A stretch of 64,000 nucleotides of DNA from Denitrobaculum tricleocarpae (GTDB taxonomy: Bacteria > Pseudomonadota > Alphaproteobacteria > Kiloniellales > Kiloniellaceae): the NCBI RefSeq assembly GCF_007004665.1, contig NZ_ML660057.1, forward strand, positions 62,001 through 126,000, in the 5' to 3' direction. The notes under the pieces were generated by a model that made no database searches, was not told the DNA's origin, and saw only the letters and a list, made by a program, of their open reading frames with translations. Position numbers and translations under genes: made by a program. Each line of letters opens with the position of its first letter. The stretch's first letter is position 1. Shown here one piece after another: positions 1 to 64,000 of the stretch.

Positions 1-68
1 TACGTTCTCAATCTGGCCACCAGCAACACCGCGGCCCCTCCCCAAACCAGCACTTGGAGCTGACTGTC

Positions 69-1448
69 ATGCGGACTGATAAACGCGGCATACCTCTGAC
101 AACCGACAGCGATGCTGCAGCGGAAGCCTACGACGAGACGATCCAGGGTTATCTGGAATTCCGGCTCTCGGCCACGGCCTCGATGAAAAAACTTCTGGAA
201 GCAGATCCCGATTTCGCCATGGGTCACTGTCTCAAGGGTTTTCTGCTGTCGGGCTTCCATTCGGTCACGTTGCGCGAAAAGATCGGCGAGTGTCTGGCGG
301 CGGCTGAGACGGCGTCGGCGAACGCCACCTGGCGGGAGAAAGCGAGCATTGCCGCATTGGGAGCGCTCCACCGGGGCGACCCCCGAAGCGCCTGTATGAT
401 CTGGGACGAAATTCTGGTCGAGCACCCGCGCGACATTCTCTCGGCACGCTTGCACCACCACAATTCCTTCTGGCTCGGCCGGAATACCGGAATGCGGGAC
501 GGCGCGGCACGGCTGCAATCGTCTTGGGACGAGTCGGTCCCGGGTTACGGCTTCCTGCTTGGGATGCACGCCTTCGGACTTGAGGAAAGTGGCGACTATG
601 GCGCCGCCGAAATCGCCGCCCGCCGGGCGATGGAACTCAACAGCGATGATCTCTGGGCCGTGCATGCACTGGGGCACGTCTACGAAATGCAAGAAAGGCT
701 GGACGAGGGCCTGGATCTTCTGACCGTACCCGAGGAGGCCTGGGCCGACCGTAATCCGATGAAAGAGCATCTCTACTGGCACCTGGCCATGTTCGCACTG
801 GAAGCGGGAGATACAGACCGCGTACTCGCGCTCTATGACACAGCCTTCTACGCGGAGCCGACGGATTTTTACCTCGACGTCCAGAATGCGGTTTCGATGC
901 TTTTACGGCTCGAGCTGCGCGGCGTTGATGTGGGCGATCGCTGGGATACGATCGCAAATATCTGCTCGGGCAAAATCGGCGATCACGTCTTGCCCTTCAC
1001 CGACACCCACGTGATGATCGCCCTCGCCCGGCGCGGGTACGACATGGATATCGCGCGGCTGACGACCTCCCTGTTCGAATTCGCCTCAACCGAGGGCAAC
1101 GTCGCCGCCGGAACCATGGGCAGCCTCACGCTCCCACTCTGCGAAGCCATCGCAGCCTATTTCAAAGGCGACTACCGGCGCTGCATCGAACGTATGTTGC
1201 CCATCCGCCTGGATTACGCCCGTATCGGCGCAAGTCATGCGCAGCGGGATATTTTTGCACAGATTCTGATCGATGCCGCCATGAAGGGTGGCGAGCTCAA
1301 ACTGGCCAGGGGACTTCTGTCAGAACGCTTGGCGCTCCGCCCCCGCAACGGTGACAGCTGGGCAAAATTCTCAGAAGTTCTCGCGGGGCTTGGTGAGACC
1401 TATGATGCTGGCAATGCCCGTCAACGCGCCGCTGAGGCCTTTCACTGA
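69..1448 (+). CDS. TPR protein of the TTC38-like family
   Basis: Predicted soluble helical-repeat protein of about 459 residues with no signal peptide or membrane segment. The middle and C-terminal parts contain TPR-type helix pairs, for example the stretch around AARRAMELNSDDLWAVHALG. Overall length and layout resemble the tetratricopeptide repeat protein 38 family, whose biochemical role is unsettled. An ATG at 69 is preferred over an upstream TTG at 54 because GGAG lies about nine bases before it. It stands alone on the plus strand and ends shortly before the convergent histidine kinase gene. Family assignment is good; a specific function cannot be given. Confidence 0.8.
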   Translation: MRTDKRGIPLTTDSDAAAEAYDETIQGYLEFRLSATASMKKLLEADPDFAMGHCLKGFLLSGFHSVTLREKIGECLAAAETASANATWREKASIAALGALHRGDPRSACMIWDEILVEHPRDILSARLHHHNSFWLGRNTGMRDGAARLQSSWDESVPGYGFLLGMHAFGLEESGDYGAAEIAARRAMELNSDDLWAVHALGHVYEMQERLDEGLDLLTVPEEAWADRNPMKEHLYWHLAMFALEAGDTDRVLALYDTAFYAEPTDFYLDVQNAVSMLLRLELRGVDVGDRWDTIANICSGKIGDHVLPFTDTHVMIALARRGYDMDIARLTTSLFEFASTEGNVAAGTMGSLTLPLCEAIAAYFKGDYRRCIERMLPIRLDYARIGASHAQRDIFAQILIDAAMKGGELKLARGLLSERLALRPRNGDSWAKFSEVLAGLGETYDAGNARQRAAEAFH

Positions 1449-1510
1449 TCCAAAGCCAAGGGAAGAACGGCAAGAGATCTAGAGACGTCCGCTGATCCGG
1501 TCGGGATTTG

Positions 1511-3841
1511 TCAGGACACGCGCTCCAGACGGGTGGCCAAACGCCGGTCCGAGGGAAAGACGGCCTTGACCGTTGTGCCCAGTCCCAAGGCGCTGTCGAT
1601 CTCAAACTGGCCACCGTGGAGCTTGATCAAAGCCTTCACGATCGGAAGCCCCAGCCCGGTTCCAGGATGATTGCGTGAAAGCGGGTTTGCGACTTGACCG
1701 AAGGGCTGCATGACACGGGTCAAATCGTCTTCGTCAATGCCGATGCCCGTGTCGCGAATGGTGAGAATGATGCCCTCCGACCAGGCGTCCTCGACCGCCA
1801 GTAGCGCTACATCGCCGGCGTTAGAGAACTTGATGGCATTCGAGAGCAGATTCATCATGATCTGACGTAGCGTACGGCGGTCAGCCCGCATCCAGATCTC
1901 ATCCTGACCGGTTTGCAGGGAGAGCGTGATGTCAAGCTTTTCCGATTGAGGCCCCATCAGCTTGATGACATCGCGCGCCAGTTCTACAAGATCCAGATCT
2001 TCCTCGTGCAGCTCAAACTCACCGGCTTCGATTTTCGAGAGATCAAGCAGATCGTCGATGATATCGAGCAGATGTTCACCGCTCGACAGGATGTCCGAAG
2101 CGTACTCCTGGTAACGCGCGTTCCCGATCTTCCCGAAGAGCTCACCTGCAATCACCTGTCCAAAGCCGATAATTGCGTTCAGCGGTGTGCGCAGTTCGTG
2201 ACTCATGTTTGCAAGGAAGTCGGATTTCGCCTGGTTTGCCTCCTTCGCCTGGTTCAAGGCTTGGATCAGGGCCATCTCGGTCGCTTTCTGCTCAGAGATG
2301 TCCTGACAAACCCCGAACAGAGCAGAGACATTGCCATCGGTGTCGAATTCGCAGGAACCGTCGAGCCGAACGTATAGTTCACTCTCGTCATCTCTCACGA
2401 CACAGATGGAAAAGTCACATTCTGACTTTTCCCTGTAGGTCTGCTCGAGAGTGCTCATAAAAACGTCACGGTCGTGGGGGTGCACGCGGGCCCGCAGCTC
2501 CTCAAAGGGGATCGATCTCTTCGCCTCTTCGAAACCGAGCATCCGTGAGAGCTCTGCCGAACACTGCACTGTCTTGGTCTTCACGTTCCAATGCCAATCG
2601 CCCAGGCGGGCAATACGTTGCGCTTCGGAGAGTTGGCGTTCGCGATTGCGCTGCCGCGTGGTCTCCCGTGCCATCTCGGCAACCAGAGATTCAACATGCA
2701 GCTTGCTCTCCTCCAACTCGGCAACATAATTCCGCAGGTTTGCCTCACTCTTTTTGAGCGCCAGGGAAACCCGGCGGCTGCGTTCCACCGTCAACAGCAC
2801 GTAGATCAGCAAGAGCAATGCGCCGAGCTCTGCCCACATATCTTTCAGCGTGTCGACCAGCATATCTCCCTGAGATACGGCGAACACGATTTGCCAGGGC
2901 ACACCGGCCACGTCCCGCTGCATTACCATAAGGTCGGGCGATTTGACCTCGGTCTCAATAAACCTGACGATGCTATCAGGCAGGCTTGCCGGTTTATTGT
3001 CCGGCCAACCGCCCGCTCCAGCAGCGTTGCTGCCGGCGGAAGCATGGACAAGAATCTGTCTTTCAGGCCCCAGGAGAAAGATCCGGCCGCTATGCGGAGC
3101 TGCTTGCAGCAGATCCTGGGCGAGCGCTTCAAGCCGCAGATCCAATGCGATCACGCCGCGGAACTGGCCACTCTCGTCGATGGGCGCCACAACCGTTGCA
3201 ACCGGTTCGTTGCGCCGCTGCTCATCACCAGGGAACAACCAAAACTGCTGGCGTTCCGGATTTCTGTCCTGCCTGCCCTCGGCTACCATTGGACCGAGCA
3301 GGCTGTCATTGCTGAAATGCCACTCATTCGAATGGACCCAGGGGTAAGTGTATGCGAAGCCCCTAAGTGAGACGTACGAGACCCTGTCGACATATTGTAC
3401 GGAGGCAACCGAGGATCTGAAGTGCGGACTGAGCCCGGTAGCCAGCTCTATCTCACGGCGCAAAGCGAAGTCGCTACGATCCAATTCGCCAGAAGCGGTC
3501 AAATTGCCAAAGTGCTGCGGCGTTTGCCCGGCCGCCAACACCTCGTCCAATGCATAGCCGTCAAAGGCCGTGGAGGGCACCAGTTGGTCGTATAGCGTCT
3601 CGTCGCTGCCTTGACCATTGCCTCGCGGATAAGCCGAGCGTAATTCGCGCTCGGTCACCTCGCGCAGCATATGGATATGGTCGCCGGCCCTTTTTGCCAC
3701 GCCGTTCAGGCTGTTGACCACAGACTCGAAGTCCCGCTGCAGCTCGTCGACGTGGGCGGCCTGACGCTGATGTGCGTCAACCCCCAGAAGCGCGACCGCC
3801 GACGCCAGAATCAGCGCAGAAATTGTGTAGGACCTGTGCAA
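1511..3841 (-). CDS. Membrane sensor histidine kinase (Cache-like sensor, PAS, HisKA, HATPase)
   Basis: Sensor kinase of 776 residues. A membrane segment lies at about residues 5-22, then a large periplasmic region to about 335 that looks Cache-like, a second membrane segment at about 338-352, a coiled coil, and a PAS domain at about 405-520. HisKA has the phospho-accepting His at residue 548 in NMSHELRTPLNAIIGF. The ATPase domain shows NLLSNAIKF, DTGIGID and GTGLGLPI. The HisKA region resembles the PleC/DivJ group common in alphaproteobacteria. No receiver domain and no adjacent response regulator are present, so the partner is elsewhere. The start appears to be TTG at 3841, as no better ATG or GTG is seen. 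The ligand is unknown. Confidence 0.9.
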   Translation of the reverse strand: MHRSYTISALILASAVALLGVDAHQRQAAHVDELQRDFESVVNSLNGVAKRAGDHIHMLREVTERELRSAYPRGNGQGSDETLYDQLVPSTAFDGYALDEVLAAGQTPQHFGNLTASGELDRSDFALRREIELATGLSPHFRSSVASVQYVDRVSYVSLRGFAYTYPWVHSNEWHFSNDSLLGPMVAEGRQDRNPERQQFWLFPGDEQRRNEPVATVVAPIDESGQFRGVIALDLRLEALAQDLLQAAPHSGRIFLLGPERQILVHASAGSNAAGAGGWPDNKPASLPDSIVRFIETEVKSPDLMVMQRDVAGVPWQIVFAVSQGDMLVDTLKDMWAELGALLLLIYVLLTVERSRRVSLALKKSEANLRNYVAELEESKLHVESLVAEMARETTRQRNRERQLSEAQRIARLGDWHWNVKTKTVQCSAELSRMLGFEEAKRSIPFEELRARVHPHDRDVFMSTLEQTYREKSECDFSICVVRDDESELYVRLDGSCEFDTDGNVSALFGVCQDISEQKATEMALIQALNQAKEANQAKSDFLANMSHELRTPLNAIIGFGQVIAGELFGKIGNARYQEYASDILSSGEHLLDIIDDLLDLSKIEAGEFELHEEDLDLVELARDVIKLMGPQSEKLDITLSLQTGQDEIWMRADRRTLRQIMMNLLSNAIKFSNAGDVALLAVEDAWSEGIILTIRDTGIGIDEDDLTRVMQPFGQVANPLSRNHPGTGLGLPIVKALIKLHGGQFEIDSALGLGTTVKAVFPSDRRLATRLERVS

Positions 3842-4191
3842 AGTTGACCGTCTGTAAAAATTCGGGGCTTTGCCCTTTTTACACGCCGACCAATGAATAA
3901 TTAGTTATAAATTTAAGGGAATTTTTGTGTCACGATTCAACTGTTTAGAGCTGTTTTCCGGCTCCAATTCGCTCATTCAGCTCTGCGAACCCGCTCAATT
4001 GGTCAAGACACACTTCAGCCTGTTGCCTGCCCTGCCGCAGAAAACAGGTAATGCCGCTCTCATTTACGGGGATGCTTGCGCCATAGACGCGGGTTGCACT
4101 TCGCACAGGCACTGCGCCGTACACCGCCTGAACGGCGGGTTACGGCGTGCCAAGCAGGCTCAGGCATTGAAACCTGAGCCGTTTCGGAGCG
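3842..4191. other. Intergenic region between histidine kinase and bactofilin genes
   Basis: About 350 bases without a convincing gene. The part next to the kinase start (about 3880-3930) is AT-rich and probably carries its promoter. A plus-strand open frame from 3927 runs into the bactofilin gene on the other strand and looks like a shadow. A short inverted repeat just downstream of the bactofilin stop is listed separately. Confidence 0.5.
4157..4180 (-). terminator. Weak hairpin after bactofilin gene
   Basis: Perfect 8-bp inverted repeat GGCTCAGG/CCTGAGCC around an 8-base loop, 12 bases past the bactofilin stop. It is not followed by a clear T run, so it may be a transcript-end stabiliser rather than an intrinsic terminator. 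Confidence 0.35.
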
Positions 4192-4740
4192 TTATGCGCG
4201 CGCCGCTTTACCAGCAGCCGCAGTCTCGCCGGCACTCTGGCCCTGCACACCGCCCTTTTGCGCAGCCGACTGAACAGCACGCGCGGCCTTCACACTCTCA
4301 AGCCGCCGACAGTTGCCGCCGAAGTTGGCACCTGCTTCAATCGATAGGATCTGATGAATGACATCGCCGGTCATATGCGCCGTTTTCGAGATGTTAATGG
4401 TCGGCGCTTCAACCTGACCATTCACCGTGCCGCTTATGTTGATGGTATCGGCCTGGATGGAGCCCTTGATATTTGCGCCGGGGCTCACGGTAACCGTGCG
4501 GGAGCGGATATCACCCTCCACAACGCCATCGACCTGGATGTCGCCTGCACTCTCCAGATCCCCAATCACGCGCAAGTCCGCGTTGATAACCGACGGGGTA
4601 CCACTGCTGCTGCGTTGTGCAGCAGGTGCCGGGTTCGGCGTGGCGGTTGTTTGCTCTGCCTTGGGTTGATTGGTTTTCGACTGTTCGACTTTCGACTGGT
4701 CCACTTTCGCTTCCCCTGACTTTTCGCCTCGTGAAAACAT
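4192..4740 (-). CDS. Bactofilin family protein (polymer-forming cytoskeletal)
   Basis: Predicted bactofilin of 182 residues. The core (about residues 50-150) has the repetitive right-handed beta-helix pattern of the family: VIGDLESAGDIQVDGVVEGD, then turns such as NIKGSIQADTINISGTVNGQVEA. Bactofilins self-assemble without nucleotide into filaments that position envelope or cell-shape enzymes. The N-terminal tail is low-complexity and carries four tandem five-residue units of the form K-x-x-Q-x (KVDQS, KVEQS, KTNQP, KAEQT). The ATG at 4740 follows a strong GGGGAGGAG. No M23 peptidase gene, a common bactofilin neighbour, is adjacent. Confidence 0.93.
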   Translation of the reverse strand: MFSRGEKSGEAKVDQSKVEQSKTNQPKAEQTTATPNPAPAAQRSSSGTPSVINADLRVIGDLESAGDIQVDGVVEGDIRSRTVTVSPGANIKGSIQADTINISGTVNGQVEAPTINISKTAHMTGDVIHQILSIEAGANFGGNCRRLESVKAARAVQSAAQKGGVQGQSAGETAAAGKAARA

Positions 4741-5229
4741 TGTATGGTCTCCTCCCCATTCCTCGAAATTTACACCTCTCCCGTGCTCCGGGTCCAGTGC
4801 TCCAGGTCCAGTTCATTAGATTTGGCCCAGCCGGAACGGCGTCCCGTCAGTGCGACCCCTTTCTTTCGAAGCAGTCGTGATTCGTCACCGGCGCAAATCT
4901 TGAAGCGAACCTTCAACGACAATAATGACCAATTTCCGCAGAATCTGTGTCATCTCTGTGAACTGCTACAATCATCCATGGGTTGCAGCCTCATATCCGC
5001 GACGCAGCGGGATGGGACGAATCGGCAAGGGGCACCGCCTCACGCATGAGGTGTGAGGCCGGAAACGTTGAAACATCTGCGGCCAGCTCTTGCCGCCCGG
5101 TTGAAATATCTCCTAGGTGAGCAATCTCTGCTGTGGACGACTGGAGGAGTTGTCCTGCTGGTACATTTCTGCGAGCCTAGTGGGGATGAAACAGCAACTA
5201 CGGCAAGTTTAGGGGCGGAAACCCGGCGC
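4741..5229. other. Divergent intergenic region, bactofilin / histidine kinase
   Basis: About 490 bases between two divergent genes. It holds a 14-bp near-perfect tandem duplication (listed separately). A hairpin-forming segment at 5037-5059 has GCCTCAC/GTGAGGC arms. The open frame that extends the downstream kinase upstream to 5053 has no membrane-protein character before residue 60, so I treat it as non-coding leader. Promoters for both genes must lie here, but I cannot place them. Confidence 0.5.
4783..4810. repeat. 14-bp tandem duplication
   Basis: Units 4783-4796 and 4797-4810 (GTGCTCCGGGTCCA and GTGCTCCAGGTCCA) match at 13 of 14 bases. A similar CCAGTGTTCC-type repeat occurs inside the lipoprotein gene near 28.6 kb. 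Confidence 0.8.
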
Positions 5230-7731
5230 ATGAAGCCTTCGATCAGAAGCATCCTTGTCATGGGGATCATAGGGCTGCAGTTCGTTACGGTCTCTGCAAT
5301 TCTTTTCTCGTCCTATGTAACCACCGAAGCCGTTCTGTTGGGCCACGCCCGACAGATCATGGAAAACGTGGCGTCCGATACAATCGACCGCTCCGAAGAC
5401 TTTCTGTCGCCGGCACAAACAGCAGCGGATCTGACCCAGCGCTTAGCCGACCACAATGTTCTCAGCAGCGACAACCCAAAGTCGATGGAGCGTTACTTTT
5501 TCGAGCAGCTCCGTCTCTATCCGCAGTTTGCCGGCATTTACTTCGGATCTACCGATGGTAGTTTTTTCTATGTGAAACGAGACGATGAATTCGCACAGGG
5601 CGGCTATCGGACAAAGATCATCACCCGCGACGGCGAAGACCGGACTGTCGAGCTCCTGTGGCGCGATTCAGAATATGTGGAAACCGGACGCAACCGCGAT
5701 CTCGAAGACACTTTTGATCCCAGAACCCGCCCTTGGTTCAAGAAAGCGCTGGCGACACGTGATTTGGTGTGGACGAATCCCTACATCTTTTTCACATCAC
5801 GCCAACCGGGGATTACAACAGCCGCGCCGGTTCTCGACTCTGAAGGCACCATCAAGGGCGTCGTCGGCGTGGACATCGAAATCACCGAGATCTCGACCTT
5901 TCTGGCACGACTTAAAATCGGCAACTCCGGATCTGCCTTCATTCTGAACGAAAACAGTGATGTCATTGCATTTCCGGATGCAGACAAGATCAAAAAGCCG
6001 ATCTCAGACAGCTCGGAAGGCCTGCGGTTCACGCGCATCGAAGAGCTCGACGACGAACTCAGCCGCGCCGCATACGAATCCCTTCAGCGTTCAGGGAATG
6101 TATCTGACCTGCAATCGCAGCAGTTTACGACTTACGACGTTGGTGAAGAGACTTACCATGCGGTCTTTGCACCTTTCAAAAACTCCAACTGGCCCTGGAT
6201 CATCGCCATCCACGTTCCCGAGAACGACTTCCTGGGCGAGATCAAAGACAATCAGATATTTAACGTTTACCTGGCCATGGCGATTGCGGTGATCGCCTGC
6301 CTGGTCGGTTTCATGCTGTGGAGATCTATTGCCCGCCCCATAGCGGCCTTGCGCACAAATGCGCTTGCCATCACCAGCGGTGACCTGGACTCGACCAGCG
6401 CCGTGCGCAGCCGCTACGCCGAAATCCAGGAAACAGCCGAAGCCTTCAGCCATATGGTGGCGGCACTGAAGCAGCATGAGATTGAAAACAGCGCACTGAC
6501 GGAAGGGTTGCGCACGTTTTCGCGTGCCGTAGAGCAAAGCCCAACCGCAATCATCATTACCACCGACAACGGCAACATCGAGTACATCAATCCGAGCTTT
6601 ACCAGCCTGACGGGCTATACGATCGGCGAGGTTTCCGGCCTGCTGCCGCGCGAACTGGTCGGCCAGGAGACCCTGAGCGCGGAGTGCAAGGACCTGCTCT
6701 CTGTCGTCACCTCCGGCCGCATCTGGCGCGGGGAACTGAGGCTGAAAACCAAGGCTAATCAGGAAATCTGGTGCGCCATGACCGTATCGCCGGTGCGCAA
6801 TGCCGAGGGCGGCAAGGGACACTTTATCGCCATTGCGGAAGACATTACCGAGCGCAAGCAAGCCCAGGAGGCCCTGAAGTCGGCGCGCGACGAACTCGAA
6901 ATCCGGGTCGAGGAGCGCACGCGGGAGCTGCGTGAGGAAATCGCCGACCGTAAGCGGGCCGAGGAGCGCGCCGAGACCGCGAACCGGGTCAAATCGCGCT
7001 TCCTGGCAAACATGAGCCATGAACTCAGAACGCCGTTGAATGCGATTATCGGCTTTTCCGATGTGATCCGCAGAGAACTCTTCGGCCCCATGTCCAGCCC
7101 GAAATACATGGATTATGCCTGCAACATTCATGAATCAGGCACACATCTGCTTCAATTGATCAACGATACGCTCGATCTCTCCGCCATCGAAGCCGGTAAG
7201 CTCGCGCTTCACGAGGAGCGTGTCGATCTCGCCGATGTCTCCGCGGCCGCGAGCCGCCTGATCACCCCCCGGGCCGAGAGCGGCAAGGTCAATATGGAGA
7301 GCGTGATCGATCCCGGTCTTCCTTACCTTTTTGCCGATGAGCTCCGGGTAAAACAGATCCTGATCAACCTTTTATCCAACGCCGTTAAATTTACGCCCGA
7401 AGGTGGGTCCGTCACCCTGGCGATCACCTACGACGAAACCAATGGCTTCACCATCAAGATAAAAGATACCGGTATCGGCATGGATAAGGCCGGAATCACC
7501 ATCTCCATGGAAGTCTTCGGCCATGTGACGAACGCCTTCTCGAAAGGACACGAAGGCACGGGCCTCGGCCTGCCGCTCACGCAAAAGCTGGTTCAGGCCC
7601 ACGACGGCACTCTGGATATCGCAAGCGCCCTGGGTGTCGGAACAACCGTGACGATCCACTTTCCGAGCGAGCGCGCCGTTGCACGCTTCAATAAGACGCT
7701 TGAGCCGGAAACACAGGTCTCCGCCGACTGA
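5230..7731 (+). CDS. Membrane sensor histidine kinase (dCache, HAMP, PAS, HisKA, HATPase)
   Basis: Sensor kinase of about 833 residues. From the N-terminus: a membrane segment (about residues 7-28), a periplasmic dCache-type domain including DPRTRPWFKKAL and the VDIEITEIS strand, a second membrane segment, HAMP, PAS (around SPTAIIITTDNGNIEYINPS), coiled coil, HisKA with His597 in NMSHELRTPLNAIIGF, and HATPase with NLLSNAVKF, DTGIGMD and GTGLGLPL. The HisKA/ATPase module resembles that of the other kinase at 1511-3841, so the two may feed the same PleC/DivJ-style pathway. The ATG at 5230 was chosen because the membrane segment follows at once. No response regulator is adjacent. Confidence 0.92.
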   Translation: MKPSIRSILVMGIIGLQFVTVSAILFSSYVTTEAVLLGHARQIMENVASDTIDRSEDFLSPAQTAADLTQRLADHNVLSSDNPKSMERYFFEQLRLYPQFAGIYFGSTDGSFFYVKRDDEFAQGGYRTKIITRDGEDRTVELLWRDSEYVETGRNRDLEDTFDPRTRPWFKKALATRDLVWTNPYIFFTSRQPGITTAAPVLDSEGTIKGVVGVDIEITEISTFLARLKIGNSGSAFILNENSDVIAFPDADKIKKPISDSSEGLRFTRIEELDDELSRAAYESLQRSGNVSDLQSQQFTTYDVGEETYHAVFAPFKNSNWPWIIAIHVPENDFLGEIKDNQIFNVYLAMAIAVIACLVGFMLWRSIARPIAALRTNALAITSGDLDSTSAVRSRYAEIQETAEAFSHMVAALKQHEIENSALTEGLRTFSRAVEQSPTAIIITTDNGNIEYINPSFTSLTGYTIGEVSGLLPRELVGQETLSAECKDLLSVVTSGRIWRGELRLKTKANQEIWCAMTVSPVRNAEGGKGHFIAIAEDITERKQAQEALKSARDELEIRVEERTRELREEIADRKRAEERAETANRVKSRFLANMSHELRTPLNAIIGFSDVIRRELFGPMSSPKYMDYACNIHESGTHLLQLINDTLDLSAIEAGKLALHEERVDLADVSAAASRLITPRAESGKVNMESVIDPGLPYLFADELRVKQILINLLSNAVKFTPEGGSVTLAITYDETNGFTIKIKDTGIGMDKAGITISMEVFGHVTNAFSKGHEGTGLGLPLTQKLVQAHDGTLDIASALGVGTTVTIHFPSERAVARFNKTLEPETQVSAD

Positions 7732-7913
7732 AAAAAACAGTCTCGCCGCGGCTAAGGGCTCTTTCCCGGTCTTGAGACAAATCCAACAGAAAGACCAGGG
7801 TCGGCGCCGCGTTCAGGATTCGTACATCAGTCTGAATAATTAACGGTACTCTAATGTCTTTAAGCGATGCTGCACCAATGGTTTAGGCAAACCTAAAGCA
7901 TCGAGGACAATCC

Positions 7914-8921
7914 GTGGCCGAGAAGAAAACGCTCCGTAGTTACCAGGCAGACTACCTTGTGAGCGAATTACAGCCGGAGAAACGCGCAGAAGTAGCGCAA
8001 AAGCTCTCGAACAAGCTGAAAACGGGTATGACGCCACTTGAATGCCAGCTCATCTGGGCAATTGCGCGTCAATTGGCGGAGGATGCCGTCGAAGCTGTGC
8101 GCGCGGCCCTCGCCGAAAGCGTGGGAAAATGCGCATTTCTGCCCAAAGACATCGGCTACACCCTCGCCCACGATCTGGAATCCGTGGCCATTCCCTTCCT
8201 GAAGGTCACCGAAATATTTTCCGAGGACGAACTTATTGAAATCGCGGGAGACGTGTCTGATGCCGTTCGTATTGCCATCGCTGAACGGCAGGATCTGCCG
8301 CTTAAAGTGAGTAATCACTTGGCTACGGTTGGGAGTGTTGAAGTCGCCCACGCCCTTGTGCAGAACGAAACCGCCGCGCTCGACGATCATGGCTTTACCA
8401 AGATCACAAAACGCTTTGAGTCGCATCAAGATCTCCTGGAGCTTGTTGCCAAGCGCGCGGATCTCTCGCCCAGGATCGCGATGGGCCTGATCAAAAAGGT
8501 CTCCAAAACGGCCCGCGAGCAGCTTGAGACGCGCTATGGAATGTCCCCTGACTTCGTGAACGTCCTCGCGCAAGAGGCCGAAAACCACGCGTTGCTTGAT
8601 CTGGCGGAGTTCAAAACGGCCGCGGAAGCCATGCAATATGCCACGGATCTCAATCAGAAGGGCGAACTGACCCATACCTTTTGCCTCATGGCGATCCGTG
8701 GCGGAAACCTGCCATTCTTTGAAGCGGCCATCGCGGTCAGAACCGGCACATCCGTGCAGAACGTGGAGCTGATCCTGCGCGAGGGCAATACTCAGGCGAC
8801 CAGTCTGCTCTGCACCAAAGCGAGGCTCCCGAGCATGTTGCACCGGGAGATCGTGGAGAAGGTCCGCGACGTAATCGAAGCAAACAATGGCGTTCAGCCG
8901 CAAAGTCTGAGCAGTTCGTAA
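7914..8921 (+). CDS. DUF2336 domain-containing protein
   Basis: Cytosolic all-helical protein of 335 residues with HEAT-like repeats, matching the DUF2336 family found mainly in alphaproteobacteria. Typical stretches are the early segment with QLAEDAVEAVRAALAE and the later LVAKRADLSPRIAMGLI. The family has no firmly established biochemical role. GTG at 7914 is the start, with GAGG about nine bases upstream. It follows the histidine kinase by about 180 bases on the same strand but probably has its own promoter. Confidence 0.85.
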   Translation: MAEKKTLRSYQADYLVSELQPEKRAEVAQKLSNKLKTGMTPLECQLIWAIARQLAEDAVEAVRAALAESVGKCAFLPKDIGYTLAHDLESVAIPFLKVTEIFSEDELIEIAGDVSDAVRIAIAERQDLPLKVSNHLATVGSVEVAHALVQNETAALDDHGFTKITKRFESHQDLLELVAKRADLSPRIAMGLIKKVSKTAREQLETRYGMSPDFVNVLAQEAENHALLDLAEFKTAAEAMQYATDLNQKGELTHTFCLMAIRGGNLPFFEAAIAVRTGTSVQNVELILREGNTQATSLLCTKARLPSMLHREIVEKVRDVIEANNGVQPQSLSSS

Positions 8922-9070
8922 CAGGCTGTCTCCTGGCGTGCCGATAGCGGCAGCGTCTCGAGTTACCCCACTATTCTGACTGCCCAGCCTGAAGCATCGC
9001 GACCGTGCTTCAAAGCCAGGTCGGGTGGTGCCCCTGCTGCCTGCGTTACCCTGTCAAGCACTTCCAGGTA

Positions 9071-9097
9071 TTTCTCAGTTTAAAGTGTTTCTCAGTT
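9071..9097. repeat. Short direct repeat TTTCTCAGTT, 17-bp period
   Basis: TTTCTCAGTT occurs at 9071-9080 and 9088-9097, in the 243-base gap before the DUF3179 gene. It belongs to the scattered tandem-duplication pattern of this window. Confidence 0.6.
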
Positions 9098-9164
9098 GAC
9101 GGGGCCAGGCTCCCATCACCCGAGTGTGATTCGCTTTTCGATCGCGGCTCGCGAAAAATAATGA

Positions 9165-10193
9165 ATGTCCGATTCCCACAGTCTGCCGCTTCGTAACCGA
9201 GCCGCCCGCCTCGCATCCGCCGTTTTTCTGCTCTCCATTATTCTTTTGAATGGCGTGGCCCACCTCTCGACAGCTGCGGCGCAATCCGTCGATCGTTGGC
9301 GCTCGGAATGGCCGAACACTGATTTTGCGATCCATTCCATTGAGTACCGGGAAATTCTGAGCGGCGGTCCCCCAAAAGACGGCATCCCCTCTATCGATAA
9401 TCCGAAGTTCGTTCCTGTCGCGGCAGTGGGCAACCTGGCGCCCACGGAGCCTGTCGTGGGTCTGGTCATCGCGGGTGAAGCACGCGCCTACCCTTTGCGG
9501 ATCCTGACCTGGCACGAGATCGTCAATGACGTGATCGGCGGCAAGCCGGTCACGGTGACCTACTGCCCTCTCTGCAACTCAGCGATCGTCTTCGATCGAA
9601 CGCTCGAAGGCGAGGTCCTGGAGTTCGGAACCACGGGCAAGCTGCGCAACTCGGATCTGGTGATGTATGACCGGACCACGGAAAGCTGGTGGCAGCAATT
9701 CCTTGGAGAAGCGATCGTCGGCGAGATGACGGGCAAAAAATTGACAATGCTGCCATCCCGGCTGGAATCCTGGGAGCGTTTCGCTGCCCGCCACCCCGAG
9801 GGCTCGGTGCTGGTCCCCAACAACGAAAACCTGCGGTCTTATGGTCAAAACCCCTACGACGGCTACGACAGTTCCACTGTTCCCTTTCTCTATCGCGGCG
9901 AGATGCCCGATGGGATCGAGCCGATGGCGCGTGTGGTCGCGGTGGGCAAAAAGGCCTGGAGCATGAAGTTGCTCCGGGAGAGCGGCAAGATCGAAAGCGA
10001 CGACCTGGTTTTGACCTGGGAAGCGGGCCAAAATTCGGCGCTCGACACTCGAGTCATCGCCAAAGGCCGGGATGTCGGTAATGTGATTGTCCAGCGCCGC
10101 GAGAACGACGTTCTGCGCGACGTTCCCTATGACGTCACCTTCGCGTTCGTCTTCCACGCTTTCCATCCCGATGGCGATCTGCGCATCGAGTAG
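9165..10193 (+). CDS. DUF3179 domain-containing exported protein
   Basis: Protein of 342 residues with an N-terminal signal peptide (hydrophobic stretch about 14-32, ending near AAAQS). The body carries the DUF3179 signature VTYCPLCNSAIVFDR with its CxxC pair, preceded by the ILTWHEIVNDVIGGKPV block. The family is widespread and usually secreted or lipid-anchored; its activity is not established, and the CPLC pair suggests metal or redox chemistry (inference). The Shine-Dalgarno region is weak, and an out-of-frame ATG lies four bases upstream. A flavin reductase-like gene follows after 65 bases. Confidence 0.9.
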   Translation: MSDSHSLPLRNRAARLASAVFLLSIILLNGVAHLSTAAAQSVDRWRSEWPNTDFAIHSIEYREILSGGPPKDGIPSIDNPKFVPVAAVGNLAPTEPVVGLVIAGEARAYPLRILTWHEIVNDVIGGKPVTVTYCPLCNSAIVFDRTLEGEVLEFGTTGKLRNSDLVMYDRTTESWWQQFLGEAIVGEMTGKKLTMLPSRLESWERFAARHPEGSVLVPNNENLRSYGQNPYDGYDSSTVPFLYRGEMPDGIEPMARVVAVGKKAWSMKLLRESGKIESDDLVLTWEAGQNSALDTRVIAKGRDVGNVIVQRRENDVLRDVPYDVTFAFVFHAFHPDGDLRIE

Positions 10194-10258
10194 CATTCGG
10201 GACGCGTTGTTGTTAGGTTCAGTGTCAACAGTCTTCCCCGAGAGATCATCGAATATTT

Positions 10259-10870
10259 ATGTTTTACGAAACTGCTGAAAATAAGCACGGCCTTCCGCAC
10301 GACCCCTTCAAAAGCTGCATCGTTCCCCGCCCTATCGGCTGGATTTCGACCGTTGATACGGCGGGCGTGGTCAATCTCGCCCCTTACAGCTTCTTTAACG
10401 GCGTCTCGTCAGACCCGCACCTGGTGATGTTTTCGTCAAACGGACGGAAAAACGATGAAGTGAAGGACACAGTGACAAATTGCCGGGAGACCGGAGAGTT
10501 CGTCGCGAACATCGCGACCTGGGACCTGAGATCTCAAATGAACATCTCCGCCGGCCAGTATCCGGCTGAGACGGATGAAATGGCACTGGCGGAGCTGGAA
10601 TCCGAAGCTTCAGTCCTGGTCGCTCCGCCGCGGGTCAAGGCTTCACCGATCCATCTGGAGTGCAAGACCCATCAGATTGTCGAGCTGCCCAGCAATGATC
10701 CGCGGGACGCCAACGCGATGGTCATCGGTCAGGTCGTCGGCATTCATATCAATGACAACGTCCTGACCGATGGCTTGATCGACATCTCCAAGGTTCTGCC
10801 CATCGCACGGATGGGTTACATGGACTACGCCAAGGTGGAGAGCGTTTTCACCATGCCGCGGCCGAAATAA
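10259..10870 (+). CDS. Flavin reductase-like FMN-binding split-barrel protein
   Basis: Cytosolic protein of 203 residues matching the flavin-reductase-like split-barrel family: the opening block HDPFKSCIVPRPIGWISTVD, then NLAPYSFFNGVSSDPHLVMFSS and the ETGEFVAN motif. Such proteins bind FMN and either supply reduced flavin to a partner oxygenase or act as NAD(P)H:flavin oxidoreductases. No monooxygenase gene lies nearby, so the partner is unknown. ATG at 10259; same strand as the DUF3179 gene, 65 bases downstream. Confidence 0.88.
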   Translation: MFYETAENKHGLPHDPFKSCIVPRPIGWISTVDTAGVVNLAPYSFFNGVSSDPHLVMFSSNGRKNDEVKDTVTNCRETGEFVANIATWDLRSQMNISAGQYPAETDEMALAELESEASVLVAPPRVKASPIHLECKTHQIVELPSNDPRDANAMVIGQVVGIHINDNVLTDGLIDISKVLPIARMGYMDYAKVESVFTMPRPK

Positions 10871-11013
10871 AGCAAGACAGCCCAATAAGGTTTTCTGCTC
10901 GGGTGAGCGCAGTGCTTCGCTCACGCCTGTTCCAGAGGGTAAGTAGCGTGTCCCGAGAGTGGGAAACGGTCGCAATCCAAAGAACAGGAGCTGTCCGCTC
11001 GTCGGATCAGGCG

Positions 11014-11193
11014 TTACGCCGCAGCCCGATCCGACAGATAAAAATCAGTCACCAGGTCGGTCGCAATTTCCGTCGCACCGCAATGGGGGCACTCGACCGA
11101 CAAACCGAATGAAACAATCAGAAAACTGTGCATTTCAGCACGCTTGTCGCACAGCACGACGTAGCCTTCGCTGAGCTTCGCATCTATGACCAC
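11014..11193 (-). CDS. Small protein with C-x2-C motif (second gene of a two-gene cassette)
   Basis: Open frame of 59 residues starting at a GTG (11193), with a single CPHC pair (ECPHCGATE) and an acidic/aromatic C-terminal end. The preceding gene ends in GGGGAGTAA, so a Shine-Dalgarno-like GGGGAG overlaps its stop, and this GTG follows that stop by five bases. That spacing suggests translational coupling. The sequence looks protein-like, but I recognise no family. The CxxC pair could bind zinc if two copies dimerise (inference). Confidence 0.5.
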   Translation of the reverse strand: MVIDAKLSEGYVVLCDKRAEMHSFLIVSFGLSVECPHCGATEIATDLVTDFYLSDRAAA

Positions 11194-11198
11194 GCCGG

Positions 11199-11393
11199 TT
11201 ACTCCCCGCTCGAAATTTCGCGGGACGCGCGGTCCAGGGCATATATTTCCTCGAGCACGCCGAACCACTCATTTGCCCAACAGGCACTGATCGCCGACTC
11301 TCTTCCCATGGTCGAGATCATGCTGTGCGCGAGTTCGCTCTGTGCTGATACCCGCCCTTGGTGTTCCCCCGTCTGGAGCTCCGCCAACATCAT
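11199..11393 (-). CDS. Small hypothetical protein (first gene of a two-gene cassette)
   Basis: Open frame of 64 residues starting at a double ATG (11393) that follows a strong GGGGAGGGG by seven bases; a longer TTG-started version is less likely. The sequence is rich in Met, Ser, Glu and Ala, with WANEWFGVLEEIYALDRASR near the end, probably helical. No signal peptide or membrane segment. It sits directly upstream of the 59-residue gene, and a long AT-rich region precedes it. Not recognised. Confidence 0.5.
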   Translation of the reverse strand: MMLAELQTGEHQGRVSAQSELAHSMISTMGRESAISACWANEWFGVLEEIYALDRASREISSGE

Positions 11394-11896
11394 GTTTCTG
11401 CCCCTCCCCATACATTGAAGAATGACGAGAGATTTATACAATTTTCATCTCGATTTCAAATAAATTATTAATTTTTATTTGAATTAATATTAATTAAAAT
11501 TCAGTTATATAGTTAAATTTTTCCATTTTTATTAATTACATAATTGATTAAACGGCATTTTACTATTTTTATTAAGGTTAATTTGAACCCTGTTTTTATG
11601 ACGCTGTAATCCACGCTTCCACACAAGAAAACTTTGCGTAGAAACCGGCTTTGTGCGTCATCTGCCACTTGCGTAACGTTACCGACAACACCCATACTTC
11701 CCGGCCTTGGTCTCAGCCGAATCAGTCCGCCAGCGCTTCGGCGTCCCTATACGAAGAGCGGATATCGGCTGGACCATCTAACGATCGAGAGCGTCAGCAC
11801 CAGGATTCTCCAAATAAAACAACTTGGGGTGAATTGGGCGGACCTAGGGTCTGCCGGGCTTTGTGTGCTGGCCATGACGAGCAAAAGGAAACAGGG
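11394..11896. other. AT-rich divergent intergenic region
   Basis: About 500 bases with no convincing gene. From about 11430 to 11600 the sequence is very AT-rich, unlike the rest of the window. It probably contains promoters for the small-protein cassette (minus) and the TAXI binding-protein gene (plus). I found no clear operator or RNA structure. Confidence 0.5.
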
Positions 11897-12910
11897 ATGA
11901 CCCTACTGAGCAAATTTACAAAGACGGCGGCCCTTTCCGCAGCCTTTGTCACAGGCCTCGCCATATCCGCGCAGGCTCAAGACTTGAAGTTCTTCACGAT
12001 CGGTACGGGCGGCACGGCTTATACCTATTATCCCGTCGGCGGCGTCATCGCCAACGCCATTTCCAAACCGCCTGGATCACGTGAGTGTGGTGAGGGCGGA
12101 AGCTGCGGTGTCGATGGCCTGATTGCCTCCGCCGTATCTTCACGCGGGTCAGTCGACAATGTGAACGCGATTATCTCGGGCCTGCGCAATTCCGGCTTCG
12201 CGCAATCCGATGTAGCTTACTGGGCCTATACCGGAACGGGCACCATGGAAGGCAAGGAACCCGCGAAGGATCTGCGCACGATCGCCGCGCTGTTCGAGGA
12301 GCACATCCATCTTGTTGCCCTGAAAGACAGCGGCATCAACGGCGTCGCTGATCTGAAGGGCAAGCGGGTTTCGCTCGACGAGCCCGGATCCGGTACCTAC
12401 GTGGATGCAAACCTGATTCTGGAAGCCAACGGTTTAAGCGTGTCCGATGTCGATGCGGAAGCCCTGAAGGGTAACGCGGCTTCGGAAGCCCTGCGCAACG
12501 GCAAGATTGACGCCTTTTTCGTGGTCGCGGGTTATCCGACCGGCTCGCTGGTGGAACTCGCCTCTGCCGCCGAAATCAAACTTGTTCCGATCGATGGCGA
12601 TGGCGCCAAAGCACTCGCTGACAAGTACGGGTTCTTTGCCCAGAGTGAAATTCCCGCGGATGCTTATCCGGGCGTCGGTGCCGTGAACACCGTCTCCGTC
12701 GGCGCGCAGTGGTTCACCAGCGCCAAGGAAGATGAGGAACTCATCTACAACATCACAAAAGCCCTGTGGAACAAGGAATCCCGCAAGCTGCTCGACGTCG
12801 GTCACGCCAAAGGCAAGACCATCACCCCCGAGACGGCTCTCACGGGTGTCGGTGTGCCGCTTCACGCCGGCGCCGAGCGTTTCTACAAGGAAGCCGGCCT
12901 GATCAAATAG
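11897..12910 (+). CDS. TAXI-family TRAP transporter solute-binding protein
   Basis: Periplasmic substrate-binding protein of 337 residues. A signal peptide ends near AISAQAQ, followed by the family opening FFTIGTGGTAYTYYPVGG. TAXI proteins deliver ligands, often glutamate or other small carboxylates in characterised cases, to a fused TRAP permease; the ligand here cannot be read from sequence. A four-Cys-residue-free core but a local CGEGGSC pair near residue 60 is a visible oddity. Start ATG 11897 follows AAAGGAAACAGGG. The cognate permease gene lies 205 bases downstream behind an intrinsic terminator. Confidence 0.93.
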   Translation: MTLLSKFTKTAALSAAFVTGLAISAQAQDLKFFTIGTGGTAYTYYPVGGVIANAISKPPGSRECGEGGSCGVDGLIASAVSSRGSVDNVNAIISGLRNSGFAQSDVAYWAYTGTGTMEGKEPAKDLRTIAALFEEHIHLVALKDSGINGVADLKGKRVSLDEPGSGTYVDANLILEANGLSVSDVDAEALKGNAASEALRNGKIDAFFVVAGYPTGSLVELASAAEIKLVPIDGDGAKALADKYGFFAQSEIPADAYPGVGAVNTVSVGAQWFTSAKEDEELIYNITKALWNKESRKLLDVGHAKGKTITPETALTGVGVPLHAGAERFYKEAGLIK

Positions 12911-12978
12911 GCCGGCGAGAGAGAGCAGCATTGGTTCTCGCAAAGCCCATGAAGAACGGTCCGGCTCTCTAGATGACC

Positions 12979-13008
12979 AAACCCGAGCGCTCCGGCGTCC
13001 GGGTTTTT
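12979..13008 (+). terminator. Intrinsic terminator/attenuator between TAXI binding protein and permease
   Basis: Arms AAACCCG (12979-12985) and CGGGTTT (13000-13006), followed by further T residues. It lies after the binding-protein stop and before the permease, so read-through would give the usual excess of binding protein over permease. Confidence 0.7.
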
Positions 13009-13115
13009 CTTCGCAAGGTTCAAACGCTCTCGGGTATGGGGCCTGAGCGTGTCAGCCGTCTTCCGGATCAAACGAAACCAACCGGCAGCCGGTCAATAGT
13101 CTGGGGGACGAAGAC

Positions 13116-15149
13116 ATGAATGCGGATCCGCAGGACGAGGACCGTCTCAGCGCCGAGGAGATCGCAGAGCTCGAGCGCAAATACGATCCCGAAACCGCAT
13201 TCCGGCCGACCGGCGCAAAGATCGCCGTGGTGATCACGACCTTGCTGGTCGCAATGTCGGTCTATCATTTCTATGCATCCGGTTTCGGACTGATCCGCGA
13301 GCTCTTGCATCGGGGTATTCACCTTGCCTTCGTGCTCGGCCTCGTCTTTTTTATGTTTTCATATCGCCGCAGCAATACGACAGAGGCGCCGCCCGCCGTG
13401 TGGTACCGGCTCGACGGTGTAAATCTTCTCGATATCATCTTCGGCATCCTGGCCGTCGTGGCGGCACTTTACCTTCCGCTGCTCCCCCCTGAGATCGTGG
13501 CTGAGCGGGTCGGGAACCCGTCGGATTTCGACGTTCTTGCCGGGACAATCCTCCTTGTCGTGACCCTGGAGGCGGCGCGCAGGTCGGTCGGCCCTACCCT
13601 GCCCATCATCGCGATCATATTCATTCTTTTTGCGATCTTCGGTCCCTACGCGCCCGGCGCGCTGAAGCACGGCGGGACAAGCTGGCTCGGCTTGATCAAT
13701 CACCTCTACATGACAAACCAGGGGATTTACGGCGTCGCGATCGGCGTGATGGCACAGTATGTGTTCCTCTTCATCCTCTTCGGGGTGCTTGCGACCCGGA
13801 TCGGGCTGGGTCAGCTCTTCATCGATCTGGCCATGGTGATCGCCGGCCGCTACTCCGGCGGCCCGGCAAAAGTCGCCATCTTTTCTTCCGCCTTCATGGG
13901 GACGATCTCAGGGTCCTCGATCGCCAACACTGTGACCACGGGCGCCTTGACCATCCCGGCAATGAAACGCGTCGGCTATCCGGCCCACTTCTCCGGCGCC
14001 GTGGAGGCAACCGCATCCACAGGCGGCCAGATCACGCCGCCGATCATGGGGGCTGCCGCCTTTATCATGGTGGAATACCTGGAAATCCCGCTGCGCGATA
14101 TTCTGGCCGCCGCCCTCTTCCCGGCGCTGCTGCACTACTTCGGGATCTTCATCATGGTGCATCTCGAGGCCAAAAAGCTTGGCCTCAGAGGCTTGTCCGC
14201 AGAGGAACTGCCCAAAGCGGCGATCGTTCTGCGCCAGCACTGGCTCTCGATTATTCCGCTCGGGATTCTGGTTTACCTCATTCTCTCAGGCCGCACGCCC
14301 GACTTTGCGGCGGTCTACGGCATTATCGCCTGCGTCGTGGTCGGCTTTTTGAATCCTGTCAACCGGCTGAACCTGACCGATCTCTGGAATTCACTCGCGG
14401 CCGGCGCCCGGAGCACTCTCGCGGTCGGCGCAGCGGCGGCCACGGTCGGCATCGTCGTGGGTGTGGTGACCCTGACCGGCGTCGGCTTCAGGCTCGGTTA
14501 CGTTGTGTTGCAGACCGCGACCGATATCGGCAATGTCATGGGAAGCGTCTGGCCCTTCAATTACTTCACCGTGCCGCAGTGGGCCTTGTTCTTCTCTCTG
14601 CTTCTGGTTGCCTTTGCCTGCATCATCATGGGTGCGGGCATTCCCACAACGGCGACCTACATTATTCTGGTCGCCGTGGCCGGGCCTGCCCTGGCCCAGC
14701 TTCAGGTGGAGCAACTGGTCGCACACTTTTTCGTCTTCTATTACGGCGTCCTGGCGGATATCACGCCACCGGTTGCCCTTGCGGCCTATGCGGCCGCGGG
14801 TATCGCCGGATCCAATCCCTTCAAGACCGGCAACACCGCTTTCCGGCTGGGGATCGCGAAAGCGCTGGTGCCCTTTGTTTTCGTCTATTCGCCCGCCCTG
14901 CTCCTGGTTGCGGACGGCTTTACCTGGGCCGCTTTCGCGACCACGCTCCTGGGGGCCATGCTCGGGATCAGTTCTCTGGGCGTCGCCTTTTCCGGGTTCC
15001 TCATGGCGCCGCTCAACAAACTGGAACGCTGGTGGGTCGGATTGGTTTCGCTGCTCTTCATCGCACCTGGTATCACGACCATGCTGGTCGGTTTTGTGCT
15101 GATGCTGCCTGTTCTGATCCGTCAGTTTTTGCACAGAAGAGCGGCCTGA
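13116..15149 (+). CDS. TRAP transporter permease, fused 4TM/12TM type
   Basis: Inner-membrane permease of 677 residues. The N-terminal part contains the small (DctQ-like) membrane segments, starting at about residue 35. The rest is the large DctM-like domain with the family blocks GTISGSSIANTVTTG, STGGQITPPIMGAAAF and MGAGIPTTATYI. This fused architecture is typical of TAXI systems and imports the ligand by Na+- or H+-driven secondary transport. It pairs with the binding protein encoded upstream. Start ATG 13116 with GGGGGACG upstream. A very long open frame antisense to its 3' half is a GC-driven shadow. Confidence 0.95.
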   Translation: MNADPQDEDRLSAEEIAELERKYDPETAFRPTGAKIAVVITTLLVAMSVYHFYASGFGLIRELLHRGIHLAFVLGLVFFMFSYRRSNTTEAPPAVWYRLDGVNLLDIIFGILAVVAALYLPLLPPEIVAERVGNPSDFDVLAGTILLVVTLEAARRSVGPTLPIIAIIFILFAIFGPYAPGALKHGGTSWLGLINHLYMTNQGIYGVAIGVMAQYVFLFILFGVLATRIGLGQLFIDLAMVIAGRYSGGPAKVAIFSSAFMGTISGSSIANTVTTGALTIPAMKRVGYPAHFSGAVEATASTGGQITPPIMGAAAFIMVEYLEIPLRDILAAALFPALLHYFGIFIMVHLEAKKLGLRGLSAEELPKAAIVLRQHWLSIIPLGILVYLILSGRTPDFAAVYGIIACVVVGFLNPVNRLNLTDLWNSLAAGARSTLAVGAAAATVGIVVGVVTLTGVGFRLGYVVLQTATDIGNVMGSVWPFNYFTVPQWALFFSLLLVAFACIIMGAGIPTTATYIILVAVAGPALAQLQVEQLVAHFFVFYYGVLADITPPVALAAYAAAGIAGSNPFKTGNTAFRLGIAKALVPFVFVYSPALLLVADGFTWAAFATTLLGAMLGISSLGVAFSGFLMAPLNKLERWWVGLVSLLFIAPGITTMLVGFVLMLPVLIRQFLHRRAA

Positions 15150-15294
15150 CACCGCTTCGCGATCGCCGTTTGAAAAAAAAGACAAAAAAAACGCTGCACA
15201 GTGGAATAATACCGCGACGGCAGGTGTTGTTGTCATGCCCACGTTTGCCCGCGGGCCGTTTTTCGAGAGATTGGAAGCAACTGGAGGGATAAGA

Positions 15295-15759
15295 ATGAAT
15301 AAATTGGTGAAGATCATCAGCGCGTCCGCAGTGGCGGGAGCTGTACTGGTCACCGGAAGCGTCATGGCCGAGACGGAGCCTGATGCCGCTATCGAATACC
15401 GCAAAGCGCTGATGGCAACCGTCGGGGGGAACATGAAGGCCTCTGCACTGATCATCAAAGGCCAGGTGGAGCACAAAGACGCTCTGGCAGCACACGCACG
15501 CGGGATTGCGGCAGCCGCAACACTGGCCCCCGCCGCCTTCAAACAGAACACCCACGGAATGGGCAGCGAGAAGACCACCTCCAACGAAAACGTTTGGAAA
15601 GACTGGGATAAGTTCTCCGCAGGCCTGAAGTCCCTTGAAACCGAGGCCACAAAACTGGCTGATCTTGCCGCCAGTGGTGATATGGCGGCGGCTGGCAAGC
15701 AATTGGGCGAGGTCGGCAAGACCTGCAAAGCCTGCCACGACGCCAATCGCGATAAGTAA
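15295..15759 (+). CDS. Cytochrome c' (class II c-type cytochrome)
   Basis: Periplasmic four-helix-bundle cytochrome of about 154 residues with a cleavable signal peptide (to about residue 24, ending VMAET). A single C-terminal haem-attachment site, TCKACHDANR, is placed near the C-terminus as in class II c-type cytochromes. Known members bind NO and protect against nitrosative stress; others act in electron transfer. ATG 15295 follows GGAGGGATAAGA. A b-type cytochrome gene lies convergently just downstream, a common partner in proteobacteria. Two hairpins end the transcript. Confidence 0.93.
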   Translation: MNKLVKIISASAVAGAVLVTGSVMAETEPDAAIEYRKALMATVGGNMKASALIIKGQVEHKDALAAHARGIAAAATLAPAAFKQNTHGMGSEKTTSNENVWKDWDKFSAGLKSLETEATKLADLAASGDMAAAGKQLGEVGKTCKACHDANRDK

Positions 15760-15777
15760 AGATTAGAGCGTCAAAAG

Positions 15778-15840
15778 CCGGCAGGGCGAGAGTCCTGCCG
15801 GGAATAAGGGGCTTGGTTCAGACCACGCCCCTTATCTTTT
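15778..15840 (+). terminator. Tandem hairpins after cytochrome c' gene
   Basis: The first is a perfect 8-bp stem CCGGCAGG/CCTGCCGG (15778-15785 and 15794-15801). The second is a 9-bp stem ATAAGGGGC/GCCCCTTAT (15804-15812 and 15827-15835) followed by CTTTT. The second looks like the actual intrinsic terminator. Confidence 0.75.
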
Positions 15841-15881
15841 GCACTCAGTGTCTTGGAACCCCGCCCAGTCAGAGTGCCTGG

Positions 15882-16571
15882 CTACACAAAAGTGAGAACA
15901 GCCCAGACTGCGGCGCCTGCTGCCGCCAGGGTCAAAAGACCAAGCAGGGGATGACGCAGAACAAGATGCGGTTTGTCTTCCCCTTCACCTGCCTGCTTAC
16001 GGCCATGTATCATGGGCAGGATCAAGTCTTCCTTTTTCACAAGCAGATAGAAGAACGCGGCGGCAATATGCAGAGCGGCCGCAGCCAAAAGGAAATTGAA
16101 TAGGGTTTTATGGAACCACGTGAGCCAATCCGACGTGGACTTCGTCACCAGATGATAGAGTGGGCCCTCAGTGAAAATATCGTCGTTGGCAAACAGCCCG
16201 GTTGACGCTTGAACCAGAACAATCGACAGCAAAGCGACGACCATCCACCCGCCCAGGGGATTGTGCCCAAGATAGCGGTCGGTCTTGCCGGTAAGAAGAC
16301 CGCGTCCATAGGTAATGGCGGTCATGGGTGAGGCAACGAACGAAGAAAACCGCGCGGTCGTGCTGCCGAGAAGGCCCCAAAGAAGGCGAAACAGCACCAG
16401 GGTCAGGATCGCGATTCCCGAACGCATGTGCCATTCCATTTCGCCCATTTCACCGGTCAGCCAGGACAGGCCGATCAGCAGGGCCAAACACCAATGAAAA
16501 AGCCGGGTCGGCAGATCCCAGACAAGAATGGGCTTAGGAACCTCACCTTTTTTCTCGGTTATCTCTGACAT
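15882..16571 (-). CDS. Di-haem b-type cytochrome (cytochrome b561 / Ni-Fe hydrogenase b-subunit type)
   Basis: Inner-membrane protein of 229 residues with four predicted membrane helices. Candidate haem-ligand histidines sit in RLFHWCLAL, EWHMRSG, WFHKTLF and ALHIAAAFFY. The layout matches the cytochrome b/b6 family used by hydrogenases and by c-type cytochrome partners. The convergent neighbour is cytochrome c', so a quinol-to-c' electron transfer role is plausible (inference). An extra hydrophobic helix ends the protein. ATG 16571; upstream lies a region dense in inverted repeats. Confidence 0.88.
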   Translation of the reverse strand: MSEITEKKGEVPKPILVWDLPTRLFHWCLALLIGLSWLTGEMGEMEWHMRSGIAILTLVLFRLLWGLLGSTTARFSSFVASPMTAITYGRGLLTGKTDRYLGHNPLGGWMVVALLSIVLVQASTGLFANDDIFTEGPLYHLVTKSTSDWLTWFHKTLFNFLLAAAALHIAAAFFYLLVKKEDLILPMIHGRKQAGEGEDKPHLVLRHPLLGLLTLAAAGAAVWAVLTFV

Positions 16572-16658
16572 CTTAAGGCACGGCCTTTCTGTTTGCGACT
16601 GGCGTCAGGTTTTCAGGCCGCTTGTCACGGCCATCAGATCTCATATCGTCACTGGAGC

Positions 16659-16710
16659 GGATCATATTTAGACGGAGACACTCCGCGTTTCCGTCTAAAT
16701 ATGTGTATCC
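16659..16710. repeat. Large inverted repeat upstream of b-type cytochrome gene
   Basis: Perfect 14-bp arms CATATTTAGACGGA (16663-16676) and TCCGTCTAAATATG (16690-16703) around a 13-base spacer. GGAT/ATCC outer matches extend it with a three-base bulge. There is no T run on either side, so an operator or structured leader fits better than a terminator. Confidence 0.75.
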
Positions 16711-16719
16711 GTTCTGATC

Positions 16720-16757
16720 CTTGTGATTAGACCAGATTCACAAGCGCGATGCATCGC
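16720..16757. repeat. Second inverted repeat and 12-bp palindrome
   Basis: CTTGTGA (16720-16726) pairs with TCACAAG (16738-16744). Directly next to it is the perfect palindrome GCGATGCATCGC (16746-16757). Both lie in the same 262-base intergenic region as the larger repeat. Confidence 0.65.
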
Positions 16758-16833
16758 CGTCCGCGATCCCATCTAAACTTGATCTGATCTATGTGTGACC
16801 GCTGCCGCTATTAACAACAAGAGATCCGCGCGC

Positions 16834-17736
16834 TCACCCGAGCAGTAGAACGAGAACCCCACCGATGAGAAGCAAGATGCCGGAGACCTCTGTTAAGTTC
16901 GGGCGTTCCCGGAAGAAAAAATACGATGCCGCGAAGGTAAAGACCAATTCAACCTGTCCCAACGCCCGTACATAGGCGGCGTTCTGAAGCGTCATGGCCG
17001 TGAACCAGCAGGCAGAAGCCATCATGCCGCTGAGCCCGACACCGAGCGCGATGCGCCAGGTCCGGATAACAGCCATGATCTGGCCGGGCTCCCTCAAGCG
17101 CAAATAGATCGACATTGCCAGGGTCTGCATCACGGTCACACAAGCCAGTGTGAATGCCGCCTGGATGATGACGCCCTCCCCGCCCAGTGACAAAGAGGCA
17201 GCGCGATAGGAAACCGCCGATATACCGAAGAAGGTGCCAGAGGCGACACCGATGAGAGCCGTCTTTTTGAACCAACTCATGAGAAACGTCTTGAGGTCGA
17301 ACGCGCCTTTCGCAAGGGAAAGTATCAGCACGCCCACCAGACTGATCAGGATACCCGCCAGAGCGGCCGGACTTAACGGATCGCTCAGAATGACGATCCC
17401 GATCAGGGCTGTCTGCACGGTTTCAGTCTTGGAATAGGCCGTGCCCACGGCAAAATTCCGAAAGGAGAAAAGCGAAACCAGGAGTGCAGTTGCAAAGATC
17501 TGCGCTGCCCCGCCGATCGCCGCAAAGCCCCAAAACGAAAGATTCGGCACGGGAAGCTCGAACCCGCCGAGGGATGTGAGCCCACCGAGATAAAGTAACG
17601 CAAAGGGAAACGCGAAAACGAAGCGCGCATAGGTCGCGCCGGACGTTGAGACCAGCGCCTTCATTTGCTTCTGCAGAGCGGACCGGAGGTTCTGCAAAAA
17701 CGCCGCCGCGACGGTGATCGCCACCCAAGCTTCCAT
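16834..17736 (-). CDS. EamA/DMT-family transporter
   Basis: Inner-membrane protein of 300 residues with about ten predicted helices in two EamA-like halves (around TYARFVFAFPFALLYLGG and ASYFFFRERPNLTEVSG). Drug/metabolite transporters of this type export amino acids, nucleotides or other metabolites; the substrate is not inferable. ATG 17736 (MEAWVAI) is chosen because AGGAAG lies just upstream; an earlier GTG at 17763 lacks this. It is a stand-alone gene on the minus strand. Confidence 0.87.
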   Translation of the reverse strand: MEAWVAITVAAAFLQNLRSALQKQMKALVSTSGATYARFVFAFPFALLYLGGLTSLGGFELPVPNLSFWGFAAIGGAAQIFATALLVSLFSFRNFAVGTAYSKTETVQTALIGIVILSDPLSPAALAGILISLVGVLILSLAKGAFDLKTFLMSWFKKTALIGVASGTFFGISAVSYRAASLSLGGEGVIIQAAFTLACVTVMQTLAMSIYLRLREPGQIMAVIRTWRIALGVGLSGMMASACWFTAMTLQNAAYVRALGQVELVFTFAASYFFFRERPNLTEVSGILLLIGGVLVLLLG

Positions 17737-18099
17737 AGGGGATCTTCCTGTAACCGGAGTCACCGGTTCCGGACTGGTCGAAAACGGACCGGCCGAACCC
17801 GACCTGCCCAGAGCCGCATGCGCCGGCCAACGGCCAAGCCTGCGAGCTTAGGCAACATCAGACTGACTACGGGATGCCAGCCGTTCAATCAATAGCTCAA
17901 CAGTCACCGAAGCGATGGCTCCAAAATCTGCCAGCCAAGGCAACAGCTTACGTATCGGCAATTTCAAATACACAACTTTTACGTGTTTATTTAAGTATAT
18001 TTCTATTTTTAGAAATTAAATTTCCCGTTTGAAGAGAGGAATAAAAATAAAAAAAGCTCTATAATAGAAATCTTAAGTGTAAACAAACAGGAGAAACCG
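17737..18099. other. Divergent intergenic region with AT-rich half
   Basis: About 360 bases. The half next to the plus-strand gene (about 17955-18085) is strongly AT-rich and probably carries its promoter. I see no gene, terminator or clear operator. Confidence 0.5.
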
Positions 18100-18855
18100 A
18101 TGACGACCTTTCGTAATGACTTTCGCAAACAAATCGAACTCAAGTTTGGTCCCTTGAAATTGCTCGATGGCTTCTTCGCAGCGGCGGAACGAATCGCCGA
18201 CGAACATGGTCTGCTTCTTTCGATAGAGACGGACTTTGAGGCCCTTCTCGCCTTCAACAAAACCCAGACCGCAAGCTGGTACCCGCTCACTCCAATGTAT
18301 GACCCACGGGTCAACCACATGTCTCCCGAAACTTCGTTCTGGATCTCTGGACGTGACCAGCGCGGCGATATCGTCGCAACGCAATGTGCCCGCTTTTACG
18401 ACTGGACCGGGACAAACTTCAAGGCTGAGTTCGAATCCCTGCGGCTGGCCTATGAATATCCGGATGCAGTCATGTTTCCGGAAGAGCTGGCGATTTGCGA
18501 GGCTCCCTCGGCAACAGCCATCACGGGTCCGGTCTGTTTCAGTGGCGCCGCCTGGTACCGGCCCGACTACCGCGGCACTGGCCTCTCGGCCTTTCTGCCG
18601 CGCATATCCCGGACGCTGGCGTATACGAAGTGGAACACCCACTACACCTACAGTTTCATCGAACCGAAACTGGCCGCTAAAGGCGTCGCCGAACGCTACG
18701 GCTACACCCACGTGGAACCGGGTGTCGAGTGGCTCAATTCCTTCAGAGGCAGCTGTACATTCTGCCTTTTATGGATGCATCGGGATCAGTTGCTGGCCGA
18801 TATGCAATGGTGGACGCATCAGCAGGGCACGGCGATGGAATCACTCTTCGCATAG
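18100..18855 (+). CDS. Hypothetical protein, possible GNAT-like fold
   Basis: Cytosolic protein of 251 residues with no signal peptide or membrane segment. A block near residues 155-175 (ARYRPDYRGTGL-like in layout: WYRPDYRGTGLSAFLPRIS) resembles the acetyl-CoA-binding loop of N-acetyltransferases, and later AAKGVAERYGYTHVEPG recalls the C-terminal GNAT strand-helix. These hints are modest. ATG 18100 has GGAG nine bases upstream. It stands alone after an AT-rich region and is followed by about 285 bases with no gene. I do not recognise a named family. Confidence 0.7.
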   Translation: MTTFRNDFRKQIELKFGPLKLLDGFFAAAERIADEHGLLLSIETDFEALLAFNKTQTASWYPLTPMYDPRVNHMSPETSFWISGRDQRGDIVATQCARFYDWTGTNFKAEFESLRLAYEYPDAVMFPEELAICEAPSATAITGPVCFSGAAWYRPDYRGTGLSAFLPRISRTLAYTKWNTHYTYSFIEPKLAAKGVAERYGYTHVEPGVEWLNSFRGSCTFCLLWMHRDQLLADMQWWTHQQGTAMESLFA

Positions 18856-19140
18856 AGCCTGACCGCCTTTTGCCGAAGCAATCCGGGGCGCAAAACTCTC
18901 TCAACACCACTGGCTTTGAAGACGCCGCGCTTTCCACACCGGATCGATAGCTTTGGATAAACACCTGCAGTCGGAAAATACCCGGCCGCAGTCTAAAATA
19001 GAAACGAACACGGCATTAGAACCGCATCACATTAACGGGAACTCGGACGAAAACTGTGGTCCGCCGTCAGGCGAAAACTCCAAGTAGGGTGAAATTTATT
19101 CTTTTAAGACTTACAGGTAGATACAAGCACTAACGGCGGC

Positions 19141-20358
19141 TCATTTTTCAGCGCGCGCGTTCGCGATGACGCGCAACAGCTCAGCAAACTCGCTGCGTGA
19201 AACGAACCTATCTTTGGCACAGAAAACGGCGGTCTCCTCCACCGGCTCTCGACACAACACTATAAGTTTCTCGAGCGCCGCTTGAGGCTCAAGGCCGTCA
19301 TCTTGAATTAATCCGAAAAACCGCCGGCGAAATTCAGTTGTATCGGACAGATGCACAATGACCGAGCGCCACTCCGGAATGATCAACAAAGCCTGCTGCC
19401 CAAAGCCCCACGCCCAGAAAGAGGCCGCGGGCAAGCCACTGTCCGCATCCGGTATCCACCAGAGATAACCATGCCGGCTTCTCAGCCCTCTGTCGCCTGT
19501 ATCGACAGCTTCGGCAGTGATCCGCTCGATCCAAGAATCAGAAAGAATGCGCCTGCTCTCCAGTACACCCTTGTCGAGGTAGAGCTGACCAAAGCGGGCA
19601 AGATCACGTGCCGACATATGAAACATAGCCGCTTTGTGCCGCGAGCGTTCCGGGGCTTCGAGGTAGGAAACATCCTCACGGACATAATCCTGCATAGCAA
19701 GCGGTTGCGCTATCCCCAAGTCAAAGGCTTCGGCGACGGACATCGCGGTCCGTTTTTCGAAAACCGTCGTCAGAGCATTGTAGTCCCAATTGTTGTACGC
19801 CCAGACCTTCCCGGGCAGGTTCTCCCTCTCGCCGAGGCGGCGGTTTTTCTCCGCCGTCAAACCTGCTTCCGCGGCGGCGGGATGGTTGATGCCGGAAACG
19901 CTTTTGAGCAGATGGCGGACCGTCACGGTCCTTTGCACTGGGCTTAGGGGCTGCGGTGAATCATCGATCATAAGCTCCTGCAACGTCGCCTCAAGCCTGA
20001 TACGTCCCGCACCGGCGCCAATATGCTGGCCAACCAGCGCACTGAGAAACACCTTGCGAATGGAATGGACGTGATAAGGCACCTCGATCTTGCCGAAAGC
20101 GCCAAGAGTTTGCCCTTCCGTCACAATGACCAAGGCATCGGTGCTCAGAGTAGCCGCATATGCGAAGACTTCATCCAGCCCCTGGGGGTCCCAGCCCGGC
20201 AACTGGGTTGCAGATGGAGTTAAGCGCAGAGCCTGACCGGCATCCGCTTCTGCCTTGACCAGGAAGACCTTCGTCACCCCAATCAGAATCACAGCACCGA
20301 GAATGACGACCCAGATCTTCACCAGAATTCGATTTTGAAAAAGCTTGCGGGAGAGCAT
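19141..20358 (-). CDS. Beta-lactamase-fold serine hydrolase
   Basis: Membrane-anchored or exported protein of about 405 residues. An N-terminal hydrophobic segment (about residues 15-35) leads to a class-C beta-lactamase/penicillin-binding fold: SxxK motif as SIRK at about 99-102 and YxN motif as YNN in KVWAYNNWDYNAL. This fold covers esterases, D-aminopeptidases and carboxypeptidases; true beta-lactamase activity should not be assumed. The ATG at 20358 follows AGAAGG; the GTG at 20379 is the alternative. It lies downstream of pspC on the same strand, about 145 bases away, so read-through from the psp operon is possible. Confidence 0.85.
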   Translation of the reverse strand: MLSRKLFQNRILVKIWVVILGAVILIGVTKVFLVKAEADAGQALRLTPSATQLPGWDPQGLDEVFAYAATLSTDALVIVTEGQTLGAFGKIEVPYHVHSIRKVFLSALVGQHIGAGAGRIRLEATLQELMIDDSPQPLSPVQRTVTVRHLLKSVSGINHPAAAEAGLTAEKNRRLGERENLPGKVWAYNNWDYNALTTVFEKRTAMSVAEAFDLGIAQPLAMQDYVREDVSYLEAPERSRHKAAMFHMSARDLARFGQLYLDKGVLESRRILSDSWIERITAEAVDTGDRGLRSRHGYLWWIPDADSGLPAASFWAWGFGQQALLIIPEWRSVIVHLSDTTEFRRRFFGLIQDDGLEPQAALEKLIVLCREPVEETAVFCAKDRFVSRSEFAELLRVIANARAEK

Positions 20359-20446
20359 GGGCCTGGACCTTCTTTCCACGAAGAACGCACAAAACCGAAC
20401 TGATCACGACGGCCACAGCCATGGGGTATGTCTAAACTGCCGCTGC

Positions 20447-20472
20447 CTCAAACAATGCTGTCTCAAACAATG
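20447..20472. repeat. 11-bp direct repeat CTCAAACAATG, 15-bp period
   Basis: Perfect copies at 20447-20457 and 20462-20472, in the short gap between pspC and the serine hydrolase gene. Confidence 0.75.
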
Positions 20473-20501
20473 TAGATAAGGCGGGTTCCCGGGCGCGGGG
20501 A

Positions 20502-20957
20502 TCAGGAATCCCGCAAATCCCGGTCCATCCGATAGCCAGGCGATGTGACCTGAGCCTCGATACGCCGCAGACGCAGCTCCAGCGCACGGAACTTCTTATC
20601 AAGACTGGAAAGTGTCTGGCCGGGCTCCCGGTGCACCGATTGCCAAAAGCGTTCCTGCTCCGGGCTGTCATAGAGATTCTCCGGTTCACGGTCCAAGATC
20701 AGTGTCATCAGCAGATATCCGGAAATCGTCGGAATCGTGAAGAAAATGGCACTGATGATCGTGGCCAGGCGGATCCAGAAAGTCGGAACCCCAAAGTAGT
20801 TGGCGATACCGCCGCAGACTCCGAAAAGGCGCGCCTGCCCGCCGGACGTCCGATAGAGACGCACCCGGCTGTAGGGCTGGTGGTTCTTGGAGTCCTGGCC
20901 TTGCCTGTACTGCTGCTGCGGCCCGCCGTCCTGGGAATAGTATGGTCCTCTCGTCAT
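20502..20957 (-). CDS. pspC: Phage shock protein C (PspC domain)
   Basis: Inner-membrane protein of 151 residues. A polar, Gln-rich N-terminal stretch precedes the PspC domain (about residues 30-95: RLYRTSGGQARLFGVCGGIA, then FGVPTFWIRLATIISAIFF and the second hydrophobic stretch). A charged coiled-coil-like C-terminal tail follows. In characterised systems PspC with PspB senses envelope stress and draws PspA to the membrane. Its ATG (20957) overlaps the pspB stop by four bases, so the genes are translationally coupled. Confidence 0.93.
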   Translation of the reverse strand: MTRGPYYSQDGGPQQQYRQGQDSKNHQPYSRVRLYRTSGGQARLFGVCGGIANYFGVPTFWIRLATIISAIFFTIPTISGYLLMTLILDREPENLYDSPEQERFWQSVHREPGQTLSSLDKKFRALELRLRRIEAQVTSPGYRMDRDLRDS

Positions 20958-21187
20958 TGTCTGGCCCTCCAGCCGGGAGACTCCGCGTCCAGGATCTGTT
21001 CGAGCGTGTGGATGCGGTCCTCCATCTTTGCGGCGGACTCCCAGAGCTCGGACAGAGTTTGCTCGTCGTCGTGCGAGAGAGTCTTCGCCGTGCGCCAGCG
21101 GGTAAAGTAGTGAACCACGATCCATACCGGCGCGACGACGGCCAGAAAAATGATCAGCGGCGTGCGAAGAAGTTCGACCAACTCCAT
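20954..21187 (-). CDS. pspB: Phage shock protein B
   Basis: Small inner-membrane protein of 77 residues: one N-terminal membrane segment (about 9-27, LIIFLAVVAPVWIVVHYF) and a soluble helix with a leucine-zipper-like pattern (DEQTLSELWESAAKMEDRI). Length and layout match PspB, which acts with PspC as the stress-sensing membrane module. It lies between pspA (five-base gap) and pspC (four-base overlap). Confidence 0.93.
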   Translation of the reverse strand: MELVELLRTPLIIFLAVVAPVWIVVHYFTRWRTAKTLSHDDEQTLSELWESAAKMEDRIHTLEQILDAESPGWRARQ

Positions 21188-21192
21188 CAGCC

Positions 21193-21873
21193 TTATCCCT
21201 TTTTCTTCACGCTCTTCTTGGCCAAACGATCCTTAATCGCGGCCATTTCCGCATCGATCTCGTCTTCCACTTCAAGCTCGACGATCTCCTGCGCCAAGGT
21301 CTTGCGCTGTCCGACGTCAAAAGCTTCCACTCTTCCTTCAGCCTCGTCCAGTTTCTTTTCAAGCTGCTCGAAACGGCCCAGGGCGTCATCGACACGGCCG
21401 TCGTAGAGAGTCTGGCGAACCTTCAGGCGGGATGCCGCCGAATCATGGCGCGTCACCATACCCTTCTGCTTTGCCTTGGCTTCCGCCAGCTTGGCCTGGA
21501 GCTTTGCGATATCTTCATCGCCGCGCTGCAAGGCCTCTTCGATGTGTTCGAGGTCTTCCTTCATCACCTCGATAGCCTCAGCCAGCTTGGCTTTTTCGAG
21601 CAAGGCGCCCTTTGCGAGGTCTTCGCGGCCCTTCGTCAGGGCAATCTCGGCGCGGCGCTCCCACTCGGACTGGGCGTCGATGAGTTTTGCCAGTTTCCGC
21701 TCGACCTCTTTCTTGTCGGCAATGTTACGCGCAGCGCCCGATCGCACCTCGACGAGAGTGTCCTCCATCTCCTGAATGATCAGGCGAATGATCTTGGCGG
21801 GATCCTCGGCCCGATCCAGGATCGACGTGATATTGGAATTGATGATGTCGGTCAGGCGGGAAAAAATGCTCAT
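21193..21873 (-). CDS. pspA: Phage shock protein A
   Basis: Peripheral membrane protein of 226 residues, almost entirely coiled coil, beginning with the conserved amphipathic MSIFSRLTDIINSNITSIL and the DPAKIIRLIIQEMEDTL segment. PspA is an ESCRT-III-like membrane-repair protein that also inhibits PspF in cells without stress. ATG 21873 with GGAG upstream. It is the second gene of the operon; the first is a 68-residue unknown, with about 90 bases between. Confidence 0.95.
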   Translation of the reverse strand: MSIFSRLTDIINSNITSILDRAEDPAKIIRLIIQEMEDTLVEVRSGAARNIADKKEVERKLAKLIDAQSEWERRAEIALTKGREDLAKGALLEKAKLAEAIEVMKEDLEHIEEALQRGDEDIAKLQAKLAEAKAKQKGMVTRHDSAASRLKVRQTLYDGRVDDALGRFEQLEKKLDEAEGRVEAFDVGQRKTLAQEIVELEVEDEIDAEMAAIKDRLAKKSVKKKG

Positions 21874-21965
21874 TGCTTTGCTCCATAGTCTCGTACTTTA
21901 AGGCGGCGGCCGGTCAGAACGTCTATCTCGATGGCCTGCGGAGCCTTGGTGTTCAGCGGGTCTTT

Positions 21966-22172
21966 TTAGCCAAGGATCAGGCCGACGAGCACGCCGGCAC
22001 CGAAGATCATCCAGTGCCGCCTGCTGCTCGGCGTCATGGCCTCGTTTGCCCGCCGCAAAGTGCGGCGGCAGAGTCCGTGCAGATCCTCTTCGCGATCACG
22101 GCGCCCGGCCCGGTGTGTATGACGACGACCGGCGCTGTAGGAGGAATCGGAGGAGTAATCCTGGTACGACAT
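21966..22172 (-). CDS. Small psp-operon membrane-anchored protein, unknown
   Basis: Open frame of 68 residues and first gene behind the sigma-54 promoter. The first two thirds are hydrophilic and very rich in Ser, Tyr, Arg and His (for example SAGRRHTHRAGRRDREED); the last 15 residues (WMIFGAGVLVGLILG) form a short C-terminal membrane anchor. ATG 22172 follows GAGGAA. It does not resemble PspD, PspE or PspG as far as I can judge. Its place ahead of pspA implies co-induction with the phage shock response. Confidence 0.7.
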   Translation of the reverse strand: MSYQDYSSDSSYSAGRRHTHRAGRRDREEDLHGLCRRTLRRANEAMTPSSRRHWMIFGAGVLVGLILG

Positions 22173-22215
22173 CTTTGACGTTCCTCTTTGATAAATGACT
22201 GTTACCTCATAAGAT

Positions 22216-22231
22216 TGCAGGGACTGTGCCA
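22216..22231 (-). promoter_or_regulatory. Sigma-54 promoter of the psp operon
   Basis: On the minus strand the sequence reads TGGCAC-N5-CTGCA, with GG and GC separated by exactly ten bases as required for -24/-12 elements. It lies about 44 bases upstream of the first operon gene. The AT-rich sequence behind it is where PspF enhancer sites would be expected, and pspF is divergent, as in known psp loci. Confidence 0.8.
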
Positions 22232-22362
22232 GATTACAAAAAATCTTATAAAGTATTGATTTTTATATATTTTTTTATATTTCAAGAAGAATCAAAAATT
22301 TGCATAATCGTATATTTTCGTGTTTTTTGCTATTTTTTAGCTTTTTATGATATTATATAAAA

Positions 22363-23439
22363 ATGCAGCACGAACTCCCCTCACCCATCGGCGAATCCCG
22401 GGCTTTTCTGGAGTCTGTGGAACATATCTCGCGGGTCGCGCCGCTTGACCGGCCCGTGCTGGTGGTCGGTGAGCGCGGCACCGGCAAGGAACTCGCCGCC
22501 GCCAGGGTCCATTTCCTCTCGCAACGCTGGGGGGCGCCCTTCATCAAGCTCAATTGCGCCGCACTGGCGGAGAACCTGATTGAAGCCGAATTGTTCGGCT
22601 ATGAAGCCGGAGCTTATACGGGCGCCGTCAAGCGCCGCATCGGCCGCTTTGAGATGGCGCATCAGGGCACGCTCTTTCTGGACGAAATCGCCAACGCGAG
22701 CCTGGCGGTCCAGGAAAAGATTCTGCGGGTGATCGAGTACGGCGAGATGGAACGCGTGGGCGGCAACACCACGTTGGAAGTCGATGTGAGGGTCGTGGGC
22801 GCCACCAACGTCGATCTGCCCGCGGCAGCCGCCGACGGGCGCTTCAGGGACGATCTTCTCGACCGCCTCGCCTTCGACGTCGTCACCCTGCCGCCCTTGC
22901 GGTACCGGCACGGAGACATTCCCTTGCTCGCCGGTTATTTCGGCCGTGCCATGGCGCAGGAACTCGGCCGGGAGTCCTTTCCGGGCTTCAGCGCAACTGC
23001 CATGGAACAACTGGAAGCCCATAGCTGGCCGGGAAACGTCCGCGAACTCAAAAATGTTGTCGAGCGTGCAACCGCGCATTCTGCCGAAGGCGAAAAAATT
23101 TCGGCACTGCAGCTTGATCCCTTCGACTCGCCTTACCGGCCACAACCGCTGACCGCCAACGTCAATGCGACGCTCAGCGGCAGCGTTCAGGGGCCGTCGG
23201 AGCAGCAAGCTGCACCGCCTGAATCACCGGGAACGAGAAGATCGACAGAACCTTTCGACTTCAAACAGAAGGTCATGAACTTCGAGAGAGAGCTTCTTCT
23301 CGGGGCTCTGGCGTTCAACCGCTACAACCAGAAAGCCACGGCGTCTTACCTCTCGCTGAGCTACCATCAGCTTCGGAACAGCCTGAAAAAGCACGATTTG
23401 ATCGAGGCCGGCCGGGATGCTGGGGACAAAGTGGTTTAA
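22363..23439 (+). CDS. pspF: PspF-type sigma-54-dependent activator
   Basis: AAA+ enhancer-binding protein of 358 residues without a regulatory N-terminal domain, as in PspF. Walker A is GERGTGKE, Walker B is GTLFLDEI, and the sigma-54-contact loop reads GAYTGA instead of the usual GAFTGA. The arginine-finger region RDDLLDRLAF follows. The C-terminal helix-turn-helix (NQKATASYLSLSYHQLRNSL) is reached through a long Pro/Gln-rich linker (about residues 255-305) that is longer than in enterobacterial PspF. It is divergent from the psp operon; PspA would normally hold it inactive. Confidence 0.93.
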   Translation: MQHELPSPIGESRAFLESVEHISRVAPLDRPVLVVGERGTGKELAAARVHFLSQRWGAPFIKLNCAALAENLIEAELFGYEAGAYTGAVKRRIGRFEMAHQGTLFLDEIANASLAVQEKILRVIEYGEMERVGGNTTLEVDVRVVGATNVDLPAAAADGRFRDDLLDRLAFDVVTLPPLRYRHGDIPLLAGYFGRAMAQELGRESFPGFSATAMEQLEAHSWPGNVRELKNVVERATAHSAEGEKISALQLDPFDSPYRPQPLTANVNATLSGSVQGPSEQQAAPPESPGTRRSTEPFDFKQKVMNFERELLLGALAFNRYNQKATASYLSLSYHQLRNSLKKHDLIEAGRDAGDKVV

Positions 23440-23515
23440 CCGGCCCCCGTGAGCCTTTAGTTTGGAGCCCATGATAAAAAGAACCGGCGCCCGCGCGGCC
23501 ATCAAAGTCTGACAT

Positions 23516-24151
23516 ATGGATCGTAAAGTAAGCCCCGCAGCAACCGCGAGCCCTGCAAAGACGGCAAGCACGGCAAACCCTCCGTCGCCTCAACGCGCCG
23601 ACAACCGGCGTGCTCAGGTCATCGCAGCCGCCGCGCGGCAATTGCGCGAAAACGGCTATGCCTCTACGTCCATGCGCAAAATTGCCAGCGAAGCCGGGAT
23701 CCTCGCGGGCTCCATCTATTATCATTTCCTCTCCAAAGAAGACCTGATGTCCGCGGTTCATGACGAAGGGCTGAAGAAGATCAGCACGTCGGTACGGCGG
23801 GCGATGGAAAAAGAGAGCGATCCCTGGCTGCGACTCGAAGCCGCCTGCGCCGCACACACGGGCGCCATTCTGGAAGCGGACGATTTCGCTGGCGTGGTTC
23901 TGGCCGATATCTCGAGGGTTTCGCCGGATCTGCAGAAGCTCTTGAACGAGCAGCGCAACGGCTACGAAGAGGTCTTTCGGGTTCTCATCGACGAGCTGGA
24001 TCTGCCGCCCTCGGTCGACCGCAGCCTTTTCCGGCTCAGCCTTCTGGGCTCTCTGAATCACGCCTCACGCTGGTACAAACCCGACGGCCGCTCGCCGGCT
24101 GAAATCGCGAAGACCTTCGTTCGGATGCTGCGCAGCGGCGTCGGACAGTGA
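23516..24151 (+). CDS. TetR/AcrR family regulator
   Basis: Regulator of 211 residues. A disordered N-terminal tail rich in Ala, Pro and Ser precedes the HTH (RAQVIAAAARQLRENGYAST, then MRKIASEAGILAGSIYYHF). The C-terminal ligand domain resembles those of regulators of acyl-CoA or lipid metabolism, which would fit the convergent short-chain dehydrogenase, but this is inference. Starts at ATG 23516, 76 bases after pspF. Confidence 0.88.
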   Translation: MDRKVSPAATASPAKTASTANPPSPQRADNRRAQVIAAAARQLRENGYASTSMRKIASEAGILAGSIYYHFLSKEDLMSAVHDEGLKKISTSVRRAMEKESDPWLRLEAACAAHTGAILEADDFAGVVLADISRVSPDLQKLLNEQRNGYEEVFRVLIDELDLPPSVDRSLFRLSLLGSLNHASRWYKPDGRSPAEIAKTFVRMLRSGVGQ

Positions 24152-24157
24152 CGCCGT

Positions 24158-24201
24158 TTTAGTCGCGCGCGCTCGCGGCTTTAGTCGCACGGGCTCAAGG
24201 C
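24158..24201. repeat. 22-bp imperfect tandem duplication over a stop codon
   Basis: Units 24158-24179 and 24180-24201 match at 18 of 22 bases, both starting TTTAGTCGC. The second unit contains the stop codon of the SDR gene (24195-24197, minus strand). It lies between the convergent tetR and SDR genes. Confidence 0.7.
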
Positions 24202-25037
24202 GGCGGCATATCGTCAGGCACGAAGAAATCAGGCATCAGCTCCTCGTCGGGAACATCGGCGTAGCCCGATAGATCGGTAATCCCGGCTGAGGCCAGAATC
24301 AGGTCGTCGAGACAGAAGTTACCCGTAAACTCCCGTGAGGGGCGGGTCAGGATGACATGCGCCGCATCGGACAGGATTTCGACATTTCGGCAGCGCCGCA
24401 TGGCCTCGTCGCCCCCAAGGATGTTTTGCACTGCGGCCGTGCGGATCGCCGTCCTGGGCCAGAGTGCGTTAAAGGCGATACCGTCTTTCTTGAACTCCTC
24501 CGCCATCCCAAGAACGCACATGGACATACCGAATTTCGCCATGGTGTAGGCGACGTGTCCGCCAAACCACTTTGGCTTCATATCGAGCGGCGGCGAGAGG
24601 TTCAGAACGTGGGGATTTTCGGCCTTTTTAAGGTGCGGAATGCAGGTTTTTGAGACTAGAAACGTGCCGCGCGTGTTGATTCCGTGCATCAGATCGTAAC
24701 GCTTCATATCGGTCTCAAGCGTCGGGGTCAGCTGAATGGCGCTGGCGTTGTTGACGCAGATATCAAGACCGCCGAAGGCCTCCACCGTCTTAGCAACGGC
24801 ATCTTCGACCTGGTCCTCGTAACGGATGTCACAAATCACCGGCAGGGCGCGTCCACCCGCGGCTTCGACCTCCTCTGCCGCCGTGTAGATCGTGCCCTCA
24901 AGCTTGGGGTGCGGCTCCGCTGTCTTGGCCGCGATCGCGACATTGGCGCCGTCCTGGGCCGCGCGCTTAGCGATCGCGAGGCCAATGCCCCGGGACGCCC
25001 CGGAGATGAAAAGCGTTTTTCCCGACAGATCCGACAT
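24195..25037 (-). CDS. Short-chain dehydrogenase/reductase (HSDL2-like)
   Basis: NAD(P)-dependent oxidoreductase of 280 residues. Nucleotide-binding motif SGASRGIG near the N-terminus, NNAS at about residue 90, and catalytic YxxxK as YTMAKFG. The LSPPLDMKPKWFGGHVAYT block and the extra C-terminal region match SDRs related to hydroxysteroid dehydrogenase-like protein 2. The substrate is probably lipid-derived but unknown. ATG 25037 (MSDLSGK) follows GGGGAG; a longer open frame upstream lacks support. Convergent with the tetR gene. Confidence 0.9.
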   Translation of the reverse strand: MSDLSGKTLFISGASRGIGLAIAKRAAQDGANVAIAAKTAEPHPKLEGTIYTAAEEVEAAGGRALPVICDIRYEDQVEDAVAKTVEAFGGLDICVNNASAIQLTPTLETDMKRYDLMHGINTRGTFLVSKTCIPHLKKAENPHVLNLSPPLDMKPKWFGGHVAYTMAKFGMSMCVLGMAEEFKKDGIAFNALWPRTAIRTAAVQNILGGDEAMRRCRNVEILSDAAHVILTRPSREFTGNFCLDDLILASAGITDLSGYADVPDEELMPDFFVPDDMPPP

Positions 25038-25521
25038 TGCGTCTCCCCTACCCGGCCGCAGCCGGTCCTGGTCCAAACAGAAGCAGCAATATGAACCTCT
25101 TTACCGAACCTGTCGATTGTTCAACGGAACTTCGACGAGCTCAGCTTCCGCGTGGTTTCAGCGCGGCCATTCCAGCCATGCAACCCCGCGTGACCAACAC
25201 TGCCAGCACTGCCGCGCAGATCATCGGTCCGACCCCGCCATCAGCATAGAACGGGCACTCTGCACCCGATCGACCGCGGCTGTCACAAAACAAGCAGATC
25301 ACCGCTTGAGTGGGTGGCCTCACGGGACGTCGCTCGGACCCTCATCTGGCTGGAATTGAGGCGGTTTTGATCGAAATACCCGCTTTAAACTCTCGGTGAC
25401 ACTCCTGTGCAAAACTTAGCTTACTGTTCAGGCTTACCCCTAGCCTGACCAGTATCGAAAAACTGCCCCCGCTGGCCGCCCGGCGGGGTTTTTTCGACCT
25501 ACAAAGCCGTGACCTGAAGTG
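25038..25521. other. Intergenic region with hairpin and strong terminator
   Basis: About 480 bases between two minus-strand genes. No convincing coding sequence. Two hairpins at its right end (listed separately) end a plus-strand or minus-strand transcript. A short plus-strand RNA from this region is possible because no plus-strand gene lies upstream of the T6 terminator. Confidence 0.5.
25428..25494 (+). terminator. Hairpin plus intrinsic terminator (bidirectional)
   Basis: First hairpin: TCAGGCT/AGCCTGA (25428-25434, 25442-25448). Second: 9-bp stem CCCCGCTGG/CCGGCGGGG with one G-U pair (25467-25475, 25480-25488), followed by T6 on the plus strand. On the minus strand the same stem is followed, four bases on, by T5, so it can also end the secreted-protein gene that stops at 25522. 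Confidence 0.75.
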
Positions 25522-26145
25522 TTAACTATCCTTGCGCTTCAGGAAGGCCTCGAGCAGTTTCAGGTGCTCCCCCGCCCGGTTGCGCGAATAAACCAGGGTC
25601 ATGCCCTCCTTGGTGAGGGTCCGGTTGTAAACCTGAATCTCGTAACCGCCGTCCTCAGCCACGACCACGACATAGATGGAAAAAGTGTTCTCCTTAATTC
25701 GTCCCCAGAGGTACGGCGCCGTGCCGCGCGGGTCACGGGGGGAACGCGGCTCGACTGTCTCGCCGCCGTCCTTGCCCTCGCCTGCGCCCTGCTCCAACTT
25801 CGCAATGTCTTCAGCCTTGCCGCTGGAACTCACCGCAACAAAAATCGTTTCGGCCGGGTCAGCGGGAACAAACACCGCATCGTGTGTCTTGGAGCTAAAG
25901 CTGCCGTCCGAGCGTTTCGACAAGGTCGTCCAGGAAACCTCCACACCGTCGATACCGGGCATCGCGTTGGGAGCAGGGCTGAAGGATACCGATATCCCGC
26001 GCTTCTTTGCGCCCGTCGCGGTCAGGAAAGTCGTCTCACCCTGAAAGACTCCGAAAAATGCCTCGACCGGAGCATCCGCAGCCTGAACGGGTCCGCTTAA
26101 AATTAGAAGCGACAATCCCAGGATCAAGCCGCGCAACTTGATCAT
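25522..26145 (-). CDS. Exported hypothetical protein
   Basis: Protein of 207 residues with a clear signal peptide (hydrophobic LRGLILGLSLLILSG, cleavage near VQAADA). The mature part is beta-rich and includes VEAFFGVFQGETTF near its start and TFSIYVVVVAEDGGYEIQVYN later, suggesting a small periplasmic barrel-like domain. No Cys and no catalytic motif recognised. ATG 26145 is preferred because the signal peptide begins there; an ATG at 26163 is the alternative. No named family assigned. Confidence 0.75.
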   Translation of the reverse strand: MIKLRGLILGLSLLILSGPVQAADAPVEAFFGVFQGETTFLTATGAKKRGISVSFSPAPNAMPGIDGVEVSWTTLSKRSDGSFSSKTHDAVFVPADPAETIFVAVSSSGKAEDIAKLEQGAGEGKDGGETVEPRSPRDPRGTAPYLWGRIKENTFSIYVVVVAEDGGYEIQVYNRTLTKEGMTLVYSRNRAGEHLKLLEAFLKRKDS

Positions 26146-26641
26146 CGGGCAAAAACTCAACATACCTGCTTGTGCCTCCCTAAGGCTCCTATGAGCCGAT
26201 CCGCCGCATCGCACCGATCATAGCGATCGGGGCCGTTCCAAAGTCCTGACGCATTCCGGGTTTCGCCGACCTTTTCCCCTTCATCAATACCGCGAATTTC
26301 GACGCTTCGCCACTCACATCTAATTGCCTCATTCTTCAATAAAAGCGATTACTTAGATTACGCGCACAACCGCGAATTCCGTCAAAAACCAGCTCTTTTA
26401 ACTTGGGGGGTTGAGCGAGGAAAAGCAAACACCAACTTGTGCGTTGAAACCAACGTTTCACACCACCGATGCTTGGTCACTTCTTGTGAAACGCGTTTGA
26501 ACTCGTGCAAAACGAGAAACTCTATTATATCTACAGGCGCAATAACGGCGTTCACCTATTCTCAATGGGGTAGCTTTAGTCTAGGCCTCTCGTCGTTTGA
26601 ACGAAAAACGTGACGCCGGTGACTGAAAAAGGAGCGACCAA
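26146..26641. other. Divergent intergenic region upstream of SCP2 gene
   Basis: About 500 bases with no gene that I can support. It holds a weak inverted repeat, GTTTCACA/TGTGAAAC (26455-26462, 26485-26492), with a 22-base spacer, which could be an operator. Promoters for both flanking genes should lie here. Confidence 0.45.
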
Positions 26642-26944
26642 GTGAACCTCGAGGAAATGACCCTTCTCATTCAAAGTCGTGCCGCGGAGAACCTGCCCTT
26701 GGGTTATCGCGTAAAGTTCGACATTAACGATCTGGGCATAATCCTATGGGATGGAACCGAGACTCCGGCAGTTTTCAGCAACGACGATCAGGACAGTGAT
26801 GCGACTGTCGGCGTAACCAGCGACAATCTGGAAAAACTGATGAATGGCAATCTGGACCCCACACTTGCTTTCATGACCGGTAAAATCAAAGTCAGCGGTT
26901 CCAAGGGCGTAGTCATGAAGCTCAGTAATATGTTGGAAAGCTGA
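26642..26944 (+). CDS. SCP2 sterol-binding domain protein
   Basis: Small cytosolic protein of 100 residues that consists of a single SCP2-like lipid-binding domain: VKFDINDLGIILWDG, then the diagnostic C-terminal part DNLEKLMNGNLDPTLAFMTG and KIKVSGSKGVVMKLSNML. SCP2 domains bind hydrophobic ligands such as fatty acyl-CoA or sterol-like lipids. GTG 26642 follows AAGGAG. It stands alone, convergent with the Mpo1-like gene. Confidence 0.92.
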   Translation: MNLEEMTLLIQSRAAENLPLGYRVKFDINDLGIILWDGTETPAVFSNDDQDSDATVGVTSDNLEKLMNGNLDPTLAFMTGKIKVSGSKGVVMKLSNMLES

Positions 26945-27002
26945 GGCAAACCTCCGAATTCAGCCGGGGCTTATCCTCTCCCCCCTGGTCCGCAGCAAAC
27001 CC

Positions 27003-27566
27003 CTATCCGGCCTCTTGCCGCCTCGCCCTGTGCGAAGGTGCCTCTGCATATTGTGGGTAGCGCTCCAACATCAATTCGTCGATCCGCTGTTTCAGGGCCC
27101 GCTTCCAGCCAAGCGCAAAGAAGACTTCAGCGACCAGGAACATGGGCCCGATCAAGGCCTGAAACAGGTTGCTGATCAACGCAGGCCGGCGCCCCTCGTA
27201 AACGTGCCCCCAGAGCTGCAAAATCCAACCGCCGATGAAGAAAACAGCGAAAACACTCCAGACGGTCGACGGCGCAGCGTTCAACGCCAGCCAGTCTGCA
27301 AGTAACAGTGAAGGCACCATTAAAAGCACCATCGCCAGGCCGATTGCGACGTCGAGACTGATCCAGAGCAGAAGCACTGCAATCGCGACGATCAGAGCGG
27401 CGGAAACGTCAAAACCCGCGATCGGAAACCGATAGAGCGCCAGCACGACCAAAAGCGAAAAGACAATGGCCGGGATTCCCACAAAGTGCGTGGCACGGTT
27501 GCGCGGATCCCGGTGATAGCTGGTATACATGGCCATCTGGGATTCGAAGAGACCCTTTGGTGACAT
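27003..27566 (-). CDS. Mpo1-like (DUF962/YGL010w) membrane protein
   Basis: Membrane protein of 187 residues with four or more predicted helices. The N-terminal block YTSYHRDPRNRATHFVGIPA contains the H-x-x-x-x-N-x-x-x-H arrangement typical of Mpo1, an iron-dependent dioxygenase of fatty-acid alpha-oxidation in yeast; WILQLWGHVYEGRRPAL is the second family block with another His. Oxygenase activity is known only for eukaryotic members, so function here is by homology. ATG 27566 (MSPKG) is preferred to an upstream start at 27581. Confidence 0.85.
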   Translation of the reverse strand: MSPKGLFESQMAMYTSYHRDPRNRATHFVGIPAIVFSLLVVLALYRFPIAGFDVSAALIVAIAVLLLWISLDVAIGLAMVLLMVPSLLLADWLALNAAPSTVWSVFAVFFIGGWILQLWGHVYEGRRPALISNLFQALIGPMFLVAEVFFALGWKRALKQRIDELMLERYPQYAEAPSHRARRQEAG

Positions 27567-27805
27567 TTTCCGCCCTCCCAAATAAAACAGATATCTCCAG
27601 CGACAGCGTTACGCCGGTTCGAGCCATCGTAAGCGGTCACTATCATAGCTGTAGTTTGAATGTTTGCAGCCCTTTATCCGACCGCATGCTTTTTTGAGCC
27701 GACCCGTTAGAGCAGGCCAGGAACCACGGCTACTCATCACTTGCCTTCGCAAGCGGAATATTACAACGTGGCGCCGGTCTGTGCCTTTTGCACAGCAGGT
27801 GGATT

Positions 27806-28375
27806 ATGGCGAGAACCAAAGCATTCGATATCGAAGAAGCGCTGGAAAAGGCGATGAATGCCTTTTGGAGCCGCGGCTACGCATCGACTTCAGTGCATGA
27901 TCTGGTCGAAGCCATGCAGATTCAGCGCGGGAGCCTGTACGGCACCTTTGGCGACAAGCAGACCCTCTTCCGTTTGGCCTACGAGCGTTACGACGCCCGG
28001 CGCCAGAAGGGCATGCAGAGCGCGCGCTCGCCCGTCGATGCCATCTGCGCCTGGTTTCGCAAGCTGGTGGAGGAAGGTTGCGCGGAAAACGGCGCCAGGG
28101 GCTGTTTTATCGTCAATACCGCTCTGGAGCTGGAAATGCACGACGAAGCAATGCGCGGCAGTGTGGCAAAGAGCCTGTCCAGCATCGAGGCGTTTTTCTT
28201 CGATAACATCCGCGCCGGCCAGCAGGATGGCAGTATCGACGAGGCGGTTGATGCCAGGAAGACCGCCCAATCCATGCTTTCCAGCGTCATCGGTCTGCGG
28301 GTCCTATCCCGCTCCCGCCCCGAACGTGCCCTGCTTCAAAACATTGCCGACTCAGCGGTCGCTCCCATCCTTTGA
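27806..28375 (+). CDS. TetR/AcrR family regulator (with conserved ligand-domain Cys)
   Basis: Regulator of 189 residues. HTH in the first 55 residues (FDIEEALEKAMNAFWSRGYA, SVHDLVEAMQIQRGSLYGTF). The ligand domain contains ENGARGCFIVNTALEL, a GC motif also found in NemR/AcuR-like repressors where the Cys can react with electrophiles; that role is inference here. ATG 27806 follows AGGTGG. No obvious target gene is adjacent: the FGE-like lipoprotein gene lies 140 bases downstream on the same strand. Confidence 0.88.
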   Translation: MARTKAFDIEEALEKAMNAFWSRGYASTSVHDLVEAMQIQRGSLYGTFGDKQTLFRLAYERYDARRQKGMQSARSPVDAICAWFRKLVEEGCAENGARGCFIVNTALELEMHDEAMRGSVAKSLSSIEAFFFDNIRAGQQDGSIDEAVDARKTAQSMLSSVIGLRVLSRSRPERALLQNIADSAVAPIL

Positions 28376-28516
28376 ATCACCTGAGCGGCTAACCAGCCCG
28401 CGCAGATGTGATCCCAGGTGATCACCCCTTTTGGTTAAACTTCCGTCTTGTCTTCGAGCTCACCTGGACATCGGGAGAATACTCCCTACCCGGGCGGGCG
28501 CAGCAGGACCAAAGCG

Positions 28517-29446
28517 ATGTATTCCGCCAGAACTCCCTTGACGCAAACAATAAGCTTGGCACTGGCCGCTGCCGTTCTAATTCTGACGGCAGCGTGTCAA
28601 CGGCTTCCGGCGGGAGCGCCCAGTGTTCCAGAGTCCAGTGTTCCAAAGTCCGGTGTTCCAGGGCCCGGCCTTCCAGAAACAGTTGTCATCCCTGCGGGTC
28701 CCTTTTTCGCCGGCTCAGACAGCGCCGAACGCGAGACCGGCTATCGGCTCGATGAGGCGGCATACGGACACAGTGTTACACGCCAGAATGGCTGGTACGA
28801 CCGGGAGCGGCCGCGCGGTGAACAGACACTTCCGGCCTTCGCGATCACAAAAACCACCATCACCAATCAGCAATATGCGGCTTTTGTCGCGGAAACCGGG
28901 CACCGCGCGCCCGACGTAACCCCCGGCACCTGGAGGGGCTATGGACTGATCCACCCTTACGAACGAACCCGGCGCCATGCCTGGGACGACGGCAGTCCGC
29001 CCGCTGGACGCGCACAGCATCCGGTGGTTCTCGTCTCCCACGCGGACGCTCTGGCCTACGCGGCCTGGCTAAGCCGGAAAACCGGTATGACCTGGCGCCT
29101 GCCCAGTGAGCTTGAGTGGGAAAAAGCCGCGCGCGGCGCGGATGGCCGACTTTTCCCCTGGGGTGACGATTTCGATCAGTCGCGGCTCAACAGCCACGAC
29201 CAGGGCCCGTTTGACACGCTTCCGGTCGGTCGTTTTCCCGAGGGCCAAAGCCCCTATGGACTGCTCGATGCAGCCGGACAGGTTTTCGAATGGACGTCGA
29301 GTCCCGGCAATACCGGGCGCTATCTGGTCAAAGGCGGGTCCTGGGACGACAAGGGCTGCGGGGTCTGCAGGCCGGCCGCACGGCACGCCCGGCCGGAAAA
29401 CCTGAAACACATTCTCATCGGCTTCCGGCTGGTGCGCGATCTCTGA
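28517..29446 (+). CDS. SUMF1/formylglycine-generating-enzyme-like lipoprotein
   Basis: Protein of about 309 residues with an N-terminal hydrophobic segment ending LTAACQ, a plausible though imperfect lipobox. Residues about 34-55 form a Val-Pro-Ser/Gly repeat (VPESS, VPKSG, VPGPG) encoded by near-identical DNA repeats. The rest is an FGE-sulfatase domain: FAITKTTITNQQYAAFVAET, WRLPSELEWEKAARGADG, FPWGDDF, and ending in GFRLVRD. True FGEs need two active-site cysteines; here a GCGVCRPAAR pair lies near the C-terminus with different surroundings, so catalytic activity is uncertain. No sulfatase gene is nearby. Confidence 0.85.
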   Translation: MYSARTPLTQTISLALAAAVLILTAACQRLPAGAPSVPESSVPKSGVPGPGLPETVVIPAGPFFAGSDSAERETGYRLDEAAYGHSVTRQNGWYDRERPRGEQTLPAFAITKTTITNQQYAAFVAETGHRAPDVTPGTWRGYGLIHPYERTRRHAWDDGSPPAGRAQHPVVLVSHADALAYAAWLSRKTGMTWRLPSELEWEKAARGADGRLFPWGDDFDQSRLNSHDQGPFDTLPVGRFPEGQSPYGLLDAAGQVFEWTSSPGNTGRYLVKGGSWDDKGCGVCRPAARHARPENLKHILIGFRLVRDL

Positions 29447-29498
29447 ATCCTGCGCTCGAAGCCTCACTCAAGAGACGCTGCAGACAGGGGCTTTGCGG

Positions 29499-30176
29499 TC
29501 AAACCGCTTCCTGGGCGGCGGCATCTTCCAGAAAGTAGGTCACTGAATCACCTGAACGCCAGGCATCATGTTTGCGCATGATCGACCTGAAGAGCTGCCC
29601 CTCTTCCAGGGCCTTCAACCAGCGCTGCAGGCCGTTGTAGTCCGTGCTCTCGAACCAGTCCAGATCCACCCGCGCGAACTGACGCACGAAAGGAAAAATC
29701 GCGACGTCCACCAGGGAAGGATCATCCCCGAACAAGTAGGGCGAGTGTGTCAGGCGGAGTTCCAGTTTATCGAGAAACGGCTCCGTCAGTCCCCGGTAAA
29801 GAGTCGCATCCTGCTCCGGGTACCGATCGGCGTACTTGTAGCGATCCAATGCGAACTTGAAGGGTCCGTCATTTTCGGTGATCAAACCATAGGCAGGAGC
29901 GCGGGTCGTGGGATCTTGCAGCGGCCAGGACCAGCGCCGGATATTGGAACGTTCCATCGTCCAGTCGATGATATCCATGCTTTCGTCAAGCACCCGGCCA
30001 TCGGGCAGCAGGAGAATAGGTACTGTGCCCTTTGGTGAAGCCTCAAGCATGGATGGCGGCTTCGATCTCAAGACGACTTCGCGCAATTCACATTCGATAT
30101 TTGCAATCACCAAAGCCATGCGGGCCCGCATGGCATAGGGACAACGCCGAAAGCTGTAGAGAATCGGAAGTTTCAT
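29499..30176 (-). CDS. Glutathione S-transferase family protein
   Basis: Protein of 225 residues. The N-terminal thioredoxin-like domain has [13 protein letters not shown] (a Cys-Pro-Tyr site as in omega-type GSTs and glutaredoxins) and the cis-Pro/glutathione-binding block [20 protein letters not shown]. The C-terminal helical domain follows. It probably acts as a thiol transferase or dehydroascorbate reductase-like enzyme; the substrate is unknown. Its ATG overlaps the trhO stop by four bases (ATGA), so the two are co-translated. Confidence 0.9.
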
Positions 30177-31204
30177 GATGTCTCCGAGTCTGAGCTTGGT
30201 TCGGGATGGTGCTTGCCGGTCTCTGAAACGGCGAGCTCCAACGTCAAGGACGCCTTCGTCTGCGAGCCGGGTTTCTTACGGCCATGCGCCTTGGGATGCG
30301 GACCGAAGTGGCTCTCGTTCCGCTCCGCCGCCAGCATCACCTGGCGTTGGCGTTCGCTGTTGCGCGCCCGCTTTGCCTCAGTCAGTTCGTGATAGCAGAA
30401 CGGACAGGACACACCGCGCTCGTAAAGCGGCGAGTTTCTGTCAGAAACCGAGAGCGGCGCCCTGCAGCTTCGGCATTCGCTGTAGCTGCCTTCGTTGAGA
30501 CCATGGGTGACCGCCACGCGATCGTCGAAAACAAAGCACTCGCCTTTCCAGAGGCTTTCGGATTCCGGGACGGTCTCGAGGTATTTGAGAATACCGCCCT
30601 TCAGATGGAATACCTCGTCAAAACCCTGTCCCAGCATAAAAGATGAAGCTTTTTCACAGCGTATGCCCCCAGTGCAGAACATCGCGACTTTGCGGTGTTT
30701 GTTAGGGTCCAGATTCTGTTTCACGTAGTCGGGGAACTGCCGGAAGGTCTCGGTCTTTGGGTCGGTCGCCCCCTCGAAGCTGCCGATACCGACCTCGTAG
30801 TCGTTGCGTGTGTCAATCACCAGAACTTCGGGATCGGAAATAAGGGCGTTCCAGTCCTCGGGCTGCACGTACCGGCCAACCTGAAGATTGGGATCCACAT
30901 CAGGCACACCCAACGTCACGATTTCTTTTTTCAAACGCACTTTCATGCGCAGGAACGGCATTTTCGCGGCGGAGCTCTCTTTATGCTCAAGATCCGCCAG
31001 GCGGGGATCACGCCGCAGGTAGGTCAAAACCGCATCGATGCCGGCGCGTGTCCCGGCAATGGTTCCATTTATACCCTCTCGCGCCAGGAGCAGCGTGCCC
31101 ATCACGCCCTGCTGGCGACAGACATCCGCCAGCGGTTCCCGCAGTTCCGCAAAATCCGGAAGCGGTGCAAATCTATAGAGCGCTGCGACAACAAAATGGG
31201 TCAT
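30173..31204 (-). CDS. trhO: tRNA uridine(34) hydroxylase, rhodanese-type
   Basis: Protein of 343 residues. An N-terminal acylphosphatase-like domain ([19 protein letters not shown]) is followed by a rhodanese domain with the active-site loop [10 protein letters not shown], catalytic Cys177. TrhO uses oxygen to form 5-hydroxyuridine at position 34 of some tRNAs, a precursor of cmo5U/mcmo5U. A C-terminal extension carries two CxxC pairs (CRSC and CPFC), a likely zinc knuckle, then a basic tail. Start ATG 31204. First gene of a pair with the GST. Confidence 0.93.
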
Positions 31205-31498
31205 GATTCATATGTAAGCATATTTTTTAAAATGGCATGTGGTGATTACCACAACCTCCGGCAGCCGACCAAAAAAAAAACCGCGGCGCGGTCACGAAAC
31301 GCCGGAAAATTCCCCTTTTGGGATGATTGTGTACATTTATTACTATTTTGGCGGGATCTTCAGCCTGCCTCGACGGCACTGGCGTTGCCCGATATTCGAT
31401 TCCGCCTGCCCGTCCGTGACCTAGGGCATGGCCTAGCTATTTCTTAACCGGAAGCGGGAATACTGGCGGTCTTGCATACCACCCCATGGGAGCGCATC
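31205..31498. other. Divergent intergenic region, trhO / HerA-like ATPase
   Basis: About 290 bases. An A9 tract lies near 31270. Otherwise I see no operator, RNA or small gene; promoters for both genes must lie here. Confidence 0.4.
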
Positions 31499-33121
31499 TT
31501 GTCTGATCAGGCGATTTTGGCCGGCTATGTCACATCCGTTTTCGGCTCCAAGGTTTTGGCAACCCTGGTAACCCCTGAAAGCCGCGGCTCGACCATCGAT
31601 GCCGCCGAGGTCGACCTCGCGGTACAGATCGGCGCACTCGTCCGCATCGATACGCCAAGGTCACGGGCTTACGGGGTCGTCAATAAGCTGGACGCCCGGC
31701 AGGCTTCCTCTCCGCCCCGGCCCGACGAGCAGCGCGAGGTTGAGATCGACCTCTTCGGCGAGACGCCTCTCGACGGTCTGGAGGGCATCGCCCAGGATTT
31801 TCGCCGCGGTATCTCCATTTACCCGACTCTCGGTGCACCGCTCTACTCGACGACAGACGTTGAGCTGGGAACGATATACTCCCGGCCCGACGCCTCCAAC
31901 GTTGTGGTCGGCAGCCTCTATCAGGACGCGCGGATTCCGGCCTATGTGATGACCAACGAGCTCTTGGGAAAGCATTTTGCGATCCTGGGAACGACCGGCG
32001 CAGGCAAATCCTGTGCGCTATCGGTCGTGTTGCACTCGGTTCTTCAGTCCCACCCGCACGGTCACGTTGTCCTGCTCGATCCCCACAATGAGTACGCGCC
32101 GGCTTTTGGCGATGCCGCTGAAATCATCCGGCCAACCGACCTTCAGATGCCCTACTGGCTGCTGAATTTCGAAGAAATGATCGAGGTTCTCTGTAGCCCG
32201 GACGAAAACGCGCGAGACAGTGAAGCAGCCATTCTCAAAGACGCAATCGTGTATGCAAAGCGGGCTTTCTGTTCGGACGAAGAACAAAGCCGGATCCTGA
32301 CCGTCGATACGCCGGTCCCCTATCGCTTGAGCACCATGCTCGAACGAATTGACGACGCGATGGGAGATCTGGGTAAGCCGGATCAGATGGGACCCTATCT
32401 GCGCCTGAAGAACCGCATCGACGATCTGCGCGACGACCGTCGCTTCAGCTTCATGTTCTCCGGCCTGACGGTCAAGGACACGATGACCGATGTCTTGTCG
32501 CGGATTCTGCGCATCCCGACGTCTGGCCGTTCGGTCTCGATCTTTGACCTTTCCGGCGTTCCCGCCGAGATTGTGGACGTGGTGGTATCGCTGCTCTGCC
32601 GGACGATTTTCGACTTCGCCCTTTGGAGCCCTCCCGAGGATTCGGCCCCGATCCTGATGGTCTGCGAGGAAGCGCACCGCTACATCCCGCGGGATCCTCA
32701 CGACGGCTTCGGCCCCACCCGTAAGGCCATTGCCCGGATCGCCAAGGAGGGCCGCAAGTACGGCGTCTCACTTGGGCTGGTCACACAGCGCCCATCGGAA
32801 TTGGCGGAAACGATCCTCTCCCAGTGCAACACCCTCTTTGCTCTGCGCATGGGTAACCAGCAGGATCAGGAATTCGTCGAACGCGCCCTGCCCGAGAGTG
32901 CCGCCGGAATGCTGAGCTGCCTGCCCTCGCTGCGGACACAGGAAGCCGTCGTCGTCGGCGAAGGTGTCCGTGTGCCGATCCGCATTCGCTTCGCGAACCT
33001 TGAAGAGAACAAACGCCCGCACAGCACCACGGCAGACTTCGCCCATTCCTGGCTTGAAGACTCGACCTCACGCGAGACAATTACCCGCTCGATCGAACGC
33101 TGGCGCAAGCAGCAACGCTAA
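31499..33121 (+). CDS. HerA/FtsK-like (DUF87) ATPase
   Basis: ATPase of about 540 residues. An N-terminal beta-barrel region (HAS-barrel-like, about 1-130) precedes a helicase-type core with Walker A GTTGAGKS, a VVLLDPHNEYAP strand, Walker B ILMVCEEAHRYIPR, and a sensor region with LGLVTQRPSELAETILSQCN. HerA-like proteins pump or translocate DNA; archaeal HerA works with NurA in end resection. No nuclease partner is adjacent, and in bacteria stand-alone members are common. The start is uncertain: TTG 31499 has GGAG six bases upstream; TTG 31472 would add nine residues. Confidence 0.87.
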   Translation: MSDQAILAGYVTSVFGSKVLATLVTPESRGSTIDAAEVDLAVQIGALVRIDTPRSRAYGVVNKLDARQASSPPRPDEQREVEIDLFGETPLDGLEGIAQDFRRGISIYPTLGAPLYSTTDVELGTIYSRPDASNVVVGSLYQDARIPAYVMTNELLGKHFAILGTTGAGKSCALSVVLHSVLQSHPHGHVVLLDPHNEYAPAFGDAAEIIRPTDLQMPYWLLNFEEMIEVLCSPDENARDSEAAILKDAIVYAKRAFCSDEEQSRILTVDTPVPYRLSTMLERIDDAMGDLGKPDQMGPYLRLKNRIDDLRDDRRFSFMFSGLTVKDTMTDVLSRILRIPTSGRSVSIFDLSGVPAEIVDVVVSLLCRTIFDFALWSPPEDSAPILMVCEEAHRYIPRDPHDGFGPTRKAIARIAKEGRKYGVSLGLVTQRPSELAETILSQCNTLFALRMGNQQDQEFVERALPESAAGMLSCLPSLRTQEAVVVGEGVRVPIRIRFANLEENKRPHSTTADFAHSWLEDSTSRETITRSIERWRKQQR

Positions 33122-33192
33122 GAGAAGCGCTGTTTCAGAGCTTTTGGAAAGGCAGAGGTACGGCGCGGGCCCGAGGCTGGGAGCGCGTTAGG

Positions 33193-33723
33193 TCACGCGC
33201 GGCCGGCCAGGAGCGTGGCCTCGGAAGCTGCGATCTGCACCGGCAGCACTTTGGCAGAAGCGACTGTAGCAGAAGCGACCTTAGCCGATGGGACCGCGAT
33301 CGCAGGGGCTGCGCGGCCCTGTGCTTCAAGGATTTCAACGATACGGGTCTCGATCCCGCCCGGCTTGACAGGTTTGGTCATGAAGGCGTTGCCGCCCGCC
33401 GCCAGAACCTGTTCCTTGACCTCGAGTTCGCCATAACCGCTGATCACCACGACCGGCGTCCTCGCCAGCGCAAGATCATCAGTCGAGCGCAACGACCGCA
33501 GGAATTCCAGGCCGGAAACCGGGGTCATATTCAAATCCGAAATGACGAAGTCAACCGGGTTACGCTGAAGCTCGTCCATCGCTTCCTGACCGTCAGCAGC
33601 CATCGCGACCGAGCCGGCGCCCAGTGCCAGCAGCATCATTTCCATCATGGCCCGGATAACGCCGGTATCGTCGGCCACCAAAAAGGACAGAGAGCCCCAT
33701 TCTTCGCGCGAGAGCACAGTCAT
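33193..33723 (-). CDS. Single-domain response regulator with repetitive tail
   Basis: Protein of about 176 residues. Receiver domain at about 10-128 with the acidic pair in FLVADDTG, phospho-acceptor Asp in DFVISDLNMTPVSG, and the conserved Lys in AFMTKPVKPGG. No output domain: a tail of about 45 residues, rich in Ala, Ser and Val, follows (repeats such as SAKVASATVASAKV, encoded by a 15-bp DNA repeat near 33254-33283). Such regulators act as phosphotransfer intermediates or bind a protein partner. ATG 33723 is chosen because the receiver begins soon after. Confidence 0.87.
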   Translation of the reverse strand: MTVLSREEWGSLSFLVADDTGVIRAMMEMMLLALGAGSVAMAADGQEAMDELQRNPVDFVISDLNMTPVSGLEFLRSLRSTDDLALARTPVVVISGYGELEVKEQVLAAGGNAFMTKPVKPGGIETRIVEILEAQGRAAPAIAVPSAKVASATVASAKVLPVQIAASEATLLAGRA

Positions 33724-33909
33724 TCCAGTGGTCCAACCTTCAGCAGAAATCACAAATACGGCCCTAACCAAGAGCCCGGATGCCTGATCGGCGCGTTTGG
33801 TATGACACAAACAATCAGGCTCTGTGAAGCTACCCCGAAAGCCTTAACAATAGGTAAGAAGCTCAGGCGGTAACAAACTGTTATCCAAAGGAAAACAACG
33901 CAATTTTAT

Positions 33910-34974
33910 TCAAAAGCGGAAGGAGACGCTGATCGCCCCGAACTGATCGGGACTGTCCTGGGTTTCGAACTCCTTCGAACGGATGATGTGGGTGTAGGCA
34001 ATCCGGGCAACCGGGAAGATGACCGCGGCGCCGAACTGCAGGTCACCGACCAGGATTTCTTTATCCACGTCCCGGCTGTCTTTGAAGGTATTGCCATCCA
34101 GGAAGATGTTGCGCGCGACGATCCGGCCTTCCGCGCCCGCAAAGAGGTACCATCCCAGCAGATCGACCGGATCGAAGTAAGCGGATCCCGGCAGGCTCGG
34201 ACGGATCCGTTGCGGACCGCCCAGATCGTTCCGCAGATCTTCGCCGAAACGCAGGGTCGCACCGGCGGCTCCGTAGGTCAGGACGTTGCCGGCGGCACCG
34301 CCCACGTGGGGAGTCACGTCGATGCCCAGTCCGGGCCAGAGGCCAAGTACCGGAATATCCTCTTTATCGAATTGAATGAGCGAACGCCACTTTCGTTCGT
34401 AGGTCAAAAGGATGCCGGGCTCGTTTTTGATTTGCGTGCCCCAACCCAGGGGTTCCGGCGATCCGATAAAATCATGCCAGGTCTTCTGCGTATCCTCCGC
34501 GAGCGACGCCGGGCCGACCATGCCTATGTTGAGATCGAGAACATCGATCTGATCATTGCTTTCCGAGACGATACCCACTCCGGCGTAGAGCCAGCCCGCA
34601 TAGGGACGGGAATCTTCAGGCGGCGACGGATCACGGATATCGTCCGGTGTGAACATGCTCTGCCCGGCGGAGTAGGAGATCCGCAAGCTGCCGCCATCGG
34701 GGAACATGGGTAAAAAGTCCGCCACTTCATGGGCAAACTCCGGCGCGCCGTTCCGCGGGGACAGCCATGACATCTTTGAACCATGGGTGTAATGCCGGTC
34801 GCGGCTGCTGCCGAAAAGATCGTTTTCCGCCACGAAACTCAGGGTGCCCTTCGCGTCCCGCTCGGGCTTTGCCTTCTCTTCAGGCGCTGTCCCGGAGTCG
34901 GCCTGCAGGGGAAAGGGCTGCAACACCACACAAAGAACAAGCAGCAAAGCTTTATAATATTTAAACAAATTCAT
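33910..34974 (-). CDS. LpxR-like outer-membrane lipid A deacylase family protein
   Basis: Exported protein of 354 residues with a signal peptide (LLLVLCVVLQPFPLQADS). The sequence SRDRHYTHGSKMSWLSPRNG near residue 58 matches the LpxR signature (YTHG-S/T), and the C-terminus ends in aromatic FRF as for outer-membrane beta-barrels. LpxR removes the 3'-acyloxyacyl group from lipid A in the outer leaflet. The family (DUF2219) is wide, so the exact substrate is uncertain. Stand-alone gene on the minus strand. Confidence 0.87.
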   Translation of the reverse strand: MNLFKYYKALLLVLCVVLQPFPLQADSGTAPEEKAKPERDAKGTLSFVAENDLFGSSRDRHYTHGSKMSWLSPRNGAPEFAHEVADFLPMFPDGGSLRISYSAGQSMFTPDDIRDPSPPEDSRPYAGWLYAGVGIVSESNDQIDVLDLNIGMVGPASLAEDTQKTWHDFIGSPEPLGWGTQIKNEPGILLTYERKWRSLIQFDKEDIPVLGLWPGLGIDVTPHVGGAAGNVLTYGAAGATLRFGEDLRNDLGGPQRIRPSLPGSAYFDPVDLLGWYLFAGAEGRIVARNIFLDGNTFKDSRDVDKEILVGDLQFGAAVIFPVARIAYTHIIRSKEFETQDSPDQFGAISVSFRF

Positions 34975-35181
34975 TCACCGAATCTCACGAACCGAAACCA
35001 TAGGCTTGCATATCAATAACAATTAGAAAAAGGCGATTTTTGGGCTGTGATGTCTTTTTCCAAGTCCAGCATAGGCCACAACTCCGGCTCTTCGAAATAG
35101 GTCTAAGCGTAAAGTGTTAGCAATGCGGTAACCTGTGCGATAAATCCCCACCCACAGTCTCTCGTCTCGGCTGAAGCCGTC

Positions 35182-36018
35182 TCAGCGCCAGCGCAGCAAC
35201 AAGGCCTCCAGGCGGCTGAGCACAATACCAATGGTCAAGCCGATCAGCGACAACAGCACCACGCCCGCGATCAGGTAGTCAGTCTGCATCAGATTTCCGG
35301 CGGCGAGCACCAGCGCTCCCACCCCCCACTCTGCCCCGATCATCTCGGCGGCGACCAGAAGGACAATCGCAATCGAGGCCGAGATCCGGAATCCGGAGAG
35401 AATGGCGGGCATGGCGCCCGGAAAGACGACCTTGAAGACAATGTCGCGGGTCGGCATGTCGAAGCTTTGGCCCATGCGAATCAGGCTGCGCGCCACGTTG
35501 TCCACACCGCTGTAGGTGTTGATGACCGTCGGGAAGAAGACGCCGAACAGGATGGTAGCGACTTTCGAGGGCTCACCAATACCGAACCAGATAATGAAGA
35601 GCGGCAGCAACGCGATCTTGGGTATAGGAAAAAGGGCCGAGACAAAAGGCAGGCCGACGGACCTCGCAATCGAGAACATCCCAAGCGCCAGGCCAACCGC
35701 CAGACCGGCCAGCGTTCCGAGACTCCAGCCCATTGCCAGGCGCCCCAGCGACGCGGAGAGATGCCGCCATAGGTCGCCGCTGCGCGCCAGATCAGCCAGG
35801 GCCGTCAGGATCTCCTCCGGGCTGGGGAGCGTGAGCGGGTGGATGTAGCCCATGGAACTGCCGAACTGCCAGGCGGCGATTACAGCTGCGAAAGCAATCC
35901 AGGCGGCGGCGCGATGGGACGAAGGCGCAAAACCCCCACCCCGAAACGGGACCGCACGCGAAGCGGCCTGCCGCGTGGGCGCAGCGGTGCCCTCTTTGGG
36001 TAGAGGACCTTCAGACAT
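35182..36018 (-). CDS. ABC transporter permease (nitrate/sulfonate/taurine type)
   Basis: Inner-membrane permease of about 278 residues with about six helices and the EAA-type loop around VFKVVFPGAMPAILSGFRIS. It matches the NitT/TauT (SsuC/TauC) family. ATG 36018 overlaps the ATPase stop by eight bases, which indicates coupling; an upstream start at 36054 is unlikely. Third gene of the importer operon. The substrate is unknown: sulfonates, nitrate, thiamine precursors and riboflavin are all used by this family. Confidence 0.92.
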   Translation of the reverse strand: MSEGPLPKEGTAAPTRQAASRAVPFRGGGFAPSSHRAAAWIAFAAVIAAWQFGSSMGYIHPLTLPSPEEILTALADLARSGDLWRHLSASLGRLAMGWSLGTLAGLAVGLALGMFSIARSVGLPFVSALFPIPKIALLPLFIIWFGIGEPSKVATILFGVFFPTVINTYSGVDNVARSLIRMGQSFDMPTRDIVFKVVFPGAMPAILSGFRISASIAIVLLVAAEMIGAEWGVGALVLAAGNLMQTDYLIAGVVLLSLIGLTIGIVLSRLEALLLRWR

Positions 36019-36784
36019 CCGCCAGCTCCAGTTCCGCCGTCTGGGCTTCGTCACGGATCAGAGCCCAAAGACGCTCGCGCAGGGGTGCCAGTTCAAGCAG
36101 ACCCGCCGTGCCCTGCCGTTCATCCAGCGGCACATCGATAATGATTTCTTCCCGCACCCGCCCCGGCCGCCGCGAGAGGACAACGACGCGATGCGCCAGC
36201 CGCAAGGCCTCATCGAGATTGTGGGTGACGTAAACCGCGGTCAGCTTTTCGCGCAGCCAAAGTCCGACAAAATCTTCCATCAGAAGATTTCGGGTTTGCG
36301 CATCCAGCGCCGACAAGGGTTCGTCCATCAGCAGCACCGCAGGTTTGACCGCAAGCGCCCTCGCGATACCGACACGCTGGCGCATCCCGCCCGAGAGCTG
36401 CCGCACGTAAGCTCCGGCAAAGTCCGTCAGACCGGTTCGGGCTAGCGCATCTTCAACCCGTTCCCGGCGTTCATCCGAGGTGAGTTGGTGATGCTCGAGC
36501 GGCAGGCGCACGTTGCCTCGCACGGAACGCCAGGGCAGCAGCGCAAAATCCTGAAAAACATAGGTTAAGGGGTTCAGACAGCCCTCCGGCAAAGCGCCCT
36601 GCATCTCAACCCTGCCCTCACTTGGCTGCAAGAGCCCGCCCAGAATACCAAGCAACGTCGACTTGCCGCAGCCGGAGGGACCAATCAGCGCCAGGATCTC
36701 ACCCTCCCGCGCGTGCAGATCGACGGCCTCCAACGCCGTCAGGTCGTCATATTTATGCGTAATCCCCGTTGCCCGCAGTTCCAC
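36011..36784 (-). CDS. ABC transporter ATP-binding protein (SsuB/TauB-like)
   Basis: ATPase of 257 residues. Walker A GPSGCGKST, Q-loop TYVFQDFALLPWRSV, signature LSGGMRQRVGIARAL, Walker B AVLLMDEPLSALD, and switch His in VYVTHNLDEAL. All match the nitrate/sulfonate importer ATPases. It starts at GTG 36784 within a three-fold 19-bp tandem repeat; GGGGGA upstream serves as ribosome-binding site. Second gene of the operon after the substrate-binding protein. Confidence 0.94.
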   Translation of the reverse strand: MELRATGITHKYDDLTALEAVDLHAREGEILALIGPSGCGKSTLLGILGGLLQPSEGRVEMQGALPEGCLNPLTYVFQDFALLPWRSVRGNVRLPLEHHQLTSDERRERVEDALARTGLTDFAGAYVRQLSGGMRQRVGIARALAVKPAVLLMDEPLSALDAQTRNLLMEDFVGLWLREKLTAVYVTHNLDEALRLAHRVVVLSRRPGRVREEIIIDVPLDERQGTAGLLELAPLRERLWALIRDEAQTAELELADV

Positions 36785-36826
36785 GCTGTCCCCCAGTAGC
36801 CACGCTGTACTTTAGTAGCCACGCTG
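36781..36826. repeat. 19-bp tandem repeat at the ABC ATPase start codon
   Basis: Three copies of CCACGCTG at 36781, 36800 and 36819, each of the first two followed by an 11-base spacer ending AGTAG. The copy at 36781 contains the GTG start codon (minus strand) of the ATPase gene, so the start region was duplicated. The period is not a multiple of three, so the extra GTGs are out of frame. Confidence 0.8.
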
Positions 36827-36838
36827 CCTCAATACACC

Positions 36839-36883
36839 GAGCCTGACCGTCTCCAGAAAGTTTCAAGTGAAACGGTCAGGCTC
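36839..36883 (-). terminator. Intercistronic hairpin between substrate-binding protein and ATPase genes
   Basis: Perfect 12-bp inverted repeat GAGCCTGACCGT/ACGGTCAGGCTC (36839-36850, 36872-36883). A smaller inner repeat TTTCA/TGAAA lies in its spacer. No T run follows, so it is more likely an mRNA-stabilising or processing hairpin than a terminator. Confidence 0.6.
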
Positions 36884-36905
36884 ATCAGTATCTTCAAATC
36901 GCGTC

Positions 36906-38003
36906 TCAAGGCAGATTGAAATGCCCCTCGATGAACGACAGATCGATGATATCTGCCGGATTCAAGGACTTCGCCACCATCCCCCGCTCCTGATACCAGG
37001 CGACCTGCTTGTAGATATCACCGACGTCCAGACGCCCTTTCGGATCGATAAAAGGCGCACCCGCCTTGGTTTTGGCAGCGGTCGGTTTCGGCCCGACGTA
37101 CTTGTTGATCATCGGGATCAGTTCGTCCGCCTTGGCACCAAACTGCCGGTTACCTGAGCCGTCGAGCGCATTCATGCCCTCGTTGTAATCACCCGCCGCA
37201 CGCTGGTAGGCGCGCACGAATTTTTCCACGATTTCACGTCTTTCATCGATGTTCTTCGCCGAGGTAAAGAGCCCGCCAAGCTGGTAGGGCGTCTCCTGAT
37301 GCACCCAGCCGATGATCTTTGCCGCACCGGCCTTATCGAGTCCCTTGGCAATATGTGCGGGAATGATCATGGAGTCGATCTGACCAGACTTAAGTGCGCC
37401 GATCATCGCCGGCACCGACTGAAGGGGTTTCAAATTGATCTCCCCCAGATCGAAACCACGTTTGTCGGCGAGCTGCCCGATCATGTAGTGGAAGGAAGAT
37501 CCGGTCTGGGTCATACCGAAACTGCGGCCTGGAAACTTTTCGACCGAGGTGAAACCCGCGTCGAAAGCCTGATTGGACGCGAGATACGCCGAAAAGTCGT
37601 AACCCGGCTCCTCGCGGCTTTGCGCCCCGATCACCTTGAGCGCGCCCTTGGCGGCCAGATTGTAGAAACCGCCGGTAAAGGCCGTGACGCCGAAGTCGGC
37701 ATCCCCGGAAGCAATGGCGACGGCGACAGGCTGAGCGGCGCGAAAGAACTTGAATTCGACCTCCAGGCCCTCGTCCGCGTAGTAGCCCTTTTCCTGCGCG
37801 ATGAAGAGAGGCGAAGAAGAAACGAAGGTTAGAGCCGCGATGGTTATCTTTTCCGCCGCCTGCACCGCGCTGCTCGACAGGGCGCCAGCCGAGAATACGC
37901 CGGCAGCCACAGCAGCCCCGAGGGTAAAACGGGCCAAGCTTCCACCCAGAGCACGTCGGGAGAGGGTCTTTTTGCCTCCAGGTGCGAAACAGGTCGATTT
38001 CAT
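36906..38003 (-). CDS. ABC transporter substrate-binding protein (SsuA/THI5-like)
   Basis: Periplasmic binding protein of 365 residues with a long signal peptide holding twin arginines (TLSRRALGG) and ending SAVQAAEK, possibly a Tat substrate. The mature part matches the NMT1/THI5-like superfamily: FVSSSPLFIAQEKGYYADEG, VAIASGDADFGVTAFTGG. It would capture the ligand for the permease and ATPase encoded downstream. ATG 38003 follows GAGGAAGG. First gene of the operon. Confidence 0.93.
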   Translation of the reverse strand: MKSTCFAPGGKKTLSRRALGGSLARFTLGAAVAAGVFSAGALSSSAVQAAEKITIAALTFVSSSPLFIAQEKGYYADEGLEVEFKFFRAAQPVAVAIASGDADFGVTAFTGGFYNLAAKGALKVIGAQSREEPGYDFSAYLASNQAFDAGFTSVEKFPGRSFGMTQTGSSFHYMIGQLADKRGFDLGEINLKPLQSVPAMIGALKSGQIDSMIIPAHIAKGLDKAGAAKIIGWVHQETPYQLGGLFTSAKNIDERREIVEKFVRAYQRAAGDYNEGMNALDGSGNRQFGAKADELIPMINKYVGPKPTAAKTKAGAPFIDPKGRLDVGDIYKQVAWYQERGMVAKSLNPADIIDLSFIEGHFNLP

Positions 38004-38166
38004 TTTTTTCCTTCCTCTAACACTTATAAATCAGGCAAAGCTGATTCGCTCAAAAGCCAAAACTATTGCAAGTCTTCGGCTTTGTCCCGCACTTCAAACG
38101 GAAGATAAAGGCCGCTCAGAAATCGCAGCGCTTGATCCCGCAGCCTTTATGGCGGCAAAGTTGAGA

Positions 38167-39087
38167 ATGATCATGAGAAAACATCAGGCCCGGAACAGGG
38201 CGAACCGCCTGTCGCTCGCAGGCTGCGCGTTTTTGGGCTTCAGCGTCATGGCACCGCTCTCGGCCAAGGCGAACCAGTCGCCGGATGTCGTCAACTGCTA
38301 CGACGCGAAACGCGATCACGTTCAGATTGTGCTGCGCTCGGATTGCGTCGGCGAGGTGGTCAGCGACGAGAGAGCCGAAGCGATCAAACAGCGGCGAATC
38401 GAGCGTATCCGCGAAAAGCTTGAGAACCAGAGCAAACCTCTTGCCCCGGGAAAGCGCCTGGTCAGTATCGGGACAGGTTTCTTCGTGGCCCCGGGAGGCG
38501 TGGTCCTCACCAACAATCACGTGGTTGCCAGCTGTCCGCAGGTTTCCGTCACGACAACCGCGGGACAGCGGCTCGAGGCAACCATCCAGGCAACCAGCCC
38601 GGCTTTTGATCTGGCTTTGCTCAAGACCAAGCTGGAAAGCAAGGTGCACGCGACCTTCGCCAGAAAAAACGACCAGTTGACCGATCTTCCTATCGTTCTG
38701 GTGGGTTATCCAAACCAGGGGATTGCGCCCATCAAACCGCTTCTTACACCGGGACGCACCCTGCAGCGCTATCAGGTGTCCCGGCTTGGTGTGATGGTTC
38801 CAATCCGTGCGGATGTTCGAAAGGGTAACAGTGGCGGCCCCGTGATCGATGAAAGCGGACGCGTCATCGGCGTGATCACCGCAAAAATCGATACGGTTTC
38901 AACCTTCAAGCAAACCGGCAAAGTCGTGCGCGATGTCGGTTACGCCGTCAGCAACTCTGTGGTTCTGGGCTTTCTCGAAAACAATCAGGTCACTGTCACG
39001 ACCGCGGACGTGAGCAAAAAGAACAGCGAGACGGAACTCTTCGACGGCGCAAAGCCCTATATCGTCAGGGTCGGATGCTGGCAGTAA
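38167..39087 (+). CDS. Exported trypsin-like serine protease (S1 family)
   Basis: Exported protein of about 306 residues with a signal peptide ending near LSAKANQ. Catalytic triad visible: His118 in LTNNHVVASC, Asp148 in SPAFDLALLK, Ser222 in VRKGNSGGPVID. No PDZ domain follows, unlike DegP/HtrA. A charged helical insertion precedes the protease domain (about 66-90), and cysteines near 44, 60 and 123 may form disulfides. The start is uncertain (ATGs at 38149, 38167 and 38173). It is divergent from the ABC operon and followed by a terminator. Confidence 0.87.
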   Translation: MIMRKHQARNRANRLSLAGCAFLGFSVMAPLSAKANQSPDVVNCYDAKRDHVQIVLRSDCVGEVVSDERAEAIKQRRIERIREKLENQSKPLAPGKRLVSIGTGFFVAPGGVVLTNNHVVASCPQVSVTTTAGQRLEATIQATSPAFDLALLKTKLESKVHATFARKNDQLTDLPIVLVGYPNQGIAPIKPLLTPGRTLQRYQVSRLGVMVPIRADVRKGNSGGPVIDESGRVIGVITAKIDTVSTFKQTGKVVRDVGYAVSNSVVLGFLENNQVTVTTADVSKKNSETELFDGAKPYIVRVGCWQ

Positions 39088-39097
39088 GACCACCGAC

Positions 39098-39116
39098 ATC
39101 CGACCCCGGATTTTTT
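39098..39116 (+). terminator. Intrinsic terminator after serine protease gene
   Basis: Short stem ATCCG/CGGAT with a 4-base loop, followed by a run of T residues, 11 bases past the stop codon. Confidence 0.65.
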
Positions 39117-39135
39117 CGCCTCGTTTTTGTGTGTC

Positions 39136-39615
39136 TTAACCGACCACTTCCCACGAACCATCGGGCTGACGACAGGCGCGGCCGTAGGCATCCTGTGCTT
39201 CCCCGCCCACATAAACCGTGTGGGTGTACTCACGGCAATAACGCCCTTGCGGGCTCTGGTAGGTCTGGACCGGCTTGATGGTGCCTGAGTTTCCGCTGTC
39301 CGGATTGTTCCAGGTCACCTCGTTGCCGGTCGGGGTGTATTCCAGGGCATCCTGCTCTGCACGATAGGCATATTGCTTGTCGGCCTTGTCGAGGCTCTGG
39401 CCGACCTGATTGCCGACAAAAGCACCGATCAGTGCGCCCGCGGCGGTCGCGGCAAGCTGTCCGGATCCGCTGCCGAACTGAGCACCGGCCACGGCGCCAC
39501 CGACGCCGCCAAGCAGTGTGCCGACGGTTTCCTTGGTGCCGTATTGATCGTTGTTCGCACAGCCTGCGACCGAAAGACCCAAGACGGCGACGAGGATGAA
39601 TTTCATAGGTGTCAT
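39136..39615 (-). CDS. Glycine-zipper lipoprotein
   Basis: Lipoprotein of about 159 residues: signal peptide with lipobox LSVAGCAN, then a glycine-zipper 2TM domain (about 32-75: TLLGGVGGAVAGAQFG and AAGALIGAFVGNQVG). A C-terminal domain resembles bacterial surface-antigen-like proteins (YCREYTHTVYVGG, YGRACRQPDGSWEVVG) with two Cys. These proteins are usually outer-membrane associated; the role is not well defined. ATG 39615 or 39606. Upstream lies a cluster of GTTCA half-sites also found at the PhoPQ-like locus. Confidence 0.88.
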   Translation of the reverse strand: MTPMKFILVAVLGLSVAGCANNDQYGTKETVGTLLGGVGGAVAGAQFGSGSGQLAATAAGALIGAFVGNQVGQSLDKADKQYAYRAEQDALEYTPTGNEVTWNNPDSGNSGTIKPVQTYQSPQGRYCREYTHTVYVGGEAQDAYGRACRQPDGSWEVVG

Positions 39616-39714
39616 GGTTGGTCTCACTTTACTTCCAGGTATCCGGCGCAATGCTCTTCACTGCCGCCGTGTGAATATGACGCCAACTCTAGTGCACTCA
39701 GATTGAAACGATGC

Positions 39715-39751
39715 TGAACAGCCTGTTCATCTCCCGTTCAGCTACATGAAC
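39715..39751 (-). promoter_or_regulatory. PhoP-box-like site upstream of glycine-zipper lipoprotein
   Basis: Four GTTCA/TGAAC half-sites in 37 bases: TGAAC 39715-39719, GTTCA 39725-39729, GTTCA 39736-39740, TGAAC 39747-39751. The two central copies are direct repeats with an 11-base period (TGTTCA-N5-CGTTCA), the layout of a PhoP box. The outer copies make overlapping palindromes. The site is about 100 bases upstream of the lipoprotein start. Confidence 0.55.
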
Positions 39752-39777
39752 ATGATTTTTTTCTTTAAAATCAGGTA

Positions 39778-41163
39778 CTAATCGGTTCTTCGCGCACCCG
39801 GCAGTGTCAAAGCCGCCCGCAAACCCTGCGTGGGCGATTCCTGCAGCGCGAGTTTTCCGTCATAAAGTCCCGCAATGTCGGCCACGATTGAGAGGCCGAG
39901 TCCCGAACCTGGAACCGATTCGTCCAGACGCTTTCCCCGCTGGATGACCTCTTCCCGGCGGGCCGGCGGCAGGCCGGGGCCATCGTCGTCCACAAGAATG
40001 CAGAACTCGCCATCGCGGAGACTCACGGAGACATTGACCTGCTCTCTTGCCCACTTACAGGCGTTGTCCATCAGATTGCCGGTCATCTCCTCCAGGTCCT
40101 GACGTTCACCGCGAAACAACAGATCGTCTTCACACTCGACCTCGATCGAGATGTCCCGGCGCGCATGAATGCGCAACAGCGTGCGCCTGAGATCTTCGAG
40201 CACCTCTGCGACCTCGGTGCGAACCCCCAGGACTCCCCCGCTGGCGGCGGTCCGCGCCCGCACCAGATAGTGATCGACGTGGCGCTGCATCAGGATGGTC
40301 TGCTGACTGACCGTATCTGCGAGCGGCTCGGTGGAGGCCGCGGATTCGTTGAGCAGAACTGAAAGCGGCGTTTTCAGCGCATGCGCGAGATTGCCCACAT
40401 GGGTGCGCGCGCGCTCGACAACGGCCGTGTTATGCTCGAGGAGGGCATTGACTTCGGCTGCCAGCGGTTGGATCTCGCTGGGAAAGGGCCCGGTTAACTG
40501 GTCGTCGCGGCCGGAGCGGATATCGGCCAAAGCGACCTGGATACGGCGCAGAGGTTTCAGGCCGAATCGGACCTGAAAAAACATGGCCAGCACCAGGCCG
40601 CCGCCAAGAAGTCCGAGAGACCAGGCCAGAGTCGAATTAAAGCGCCGGATGTCGGCGACCATTTCCGATCGATCGCCCGCCACGACAAAATCCAGCGGAA
40701 AATCCGCCCCGGCCAGGATAATCTCCCGCGCGACAAGACGCAGGCTCTGGCCATCCGGACCGGGCACATTCGCGGTTCGAAGATCCGCCCCGGCCTTGGG
40801 ATCGGGCCCGGGCAACGTCCAATCCCAAAGCGAACGCGATCGCAGGGGTTCCAGAAGAACAGGCTCCGGAGCGCCCGCGTCTGTCCGGCGCTGGGAAATC
40901 TGCCAATACCAGCCTGAGTAAGGCTGCTCAAAGCGTGCTTCGCTGAGCGCCGCCGTCATATCGACGCGGCCTTCGGCAGCGATTTCGCTTCCTGTTACAA
41001 GGCTTTCCAGCAAGACGGTCAGACGATCGTCGAACGACCGCTCGACATACTCCAGAAACAGGGACGATAAAACCAGACCCCCGACGGCCAGGCCCGATAC
41101 GCACCAGAGCGCCGCGCCGGCGATCAACCGGAATGCCAGGGACCTGGACCCATTGTTGATCAT
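39778..41163 (-). CDS. PhoQ/QseC-like sensor histidine kinase
   Basis: Membrane kinase of about 461 residues. First membrane segment about 12-37, periplasmic sensor to about 170, second segment, HAMP, then HisKA with NLAHALKTPLSVLLNE (the HALKTP form typical of PhoQ-type kinases). The ATPase domain shows NLMDNACKWA, VDDDGPGLP and GSGLGLSIV. ATG 41163 is four bases after the response-regulator stop, so it is co-transcribed with it. PhoQ senses divalent cations, acid or cationic peptides; the signal here is inference only. Confidence 0.92.
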   Translation of the reverse strand: MINNGSRSLAFRLIAGAALWCVSGLAVGGLVLSSLFLEYVERSFDDRLTVLLESLVTGSEIAAEGRVDMTAALSEARFEQPYSGWYWQISQRRTDAGAPEPVLLEPLRSRSLWDWTLPGPDPKAGADLRTANVPGPDGQSLRLVAREIILAGADFPLDFVVAGDRSEMVADIRRFNSTLAWSLGLLGGGLVLAMFFQVRFGLKPLRRIQVALADIRSGRDDQLTGPFPSEIQPLAAEVNALLEHNTAVVERARTHVGNLAHALKTPLSVLLNESAASTEPLADTVSQQTILMQRHVDHYLVRARTAASGGVLGVRTEVAEVLEDLRRTLLRIHARRDISIEVECEDDLLFRGERQDLEEMTGNLMDNACKWAREQVNVSVSLRDGEFCILVDDDGPGLPPARREEVIQRGKRLDESVPGSGLGLSIVADIAGLYDGKLALQESPTQGLRAALTLPGARRTD

Positions 41164-41167
41164 TGGA

Positions 41168-41839
41168 TCAGGCACCGTCTTCGGGCTCGGCAAGACAATA
41201 GCCAAGGCCTCGGACGGTTTGGATCAGATTCACCTTCAGCTTTTTGCGGAGCCGTCCAACGAAGACTTCGACGGTATTGGAATCCCGGTCAAAGTCCTGG
41301 TCATAGAGGTGCTCGGTCAGCTCGATGCGCGATACGACCCGTCCGCGGTGATGCATGAGGTAAGTCAGAAGGCGATACTCCAGTGACGTCAGTTTCACTG
41401 CCGTCCCGTTCACCGTAACCCGCGCGGCCCGGGTGTCGATCAAAAGCGGTCCGCATTCGAGCTCGTTGGTCGCATGACCGGCCGCCCGGCGCAGAAGCGC
41501 ACGGATGCGCGCCAGGAGTTCTTCCATGACGAAGGGCTTTGCAAGATAATCGTCGGCACCGGCATCAAAACCTGCCACCTTCTCGCTCCAGCGGTCTCTC
41601 GCGGTCAGAATCAGGACCGGCATACTTCGTCCGTCACGGCGCCAGCGCTCCAGAACCGTCAGGCCATCGATCTTTGGCAGCCCGAGATCCAGAACAACGC
41701 CGTCATAGGGTTCCGTATCGCCCAAAAAGTGCCCGTCCTCGCCATTATGAGCGGCATCAACCACATATCCGGCATCCTCGAGCCCGGCTTTCAACTGGCG
41801 GGCAAGATCCGGATCGTCTTCAACGACCAAGAGCCGCAT
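41168..41839 (-). CDS. PhoP-like OmpR-family response regulator
   Basis: Regulator of 223 residues. The receiver begins MRLLVVEDDPDLARQL, phospho-acceptor Asp in GVVLDLGLPKIDGL, conserved Lys in DDYLAKPFVMEEL. A winged-helix DNA-binding domain follows (LTSLEYRLLTYLMHHRGRVV, NTVEVFVGRLRKKL, TVRGLGYCL). The overall sequence is closest in feel to PhoP. It lies between a PepSY gene upstream and its kinase downstream. GTTCA direct repeats with the 11-bp PhoP-box period precede the operon, so autoregulation is likely. Confidence 0.92.
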   Translation of the reverse strand: MRLLVVEDDPDLARQLKAGLEDAGYVVDAAHNGEDGHFLGDTEPYDGVVLDLGLPKIDGLTVLERWRRDGRSMPVLILTARDRWSEKVAGFDAGADDYLAKPFVMEELLARIRALLRRAAGHATNELECGPLLIDTRAARVTVNGTAVKLTSLEYRLLTYLMHHRGRVVSRIELTEHLYDQDFDRDSNTVEVFVGRLRKKLKVNLIQTVRGLGYCLAEPEDGA

Positions 41840-41911
41840 CGCTTTTCCTTTTTAATTCAGAGGGTTCGCTTTGGATTTCTGCTCCGCCACAGCTCAACAA
41901 CGCCATAGTCT

Positions 41912-42232
41912 TCACTTCAGGATACGGCCGCTGCGGGCATCGACGGTCACACGCCGGACTTTGCCGTTTTTACCCAGGATCTTAATGACATAGCGGTACT
42001 TTCCGCCGTTCCGGGTCAGCTTCGCGTCCAGCAGTCTGCCTGGATAGCGTGCGCGGACCTTGGGCAAAATCGCATCCAGGGGCTGAGCCTGACCGCTGGA
42101 GACAGCATCCCGCGCCCTGTCATGGTCCTGCGCGGACACAGGTGGCACGGAAAGCATGACAACGGCCAGCCCCAGCGCAAATAGCAGGGCGCGGGCGGGT
42201 TGGCAGAGAAATGTCACGAGTTGCTGCATCAT
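41912..42232 (-). CDS. Small exported PepSY-domain protein
   Basis: Exported protein of about 106 residues: signal peptide ending VPPVSAQDH, then a PepSY domain (AILPKVRARYPGRLLDAKLT and a C-terminal VDARSGRILK motif). PepSY domains often regulate proteases or bind to sensor proteins; next to two-component genes they are thought to tune the kinase. It is the first gene of the operon with the PhoPQ-like pair (72-base gap). ATG 42232 marks the signal peptide. The C-terminal end is similar to that of the divergent His-rich protein. Confidence 0.85.
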   Translation of the reverse strand: MMQQLVTFLCQPARALLFALGLAVVMLSVPPVSAQDHDRARDAVSSGQAQPLDAILPKVRARYPGRLLDAKLTRNGGKYRYVIKILGKNGKVRRVTVDARSGRILK

Positions 42233-42257
42233 GGCCACTTTCCTAGCCCCTGGAACC

Positions 42258-42294
42258 TGAACAGCGAATGAACAGCCCATCCAGGATCAGTTCA
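42258..42294. promoter_or_regulatory. PhoP-box-like site in PepSY-phoPQ / His-rich divergent promoter
   Basis: TGAAC at 42258-42262 and 42269-42273 gives, on the minus strand, TGTTCA-N5-TGTTCA with an 11-base period. A third half-site GTTCA is at 42290-42294. It lies between two divergent starts (42232 and 42363), where one site could control both. The same arrangement occurs at 39715-39751. Confidence 0.6.
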
Positions 42295-42362
42295 GCGGGA
42301 CTATGGCAGTGTCCCTCACCATCGTCCATCCCACCCGGATGAAACTTGGTTTGGAGGCACAC

Positions 42363-42854
42363 ATGAGAAAACTACTGATCCTATTCGGCGCGCTCAGCAT
42401 GATCCTGGCCGGCACAGCCGGCGCGCAAGCCGGTGACCGGCACGGTGGGCACAACAGCAGCCGTCACTACAGCCATAGCTATCATTCCAGCCCTTACTGG
42501 GCCGGGGCCATCTTCTTTGGCCATCATGACCGCGGCCACCGAGCCTATGACCGGCGTTACGACCGCCGCTACGGACACCATCGCTCGCATCGGCATTACG
42601 GTCACAAGCACGGATACTATGACCGTCACGGCTACTACAAGAAACACAAGCACGGACACAAGTTTCACAAGCGCCGTATCCTGCCGATCAAAAAGATCGT
42701 CAAGAAGCTTCGCCACCGCAACTACCACGACATCTCAAGGATCGTCTTGAAACACGACCGCTACAGAGTCCGCGCATATGATCGGAAGGGACGCCCGGTG
42801 AAGCTGGTCGTGAACGCCCACAATGGCCGTATTCTTAAGAAGCGATACCGGTAG
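42363..42854 (+). CDS. Exported His/Tyr/Arg-rich protein with PepSY-like C-terminus
   Basis: Exported protein of about 163 residues with a signal peptide ending TAGAQAGD. The mature part to about residue 115 is extremely rich in His, Tyr, Arg, Gly and Lys (segments such as HYSHSYHSSPYW and YDRRYGHHRSHRHYG). The C-terminal 45 residues (RIVLKHDRYRVRAYDRKGRP, NAHNGRILKK) resemble the end of the PepSY protein encoded divergently. Metal or anion binding is plausible (inference). ATG 42363 follows GGAGG. It shares a promoter region with the PhoPQ-like operon. Confidence 0.8.
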   Translation: MRKLLILFGALSMILAGTAGAQAGDRHGGHNSSRHYSHSYHSSPYWAGAIFFGHHDRGHRAYDRRYDRRYGHHRSHRHYGHKHGYYDRHGYYKKHKHGHKFHKRRILPIKKIVKKLRHRNYHDISRIVLKHDRYRVRAYDRKGRPVKLVVNAHNGRILKKRYR

Positions 42855-42890
42855 TAACGCTGCCTGCGGAAATACACGCACCCCCTATGA

Positions 42891-42922
42891 AAACCGCGGC
42901 GAATGCACCTTCGCCGCGGTTT
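42891..42922. terminator. Bidirectional terminator
   Basis: Perfect 13-bp stem AAACCGCGGCGAA/TTCGCCGCGGTTT (42891-42903, 42910-42922) with a 6-base loop, flanked by A and T residues on both sides. It sits between the convergent His-rich and GNAT genes and can end both. Confidence 0.85.
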
Positions 42923-42965
42923 GTCATTTTGCCTATCGGAGCGTATCGCGCAGCGCCCGAGTTCC

Positions 42966-43670
42966 TTATCCGAATGCAGATAAGCGCCGGAGCTGACGTC
43001 CCTGCGCATCGAAATTCGCGGGATCGAGCCACCCCTCCATCCGACGCCGGATATCGGGCCAATCCTGATCTGTCATTCCGAACCAGGCAGTGTCCCGGTT
43101 GCGCCCCTTGTAGATGGTTGCCTGACGAAAGATCCCCTCGAACTGAAAACCAAGCCGTGCCGCCGCCGCGCGGGAGCTCGCGTTCAGCGCATCGCACTTC
43201 CACTCGTAACGCCGATAACCCAGTTCATCGAACACCCGGCGCATCAGCAGATACATGGCCTCGGTTGCCGCTGCCGTTTTCTGCAGCTCCGGCGCATAGT
43301 TAATGTGCCCGACTTCTATAACGCCGACTGTGGGCTCAATCCTCAAGTAGCTGGCAACGCCGATGGCCCTTCCGCTCGCCTTGTCGACAATCGCATGAAA
43401 CAGGGGGTCGTCGCCCTGACAGTCACGGCTTATCCAAGCCCGAAAATCCGCAAGGGACTCAAAGGGGCCGTAAGGCAGATAGGTCCAGATCCGGCCGTCC
43501 CGGTCTTTGAGATTCGCGTCATGAAGATCTGCCGCATGCCGTTCAGGATCGAGCGGTTCGACACGACAGCTGCGGCCCTCGATTGGCGTCCTTGCCGGCC
43601 GCTGTCGGGCGCTCCACTCCGCGACAGGAAAACCGACGGGTAAACCGAGTTCATTCTCAACCTGGCTCAT
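42966..43670 (-). CDS. GNAT N-acetyltransferase (RimJ/RimL-like)
   Basis: Cytosolic acetyltransferase of about 234 residues. The fold blocks are visible: SCRVEPLDPERHAADLHDAN at the start, IGVASYLRIEPTVGVIEVGH, the acetyl-CoA region MYLLMRRVFDELGYRRYEWK and NASSRAAAARLGFQFEGIFR, then the C-terminal NRDTAWFGMTDQDW. These match acetyltransferases acting on amino acids or N-termini, class RimJ/RimL. ATG 43670 chosen; the upstream extension looks non-coding. Confidence 0.88.
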   Translation of the reverse strand: MSQVENELGLPVGFPVAEWSARQRPARTPIEGRSCRVEPLDPERHAADLHDANLKDRDGRIWTYLPYGPFESLADFRAWISRDCQGDDPLFHAIVDKASGRAIGVASYLRIEPTVGVIEVGHINYAPELQKTAAATEAMYLLMRRVFDELGYRRYEWKCDALNASSRAAAARLGFQFEGIFRQATIYKGRNRDTAWFGMTDQDWPDIRRRMEGWLDPANFDAQGRQLRRLSAFG

Positions 43671-44102
43671 GCTTGCTCCAAAATCGGTAAAATCACAGGT
43701 CCCGATTTTAACCCCGGCAGGCGCGGTGCAAAGATCCAGTCCCAAGGCCGCGGCAGCGCCACTTGAATGCCCGGGCGGGCGCTCAAGAGCAGTAATCCAA
43801 GCGCCGCCGGTTCACGTCCGGCTGGACGAAATACCGGTCAGGTGCGCCCGGAGCGTGCAGCATCGAACGCTCAAACGGCCATCTTCGACGTGGAATTTCA
43901 CAATGGAAGGTGACAGCGTCGCAGCCAGAAAACGCGAGATTCTCCCTGCATTTTTAGAGCTGTACAACCCAAACGGACTTGCACTTATAGACGTATTAAA
44001 CCAGCGATTTAACCTTCATGGTTGCTTAATGAAAGGCTTTTAATACGTGATTTAACGACTTTTGGATCAGCCGACGAAAAAGAATAAATTGGGGTACCAC
44101 CG
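43671..44102. other. Divergent intergenic region upstream of chemoreceptor
   Basis: About 430 bases. A 46-codon open frame from ATG 43903 has no ribosome-binding site and is not called. A long-armed inverted repeat (listed separately) and AT-rich sequence at 43980-44060 probably form the chemoreceptor promoter region. Confidence 0.45.
43991..44048. repeat. 10-bp inverted repeat upstream of chemoreceptor gene
   Basis: ACGTATTAAA (43991-44000) and TTTAATACGT (44039-44048), perfect arms separated by 38 bases, ending 54 bases before the receptor start. GATTTAAC occurs twice in the same stretch. Confidence 0.6.
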
Positions 44103-45731
44103 ATGGACAAAGATACGGATATCAGCAACGGCTTGAGCTTCGCGGGACTCGACACCGCAGTGCGAGGGCGTCTGCCGGCAATCTTCTCGAATCTCGAGGG
44201 CGACCTGCCCCAACTGATGGACGATTTTTATGGTTTTGTCGGCGATTGGGATGCTTTGAATCAACTCACCGACAACGGTGCACGGGTTCCATATCTGAAA
44301 TCTGCGCAGATCGAGCATTGGAAACTGTTGTTCTCAGGCCGCTTTGACGCCGAGTATTTCACCCGGGCAAAAGCAATCGGCAACGCCCACCGCAGAATCG
44401 GCCTGGGCCCCAACTGGTACATCGGCGCATACAGCTTTCTTCTCTCACGGATCAACAAGCTGTTGGTGCAGCAGTATCGGCGCAAACCTCAACAGCTCAA
44501 CGACGCACAGGAAGCTGTGACCCGCGCCATCCTCTTCGACATGGAACAGGCGGTCTCGGTCTACATCGAAGCCGGACAACAGAACCTGCAGGACGAACTC
44601 TCAAAACTTGCGGACAGCCTGGAGACGGAAATCAACGGCGCAATCGACATCGTTGCAAAACAGGGCATGGAAATGAAAGAGACGGCCAGCAAGATGCTGG
44701 CGGCCTCCGAGCGCTCCGGCTCCAGCGCGACCGCCGTCGCCTCGGCCTCGGAAGAGGCCTCGGCCAATGTCGAGACCGTGGCCGCCGCGACAGAAGAATT
44801 CACCGCGACGGTGAAGGAAATCGGCCGCCAGACGGACCAATCGAAGGAAGTCACACAAAAAGCAGTTCAGGAGGCCGAGGACGCCGGCCGGATTATGAGC
44901 GAGCTTGACGGCCTCTCCCAGGAGATCGGCGATATCGTCAAGGTTATTTCCGACATCGCCGCGCAAACCAACTTACTGGCCCTCAACGCAACCATTGAGG
45001 CCGCGCGCGCGGGGGAAGCCGGAAAGGGTTTCGCTGTCGTCGCGGGTGAGGTCAAGAGCCTCGCCAACCAGACAGCAAAGGCGACCGACGAGATCAGCTC
45101 CCAGGTCACGAAGGTTCAGGAATCGACCAACCTTGCCGTCGGCGCCATCAAGTCGATCAGCGAAATCATCGAAAAGATGGATCAGGTCTCCGCGGCGATC
45201 GACCAGGCGGCCGAGCAGCAGAATGCGGCATCGGATGAAATCGCCAACAACATCCAGGAAGCGGCCGCCGGTAACCGCGAGGTCGCCGTGAATATTCAAA
45301 CCGTTGCGACCGAGGCGTCGGAGGTGCTCCAGCTTTCGAACGAAGTTCAAACAGGCACAGACAGAAGCAGCGAAGCCGTTGCGCAACTCGGTGAAGGAGT
45401 CTCGAAGATCCTCTCTCAGCTCCGCCGGCACGAAGCTTTTGACCGGCGGGAACACACCCGGGTCGCCACGCACGAGAACTCCGAAGTTTTCGCGAAGGGT
45501 CAGTGGCACCAGTGTCTGATTAATGACATTTCCGCCGGCGGTGCCGAGATCGCCGCGATTGATGGCCTCGGTGAAGGCGATGCAATCAAGCTCAAGGTGC
45601 CGGGCTTCGGCGAGGTCGACGGCCGCATCCTGCGTGTGACGCCCAAGTCCCGCGGGATCGGGTTCGACCTCGACGATCAGACCGCGCGAAGCCTCGGTCA
45701 GCATCTTTCCGGCTTACGATCCGCGGCCTGA
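44103..45731 (+). CDS. Globin-coupled chemoreceptor with C-terminal PilZ domain
   Basis: Soluble receptor of 542 residues with no membrane segment. An N-terminal protoglobin-type sensor (about 10-160) has proximal His96 in [16 protein letters not shown], so it should bind haem and sense oxygen as in HemAT. The methyl-accepting signalling domain (about 170-440) has the hairpin-tip sequence around [21 protein letters not shown] PilZ domain (about 450-540) carries the c-di-GMP motifs RxxxR (REHTR) and DxSxxG (DISAGG). This would join oxygen sensing, chemotaxis and c-di-GMP in one chain. No CheB/CheR pentapeptide ends the protein. Confidence 0.93.
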
Positions 45732-45754
45732 AGTCTGTCGAGATCTCCGCGACG

Positions 45755-46936
45755 TCACCCGGGTTGACGCCCAAGGCGGCGCAGAAGGCGGAAATGCGAG
45801 CTTGTCATCTCCAGCAGGCCTGCCTCCTTATAGGGCTTGCCGAATTCAGCTGCCGTCTCGCGGATAATCTTACTGATCGCGATGTAGTGGACGTGGCTGA
45901 CGTTGGGGAAGAGATGGTGAGCCGCATGGGCATTGGCACCACCCGCGATGAAGTTTGCCAGAGGGCTGCGCGGCAACCAGTCGGTTGACGTCAGCAAGGC
46001 GTGATCGGCCCAACTGTGAGGCAAATAGCCCTCTTCATCGACCATGGGAAAAGCGGTCTCTTCGGTAAAGTGGGTCCCGATCAGCATGAAGGCGAACATC
46101 AGCGACTGCACTGCGGTCACAAAAAGATATCCGATCAGAACCTGCCACCAGGCATATTCAAGCAATGCGATAGGCAGCGCCAGCGCAAGCCCGAGGTAAG
46201 CCGCCTTGGAGACCACAAAGAGGACGTACTGATGCGGCGGATGGCGAATGTCGTGCAAGTTTGCGAGCCGCTTCTTGAAGAGATAGATCAGGTCCTGGAA
46301 GAAGATCGAATGCAAGGCGACCAGAGCATAAATCAGGGGCACATAGAGATGCTGATAGGCCTGATACCAGCGGCCGGGATGATTCGGCGACAGACGGATA
46401 AAGGGGTTCTCGTCGATATCGACGTCGCATCCGTTGACATTGGGAAAGTTGTGATGCGATTTCACATGACGCATCCGCCAGAGATAGGCGTTGGAGCCCA
46501 AAAGGCTAAAGACGATCATATGGACGAACCGATCGAATTTCTTGTTGCCGCTCAACGCGTCGTGCGCCGCATCGTGCGCAATGTTCGCCACCAGCAGAAG
46601 CACAAAGAGCCCGCAGGCCATTGCTGAAAAGAAGGTTCCGGCGCCGCCCAGGCGGCCGGACAGCGTCAGGGCATAGAGGGCCGCGGCCAAACCGCCATAG
46701 AATATGCCCTTGAAAAGAATTTTTGCACCGCCCGTACGCGACCGGCCGGTTGCCTGGAAGTAATCGGCGACACGGCTGCGCAGCGTCGCCAGGAAACGAT
46801 CGTTCGCATCGTTCGTGAATTTAATGCGCTGACTCCGCGCCGCCTGCACCGCCTGGCCGCGGCGGATCGCCGGTTCGGGGACAGCACGAGGTTCGACACT
46901 CTCGCCCTTTCCATCCGCCAAAGACTGCAATGACAT
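45755..46936 (-). CDS. Membrane fatty acid desaturase
   Basis: Membrane di-iron desaturase of 393 residues. The three His boxes are NIAHDAAHDALSG, HVKSHHNFPN and NAHAAHHLFPNVSHVH, with hydrophobic helix pairs between them. An N-terminal polar stretch of about 40 residues precedes the first helix. It introduces a double bond into acyl chains, using acyl-lipid or acyl-CoA substrates. A 20-bp palindromic operator lies 18 bases before the ATG (46936), and the TetR gene just upstream carries the same site. Confidence 0.93.
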   Translation of the reverse strand: MSLQSLADGKGESVEPRAVPEPAIRRGQAVQAARSQRIKFTNDANDRFLATLRSRVADYFQATGRSRTGGAKILFKGIFYGGLAAALYALTLSGRLGGAGTFFSAMACGLFVLLLVANIAHDAAHDALSGNKKFDRFVHMIVFSLLGSNAYLWRMRHVKSHHNFPNVNGCDVDIDENPFIRLSPNHPGRWYQAYQHLYVPLIYALVALHSIFFQDLIYLFKKRLANLHDIRHPPHQYVLFVVSKAAYLGLALALPIALLEYAWWQVLIGYLFVTAVQSLMFAFMLIGTHFTEETAFPMVDEEGYLPHSWADHALLTSTDWLPRSPLANFIAGGANAHAAHHLFPNVSHVHYIAISKIIRETAAEFGKPYKEAGLLEMTSSHFRLLRRLGRQPG

Positions 46937-46953
46937 TTCAATCCTCCTGACTT

Positions 46954-46973
46954 AAGTAAACATTCACTTACTT
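46954..46973. promoter_or_regulatory. TetR operator at the desaturase promoter
   Basis: AAGTAAACATTCACTTACTT, with AAGTAA and TTACTT arms and an 8-base centre. It matches 19 of 20 bases of the site at 47628-47647. It lies just upstream of the desaturase start, where binding would block transcription. Confidence 0.8.
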
Positions 46974-47035
46974 TTCTGGCAAAAAAAATTGTCAGGATAC
47001 GAAGTCGAACCTGCCAATCATTGCCGTCTCGGTAC

Positions 47036-47608
47036 TTATGCCTGCGCAACTCTCAGGCATATGGCGGTCAGATCATCTTTCATCTCGGACAGCCCCTTCT
47101 CGATCCTGCCGTATATGCGGGCCGTCGCCACCTGCAGCACCACCCCCAAAAGACTGGCTGTCAGAACTTCCGGATCCGCCTTGGGGATATCCCCGTTCTC
47201 CATGCCGTCGATCACGCAGTCACGGACCGCATCCACAGGTGTCTTGATCGTGTCCGGCAGCTTGCCGGACTCATTGTGCTGCACCAGCAGCAGATAGCTG
47301 AAAAGCTCGGGATCCTGATCAAACAGCCGGCAAAAGGCCTCCACCATCGCTGCCACCTGCTCAGAAAATCCGGACTTGCCGATCCGCACGCGGGTCAGTT
47401 CGGTCGCGAAGGAAATGTAGTTGGTGGAAAAGAGGTCCCAGGCCAGCTGGTCTTTACCCGGGAAATGCCTGTAGAGCGCGCCTTCCGTAATCCCCACGGC
47501 CGACGTGATGTCACGGATCGAGGTCTCGGCGAAACCCTTCTGCACGAAAAGAGTGAGAGCCGCCCGGCTAATCCGCTCTTTGGTCTCTCTCCCGTCCCGC
47601 AAGGCCAC
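47036..47608 (-). CDS. TetR family regulator of the desaturase
   Basis: Regulator of about 190 residues. The HTH is ISRAALTLFVQKGFAETSIR followed by DITSAVGITEGALYRHFPGKD, a classic TetR N-terminus; the ligand domain is unassigned. GTG 47608 with GGAG upstream is preferred because an earlier GTG (47641) lies inside the operator. Operators before this gene and before the desaturase are nearly identical, so autoregulation and control of the desaturase are expected, perhaps in response to acyl-CoA as for DesT (inference). Confidence 0.9.
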   Translation of the reverse strand: MALRDGRETKERISRAALTLFVQKGFAETSIRDITSAVGITEGALYRHFPGKDQLAWDLFSTNYISFATELTRVRIGKSGFSEQVAAMVEAFCRLFDQDPELFSYLLLVQHNESGKLPDTIKTPVDAVRDCVIDGMENGDIPKADPEVLTASLLGVVLQVATARIYGRIEKGLSEMKDDLTAICLRVAQA

Positions 47609-47627
47609 TGCCCGAAACTCCGAATGC

Positions 47628-47647
47628 AAGTAAACAATCACTTACTT
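47628..47647. promoter_or_regulatory. TetR operator at its own promoter
   Basis: AAGTAAACAATCACTTACTT, an inverted repeat with AAGTAA/TTACTT arms, 20 bases upstream of the chosen TetR start. It is the twin of the desaturase operator. Confidence 0.8.
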
Positions 47648-47761
47648 TGGGAAAATTTCAGGCTCTGTCAAGGCTCTTGGGTAAAATTCGGCTCGATGAC
47701 AGCTGTGGAAACGGCTTGTCAGACCTGTAAACCGGCGCGCCTTCGCCGCCTTGCAGCGGTT

Positions 47762-48679
47762 TTAAAGAAGTTTCGCCCCGCTGGTCGGAAGCAGGACACT
47801 GTAGAGGCTGGCGGAGGCGGTGATGAAGAGCCGATTGCGCTTAAGCCCGCCAAAACAGAGGTTGGATACCCGCTCCGGCACCAGGATTTTTCCGATCAGA
47901 CTGCCGTCCGGATCATAACAGTGCACGCCGTCACCGGCGCTGGTCCAGATCCGGCCTTTGGTATCCAGCCGGAAGCCGTCGAAGAAACCATTGCTGCAGA
48001 GGGCGAACACCCGCCCGCCTGCCAGTCTGCCGTCCTCGGAAACATCGAAGACCCGAATATGATGCTCTCCGCTGGCGTAGCGGGTTCCGCCTGAATCGGC
48101 AATGTAGAGCTGGCGCTCGTCCAGGGAAAAGGCGAGGCCGTTCGGGCAGGTAAGGTCGTCGGCCACACGGACCACCTCTCCGCTTTGCGCATCGATCCGA
48201 TAGACATGTTCGCCGTCCTGCTCGGCATCCGCCTGAAAGCCCTCGTAATCGGATTCAATCCCATAGGCCGGGTCCGTGAACCAGATCGAGCCGTCCGACT
48301 TCTCCACCACATCGTTCGGGCTGTTGAGCCGCTTGCCGTCATAACGATCGGCGAGAACCGAACAGGAGCCGTCGTGCTCCCAACGCACCACCCGCCGGGT
48401 CCCATGCTCGCAGGCAACAATCCGCCCCTGCCGGTCCAGGGTCGCGCCGTTGGTGTAGGTTCCGGCGTTGCCGTGAAAGACCCCGACCGCTCCGGTGAGC
48501 TCATCCCAGCGCAAACGCCGGTCATTGGGAATATCGCTCCAGATCACCGAGCGATACGCCGGCACATAGACCGGCCCCTCGGTCCAGCGCCCTTCCGACC
48601 AGAGACAATCCAGCTTTTCGGTCAGCTTGACGCTGCGCCGGAAACGCTCGTCGAGGATTTCGTAGATGCTTTCGCTCAT
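47762..48679 (-). CDS. SMP-30/gluconolactonase family protein
   Basis: Cytosolic six-bladed beta-propeller lactonase of 305 residues. Family blocks: CLWSEGRWTEGPVYVPAYRS (metal-binding Glu), NGATLDRQGRIVACEHGTRR, NSPNDVVEKSDGSIWFTDPAYG (metal-binding Asn), and CPNGLAFSLDERQLYIADS (Asn/Asp). Members hydrolyse sugar lactones such as gluconolactone with a divalent metal; the substrate is not defined. It is divergent from an HxlR regulator, with two matched operators between. Confidence 0.93.
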   Translation of the reverse strand: MSESIYEILDERFRRSVKLTEKLDCLWSEGRWTEGPVYVPAYRSVIWSDIPNDRRLRWDELTGAVGVFHGNAGTYTNGATLDRQGRIVACEHGTRRVVRWEHDGSCSVLADRYDGKRLNSPNDVVEKSDGSIWFTDPAYGIESDYEGFQADAEQDGEHVYRIDAQSGEVVRVADDLTCPNGLAFSLDERQLYIADSGGTRYASGEHHIRVFDVSEDGRLAGGRVFALCSNGFFDGFRLDTKGRIWTSAGDGVHCYDPDGSLIGKILVPERVSNLCFGGLKRNRLFITASASLYSVLLPTSGAKLL

Positions 48680-48711
48680 GGCTCTCTCCGGTATGCGGGG
48701 CGGATCATATT

Positions 48712-48728
48712 GCTATCTTTTTCATAGC
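48712..48728. promoter_or_regulatory. HxlR-type operator 1
   Basis: GCTAT-N7-ATAGC with a T-rich centre, 33 bases upstream of the SMP-30 start. Same sequence pattern as the site at 48759-48775. Confidence 0.7.
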
Positions 48729-48758
48729 AAACTCGCTATGCTCTGCCAAGCAAAAACT

Positions 48759-48775
48759 GCTATGTTTTTAATAGC
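48759..48775. promoter_or_regulatory. HxlR-type operator 2
   Basis: GCTAT-N7-ATAGC, 47 bases from operator 1 and 15 bases upstream of the hxlR-type gene start, so it should control that gene itself. Confidence 0.7.
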
Positions 48776-48790
48776 GATGGAATTGGCGTC

Positions 48791-49132
48791 ATGACCAAGA
48801 TCCCACTGCCCGGCTCACCCGTCCGCGGCTCAAAAAGCGGCGCGCCCGTCATGGCGCTGCTCGACCTGCTCGGCCGCCGCTGGGCCATGGGCGTGCTCTG
48901 GACCCTCTGTGAAGGCGGGCCGGCCACCTTCCGGGTCCTCCAGGAACGCTGCGAGAGCATCTCGCCCGCGGTCCTCAATTCCCGCCTCAAGGAATTGCGC
49001 GAAGCCAAACTGGTGGAGCGGACGGCGGAAGGTTACGCCGCGACGAAACTCGGCCACGAGCTGTTCGGACACCTCGAGCCTCTGGGCGCCTGGGCGAAAG
49101 TTTGGGGCAAAGCCCTGGATAGCAACATCTAG
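48791..49132 (+). CDS. HxlR family transcriptional regulator
   Basis: Small winged-helix regulator of 113 residues. Blocks typical of HxlR: LLGRRWAMGVLWTLCEGGPA, FRVLQERCESISPAVLNSRL, LREAKLVERTAEG and the end LEPLGAWAKVWG. Most members respond to electrophiles or redox state through cysteines; here two are visible (Cys in TLCEG and in ERCES). It is divergent from the SMP-30 gene and probably represses both promoters through the twin boxes. Confidence 0.92.
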   Translation: MTKIPLPGSPVRGSKSGAPVMALLDLLGRRWAMGVLWTLCEGGPATFRVLQERCESISPAVLNSRLKELREAKLVERTAEGYAATKLGHELFGHLEPLGAWAKVWGKALDSNI

Positions 49133-49162
49133 CCCGCAGTCGCTATTCAATCAGATACCGGC

Positions 49163-49651
49163 TTATTCAAACATCTCAAAGGCTGGCGCATAGACGATCG
49201 GGCCGCTGCAACCACCCAGCCCGCCTTCGGCCAGTTCCAGGACCATCGTCGCTTCTTTCGGATAACCGGTCTCAAACCTCTCAGCGGCCTCGACGCTAAA
49301 TCCGAAGCGACGGTAATAATCCGGATAGCCGAGTAAAAACAGCGCTTTCCAATCCGCCTTAGCCAGGCGAGCCAGTCCCTCACGGATCAACGCCGACCCG
49401 ATCCCTCTCTTCTGCCGTTCCGGCAGCACCCCAATCGGAGCGAGAGCCAGACAGCCCTCAGGTGACCGCAGTCTCGAAAAGAGGACGTGCCCCACGATCT
49501 TACCCCCCTCTTCCGCCACCAGGGACAAGACAGTATCCCCGGCCGCGTCGAGGGCTTCGACCAACTCGGCTTCCATCGATTGCTCGAATGCCGCGGTTTC
49601 CACTTTGCGAATGGCCGCCTCGTCGCCGGACCTCGCTTCGCGAATAATCAT
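49163..49651 (-). CDS. GNAT N-acetyltransferase (YhbS-like)
   Basis: Acetyltransferase of about 162 residues. It starts IIREARSGDEAAIRKVETAA and has the acetyl-CoA loop LPERQKRGIGSALIREGL, then LGYPDYYRRFGFSVEAAERF. These match the YhbS-like group of predicted acetyltransferases. ATG 49651 is favoured because GAGGAG lies three bases upstream; an ATG at 49681 directly follows the LysR stop. It is in the same orientation as the LysR gene and probably in its transcript. Confidence 0.85.
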   Translation of the reverse strand: MIIREARSGDEAAIRKVETAAFEQSMEAELVEALDAAGDTVLSLVAEEGGKIVGHVLFSRLRSPEGCLALAPIGVLPERQKRGIGSALIREGLARLAKADWKALFLLGYPDYYRRFGFSVEAAERFETGYPKEATMVLELAEGGLGGCSGPIVYAPAFEMFE

Positions 49652-49681
49652 GGTCTCCTCATCAAAGCCGAGAGTCTTCAT

Positions 49682-50602
49682 CTAATTCTTGGAACACAAC
49701 AATCCCAGAAAGTCCTGCAGGATGACGGACTGCCGCCGGTCACTGCGGGAGATGGCGCAGATCGGACTGGTGTAGCCGAAGACCTCGGGCAGCACTTCGT
49801 AGATCGTCCCGCGCATGGCGTCCACACAATGCACCGGGAAAAAGCCCAGATAGACCCCGGCCTGCACGAAGGCCAGGACCGCCTCGGTCTGGTAGACCGT
49901 GCAGCCGACCGGAAAGCGCTCCTTGATGCCGCGCAGCGCATCGCTCTCGTAGTAACCCCGGAATACCAGTTTGTGCTCGTAGACCTCTTCGGCGGTCAGC
50001 TCGGTCCCGGCGGCGATCTCCAATGCCAGGGGATGTTCCCCGCCGCAGAAGAGACCGATCGGCTCATGATAGAGGTAGTTATAGCGCAGCCCCGGCAAGC
50101 GGTGATAGTCGGGCACGATCCCGACGTGCAGGGTCCCGTCGATCACGCCCCGCTCGATCTCATTGGGCGTGCCGGTCATGAGGCTGATCGTGACCCCAGG
50201 TTCCTTTTCCCGGTAATGCTTGATGGCGGACATCAGCGGGTTGTTATCGTCGGACACCGTGTAATCGATCATGCCGATTTCGATCTTGCCGACCATCCGG
50301 TCGTTGACGCTGGAGACGTTTGCACCGAAGTCGTCGACCGCCGTCAGCAGGCGATCGATATAGGTCAGAACCTGCTGGCCCTGCTGGGTCAGGCTGAAGC
50401 CGCTGCGCCCGCGATGGCAGAGGCGGACGCCCAGGCGCGTCTCCAGATCCGAGAGCTGGATCGAGATGGTCGAACGGCTTACCCCCAGCTCCGCCTGAGC
50501 GGCCGACAAACCGCCGCATTCGATCACGGTTTTGAAGACGCGCATCAGCCGCAAATCCACGTCGCTCGTCTGGCCTGAAAACGCCTTCTTCCGTCTTGCC
50601 AT
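49682..50602 (-). CDS. LysR family transcriptional regulator of ureohydrolase and transporter genes
   Basis: LysR regulator of 306 residues. N-terminal HTH: LRLMRVFKTVIECGGLSAAQ then AELGVSRSTISIQLSDLETR. The effector domain follows (EPGVTISLMTGTPNEIERGV). It is divergent from the ureohydrolase gene. A palindrome TTTGAT-N4-ATCAAA with T-N11-A spacing lies 37 bases upstream of its ATG, and an almost identical copy precedes the ABC binding-protein gene, so both are expected targets. The effector is probably the transported amidino compound (inference). Confidence 0.9.
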   Translation of the reverse strand: MARRKKAFSGQTSDVDLRLMRVFKTVIECGGLSAAQAELGVSRSTISIQLSDLETRLGVRLCHRGRSGFSLTQQGQQVLTYIDRLLTAVDDFGANVSSVNDRMVGKIEIGMIDYTVSDDNNPLMSAIKHYREKEPGVTISLMTGTPNEIERGVIDGTLHVGIVPDYHRLPGLRYNYLYHEPIGLFCGGEHPLALEIAAGTELTAEEVYEHKLVFRGYYESDALRGIKERFPVGCTVYQTEAVLAFVQAGVYLGFFPVHCVDAMRGTIYEVLPEVFGYTSPICAISRSDRRQSVILQDFLGLLCSKN

Positions 50603-50638
50603 AACCCGTCTATCGTCCCGCCGTGACTGATAAATTCT

Positions 50639-50664
50639 GTTTGATCTTTATCAAACAAAAATTT
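50639..50664. promoter_or_regulatory. LysR box, copy 1
   Basis: 26-base site reading GTTTGATCTTTATCAAAC followed by AAAAATTT. Its core is a perfect inverted repeat TTTGAT-N4-ATCAAA. It matches the reverse complement of 56082-56107 at 25 of 26 bases. It lies in the LysR/ureohydrolase divergent promoter. Confidence 0.85.
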
Positions 50665-50710
50665 CGTATTGGCAAATTTAACCGGGTCACACGGCACCCT
50701 AGAGTGCGAT

Positions 50711-50747
50711 CGCCCTTGACGTCTTCTGTCAAGGGCGTGAATCGCCC
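50711..50747 (+). promoter_or_regulatory. Ureohydrolase leader hairpin with competing arm
   Basis: CGCCCTTGAC (50711-50720) pairs perfectly with GTCAAGGGCG (50728-50737). A second CGCCC at 50743-50747 can pair with the same GGGCG instead, so two exclusive structures are possible in the leader. No T run and no recognised riboswitch. Confidence 0.45.
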
Positions 50748-50816
50748 TCTAACCACGGAAGACCGCAGTGCGAGCGCTCGTATCAACTCTTCATCAAATG
50801 CAGCAGGAAAACCGCC

Positions 50817-51872
50817 GTGCCCTGGACAGCCGAAAAACTGGCCGCCTTAAGAGAAAAATTCTCGGAAGCTGACGGCGGGGATCTGCATGACCCGAAGTTC
50901 AGGAAGATCGCGGATAAGATCTTCTCCGAAGGCGGACACCGGCCGGCCCCCTACGCGGGCATTCCGACGCTCCTCGATGCCCCTTACCGTTTCCAGGACA
51001 GCGGAGAGCCGGATATTGCAGACCTTCAGGTCGCGCTCTTCGGCGCACCGATGGACCTCGGCGTCACCAACCGCAACGGCGCACGCTTCGGTCCGCGTGC
51101 CTTGCGCGCGATCGAGCGGATCGGCCCTTACAACGATGCCCTGGAATGCGCCCCCATTCATGAAATGAAGGTCGCCGACATCGGTGACGTCCCCTTCGAG
51201 AGCCGCTTCGATCTGCACCAGAGCCTGTCGGACATCGAAGACTTCGTGGAAAAAATCGCGGCTCAGAATGTCATTCCCATGGCGGTGGGCGGCGATCACT
51301 CGGTCACACACCCCATTCTCAAGGCCCTGGGCAAGGACAGGCCCCTGGGTCTGGTGCACATCGATGCGCACTGCGACACCGGCGGCTCCTATGAAGGCGA
51401 AAAATTCCACCACGGCGGCCCCTTCCGGAACGCCGTGCTGGACGGTGTTCTCGACCCGGAACGTACCATACAGATCGGTATCCGTGGCGCGGCTGGGTAC
51501 ATCTGGGAGTTCTCGGAAGCGTCCGGCATGACCGTGATCCATGGCAGAGACATCTCGGACACCTCTATCCTGGCCATCATCGAAAAGGCACGCGAAGTAA
51601 TCGGCGACGGCCCGACCTACTTTACCTTCGATATCGACAGCCTGGATCCGGCCTTCGCACCGGGGACCGGCACGCCGGAAGCCGGCGGCCTGACCGTGCG
51701 TGAAGCCCTCGCGCTGATTCGCGGGATGAAGGGTTTGAATTTCGTGGGCGGCGACGTGGTCGAAGTAGCTCCGGCCTACGACGCCACAACGAACACCGCG
51801 CAAAACGCGGCTCAGATCCTGTTTGAAATCCTGAGCCTCATGATGTTCAGTCCGTCGCTGCCGCAGAAATAG
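50817..51872 (+). CDS. Ureohydrolase (agmatinase/guanidino-acid hydrolase family)
   Basis: Mn-dependent amidinohydrolase of 351 residues. Metal-binding motifs are present in order: GGDHSVTHP, LVHIDAHCDTGG and TFDIDSLDPAFAPGTGTPE. Members split off urea from agmatine, guanidinobutyrate, guanidinopropionate or similar compounds; the family cannot be resolved to substrate by eye. GTG 50817 follows AGGAAA. The convergent four-gene ABC transporter and the shared LysR box suggest uptake and hydrolysis of one guanidino compound. Confidence 0.92.
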   Translation: MPWTAEKLAALREKFSEADGGDLHDPKFRKIADKIFSEGGHRPAPYAGIPTLLDAPYRFQDSGEPDIADLQVALFGAPMDLGVTNRNGARFGPRALRAIERIGPYNDALECAPIHEMKVADIGDVPFESRFDLHQSLSDIEDFVEKIAAQNVIPMAVGGDHSVTHPILKALGKDRPLGLVHIDAHCDTGGSYEGEKFHHGGPFRNAVLDGVLDPERTIQIGIRGAAGYIWEFSEASGMTVIHGRDISDTSILAIIEKAREVIGDGPTYFTFDIDSLDPAFAPGTGTPEAGGLTVREALALIRGMKGLNFVGGDVVEVAPAYDATTNTAQNAAQILFEILSLMMFSPSLPQK

Positions 51873-51890
51873 AGACCCGAAGAAATAGAG
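51865..51890. repeat. Direct repeat AGAAATAGAG over a stop codon
   Basis: Copies at 51865-51874 and 51881-51890 (16-base period). The first contains the TAG stop of the ureohydrolase gene (51870-51872). Confidence 0.7.
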
Positions 51891-51905
51891 GTTCCGGCCG
51901 CCCGC

Positions 51906-52952
51906 TCAGCGGCTGAAGAAAGAACAGAGCTCGGGATCGATCTTCAAACCGACCTGCTGCCCGACACTCAGGCTGGTGACCTCGCTCGCCCGGGAGCGCA
52001 CGCGCAGCTTCTCTTCACCCACAGCGATAATCGATTCCACACTCGGCCCCAGGTCGCGCACGAATTCGACCCTGCCGAGGGTCGCGCGTTCGGGATTTTC
52101 GGGCTCAACCACGCCAATGTTCTCGGCACGGATAGCCACCTCAACCTTCGATCCCTGCAGCTGACGAGCTTTGACCTGCGCGCGCATCCCCAGGAACGCG
52201 ACAGCACCATCTTCCATGACCTCTCCCCGCACGACATTTGCCGTGCCCAGGAAATCCGCCACAAAGGCATCCGCAGGCGCGCGGTAAACCTCGGACGGCG
52301 CACCGGACTGGCGCACGACGCCGTGGTCCATGATCACCAACTGGTCCGCGAGCATCATGGCCTCGGTCTGATCGTGGGTGACCAGCACAGTGGTCACGCC
52401 GAACTTGCGCTGCAGTTGACGCAGTTCGATCTGCATATTCTCGCGCAGTTTCGCATCCAGTGCCGAGAGAGGCTCATCCAGCAGGAAGAGTTTCGGCTGA
52501 ACCGCCAGAGCCCGGGCGATGGCGACACGCTGCCGCTGTCCGCCGGAGAGCGCGGCGACGGGACGGTCTGCAATGGTCGGCAGCTCGATGACGTTGAGCA
52601 GTTCCTCAACCCGGTCGCGCTGCCTGGCTTTGTCGATGCCGCGCAGCTTCAAGCCATAGGCGATATTCTGGGCGACGCTCATGTGCGGGAACAAGGCCAG
52701 AGACTGAAAGACCATCCCGAAGCCCCGCTTGTGCGGTGGGACCCCGGAAACATCGGTGCCATCCAGAAGAAGGCGGCCCGCGGTGGCCTGCTCGAAGCCC
52801 GCGATGATCCGCAGCAAAGTCGTCTTCCCGCAGCCGGAAGGGCCGAGAAGGCAAAGGAAGGATCCTCGCTCCACGGACATATTGATATCGCGCAGCGCCG
52901 AGACGGAACCGTAGTTTTTTGAAACAGCTTCGATCTTCAGGTCGGTACTCAT
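51906..52952 (-). CDS. ABC transporter ATP-binding protein (PotA-like)
   Basis: ATPase of 348 residues. Walker A GPSGCGKTT, Q-loop VFQSLALFPHMSV, signature LSGGQRQRVAIARAL, Walker B LFLLDEPLSALD, switch His in VLVTHDQTEAM. A C-terminal TOBE-type regulatory region (about 240-348) follows, as in polyamine/spermidine and iron importers. It is the last gene of the operon and drives uptake of the ligand bound by the protein encoded at 54868-55959. Confidence 0.94.
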   Translation of the reverse strand: MSTDLKIEAVSKNYGSVSALRDINMSVERGSFLCLLGPSGCGKTTLLRIIAGFEQATAGRLLLDGTDVSGVPPHKRGFGMVFQSLALFPHMSVAQNIAYGLKLRGIDKARQRDRVEELLNVIELPTIADRPVAALSGGQRQRVAIARALAVQPKLFLLDEPLSALDAKLRENMQIELRQLQRKFGVTTVLVTHDQTEAMMLADQLVIMDHGVVRQSGAPSEVYRAPADAFVADFLGTANVVRGEVMEDGAVAFLGMRAQVKARQLQGSKVEVAIRAENIGVVEPENPERATLGRVEFVRDLGPSVESIIAVGEEKLRVRSRASEVTSLSVGQQVGLKIDPELCSFFSR

Positions 52953-52997
52953 AGCAGGGTCTTTCGATCCGATTTGGGGCGGCTTTGGGCCGCTTTT

Positions 52998-53837
52998 CTA
53001 GAAGAGGCTCGCGCGGCCCGCGATAATTTTGTCGATGATGAGAATCATGATGACATCGACCAGGATAATCCCGACCGACAGGGACAGGACCGCAGGATCG
53101 AGAGAAGACACGGTCCGGCTGTACATCCAGATCGGCAGCGTGCTGACATCGATGGTGTACATGAAAAAGGTGATGGTGAATTCGTTGAAGGAGATGATCA
53201 GCGCGAAGATCAGCCCGGCCAGAATACCCGGCTTCATGAGCGGAACCACCACATCCAGAAAGGCGCGCATCCAGCTCGCGCCGAGCGAAATGGCCGCCTC
53301 CTCGATTTCGATATCGATCCCGTTCATGGCGCTCATGCAATTGCGCAGAACAAAGGGCAGAACCAGCGCGACGTGAGGAATGACCAGGCGCCAGATCCCC
53401 AGGTCCAGCGCGAGGCTCTCGGCGATCAGCAGAAAGGCGATGCCCAGGATCACCAGGGGAAATACCAGCGGCAGGGTGAAGAGGAGCTCCATACCGGCCC
53501 GCACCCTGCCACCGCCGCGCACCAGGGCATAGGCGAGCGGGACGCAAACGAAGGTGGAGATCAGCATGACGATGGCAGCGACCAGCAAACTGGTGAACAA
53601 GGCATCCCCGAGCGAATGGGCGCTGGAGGATTCGTCCGCCGACAACTGACTCCAAAGCGCTTCATACCAGCGGAAGGAAAACTCCGCCGGTGGGAAAGCC
53701 GCGGTCTCCGCCGCCGAAAACGACATCAAGGTCACAACGGCGACCGGCAGCGCCGAAATCAATAACCCGAGCGTGGTGAGAAAAAAGATCGCGACGCTGT
53801 AGCTGCCGCCCCTCATGGAAAACAAGCTGGAGAACAT
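52998..53837 (-). CDS. ABC transporter permease (PotC-like)
   Basis: Inner-membrane permease of 279 residues with six helices and the EAA-like loop around AISLGASWMRAFLDVVVPLM. It matches the PotC/PotI type of polyamine importers. Its ATG shares a base with the stop of the upstream permease gene, so the two are tightly coupled. Confidence 0.93.
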   Translation of the reverse strand: MFSSLFSMRGGSYSVAIFFLTTLGLLISALPVAVVTLMSFSAAETAAFPPAEFSFRWYEALWSQLSADESSSAHSLGDALFTSLLVAAIVMLISTFVCVPLAYALVRGGGRVRAGMELLFTLPLVFPLVILGIAFLLIAESLALDLGIWRLVIPHVALVLPFVLRNCMSAMNGIDIEIEEAAISLGASWMRAFLDVVVPLMKPGILAGLIFALIISFNEFTITFFMYTIDVSTLPIWMYSRTVSSLDPAVLSLSVGIILVDVIMILIIDKIIAGRASLF

Positions 53838-54727
53838 CAGGCGCCTCCGCCGCTTTGCAATGGCCCGGGGACTTCATTCGCCTTCAGCGTGCGGGCGGAA
53901 CGGTTGATCAGCGCGGCGGCCAGCAGCAAGACGCCTGTGGTGATCACGATCAGCACCATGCCGGCCGCGGCGGCCCCGGACCAGTTGAAGAGCGGGGAAA
54001 TCATGTCTCTGATCGCCACGCCGAGCATCTGCACGCGGCGTCCGCCCAGCAAAAGCGGCACGGCGAAGGCGCTGGCGTTGTAGGCGAAGACAATCGAAGC
54101 GGCACTGACCAGCCCGGGCTTCAACAGTGGCAGGATCACGTCATAAAAGACCCTCCAGTTCCCGGCCCCGAGTGAACTGGCCGCCTCGAGGTACTCGCGG
54201 GAGATGACCCGTGTTGCGCTCAGGATCGGGAAAACGGCCAGCGGAATGGCGGTCTGAATCAAGCCGAGCAGAACACCGGTTTCGTTGAACAGCAGCAGGA
54301 TGGGACGGGAGATTAGTCCGGTTTCCCGCAGGGTCGTGTTCAAGACACCGCTGGGCCCCAGCAGGATGATCCAGCCGTAGGACTGGATCAGCAGGTTCAG
54401 GATCATCGGCAGCAGAATGGTCACCGTCAGCAGCCGCCGGACCAGCGCCGTGCGGACGCTGGCAATTACTAGAGCGATCGGAACCGCCAGAACGATTACG
54501 ACGAGGGTGCTCAGCGCCGCAAGCTTGACCGTCACCCAGACCGAGCGCAGGAAAAAGGGCTCGGCCAGATCGAAATAAGCCTGCAGCGAATAGCCGCTGA
54601 TCACACCGCTTTCGCCGGAAACCGAGAATCTGAAGATGTAGAAACAGGCACCCAGAAAGGGTGCGATCGCGATGATGGCCGGCAGCGAAAGCGCAAACGA
54701 CCGAAGTGAGGATCTCTGGGCGTTCAC
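53837..54727 (-). CDS. ABC transporter permease (PotB-like)
   Basis: Inner-membrane permease of 296 residues with about six helices. The EAA-like loop is visible in EAASSLGAGNWRVFYDVILP. It matches the PotB/PotH type. It is separated from the binding-protein gene by a hairpin terminator/attenuator and a tandem repeat, and is coupled to the second permease gene. Confidence 0.93.
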   Translation of the reverse strand: MNAQRSSLRSFALSLPAIIAIAPFLGACFYIFRFSVSGESGVISGYSLQAYFDLAEPFFLRSVWVTVKLAALSTLVVIVLAVPIALVIASVRTALVRRLLTVTILLPMILNLLIQSYGWIILLGPSGVLNTTLRETGLISRPILLLFNETGVLLGLIQTAIPLAVFPILSATRVISREYLEAASSLGAGNWRVFYDVILPLLKPGLVSAASIVFAYNASAFAVPLLLGGRRVQMLGVAIRDMISPLFNWSGAAAAGMVLIVITTGVLLLAAALINRSARTLKANEVPGPLQSGGGA

Positions 54728-54790
54728 CGGGCCCCTGCTCCTGAACTGCAGTTCGCGGTTTTCATCAAAAAATGAAACGCGATCAGGCTC

Positions 54791-54838
54791 AAAAAAAGGA
54801 GAGCGCCATTCCCTTCCCCCCAGAACGGAATGGCGCTC
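54791..54838 (-). terminator. Terminator/attenuator after ABC binding-protein gene
   Basis: 12-bp perfect stem GAGCGCCATTCC/GGAATGGCGCTC (54801-54812, 54827-54838). On the minus strand it is followed by TCC and T7 (plus-strand A7 at 54791-54797). It lies between the binding-protein gene and its permeases, so it should cap permease expression. Confidence 0.8.
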
Positions 54839-54854
54839 ACGGAATGGCGCTCAC
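54827..54854. repeat. 14-bp perfect tandem duplication at a terminator arm
   Basis: GGAATGGCGCTCAC is repeated exactly at 54827-54840 and 54841-54854. The duplication gives the terminator two alternative left arms on the minus strand. Confidence 0.85.
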
Positions 54855-54867
54855 TGCGAAAGACGGA

Positions 54868-55959
54868 CTAAGCCAGCGTTTGCGTGTAGCGCTTGATCCA
54901 GTCTTCGCGCACCTCGGCAATGAACTCCTTGTCATGCACGATGGCTTTATCGCCGAGCTGTTCCGGCTTGATGATGAAGGGGCTGGCTTTCGCCGCCGCG
55001 GACATCTCGGCCTTCTGGTTGATCGGACCGTTAAGGACGGCTTCCGCCATAACGCCCTGGACCTTGGCATCCAGCGTGTAGTTCATGAAGGCATGCACCA
55101 CGTCATCCTCGCCTGGCTTCGCCTTCGGCATGATGGTGTACATGAGGTCGGCGAAGAAGCCTTCCTCGACGTCATAAGTCGCACCCATGTTCGAATTTGC
55201 AGGGTCGGCCAGTTCCTTGGCGAAGAAGGCCGGGGCGTAGACGCCGCCGATATCCAGCGCGTCGGAGCGGAAGAGCTCGACCAGCTGTGTCGGATTCTCG
55301 CCGAAGGTCAGCAGGCGGTTGCGCAGTTCGCCGAGCTTCGCCAGCGCGGCATCCGCGTCCCGTCCGTCGCCTCCGAGCATGCGCGAGGTCGCGAAGATGG
55401 TGTCCAGCGCGTCGGTCCAGGTCGCGGGCGGCAGGAACAGGCGGTCGGCGTATTGCTCCTCCCACAGTTCCGCGTAGCTGGTCGGCGGCGATTTGAAAGT
55501 CTTGGTGTTGTAAACCAGCCCGCCCGTCCAGAGCAGATAACCGATGCCATGTCCGTCGGCGCCGGTGCGAAAGCGCGGATCCACGTCCTGCAGATTGGGC
55601 AGTTGGTTGAGGTCGGGCTTTGCCAGCAATCCGTCTTTTGCGAGTTCGACCGCGCCCACCCCGGCCAGGGTGATGACGTCGTATTGCGCCCGGCCACCGG
55701 AAGCCCGCAGCTTGGCCACCATTTCAGAGGTGCTGCCGGTCCGGTCGGCGATGACCTTCGCGCCGGTCGCCTCTTCGAAAGGTTTCGCGATGTGATTGAG
55801 GATGGCGAGACCCGTGTTGTCGGACCAGGTCAGCAGCCTGACGGTCTTGCCTTCGAACTTTTTGTGTCCCGCTGCCGAGACAATGGCCGGCATCGCCAAA
55901 GCCGCCGTAACACCGGCGCCCGTTTTCAAGAGCCCGCGTCTGGTGAAACGCACAGACAT
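54868..55959 (-). CDS. ABC transporter substrate-binding protein (PotD/PotF-like)
   Basis: Periplasmic binding protein of 363 residues with a Tat-type signal (RFTRRGLLKTG) ending near AIVSAAGH. The mature part begins KTVRLLTWSDNTGLAILNHI, typical of polyamine and related cationic-ligand binders. First gene of the operon; promoter 120 bases upstream carries a LysR box. Together with the ureohydrolase it suggests a guanidino or polyamine-like ligand (inference). Confidence 0.93.
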   Translation of the reverse strand: MSVRFTRRGLLKTGAGVTAALAMPAIVSAAGHKKFEGKTVRLLTWSDNTGLAILNHIAKPFEEATGAKVIADRTGSTSEMVAKLRASGGRAQYDVITLAGVGAVELAKDGLLAKPDLNQLPNLQDVDPRFRTGADGHGIGYLLWTGGLVYNTKTFKSPPTSYAELWEEQYADRLFLPPATWTDALDTIFATSRMLGGDGRDADAALAKLGELRNRLLTFGENPTQLVELFRSDALDIGGVYAPAFFAKELADPANSNMGATYDVEEGFFADLMYTIMPKAKPGEDDVVHAFMNYTLDAKVQGVMAEAVLNGPINQKAEMSAAAKASPFIIKPEQLGDKAIVHDKEFIAEVREDWIKRYTQTLA

Positions 55960-56340
55960 ATTACTTTCCCCTTCGTGTTCCCTGCGTGAAGTCGATTTTT
56001 GTGGCCCCTCCTCAAAGGGAAAGGGGCTGCATTGCGGTCATAAGTCGCAGAGAAACGCGGGAGCAAAAATATCTATGAAACAAATTTTTGTTTGATAAAA
56101 ATCAAACAACATCGTGAAAGCCGGTCAAAACTGCATGTTATTTGAGCATGAAGTGGACAGTATTTGATCAGCGCCGCTCGTGCTTCGCCCCTGGCCGCTT
56201 CAACGGCGTGCGCGTATTCCATAAACCTTGGAGGTTGTGCTTGTTCCATAAAATTCTCCGGCACGTTTGGGTTTGCCGACAGATCGTTTTATAATTAGCT
56301 TCGCTATAATTCTTTCTCACTCTACGCGCGCAGTGGAAAA
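55960..56340. other. Intergenic region with LysR box
   Basis: About 380 bases between the binding-protein gene (minus) and the DUF4240 gene (plus). It holds the second LysR box at 56082-56107. The right part (56160-56340) becomes AT-richer towards the DUF4240 gene. No other element recognised. Confidence 0.5.
56082..56107. promoter_or_regulatory. LysR box, copy 2
   Basis: Reverse-strand copy of the site at 50639-50664 with one mismatch in 26 bases; core TTTGAT-N4-ATCAAA on either strand. It lies 122 bases upstream of the ABC binding-protein start. Confidence 0.85.
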
Positions 56341-56970
56341 ATGCCTTCGTCTGCTTATACAAAACCGATTCTGGCTGCTGTCGTGCTGTTCCTAGCTGTT
56401 GTTGTTACAGCCCCAAAGCCTTCCGTTGGAAACCAGATGCAAATAGAGCCCATGTCCTATCAGGCCTTTTGGTCCATTATTGACAGCACGGCTTCTCATG
56501 AAGCGGCGCCTCAAATACAACTTGATCACCTTGCAGACAGACTTTCCCTGCTTTCACCGGATGAACTCGTTGCCTACGAGATGGCACTAGATGAAGAGCT
56601 GAGGCGAGCCTACTCCTGGGACTTGATCGGAGTGGCGGACATCCTCAATCGTGGCGTAACCGACGATGGGTTTCTATATTTCCGCCTGTGGCTGATTTCC
56701 AAGGGAAGCAAAGTCTTCGAGACGGCCATTGAATCCCCAGACGACATTGTGAGTGCGGCACTATCGCCCGGACCCGGCGGTTACTACGAACTGGAAGGAC
56801 TGCTTTTCACGGCCAAAGAGGTTTGGTCGAAGAAGACCGGTCAAGATGCGCAAGATTTTCCTTTCTATGCCGGAATGGATGACTTCTCAGCACCTACAGG
56901 GCAGCCGCTAGGGGATGATGACGATGTCAAAAAGCGCTTCCCCAAGCTCTGGAAACGCTTTCGCGATTGA
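56341..56970 (+). CDS. DUF4240 domain-containing protein
   Basis: Protein of 209 residues. A weakly hydrophobic N-terminus (AAVVLFLAVVVTAPKPS) may be a signal or anchor. The body has the DUF4240 features YQAFWSIIDSTASHE, VAYEMALDEELRRAYSWDLI, FLYFRLWLISKGSKVFE and PGPGGYYELEGLLFTAKEVW. The family has no known activity and is best known from actinobacteria. GC content is visibly lower than around it, which hints at transfer. ATG 56341. Confidence 0.82.
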   Translation: MPSSAYTKPILAAVVLFLAVVVTAPKPSVGNQMQIEPMSYQAFWSIIDSTASHEAAPQIQLDHLADRLSLLSPDELVAYEMALDEELRRAYSWDLIGVADILNRGVTDDGFLYFRLWLISKGSKVFETAIESPDDIVSAALSPGPGGYYELEGLLFTAKEVWSKKTGQDAQDFPFYAGMDDFSAPTGQPLGDDDDVKKRFPKLWKRFRD

Positions 56971-57035
56971 GAGCGCCGAAGGACAGCTGTTCAGTCTGGA
57001 ATTCCCTCGACACTCCTGACTCAAGTGACTTTCCG

Positions 57036-57488
57036 TCAGCGCTTGTTTTCATGGCCCGTGTATACCTGCGGGTTATGCAGTTCCATGAACTTCTCCGGCA
57101 CTTTCAGGGGTGTGAAGCCGAATTTCTTGTAGAGTTCCTGTGCATCCGCCGTCACCAGCAACCACCGGCGTATGACCTGCAGGTCAGGGTGGGACAGGAT
57201 GCATTCCATCATCCACTTGCTCAGACCGCGCCCCCGGCAGTCTTCGAGAATGAAAACGTCCTTCAGATAAGCCACCGACGCAAAGTCCGAGACTACGCGG
57301 CCAAAGCCGATCTGGCGGTCTCCATCGAACAGACCGAAACAGACCGAATGCCGTACCGCCCGCTCAAAGGTCTCCCGCGCCATTCCCCGCGCCCAATAGC
57401 TCTCCTCCGAGATGAAGCGAAACAACACCTCCATGTCGAAACGGGCCGTATCGGTCGTTAATCTGTAGTTCTCTTTTTGCCAATCCAT
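57036..57488 (-). CDS. GNAT N-acetyltransferase
   Basis: Acetyltransferase of 150 residues with the compact GNAT layout: FGLFDGDRQIGFGRVVSDFA, VAYLKDVFILEDCRGRGLSK (acetyl-CoA loop), and LVTADAQELYKKFGFTPLKV near the end. It resembles a group of small stand-alone GNATs that often end with PEKFME. Substrate unknown. ATG 57488. Convergent with the DUF4240 gene. Confidence 0.9.
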   Translation of the reverse strand: MDWQKENYRLTTDTARFDMEVLFRFISEESYWARGMARETFERAVRHSVCFGLFDGDRQIGFGRVVSDFASVAYLKDVFILEDCRGRGLSKWMMECILSHPDLQVIRRWLLVTADAQELYKKFGFTPLKVPEKFMELHNPQVYTGHENKR

Positions 57489-57587
57489 TTCTTCCCAACC
57501 TTACCTGCACCCCGTGGATTGCTTCAGCAACTCAAAGTAACTAGCCTTGCATCACGAAACCCAACGTAATCAGACTTCGGCGGCGCA

Positions 57588-58690
57588 ATGAAACGTATTG
57601 CTCTAACGGCTTTCCTTACCGGCACGGTTCTCCTCACGGCTCCTGCTTTGGCGCAAACCGACGATAACCTCAAGGAAAGTTGCTTCTCTCAGCTAAAAAA
57701 AAGCGCCCTCTATGCGCCAACCGAGGAGGTTCTGGAACTCTGTGAGCAGGCCATCGCGCAGAATCCTGACGACATCGAGCTCAGCGCGCAACTCGGTGCC
57801 GCATATCTGAGACTGAAGAAGTGGGAATACGCCCCGCGCGCCTCATCCCTGACGATTGCCGCTGCCGAAAAGGGTCATCTGGCGTCGATGACGAGGCTGG
57901 GCACACTCTATATGTCCGTCGGTCCGGTCCTGCAGGACTACGAGAAGGCCCGGAAGTGGTTGCTGAAACCTGCGGAAGCAGGAGACCCGAGTGCACAGAA
58001 CATGCTCGGCATTCTCTATGAGGCGGGATTGGGCGTGGCCGCCGATCCGCAGGTGGCTGCCGAATGGTTCGCGCGCGCGGCGGCCACAAATGACGCCACT
58101 GCGCAAACCGATCTCGCGGTTGAGTATCTATCCAATCGGGTCGTGCCGCCGAACCCAGCAAAAGCCGCAAGGCTCTTGAGCCCGGCTGTCGAACAGGACC
58201 ATGCGAAGGCCCAATCTGTTTTGGGAGACCTCTATTACCACGGCAACGGCGTTCCCCCGGGGATATCGACAAGGCGATCGCTCTCTACCAAAAGTCCGCG
58301 GCTCAGGGGTTCCCCGATGCACAGTACAATCTGGCCATTCGCTATTTCACCGGTCGCGGCGTGCCGGAAGACCGGCAAGAGGCGCTGCGTTGGGCAAAAC
58401 CAGCAGCTGAACTGGGAAACAGTCGTGCCCAAAGCTTGCTGGGTGCGATGTACCTCCAGGGTCTCGGAGTCGCGCAAAACCCCGAACTTGCGGCTATCTG
58501 GACATCAAAGGCAGCAAGAGCTGGAGACACGGCGGCGCAGAACAATCTGGGGATCATTTTCGAGAACGGTATCGGCGTCACAGAGGACAAACAAAGAGCG
58601 CTGAGATGGTACATGAGGGCTGCGAGCAACGGTTCGAACAGCGCACGGGAAAGTCTGTCCCGCTTGATGGCCCAGGGAGTAAAGCCCTGA
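57588..58690 (+). pseudogene. Sel1-repeat exported protein, interrupted by a frameshift
   Basis: The frame from ATG 57588 encodes a signal peptide (ending APALAQTDD) and several Sel1-like repeats (AEKGHLASMTRLGTLYMSVG, AGDPSAQNMLGILYEAGLGV, QDHAKAQSVLGDLYYHGNGV). At the C5G4 run 58254-58262 the repeats continue one frame back: GDIDKAIALYQKSAAQG, then repeats to the stop at 58690. A single missing base, or a -1 slip at C-CCG-GGG, restores one protein of about 367 residues. Sel1 proteins act as scaffolds, often in the periplasm. Sequencing error is the simplest cause. Confidence 0.82.
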
Positions 58691-58774
58691 CGATCAGCAA
58701 GCGCAGGCTCAAATCTGTTCCAGCACCAGGCGTCAAGCCGTATCTCGCCACCAGTGACTCCAGATGCCCGTTCG

Positions 58775-59332
58775 ATGCTTAAGAACGAATGGTTCAAGAA
58801 ACTCCTGCTCTTTCCTCTGCTGATCGCTCTATCGGTGCTTCTAACCAGCGCCTACGGCGCTTTGCAGAACGTCCCCATTTATGCTTTCGCGCCGCACTAC
58901 TTTGAATACTCCATCACGCGTCTGACCTTTCCCGGCCTGACGCCCCTTGCATCGGCCGCTGCGGATGGCTGGATCTCCTTTTTCAACTCGAGCCTCCCCG
59001 CCAGCATCGTTCTCTGTATCTGCGGTGTCTTCGCTCCCACGGCAAAGCAGCTTGTCCGACTTCTCCTGCAGGCTGTAGGCGTCCTGATCATCGTCTCTCT
59101 CGCAGTCGAAGTTGCCCTGTTTCTAACCTTCGACTTTTGGTTTGCAGGACTGGGTATCGACAGCAATCCAAAAGCAGAATCCAACCCGGAAGAAAGTGGC
59201 GCAGTGAGTTACTGGAAACTTCGTATTGCGCAGAATATGGGTGTCCTTGCCGGTACGATCTGCGGCTGCAGCTTCCTCATCCTCAAGATCTATCGGCTTT
59301 ACAAAGCTGACAGACGCAATTCAAACGAGTAG
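58775..59332 (+). CDS. Hypothetical inner-membrane protein
   Basis: Membrane protein of about 185 residues with four predicted helices: LLLFPLLIALSVLLTSAYGA near the start, a central SIVLCICGVFAP segment, VGVLIIVSLAVEVALFLTFD, and GVLAGTICGCSFLILKIY at the end. The tail is basic. No family recognised. ATG 58775 (MLKNEW) is preferred to an upstream GTG. It follows the Sel1 gene by about 85 bases on the same strand and may be co-transcribed. Confidence 0.65.
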   Translation: MLKNEWFKKLLLFPLLIALSVLLTSAYGALQNVPIYAFAPHYFEYSITRLTFPGLTPLASAAADGWISFFNSSLPASIVLCICGVFAPTAKQLVRLLLQAVGVLIIVSLAVEVALFLTFDFWFAGLGIDSNPKAESNPEESGAVSYWKLRIAQNMGVLAGTICGCSFLILKIYRLYKADRRNSNE

Positions 59333-59389
59333 TCCGGAGTCCGGCATCACGATGCAACGAAATTATACCCTGACCGGGTCGGAGAGATT

Positions 59390-60676
59390 TTAGCTGTTGT
59401 CCCTGAATAATAAGCAATCCACCTCATGCGCTGCGCCGTCCAGATCCAGCTTCGCGGTCGCCGGCGGCATTTCGGAGATCACCTTGCCGCGCCGGATGAC
59501 CTGGAGACGATTGGCCTTAAGCCGTAACGCCTCGACTTCGTCGCAGGCCTGCAGGATGACCATGTCGGCGTTGCAGCCTTTCTCTAACCCGTAGCCCTCC
59601 AGATGCATCGTCTCGGCCCCACGTTGGGTCACGGAACGGAACATCTCGCGCATCTGATCCATACCGGTCATCTGCCCAACGTGCAGGGCCATGGAGGCCA
59701 CCTCGAGCATGTCGTGGCTGCCCAGGCTGTACCAGGGGTCCATGACGCAGTCGTGGCCCAGCGCCACCGGCACCCCAGCGGCAATCAGTTCCTTCACCCG
59801 GGTCATGCCGCGGCGTTTCGGGTAGCTGTCATGGCGGCCCTGGATGGTGATGTTGATCAACGGATTGGCGATGGCAGTGACACCCGCCTCGGCGATCAGG
59901 GGAATCAGCTTGCTGACGTAGTAGTTATCCATGGAGTGCATGGAGGTCAGGTGCGATCCGGCCACCCTGCCCTGCAGGCCCAGGCGTTGGGTTTCATATG
60001 ACAGGGACTCGATGTGGCGGGAGTTTGGATCGTCGGTCTCGTCGCAGTGCATATCGACCAGAAGGCCGCGCTCGGCGGCGATCTCGCAAAGCTGGCGCAC
60101 GGACTCCGCCCCGTCGGCCATGGTCCGCTCGAAGTGCGGAATGCCGCCGACCACGTTGACACCTTTGTCCAGGGCGGTCTTGAGCTGCGCCTTGGCGTTT
60201 GGGTCGCGCAGATAGCCGTCCTGGGGAAAGGCGACCAGTTGAAGATCGATATAGGGTCTGACTTCTTTCTGGATCTCCAGCAGGGCATCGACCGCGAGCA
60301 GGCGCGGATCGCAGATATCCACGTGGCTGCGGATCGCCAGGGTGCCGCGCGCGATGGACCAGCGGCAGAGTTCCCAGGCCCGCTGCTTGATCGCCTCGAC
60401 CGTGAGGTCCGGTTTCAGTTCGCCCCAAAGCGCGATGCCCTCTAAGAGAGTTCCGCTTTCATTCACTCGTGGCAGGCCGAAACTCAGCGTCGCGTCCATG
60501 TGGAAGTGACTGTCGACAAAGGGCGGCGTGACCAGCAGACCGCCGGCATCAATCTCGTGAGCCGCAGAAGCGTCGAGCTGTGGCCCGGTCTCGACGATCT
60601 TGCCATTCTGACAGGCGATATCAGTCAGATCTCTCTGACCTGGAAGCTTTGCATTGCGGACGATCAGATCCAGCAT
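59390..60676 (-). CDS. codA: Cytosine deaminase-like amidohydrolase
   Basis: Amidohydrolase of 428 residues that aligns in order with E. coli CodA blocks: PPFVDSHFHMDATLSFG (metal ligands His57, His59), VAFPQDGYLRDPN, GIPHFERT, HCDETDDPNSRHIE (His210, Glu213) and GHDCVMDPWYSLG (Asp309). CodA converts cytosine to uracil. In E. coli the last motif reads GHDD, where the second Asp shapes substrate choice; here it is Cys310, so specificity may differ. It is the last gene of an operon with a nucleoside-type ABC transporter, 33 bases after the second permease. Confidence 0.87.
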   Translation of the reverse strand: MLDLIVRNAKLPGQRDLTDIACQNGKIVETGPQLDASAAHEIDAGGLLVTPPFVDSHFHMDATLSFGLPRVNESGTLLEGIALWGELKPDLTVEAIKQRAWELCRWSIARGTLAIRSHVDICDPRLLAVDALLEIQKEVRPYIDLQLVAFPQDGYLRDPNAKAQLKTALDKGVNVVGGIPHFERTMADGAESVRQLCEIAAERGLLVDMHCDETDDPNSRHIESLSYETQRLGLQGRVAGSHLTSMHSMDNYYVSKLIPLIAEAGVTAIANPLINITIQGRHDSYPKRRGMTRVKELIAAGVPVALGHDCVMDPWYSLGSHDMLEVASMALHVGQMTGMDQMREMFRSVTQRGAETMHLEGYGLEKGCNADMVILQACDEVEALRLKANRLQVIRRGKVISEMPPATAKLDLDGAAHEVDCLLFRDNS

Positions 60677-60694
60677 TGTTCGCTCTCTTTCAGT

Positions 60695-60720
60695 CTAAGC
60701 CCTGTATCCCTAAGCCCTGT
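60695..60720. repeat. Direct repeat CTAAGCCCTGT over a stop codon
   Basis: Perfect copies at 60695-60705 and 60710-60720 (15-base period). The second includes the stop codon of the permease gene (60710-60712, minus strand). Confidence 0.75.
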
Positions 60721-61654
60721 CACCGCGCCGGAAGGGCACCAGCAGCGCTTTCGGATAAGCGGCGCGGCGCGCCATGATCACCATGGCCAGAATAGACAAA
60801 ACATAGGGCGCCATCAGGAAAAACTGATAGGGAATGGCCGCGCCGGAAACCTGCTGGACCCGCACCTGCAGCGCATCGATCCCGGCGAAGAGCAGCGCGC
60901 CCAGCAAAGCCTTGCCCGGACGCCAGGAGGCGAAGATGACCAGCGCCACGCAGATCCAGCCGCGCCCGTTGACCATGCCGAAGTAAAAGGCGTCGAAGGC
61001 CGACATGGTCAGGAAAGCACCGCCCACCGACATCAGGGCCGAGCCAACCATCACCGCGCCGGTGCGGATGGCCAGGACGTCGATGCCCTGCGCCTCGACC
61101 GCCAGCGGATTTTCCCCGGCCATGCGCACGGCAAGTCCCACCGGCGTCCGGTAAAGACCGTACCAGATCACCGCGACACAGATCAGCGCCAGATAGGTCA
61201 TGGGGGTCTGCGTGAAGACCGAGGGTCCCAGCAGCGGCAGATCGGACAAGACCGGGATGGCGTAGGGCTGAAAGGGTTCGATCTTCGGCGGCGTGGTGGC
61301 ATCCGGCAGCAGCATGCGGAAGACGAAGTAGCTGAGCGAGGAGGCCAGCAGCGTGATCCCGATTCCCGTCACATGCTGAGACAGGCCGAGATAGACCGTA
61401 AAGCTGGAATGCAGCAGGCCGAAGAGCATGCCGATGAAGGCGGCAAAGGCCAGGCCGCCCCAGAGGTCGCCCCCCTGATAGACCCACATCCAGCCCGCCA
61501 TGGCGCCCATGGTCATGATGCCTTCGATGCCGAGGTTCAGCACCCCTGCCCGCTCGCAGATCAGCTCGCCGAGCGTGCCGAAGATCAGCGGTGTCGCGAT
61601 GCGCAGGGTCGCCGCCCAGAAACCGGTGGTCAGAAGAATTTCGAGGATGTCCAT
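60710..61654 (-). CDS. Nucleoside-type ABC transporter permease (BmpD/NupQ-like)
   Basis: Inner-membrane permease of 314 residues with about eight to nine helices, of the branched-chain/ribose-like superfamily. Blocks: IFGTLGELICERAGVLNLGI and NGRGWICVALVIFASWRPGK, typical of the shorter permease of basic-membrane-protein (BMP) nucleoside importers. It pairs with the longer permease encoded six bases upstream. Confidence 0.92.
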   Translation of the reverse strand: MDILEILLTTGFWAATLRIATPLIFGTLGELICERAGVLNLGIEGIMTMGAMAGWMWVYQGGDLWGGLAFAAFIGMLFGLLHSSFTVYLGLSQHVTGIGITLLASSLSYFVFRMLLPDATTPPKIEPFQPYAIPVLSDLPLLGPSVFTQTPMTYLALICVAVIWYGLYRTPVGLAVRMAGENPLAVEAQGIDVLAIRTGAVMVGSALMSVGGAFLTMSAFDAFYFGMVNGRGWICVALVIFASWRPGKALLGALLFAGIDALQVRVQQVSGAAIPYQFFLMAPYVLSILAMVIMARRAAYPKALLVPFRRGDRA

Positions 61655-61660
61655 AGCGTT

Positions 61661-62710
61661 CTATCCCCGCCTGATCCGGAAGCGGACCAGCATCACGCTG
61701 ACCAGGACGCAAAGAACCGATGACGCCACCAGCACATCGGCCAGATAGGTCGGAATGTTGACCGCCCGGCCCATGGAGTCCGCGCCCACGTAGATCCCGG
61801 CCAGGAAGAAGGCCGAGACCACCACTCCGATGGGATGAAGCTGCGCCAGCATAGCCACCGCAATACCCGTGTAACCGAAACCCGGCGAGAGATCGAGGGT
61901 GAGGTAACCTTTGAGGCCGATCACCTCGCCCACCCCGGCAATCCCGGCGAGACCGCCCGAGATCAGGGCCGTGCGGATGATGGTGGCGTTCACGTTGATG
62001 CCCGCAAAGGCCGCGCCGCGGGCGTTCAGACCGACCGCTTTGATCTCGAAACCCCAGACCGTGAAGCGCATCACCAGCCAGATCGCCAGGGCGGCCAGCA
62101 GCGCGATGATCAGGCCCAGATGCAAGCGGCTTTTCTCCAGGATTTTCGGCAACAGGCCCTCATCGACAATCGGTGCCGCCTGGGGCCAGCCCAGCGACAT
62201 GGGATCTTTCAAAGGGCCCTCGAGCAGGTAGTTCACGAACAGCAGAATGATGAAATTAAGCAGCAGCGTGGTGACGACCTCGTCGACCTTCAGCTTGTTC
62301 TTGATCAGCGCCGGCACGATCAGAACCGACCCGCCGGCGAGCGCCCCTGCGATCAGCAGGATCGGGATCAGCAGAAACGGCGGCAGATCCAGCGCGCCGG
62401 TCCCCAGCCAGGTCGCGGCGAGCGCCCCCATGTAAAGCTGCCCCTCACCGCCGATGTTCCAGAGCTTGGCGCGGAAGGCAACCGCCGCCGCCAGGCCGGT
62501 CAGGATCAGCGGCGTGGCGCGGGTCAGGGTTTCGGCCAGTGCGAAGCGAGACCCGACCGCCCCCTTGACCAAGAGCGCATAGGCCTCCAGAACCGACTCA
62601 CCGGTCCAGACAATCAATCCGGCGCAGAGCAACAGGGCAGCCGCGACGGCCAGGACGGGCGCCAGGCCCGCCAGCCAGATCGGCGGCGCTTCTCGTAATT
62701 CCAGGCGCAT
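61661..62710 (-). CDS. Nucleoside-type ABC transporter permease (BmpC/NupP-like)
   Basis: Inner-membrane permease of 349 residues with about nine helices. It has TRATPLILTGLAAAVAFRAK and LWNIGGEGQLYMGALAATWL, conserved in the longer permease of BMP-type nucleoside importers. Its ATG shares one base with the ATPase stop (TGATG), so translation is coupled. Confidence 0.93.
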   Translation of the reverse strand: MRLELREAPPIWLAGLAPVLAVAAALLLCAGLIVWTGESVLEAYALLVKGAVGSRFALAETLTRATPLILTGLAAAVAFRAKLWNIGGEGQLYMGALAATWLGTGALDLPPFLLIPILLIAGALAGGSVLIVPALIKNKLKVDEVVTTLLLNFIILLFVNYLLEGPLKDPMSLGWPQAAPIVDEGLLPKILEKSRLHLGLIIALLAALAIWLVMRFTVWGFEIKAVGLNARGAAFAGINVNATIIRTALISGGLAGIAGVGEVIGLKGYLTLDLSPGFGYTGIAVAMLAQLHPIGVVVSAFFLAGIYVGADSMGRAVNIPTYLADVLVASSVLCVLVSVMLVRFRIRRG

Positions 62711-64000
62711 CAGGCGGCGGCTCCCCCGTTTTCCGATCCTCGGGCTCCACTCGTGTCTTCATTCGGATCATGGCCCGCCATCATCAGCCCCAGTTCCCGG
62801 GGACTGACCGTCTTGGCATCCAGGCTCGCCGAGAGTCGTCCGTGATAGATCACCGCCACCCGGTCCGAGAGCGCAAGCAATTCCTCGAGGTCCTCGGTGA
62901 TCAACAGCACCCCTGCTCCGCGTTCCCGCGCCGCCAGCAACTGGCCATGCACATATGCGATCGCGCCCTCATCCAGCCCGCGGGCCGGCTGGTTGGCGAG
63001 CACCAGACCGGGTTCGCGCGACAGGGCGCGGGCCAGGATCAGCTTTTGCATATTGCCGCCCGAAAGCAGACGGGTTTCGGCGTTGGGACCGGGACAGCGC
63101 ACGTCAAAACGTTCGATCTGATCTTCGGTGCGTGCCCGTGCCGCCCCGTGATCGATCAGGCCCCTGTTTGAAATCGGCTTGGCCCGCAGGTCCTCGCTGA
63201 TCATGTTTTCCCAGATCGACATCTCGCCGATCACGCCCTCGGCGTGCCGGTCCTCGGGAATGCGTCCAACGCCGAGGCCTACGACCTTCGCCGGTGAGGG
63301 CTGTTGGATTATCTCCCCAAAGAGAGTCAGGGTTCCGCTGTCCGGGCGGCTGAGGCCGGAAATCAGTTCGGCCAGCTGGACCTGTCCGTTACCGGAAACA
63401 CCGGCAATCCCCACCACCTCGTGGGCACGGATCTTAAGGTTCACATCCTTGAGGGCAACACCGCCCGCCGATGGACGCAGGGATACCGCCGTCATCGACA
63501 ACACGGGCTGACCGGGCTCCATCGGATCGGCCTTGGGACGCGTCACCGCCCGGCCCACCATGGCCTCGGCCAGAATATGACGGTCCGCGCTTTCGGTCGG
63601 CATTTCATGAACGATTTTGCCCCGGCGCAGCACCATGACCCGGTCGCTGATCGCGAGAATTTCATTGAGTTTATGTGAGATGAAGATGATCGAGAGCCCG
63701 CGCTCGACCAGCCGCCTGAGGGTATCGAACAGGCTCTCTGCCTCCTGCGGCGTCAGGACGGCGGTCGGTTCGTCCATGATCAGGATACGCGCATCCCGGT
63801 AGAGAGCCTTCAGGATCTCGACCCGCTGCCGTTCGCCGACGGAAAGGTCGCCCACCAGGTCGTCCGGATCGACGCTCAGGCCGAAATCCGACGCCATAGC
63901 GGCGAGCCGGCTTCGTGCCGCTGCCCGGCCCTGCCAGGGCCGCCAGAGGGATTCCGTGCCCAAAACCACGTTGTCGAGCACGGTCAGGTTGTCCGCCAGG
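62710..64000 (-). CDS. Nucleoside ABC transporter ATP-binding protein, partial (NupO/RbsA-like)
   Basis: The C-terminal 430 or so residues of a double-domain ATPase whose N-terminus, including the first Walker A, lies beyond the window end. Domain 1: SVGERQRVEILKAL signature and ILIMDEPTAVLTPQEAE Walker B. Domain 2: VVGIAGVSGNGQ in place of a regular Walker A, LLSGGNMQKLILARAL signature and LVLANQPARGLDEGA with Asn-Gln-Pro instead of Asp-Glu-Pro, as usual for the degenerate second site. It is the first visible gene of the operon with two permeases and the deaminase; a BMP-type binding protein probably lies further upstream. Confidence 0.92.
   Translation of the reverse strand, partial: LADNLTVLDNVVLGTESLWRPWQGRAAARSRLAAMASDFGLSVDPDDLVGDLSVGERQRVEILKALYRDARILIMDEPTAVLTPQEAESLFDTLRRLVERGLSIIFISHKLNEILAISDRVMVLRRGKIVHEMPTESADRHILAEAMVGRAVTRPKADPMEPGQPVLSMTAVSLRPSAGGVALKDVNLKIRAHEVVGIAGVSGNGQVQLAELISGLSRPDSGTLTLFGEIIQQPSPAKVVGLGVGRIPEDRHAEGVIGEMSIWENMISEDLRAKPISNRGLIDHGAARARTEDQIERFDVRCPGPNAETRLLSGGNMQKLILARALSREPGLVLANQPARGLDEGAIAYVHGQLLAARERGAGVLLITEDLEELLALSDRVAVIYHGRLSASLDAKTVSPRELGLMMAGHDPNEDTSGARGSENGGAAA

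Follow-up and report, generated by a model that had tools for sequence, protein, structure and literature searches.

A FeuPQ-like locus of Denitrobaculum tricleocarpae with a candidate four-half-site operator and a predicted PepSY-domain brake

The locus described here, part of a 64,000-nucleotide stretch of the Denitrobaculum tricleocarpae genome (the window), is likely, judging from its sequence, to encode an envelope-sensing two-component system of the FeuPQ type, held in check by a PepSY-domain protein. Through a well conserved site the circuit seems to regulate its own expression and that of a few His-rich or lipid-anchored envelope proteins. By sequence comparison, rhizobial FeuNPQ is the nearest characterised system that we found, rather than the enterobacterial PhoPQ.

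Results

The features of the locus are collected in Table 1. The initial annotation had read an operon of PepSY gene, response regulator and kinase, and this order is borne out: the three genes lie on one strand and match PF03413, an OmpR-type regulator and a kinase whose HATPase_c domain exceeds its Pfam cut-off, the HAMP and HisKA matches falling under theirs. The PepSY protein scores 34.8 bits against PF03413 (cut-off 24) and is the sole match to this family in the genome. The three genes, the divergent His-rich gene and both repeats discussed below are kept in all four genomes of the genus. Rfam elements were sought in the locus and none were found.

Table 1. Coordinates of genes and predicted regulatory features in the window
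Feature	Position	Strand	Remarks
37-bp inverted operator TGAACA-N5-TGAACA-N3-CATCCA-N5-AGTTCA	42258..42294	+	divergent PepSY/His-rich promoter; four half-sites
Operator copy TGAACG-N5-TGAACA-N3-TGTTCA-N5-GTTTCA	39704..39740	-	between kinase and lipoprotein genes
Predicted -10 TAGGAA, PepSY operon	42240..42245	-	12 nt past proximal repeat
Predicted +1, PepSY operon	42233/42232	-	coincides with PepSY ATG
Predicted -10 TAGAGT, lipoprotein gene	39686..39691	-	12 nt past proximal repeat
Secreted PepSY protein, 106 aa	41912..42232	-	PF03413 over cut-off; orthologues exist
OmpR-family response regulator, FeuP orthologue	41168..41839	-	69% identity to S. meliloti FeuP over 222 residues
Sensor histidine kinase, FeuQ-like, PhoQ-type catalytic domain	39778..41163	-	38% to FeuQ over 468 columns (residues 21-471, sensor and transmitter)
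Exported His/Tyr/Arg-rich protein, modelled C-terminal PepSY fold	42363..42854	+	predicted output
17-kDa-antigen/glycine-zipper lipoprotein	39136..39615	-	family match; predicted output

When FeuP is searched against this genome, the regulator of the locus is the best match at 69% identity, the next regulator reaching 43%. In the opposite direction, the only match at E≤1e-70 in one S. meliloti replicon record carries the annotation feuP. The clade joining the window regulator with FeuP has a support of only 0.19 in the phylogenetic tree, and the model of the kinase sensor (pLDDT 57) is too poor for a fold search. S. meliloti feuN has TTCATTTGCCATTCA upstream. TTCA-N7-TTCA is reported as a candidate FeuP motif, with feuN among its sites (PMC3616915), and we find the same motif in the operon promoter of the window.

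The PepSY protein occupies the position of FeuN and DbfQ, upstream of the regulator. FeuN is reported to be a periplasmic brake that restrains FeuQ in negative feedback (PMC12486126), and DbfQ, a PepSY protein encoded in the same slot, reportedly restrains the kinase DbfS (PMC12714742). From work on FeuN, cells that lose the brake would be expected to lose viability. By analogy with both, the PepSY protein is probably a brake on the kinase. FeuN itself has no Pfam match; it scores 7.8 bits against the PepSY profile, a value reached by 2 of 5000 shuffles, six members of its family score 1.8-7.6 bits, and profile-profile comparison of FeuN with PepSY gives a probability of 6.9, exceeded by 5 of 100 column shuffles. 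On these scores FeuN is not a convincing PepSY protein. A limited literature search found no paper that contains both of the words FeuN and PepSY, and FeuN occurs 0 times in the main text of PMC12714742. This Vibrio cholerae DbfQRS study reports PepSY near two-component genes at more than 60-fold above expectation, with two PepSY genes in some neighbourhoods, and defines the module as a small secreted PepSY protein at most four genes from kinase and regulator (PMC12714742), an arrangement that the present locus has.

The divergent His/Tyr/Arg-rich protein had been noted to end like the PepSY protein, and family match, profile and model all uphold the resemblance. Its C-terminus passes PepSY_2 (25.9 bits, cut-off 24.3) and scores 24.5 bits against a profile of the upstream PepSY proteins only, from which the tail was excluded. 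The tail is modelled as a helix and four strands with pLDDT >90, and YpmB tops its fold search (probability 1.00, E 0.035), where no match reaches E≤0.001.

Two repeats had been claimed in the initial annotation. TGTTCA-N5-TGTTCA in the shared promoter is present as TGTTCATTCGCTGTTCA at 42258-42274 (minus strand), within the operator of the PepSY/His-rich promoter, and is conserved in 4/4 genus genomes. The repeat placed upstream of the lipoprotein, TGTTCATCTCCCGTTCA at 39724-39740 (plus strand), lies within the kinase/lipoprotein operator copy and is likewise found in 4/4 genomes, but it is oriented away from the lipoprotein gene; the arm proximal to that gene reads TGTTCA-N5-GTTTCA. Each repeat is real but makes up half of a larger site, in which four half-sites form an inverted array 37 bp long. 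Exact copies of the operator number three in this genome, two inside the window and a third, outside it, that precedes another exported His/Asp-rich protein.

The motif search of the genome that had been proposed as a check places the motif beyond chance. TGTTCA-N5-TGTTCA has 2 occurrences in 6.4 Mb, the second within an ORF read as a chemoreceptor. GTTCATN4CGTTCA matches three times in each of the four genus genomes and the reversed pattern not at all; 10 of these 12 matches are operator sites, and the other two are neither operators nor shared between genomes. The looser GTTCA-N6-GTTCA has 39 matches in the four genomes versus 6 for the reversed pattern, and only the three operator sites among them recur in 4/4; of the matches beyond these sites a minority was inspected locus by locus. 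GTTCAGGTCCTGTTCA, a match to the looser pattern, is flanked by the same pair of ORFs in the two closest genomes and is confined to them. Searching for the operator with two mismatches returned a pair common to two genomes inside a gyrase/topoisomerase-like ORF, two further matches inside ORFs and, in one genome, a match upstream of a large ORF, yet inside a shorter ORF on the opposite strand.

Of 118 regulator loci, 102 have a PepSY gene directly before the regulator. TTCA-N7-TTCA stands upstream in 57 of the 90 non-redundant PepSY-regulator loci that come from outside the genus (the exact repeat is absent from 33), compared with 1/90 for each of the spacers N5, N6, N8 and N9 and 2/90 for downstream control stretches. 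It is found in 35/36 loci at a regulator identity of at least 70% and in 22/54 below 70%. An opposite repeat (at least 7 of 8 letters) accompanies 27 of 67 repeats at offset 22, all other offsets having at most 2 each. The strict four-site pattern matches 19 times, in 14 of the 385 genomes searched, and never when reversed. Conservation, together with the wide recurrence of PepSY gene, regulator and repeat, supports the motif as a candidate operator of the circuit. This combination is widespread among homologous loci, whereas the His-rich and lipoprotein genes belong to some families only.

A 17-kDa-type homologue follows feuQ in S. meliloti, and a Shinella record also has the gene after its kinase. 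Outside the genus it follows the kinase in 3 of 54 assessable loci, on stretches that reach about 0.6 kb past the kinase and would miss remoter genes; a universal partnership was rejected on this count. No repeat (at least 6 of 8 letters) precedes the 17-kDa-type gene in S. meliloti or the Shinella record. In three genomes of one genus the 17-kDa domain is fused to a His-rich domain, and the gene is divergent. The initial proposal that the His-rich protein and the lipoprotein are outputs is supported as likely.

The PepSY gene most likely starts at the ATG at 42232, since the 122-aa ORF would run into the operator; a second possibility is the in-frame GTG at 42238. For the His-rich gene the most likely start is the ATG at 42363, with a Shine-Dalgarno-like GGAGG, and its promoter has CAGTGT instead of a TA at +12. 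TA stands at +12 beyond 38 of 67 repeats. Given that in 37 of the 42 promoters with TA at 12 nt the PepSY ATG is at most a few bases away from where transcription is predicted to begin, a leaderless brake mRNA is suggested. The leaderless reading is weaker in the window than elsewhere because an in-frame GTG lies 7 nt past the TA and an AGGA within the -10 scores as Shine-Dalgarno-like.

Discussion

The initial annotation placed the locus with PhoPQ, a membership that our comparisons do not bear out. The best solved-structure match of the kinase is indeed the PhoQ catalytic domain, and the promoter geometry resembles PhoP architecture I/II, the 12 nt between repeat and -10 equalling the distance reported for Salmonella PhoP promoters (PMC3335776). 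However, regulator and kinase both miss their NCBIfam cut-offs (200.2 bits versus 336 for PhoP; 158.4 bits versus 497 for PhoQ), PmrA/BasR outscores PhoP on the regulator, and FeuP is far closer. The NCBIfam PhoQ model matches kinase residues 208-465 only, excluding the sensor, and at the sequence level the PhoQ-sensor family is absent from the Pfam matches of the kinase at E up to 1. Given also that the half-site is GTTCA instead of GTTTA, a true PhoPQ orthologue that senses Mg2+, cationic peptides or acid, with the repeats as PhoP boxes, is very improbable.

The system might instead respond to metals in the manner of BqsRS/CarRS, its PepSY and His-rich proteins binding metal directly and its task being metal homeostasis; this reading is possible though unlikely, and is partly compatible with the FeuPQ-type explanation. 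It would account for outputs rich in His or in His and Asp, the PepSY protein UipA is reported to bind uranium (PMC8963506), and BqsS is reported as a ferrous iron sensor (PMC12666569). Yet the divergent proteins at other loci are Arg-rich, acid-rich or not His-rich, no recognisable metal transporter follows any of this genome's three exact operators, and the reported FeuPQ responses are to osmotic stress and a host peptide (PMC12486126). Alternatively, the PepSY protein might be an output or a protease modulator, its place in the operon reflecting co-regulation only; protease inhibition and metal binding have both been associated with PepSY proteins (PMC12714742), and a divergent second PepSY protein looks output-like. 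Its position immediately upstream of the regulator in those 102 of 118 loci and the restraint that FeuN and DbfQ reportedly exert from the same slot (PMC12486126, PMC12714742) make this improbable.

We therefore favour a FeuPQ-type circuit, in which, by analogy with FeuN and DbfQ, we infer that an envelope signal is sensed and the PepSY protein tunes the kinase. Phosphorylated regulator would bind the direct repeats 12 nt before the -10, switching on both its own operon and the output genes. A leaderless mRNA is predicted for the first gene, whose product, the periplasmic PepSY protein, may bind the kinase sensor and shift it toward phosphatase activity; the resulting negative feedback would parallel that of FeuN on FeuQ and of DbfQ on DbfS. 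Envelope damage or cationic agents would relieve the brake, and the His-rich and 17-kDa-type proteins, on reaching the envelope, might buffer cations or metals there, or strengthen the outer membrane.

A bolder joint reading has four parts: FeuN, DbfQ and these PepSY proteins would form a single class of periplasmic kinase brake; the alphaproteobacterial brake gene would regulate itself through direct repeats paired as a palindrome, and its mRNA would be leaderless; the divergent His-rich PepSY protein would be a second, cation-loaded ligand competing with the brake for the kinase; and the relative amounts of the two PepSY proteins would tell the circuit how heavily the envelope is loaded with cations. 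That all four hold together is doubtful. FeuN of symbiotic rhizobia and DbfQ of Vibrio, brakes described separately, now stand side by side, and FeuP-type circuits of many other Alphaproteobacteria carry a PepSY gene in the feuN slot. An operator this precise, with four half-sites, fixed spacing and a fixed distance to the -10, would allow regulons to be found without expression data, and the predicted leaderless brake mRNA and His-rich PepSY partner would make the signal of FeuQ/DbfS-type kinases directly testable.

Comparison with known systems

UzcRS of Caulobacter crescentus is likewise an alphaproteobacterial envelope/metal two-component system that activates exported proteins; its site, CATTAC-N6-TTAA, is unlike the GTTCA repeats, and identity of the motifs was rejected. 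Salmonella PhoPQ shares the PhoQ-type catalytic domain, but differs in its half-site and, by sequence, in its sensor domain. Its operon is not known to carry a PepSY gene. Its promoters are reported to share direct repeats of 11-bp period, sometimes with an upstream reversed box (PMC3335776). DbfQRS of Vibrio cholerae resembles the locus in gene arrangement, a small secreted PepSY gene just before regulator and kinase; the parts of PMC12714742 consulted do not describe such an operator or a His-rich second PepSY protein.

The closest likeness is to FeuNPQ of S. meliloti, which has the same order of small periplasmic protein, regulator and kinase, TTCA-N7-TTCA upstream and a 17-kDa-type gene after the kinase. 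Nitrogen-fixing rhizobia need a FeuPQ-type switch for symbiosis. Unlike FeuNPQ, the window locus has a PepSY protein in the slot of FeuN, a four-half-site operator and a divergent His-rich gene, and its genome holds three exact operators, whereas the FeuP regulon is reported to comprise at least 14 genes (PMC3616915).

A probable PepSY-bearing variant of FeuNPQ

All the genes and both direct repeats named in the initial annotation are found in the window, and the underlying observation is real and stronger than had been claimed. A Pfam scan detects PepSY in the secreted protein encoded upstream of the regulator (34.8 bits, cut-off 24), a response regulator domain in the regulator gene, HATPase_c above cut-off in the kinase, with HAMP and HisKA under theirs, and a lipoprotein of the 17-kDa/glycine-zipper type. 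PF03413 has a single match across the whole 6.4-Mb genome; the locus is also present in three genus-mates.

The locus had been described as PhoPQ-like; probably it is instead a variant of FeuNPQ, the Sinorhizobium meliloti system of brake, regulator and kinase, with a PepSY protein in place of FeuN. The regulator shares 69% identity with FeuP, and the kinase shares 38% with FeuQ. In the named S. meliloti record, the sole regulator match at E <=1e-70 is annotated feuP, with feuN before it and feuQ after it, and with FeuP as query the window regulator scores 355 bits and the next regulator 175. Our confidence was lowered very slightly because the search in S. meliloti, the reverse half of the best-hit test, covered one replicon only and because the window promoter is less clearly leaderless. 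S. meliloti feuN has a repeat upstream, TTCATTTGCCATTCA; a 2013 study proposed motif 3 of S. meliloti, TTCA-N7-TTCA, to be the FeuP site, and it has been reported at feuN as well (PMC3616915). A 148-aa protein following feuQ shows 39% identity to the window lipoprotein. Among 124 regulators placed in a tree, the window regulator and FeuP have a smallest common clade of 28 members (support 0.19); 27 of these 28 have the repeat, versus 52/96 elsewhere. Counting against this reading, FeuN itself is at best a possible relative of PepSY: an equally high score against the PepSY profile arises in 2 of 5000 shuffles and a higher profile-profile score in 5 of 100 column shuffles.

Of the 21 records in the plasmid collection that match the regulator, seven were examined; the repeat lies upstream in all seven and PepSY is present in five, while the two Rhizobiaceae carry FeuN where the others have PepSY. 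One of the seven, the megaplasmid of the betaproteobacterium Cupriavidus metallidurans CH34 (L178), holds a PepSY-regulator locus with the repeat (TTCAGCTTCTGTTCA). Small proteins resembling FeuN, with a pair of conserved cysteines, are encoded on Rhizobium plasmids by stand-alone genes that have no annotated kinase within 2 kb.

A predicted four-half-site operator

The direct repeat seen earlier is present, but the promoter alignment of the four genus genomes reveals it as only half of a larger, 37-bp operator, TGAACN-N5-TGAACN-N3-NNTYCA-N5-NNYTCA, in which two repeats of 11-bp period face each other. The genome of the window has three exact copies, and every genus-mate has exact counterparts of all three. 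Allowing two mismatches added no site common to all four genomes (reversed controls, 1 hit); the extra sites lie chiefly within ORFs, except that of a second system in the genus-mate G001. This second PepSY-regulator-kinase set has its own four-half-site operator, one mismatch off the strict pattern. The third exact copy precedes a gene for an exported protein that is rich in His and Asp and has a tail resembling the 17-kDa antigen, which PF16998 matches weakly (16.4 bits, cut-off 26.6). This copy adjoins an M23-like gene in 4/4 genomes and a ClpB-like gene in 3/4, names being read from translations. A sequence GTTCAGGTCCTGTTCA, at the same inter-ORF position in the two closest genus genomes and not seen in the other two, is a possible further target.

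Positions of operators and side features
Feature	Position	Basis
Exact operator copy 1	window 42258-42294	exact pattern search
Exact operator copy 2	window 39704-39740	exact pattern search
Exact operator copy 3	G000:C11:3966-4002 (genome of the window, another contig)	exact pattern search
G001 second set (L019)	G001:C9:160408-161064	
G001 second-set operator	G001:C9:159677-159713	
Possible further target	L034 1501-1516; L037 1501-1516	
Leader of His-rich gene	window 42301-42362	
Chemoreceptor-like gene	window 44103-45731 (+)	Pfam scan
Stand-alone FeuN-like genes	L184:1932-2201; L185:1974-2234; L187:1908-2168	

Among 385 genomes from the class, 14 contain the strict pattern, at 19 sites in all; reversed, it yields zero sites on either strand. 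Among the 16 sites beyond the genome of the window, 10 share a 3-kb stretch with PepSY and regulator hits (two at about 1 kb), one lies beside a regulator-kinase end and one precedes a protein with PepSY_2 domains; the other four (three in G064, one in G224) have no such gene near on their stretch.

Regulator searches yielded 118 loci, including that of the window and excluding second retrievals of four genus loci. A same-strand PepSY ORF lies immediately upstream of the regulator in 102; three of the remaining 16 are truncated by contig ends. Two loci without a PepSY hit (L139, L141) encode, upstream of the regulator, exported-looking proteins of ~170 aa ending ...SNVDSAYLAGVR...VEDVYSNIF..., with an upstream TTCA-N7-TTCA. 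Removal of redundancy and of the genus left 90 PepSY-positive loci, 57 of which have TTCA-N7-TTCA within the upstream kilobase, as against 1/90 for each of the control spacings 5, 6, 8 and 9 of the same words and 2/90 for control stretches downstream of the regulator. Against the reading, the exact repeat is missing in a third of outside loci; its presence follows how closely the regulators are related, in 35 of 36 with a regulator at least 70% identical to that of the window and in 22 of 54 below. An opposite-strand repeat (at least 7/8 letters) stands at an offset of exactly 22 for 27 of 67 repeats, other offsets reaching at most 2; at 6/8 letters there are 36 at offset 22, while the register-shifted offsets 33 and 11 have 13 and 12. 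Some few loci enter these counts twice, both arms being exact.

Promoter geometry

Of the 67 repeats, 38 are followed by TA at a distance of exactly 12 nt. This TA is oriented towards PepSY in 42 promoters, 38 of them outside the genus and 4 inside it; in 37 of the 42 the first in-frame PepSY ATG comes 11-16 nt past TA, and in 29 it comes at 12 or 13 nt. Given the usual spacing between a -10 element and the transcription start, +1 would fall on or next to the ATG, and we infer that the brake mRNA, its start being a prediction, is leaderless. Against this, an in-frame ATG, GTG or TTG lies closer to TA in 9/42 and a Shine-Dalgarno-like word occurs in 9/42, both sets including the window (GTG at 7). 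A further point against the model is that, at +12, CAGTGT replaces TA in the promoter of the His-rich gene. Across the four genus members the His-rich gene has a near-invariant 5' leader, directly followed by signal-peptide codons that diverge; Rfam gives no match to the leader, which may be an RNA element or a regulatory one.

Predicted outputs

The tail of the His-rich protein exceeds the PepSY_2 threshold (25.9 bits, cut-off 24.3) and scores 24.5 bits against a profile of upstream PepSY proteins only. Its structure model comprises a helix and four strands (pLDDT >90); YpmB is the best solved-structure match (probability 1.00, rmsd 1.9 over 63 columns, E 0.035), no solved structure matching at E <=0.001. 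A second, opposite-strand PepSY-type ORF lies upstream in 17/90 outside loci at E <1e-5 and in 23/90 at <1e-3; in the four loci with the closest regulators (74-80% identity) its product is His/Arg-rich like that of the window, and in more distant loci His-poor, sometimes acidic. Three genomes of one genus encode a divergent protein whose single chain unites a His-rich stretch with a glycine zipper and a 17-kDa tail (Pfam scan of one), which ties together the two predicted outputs of the window. In three loci of another genus the kinase gene is followed by that of the lipoprotein, and the repeat sits between them, ~30 nt past the kinase stop; this link is not general (3 of 54 outside loci). Elsewhere in the window, a chemoreceptor-like protein has protoglobin, MCP signalling and PilZ domains, each above its Pfam cut-off, and is possibly an oxygen or gas sensor with c-di-GMP gating.

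Comparison with known systems

Relative to the literature consulted, three things are new: the four-half-site operator with its distribution, the prediction that the brake gene is leaderless, and the predicted outputs of the His-rich/PepSY and 17-kDa types. FeuN is reported to bind and restrain FeuQ, and viability to be lost without it (PMC12486126). DbfQ of Vibrio cholerae is a PepSY protein whose gene directly precedes dbfRS; it binds the sensor of DbfS and shifts this kinase towards phosphatase activity, the system being switched on by outer-membrane damage (PMC12714742). Judging by position and domain, the window PepSY protein most likely acts on its kinase as these two do. The operon would be autoactivated together with its own brake, and the outputs would be activated too. 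In Salmonella PhoP promoters of architectures I and II activation comes from a direct box that lies 12 nt from the -10, a repeat-to--10 distance equal to that predicted in the window, and at ybjX a reversed upstream box lifts expression >8-fold (PMC3335776).
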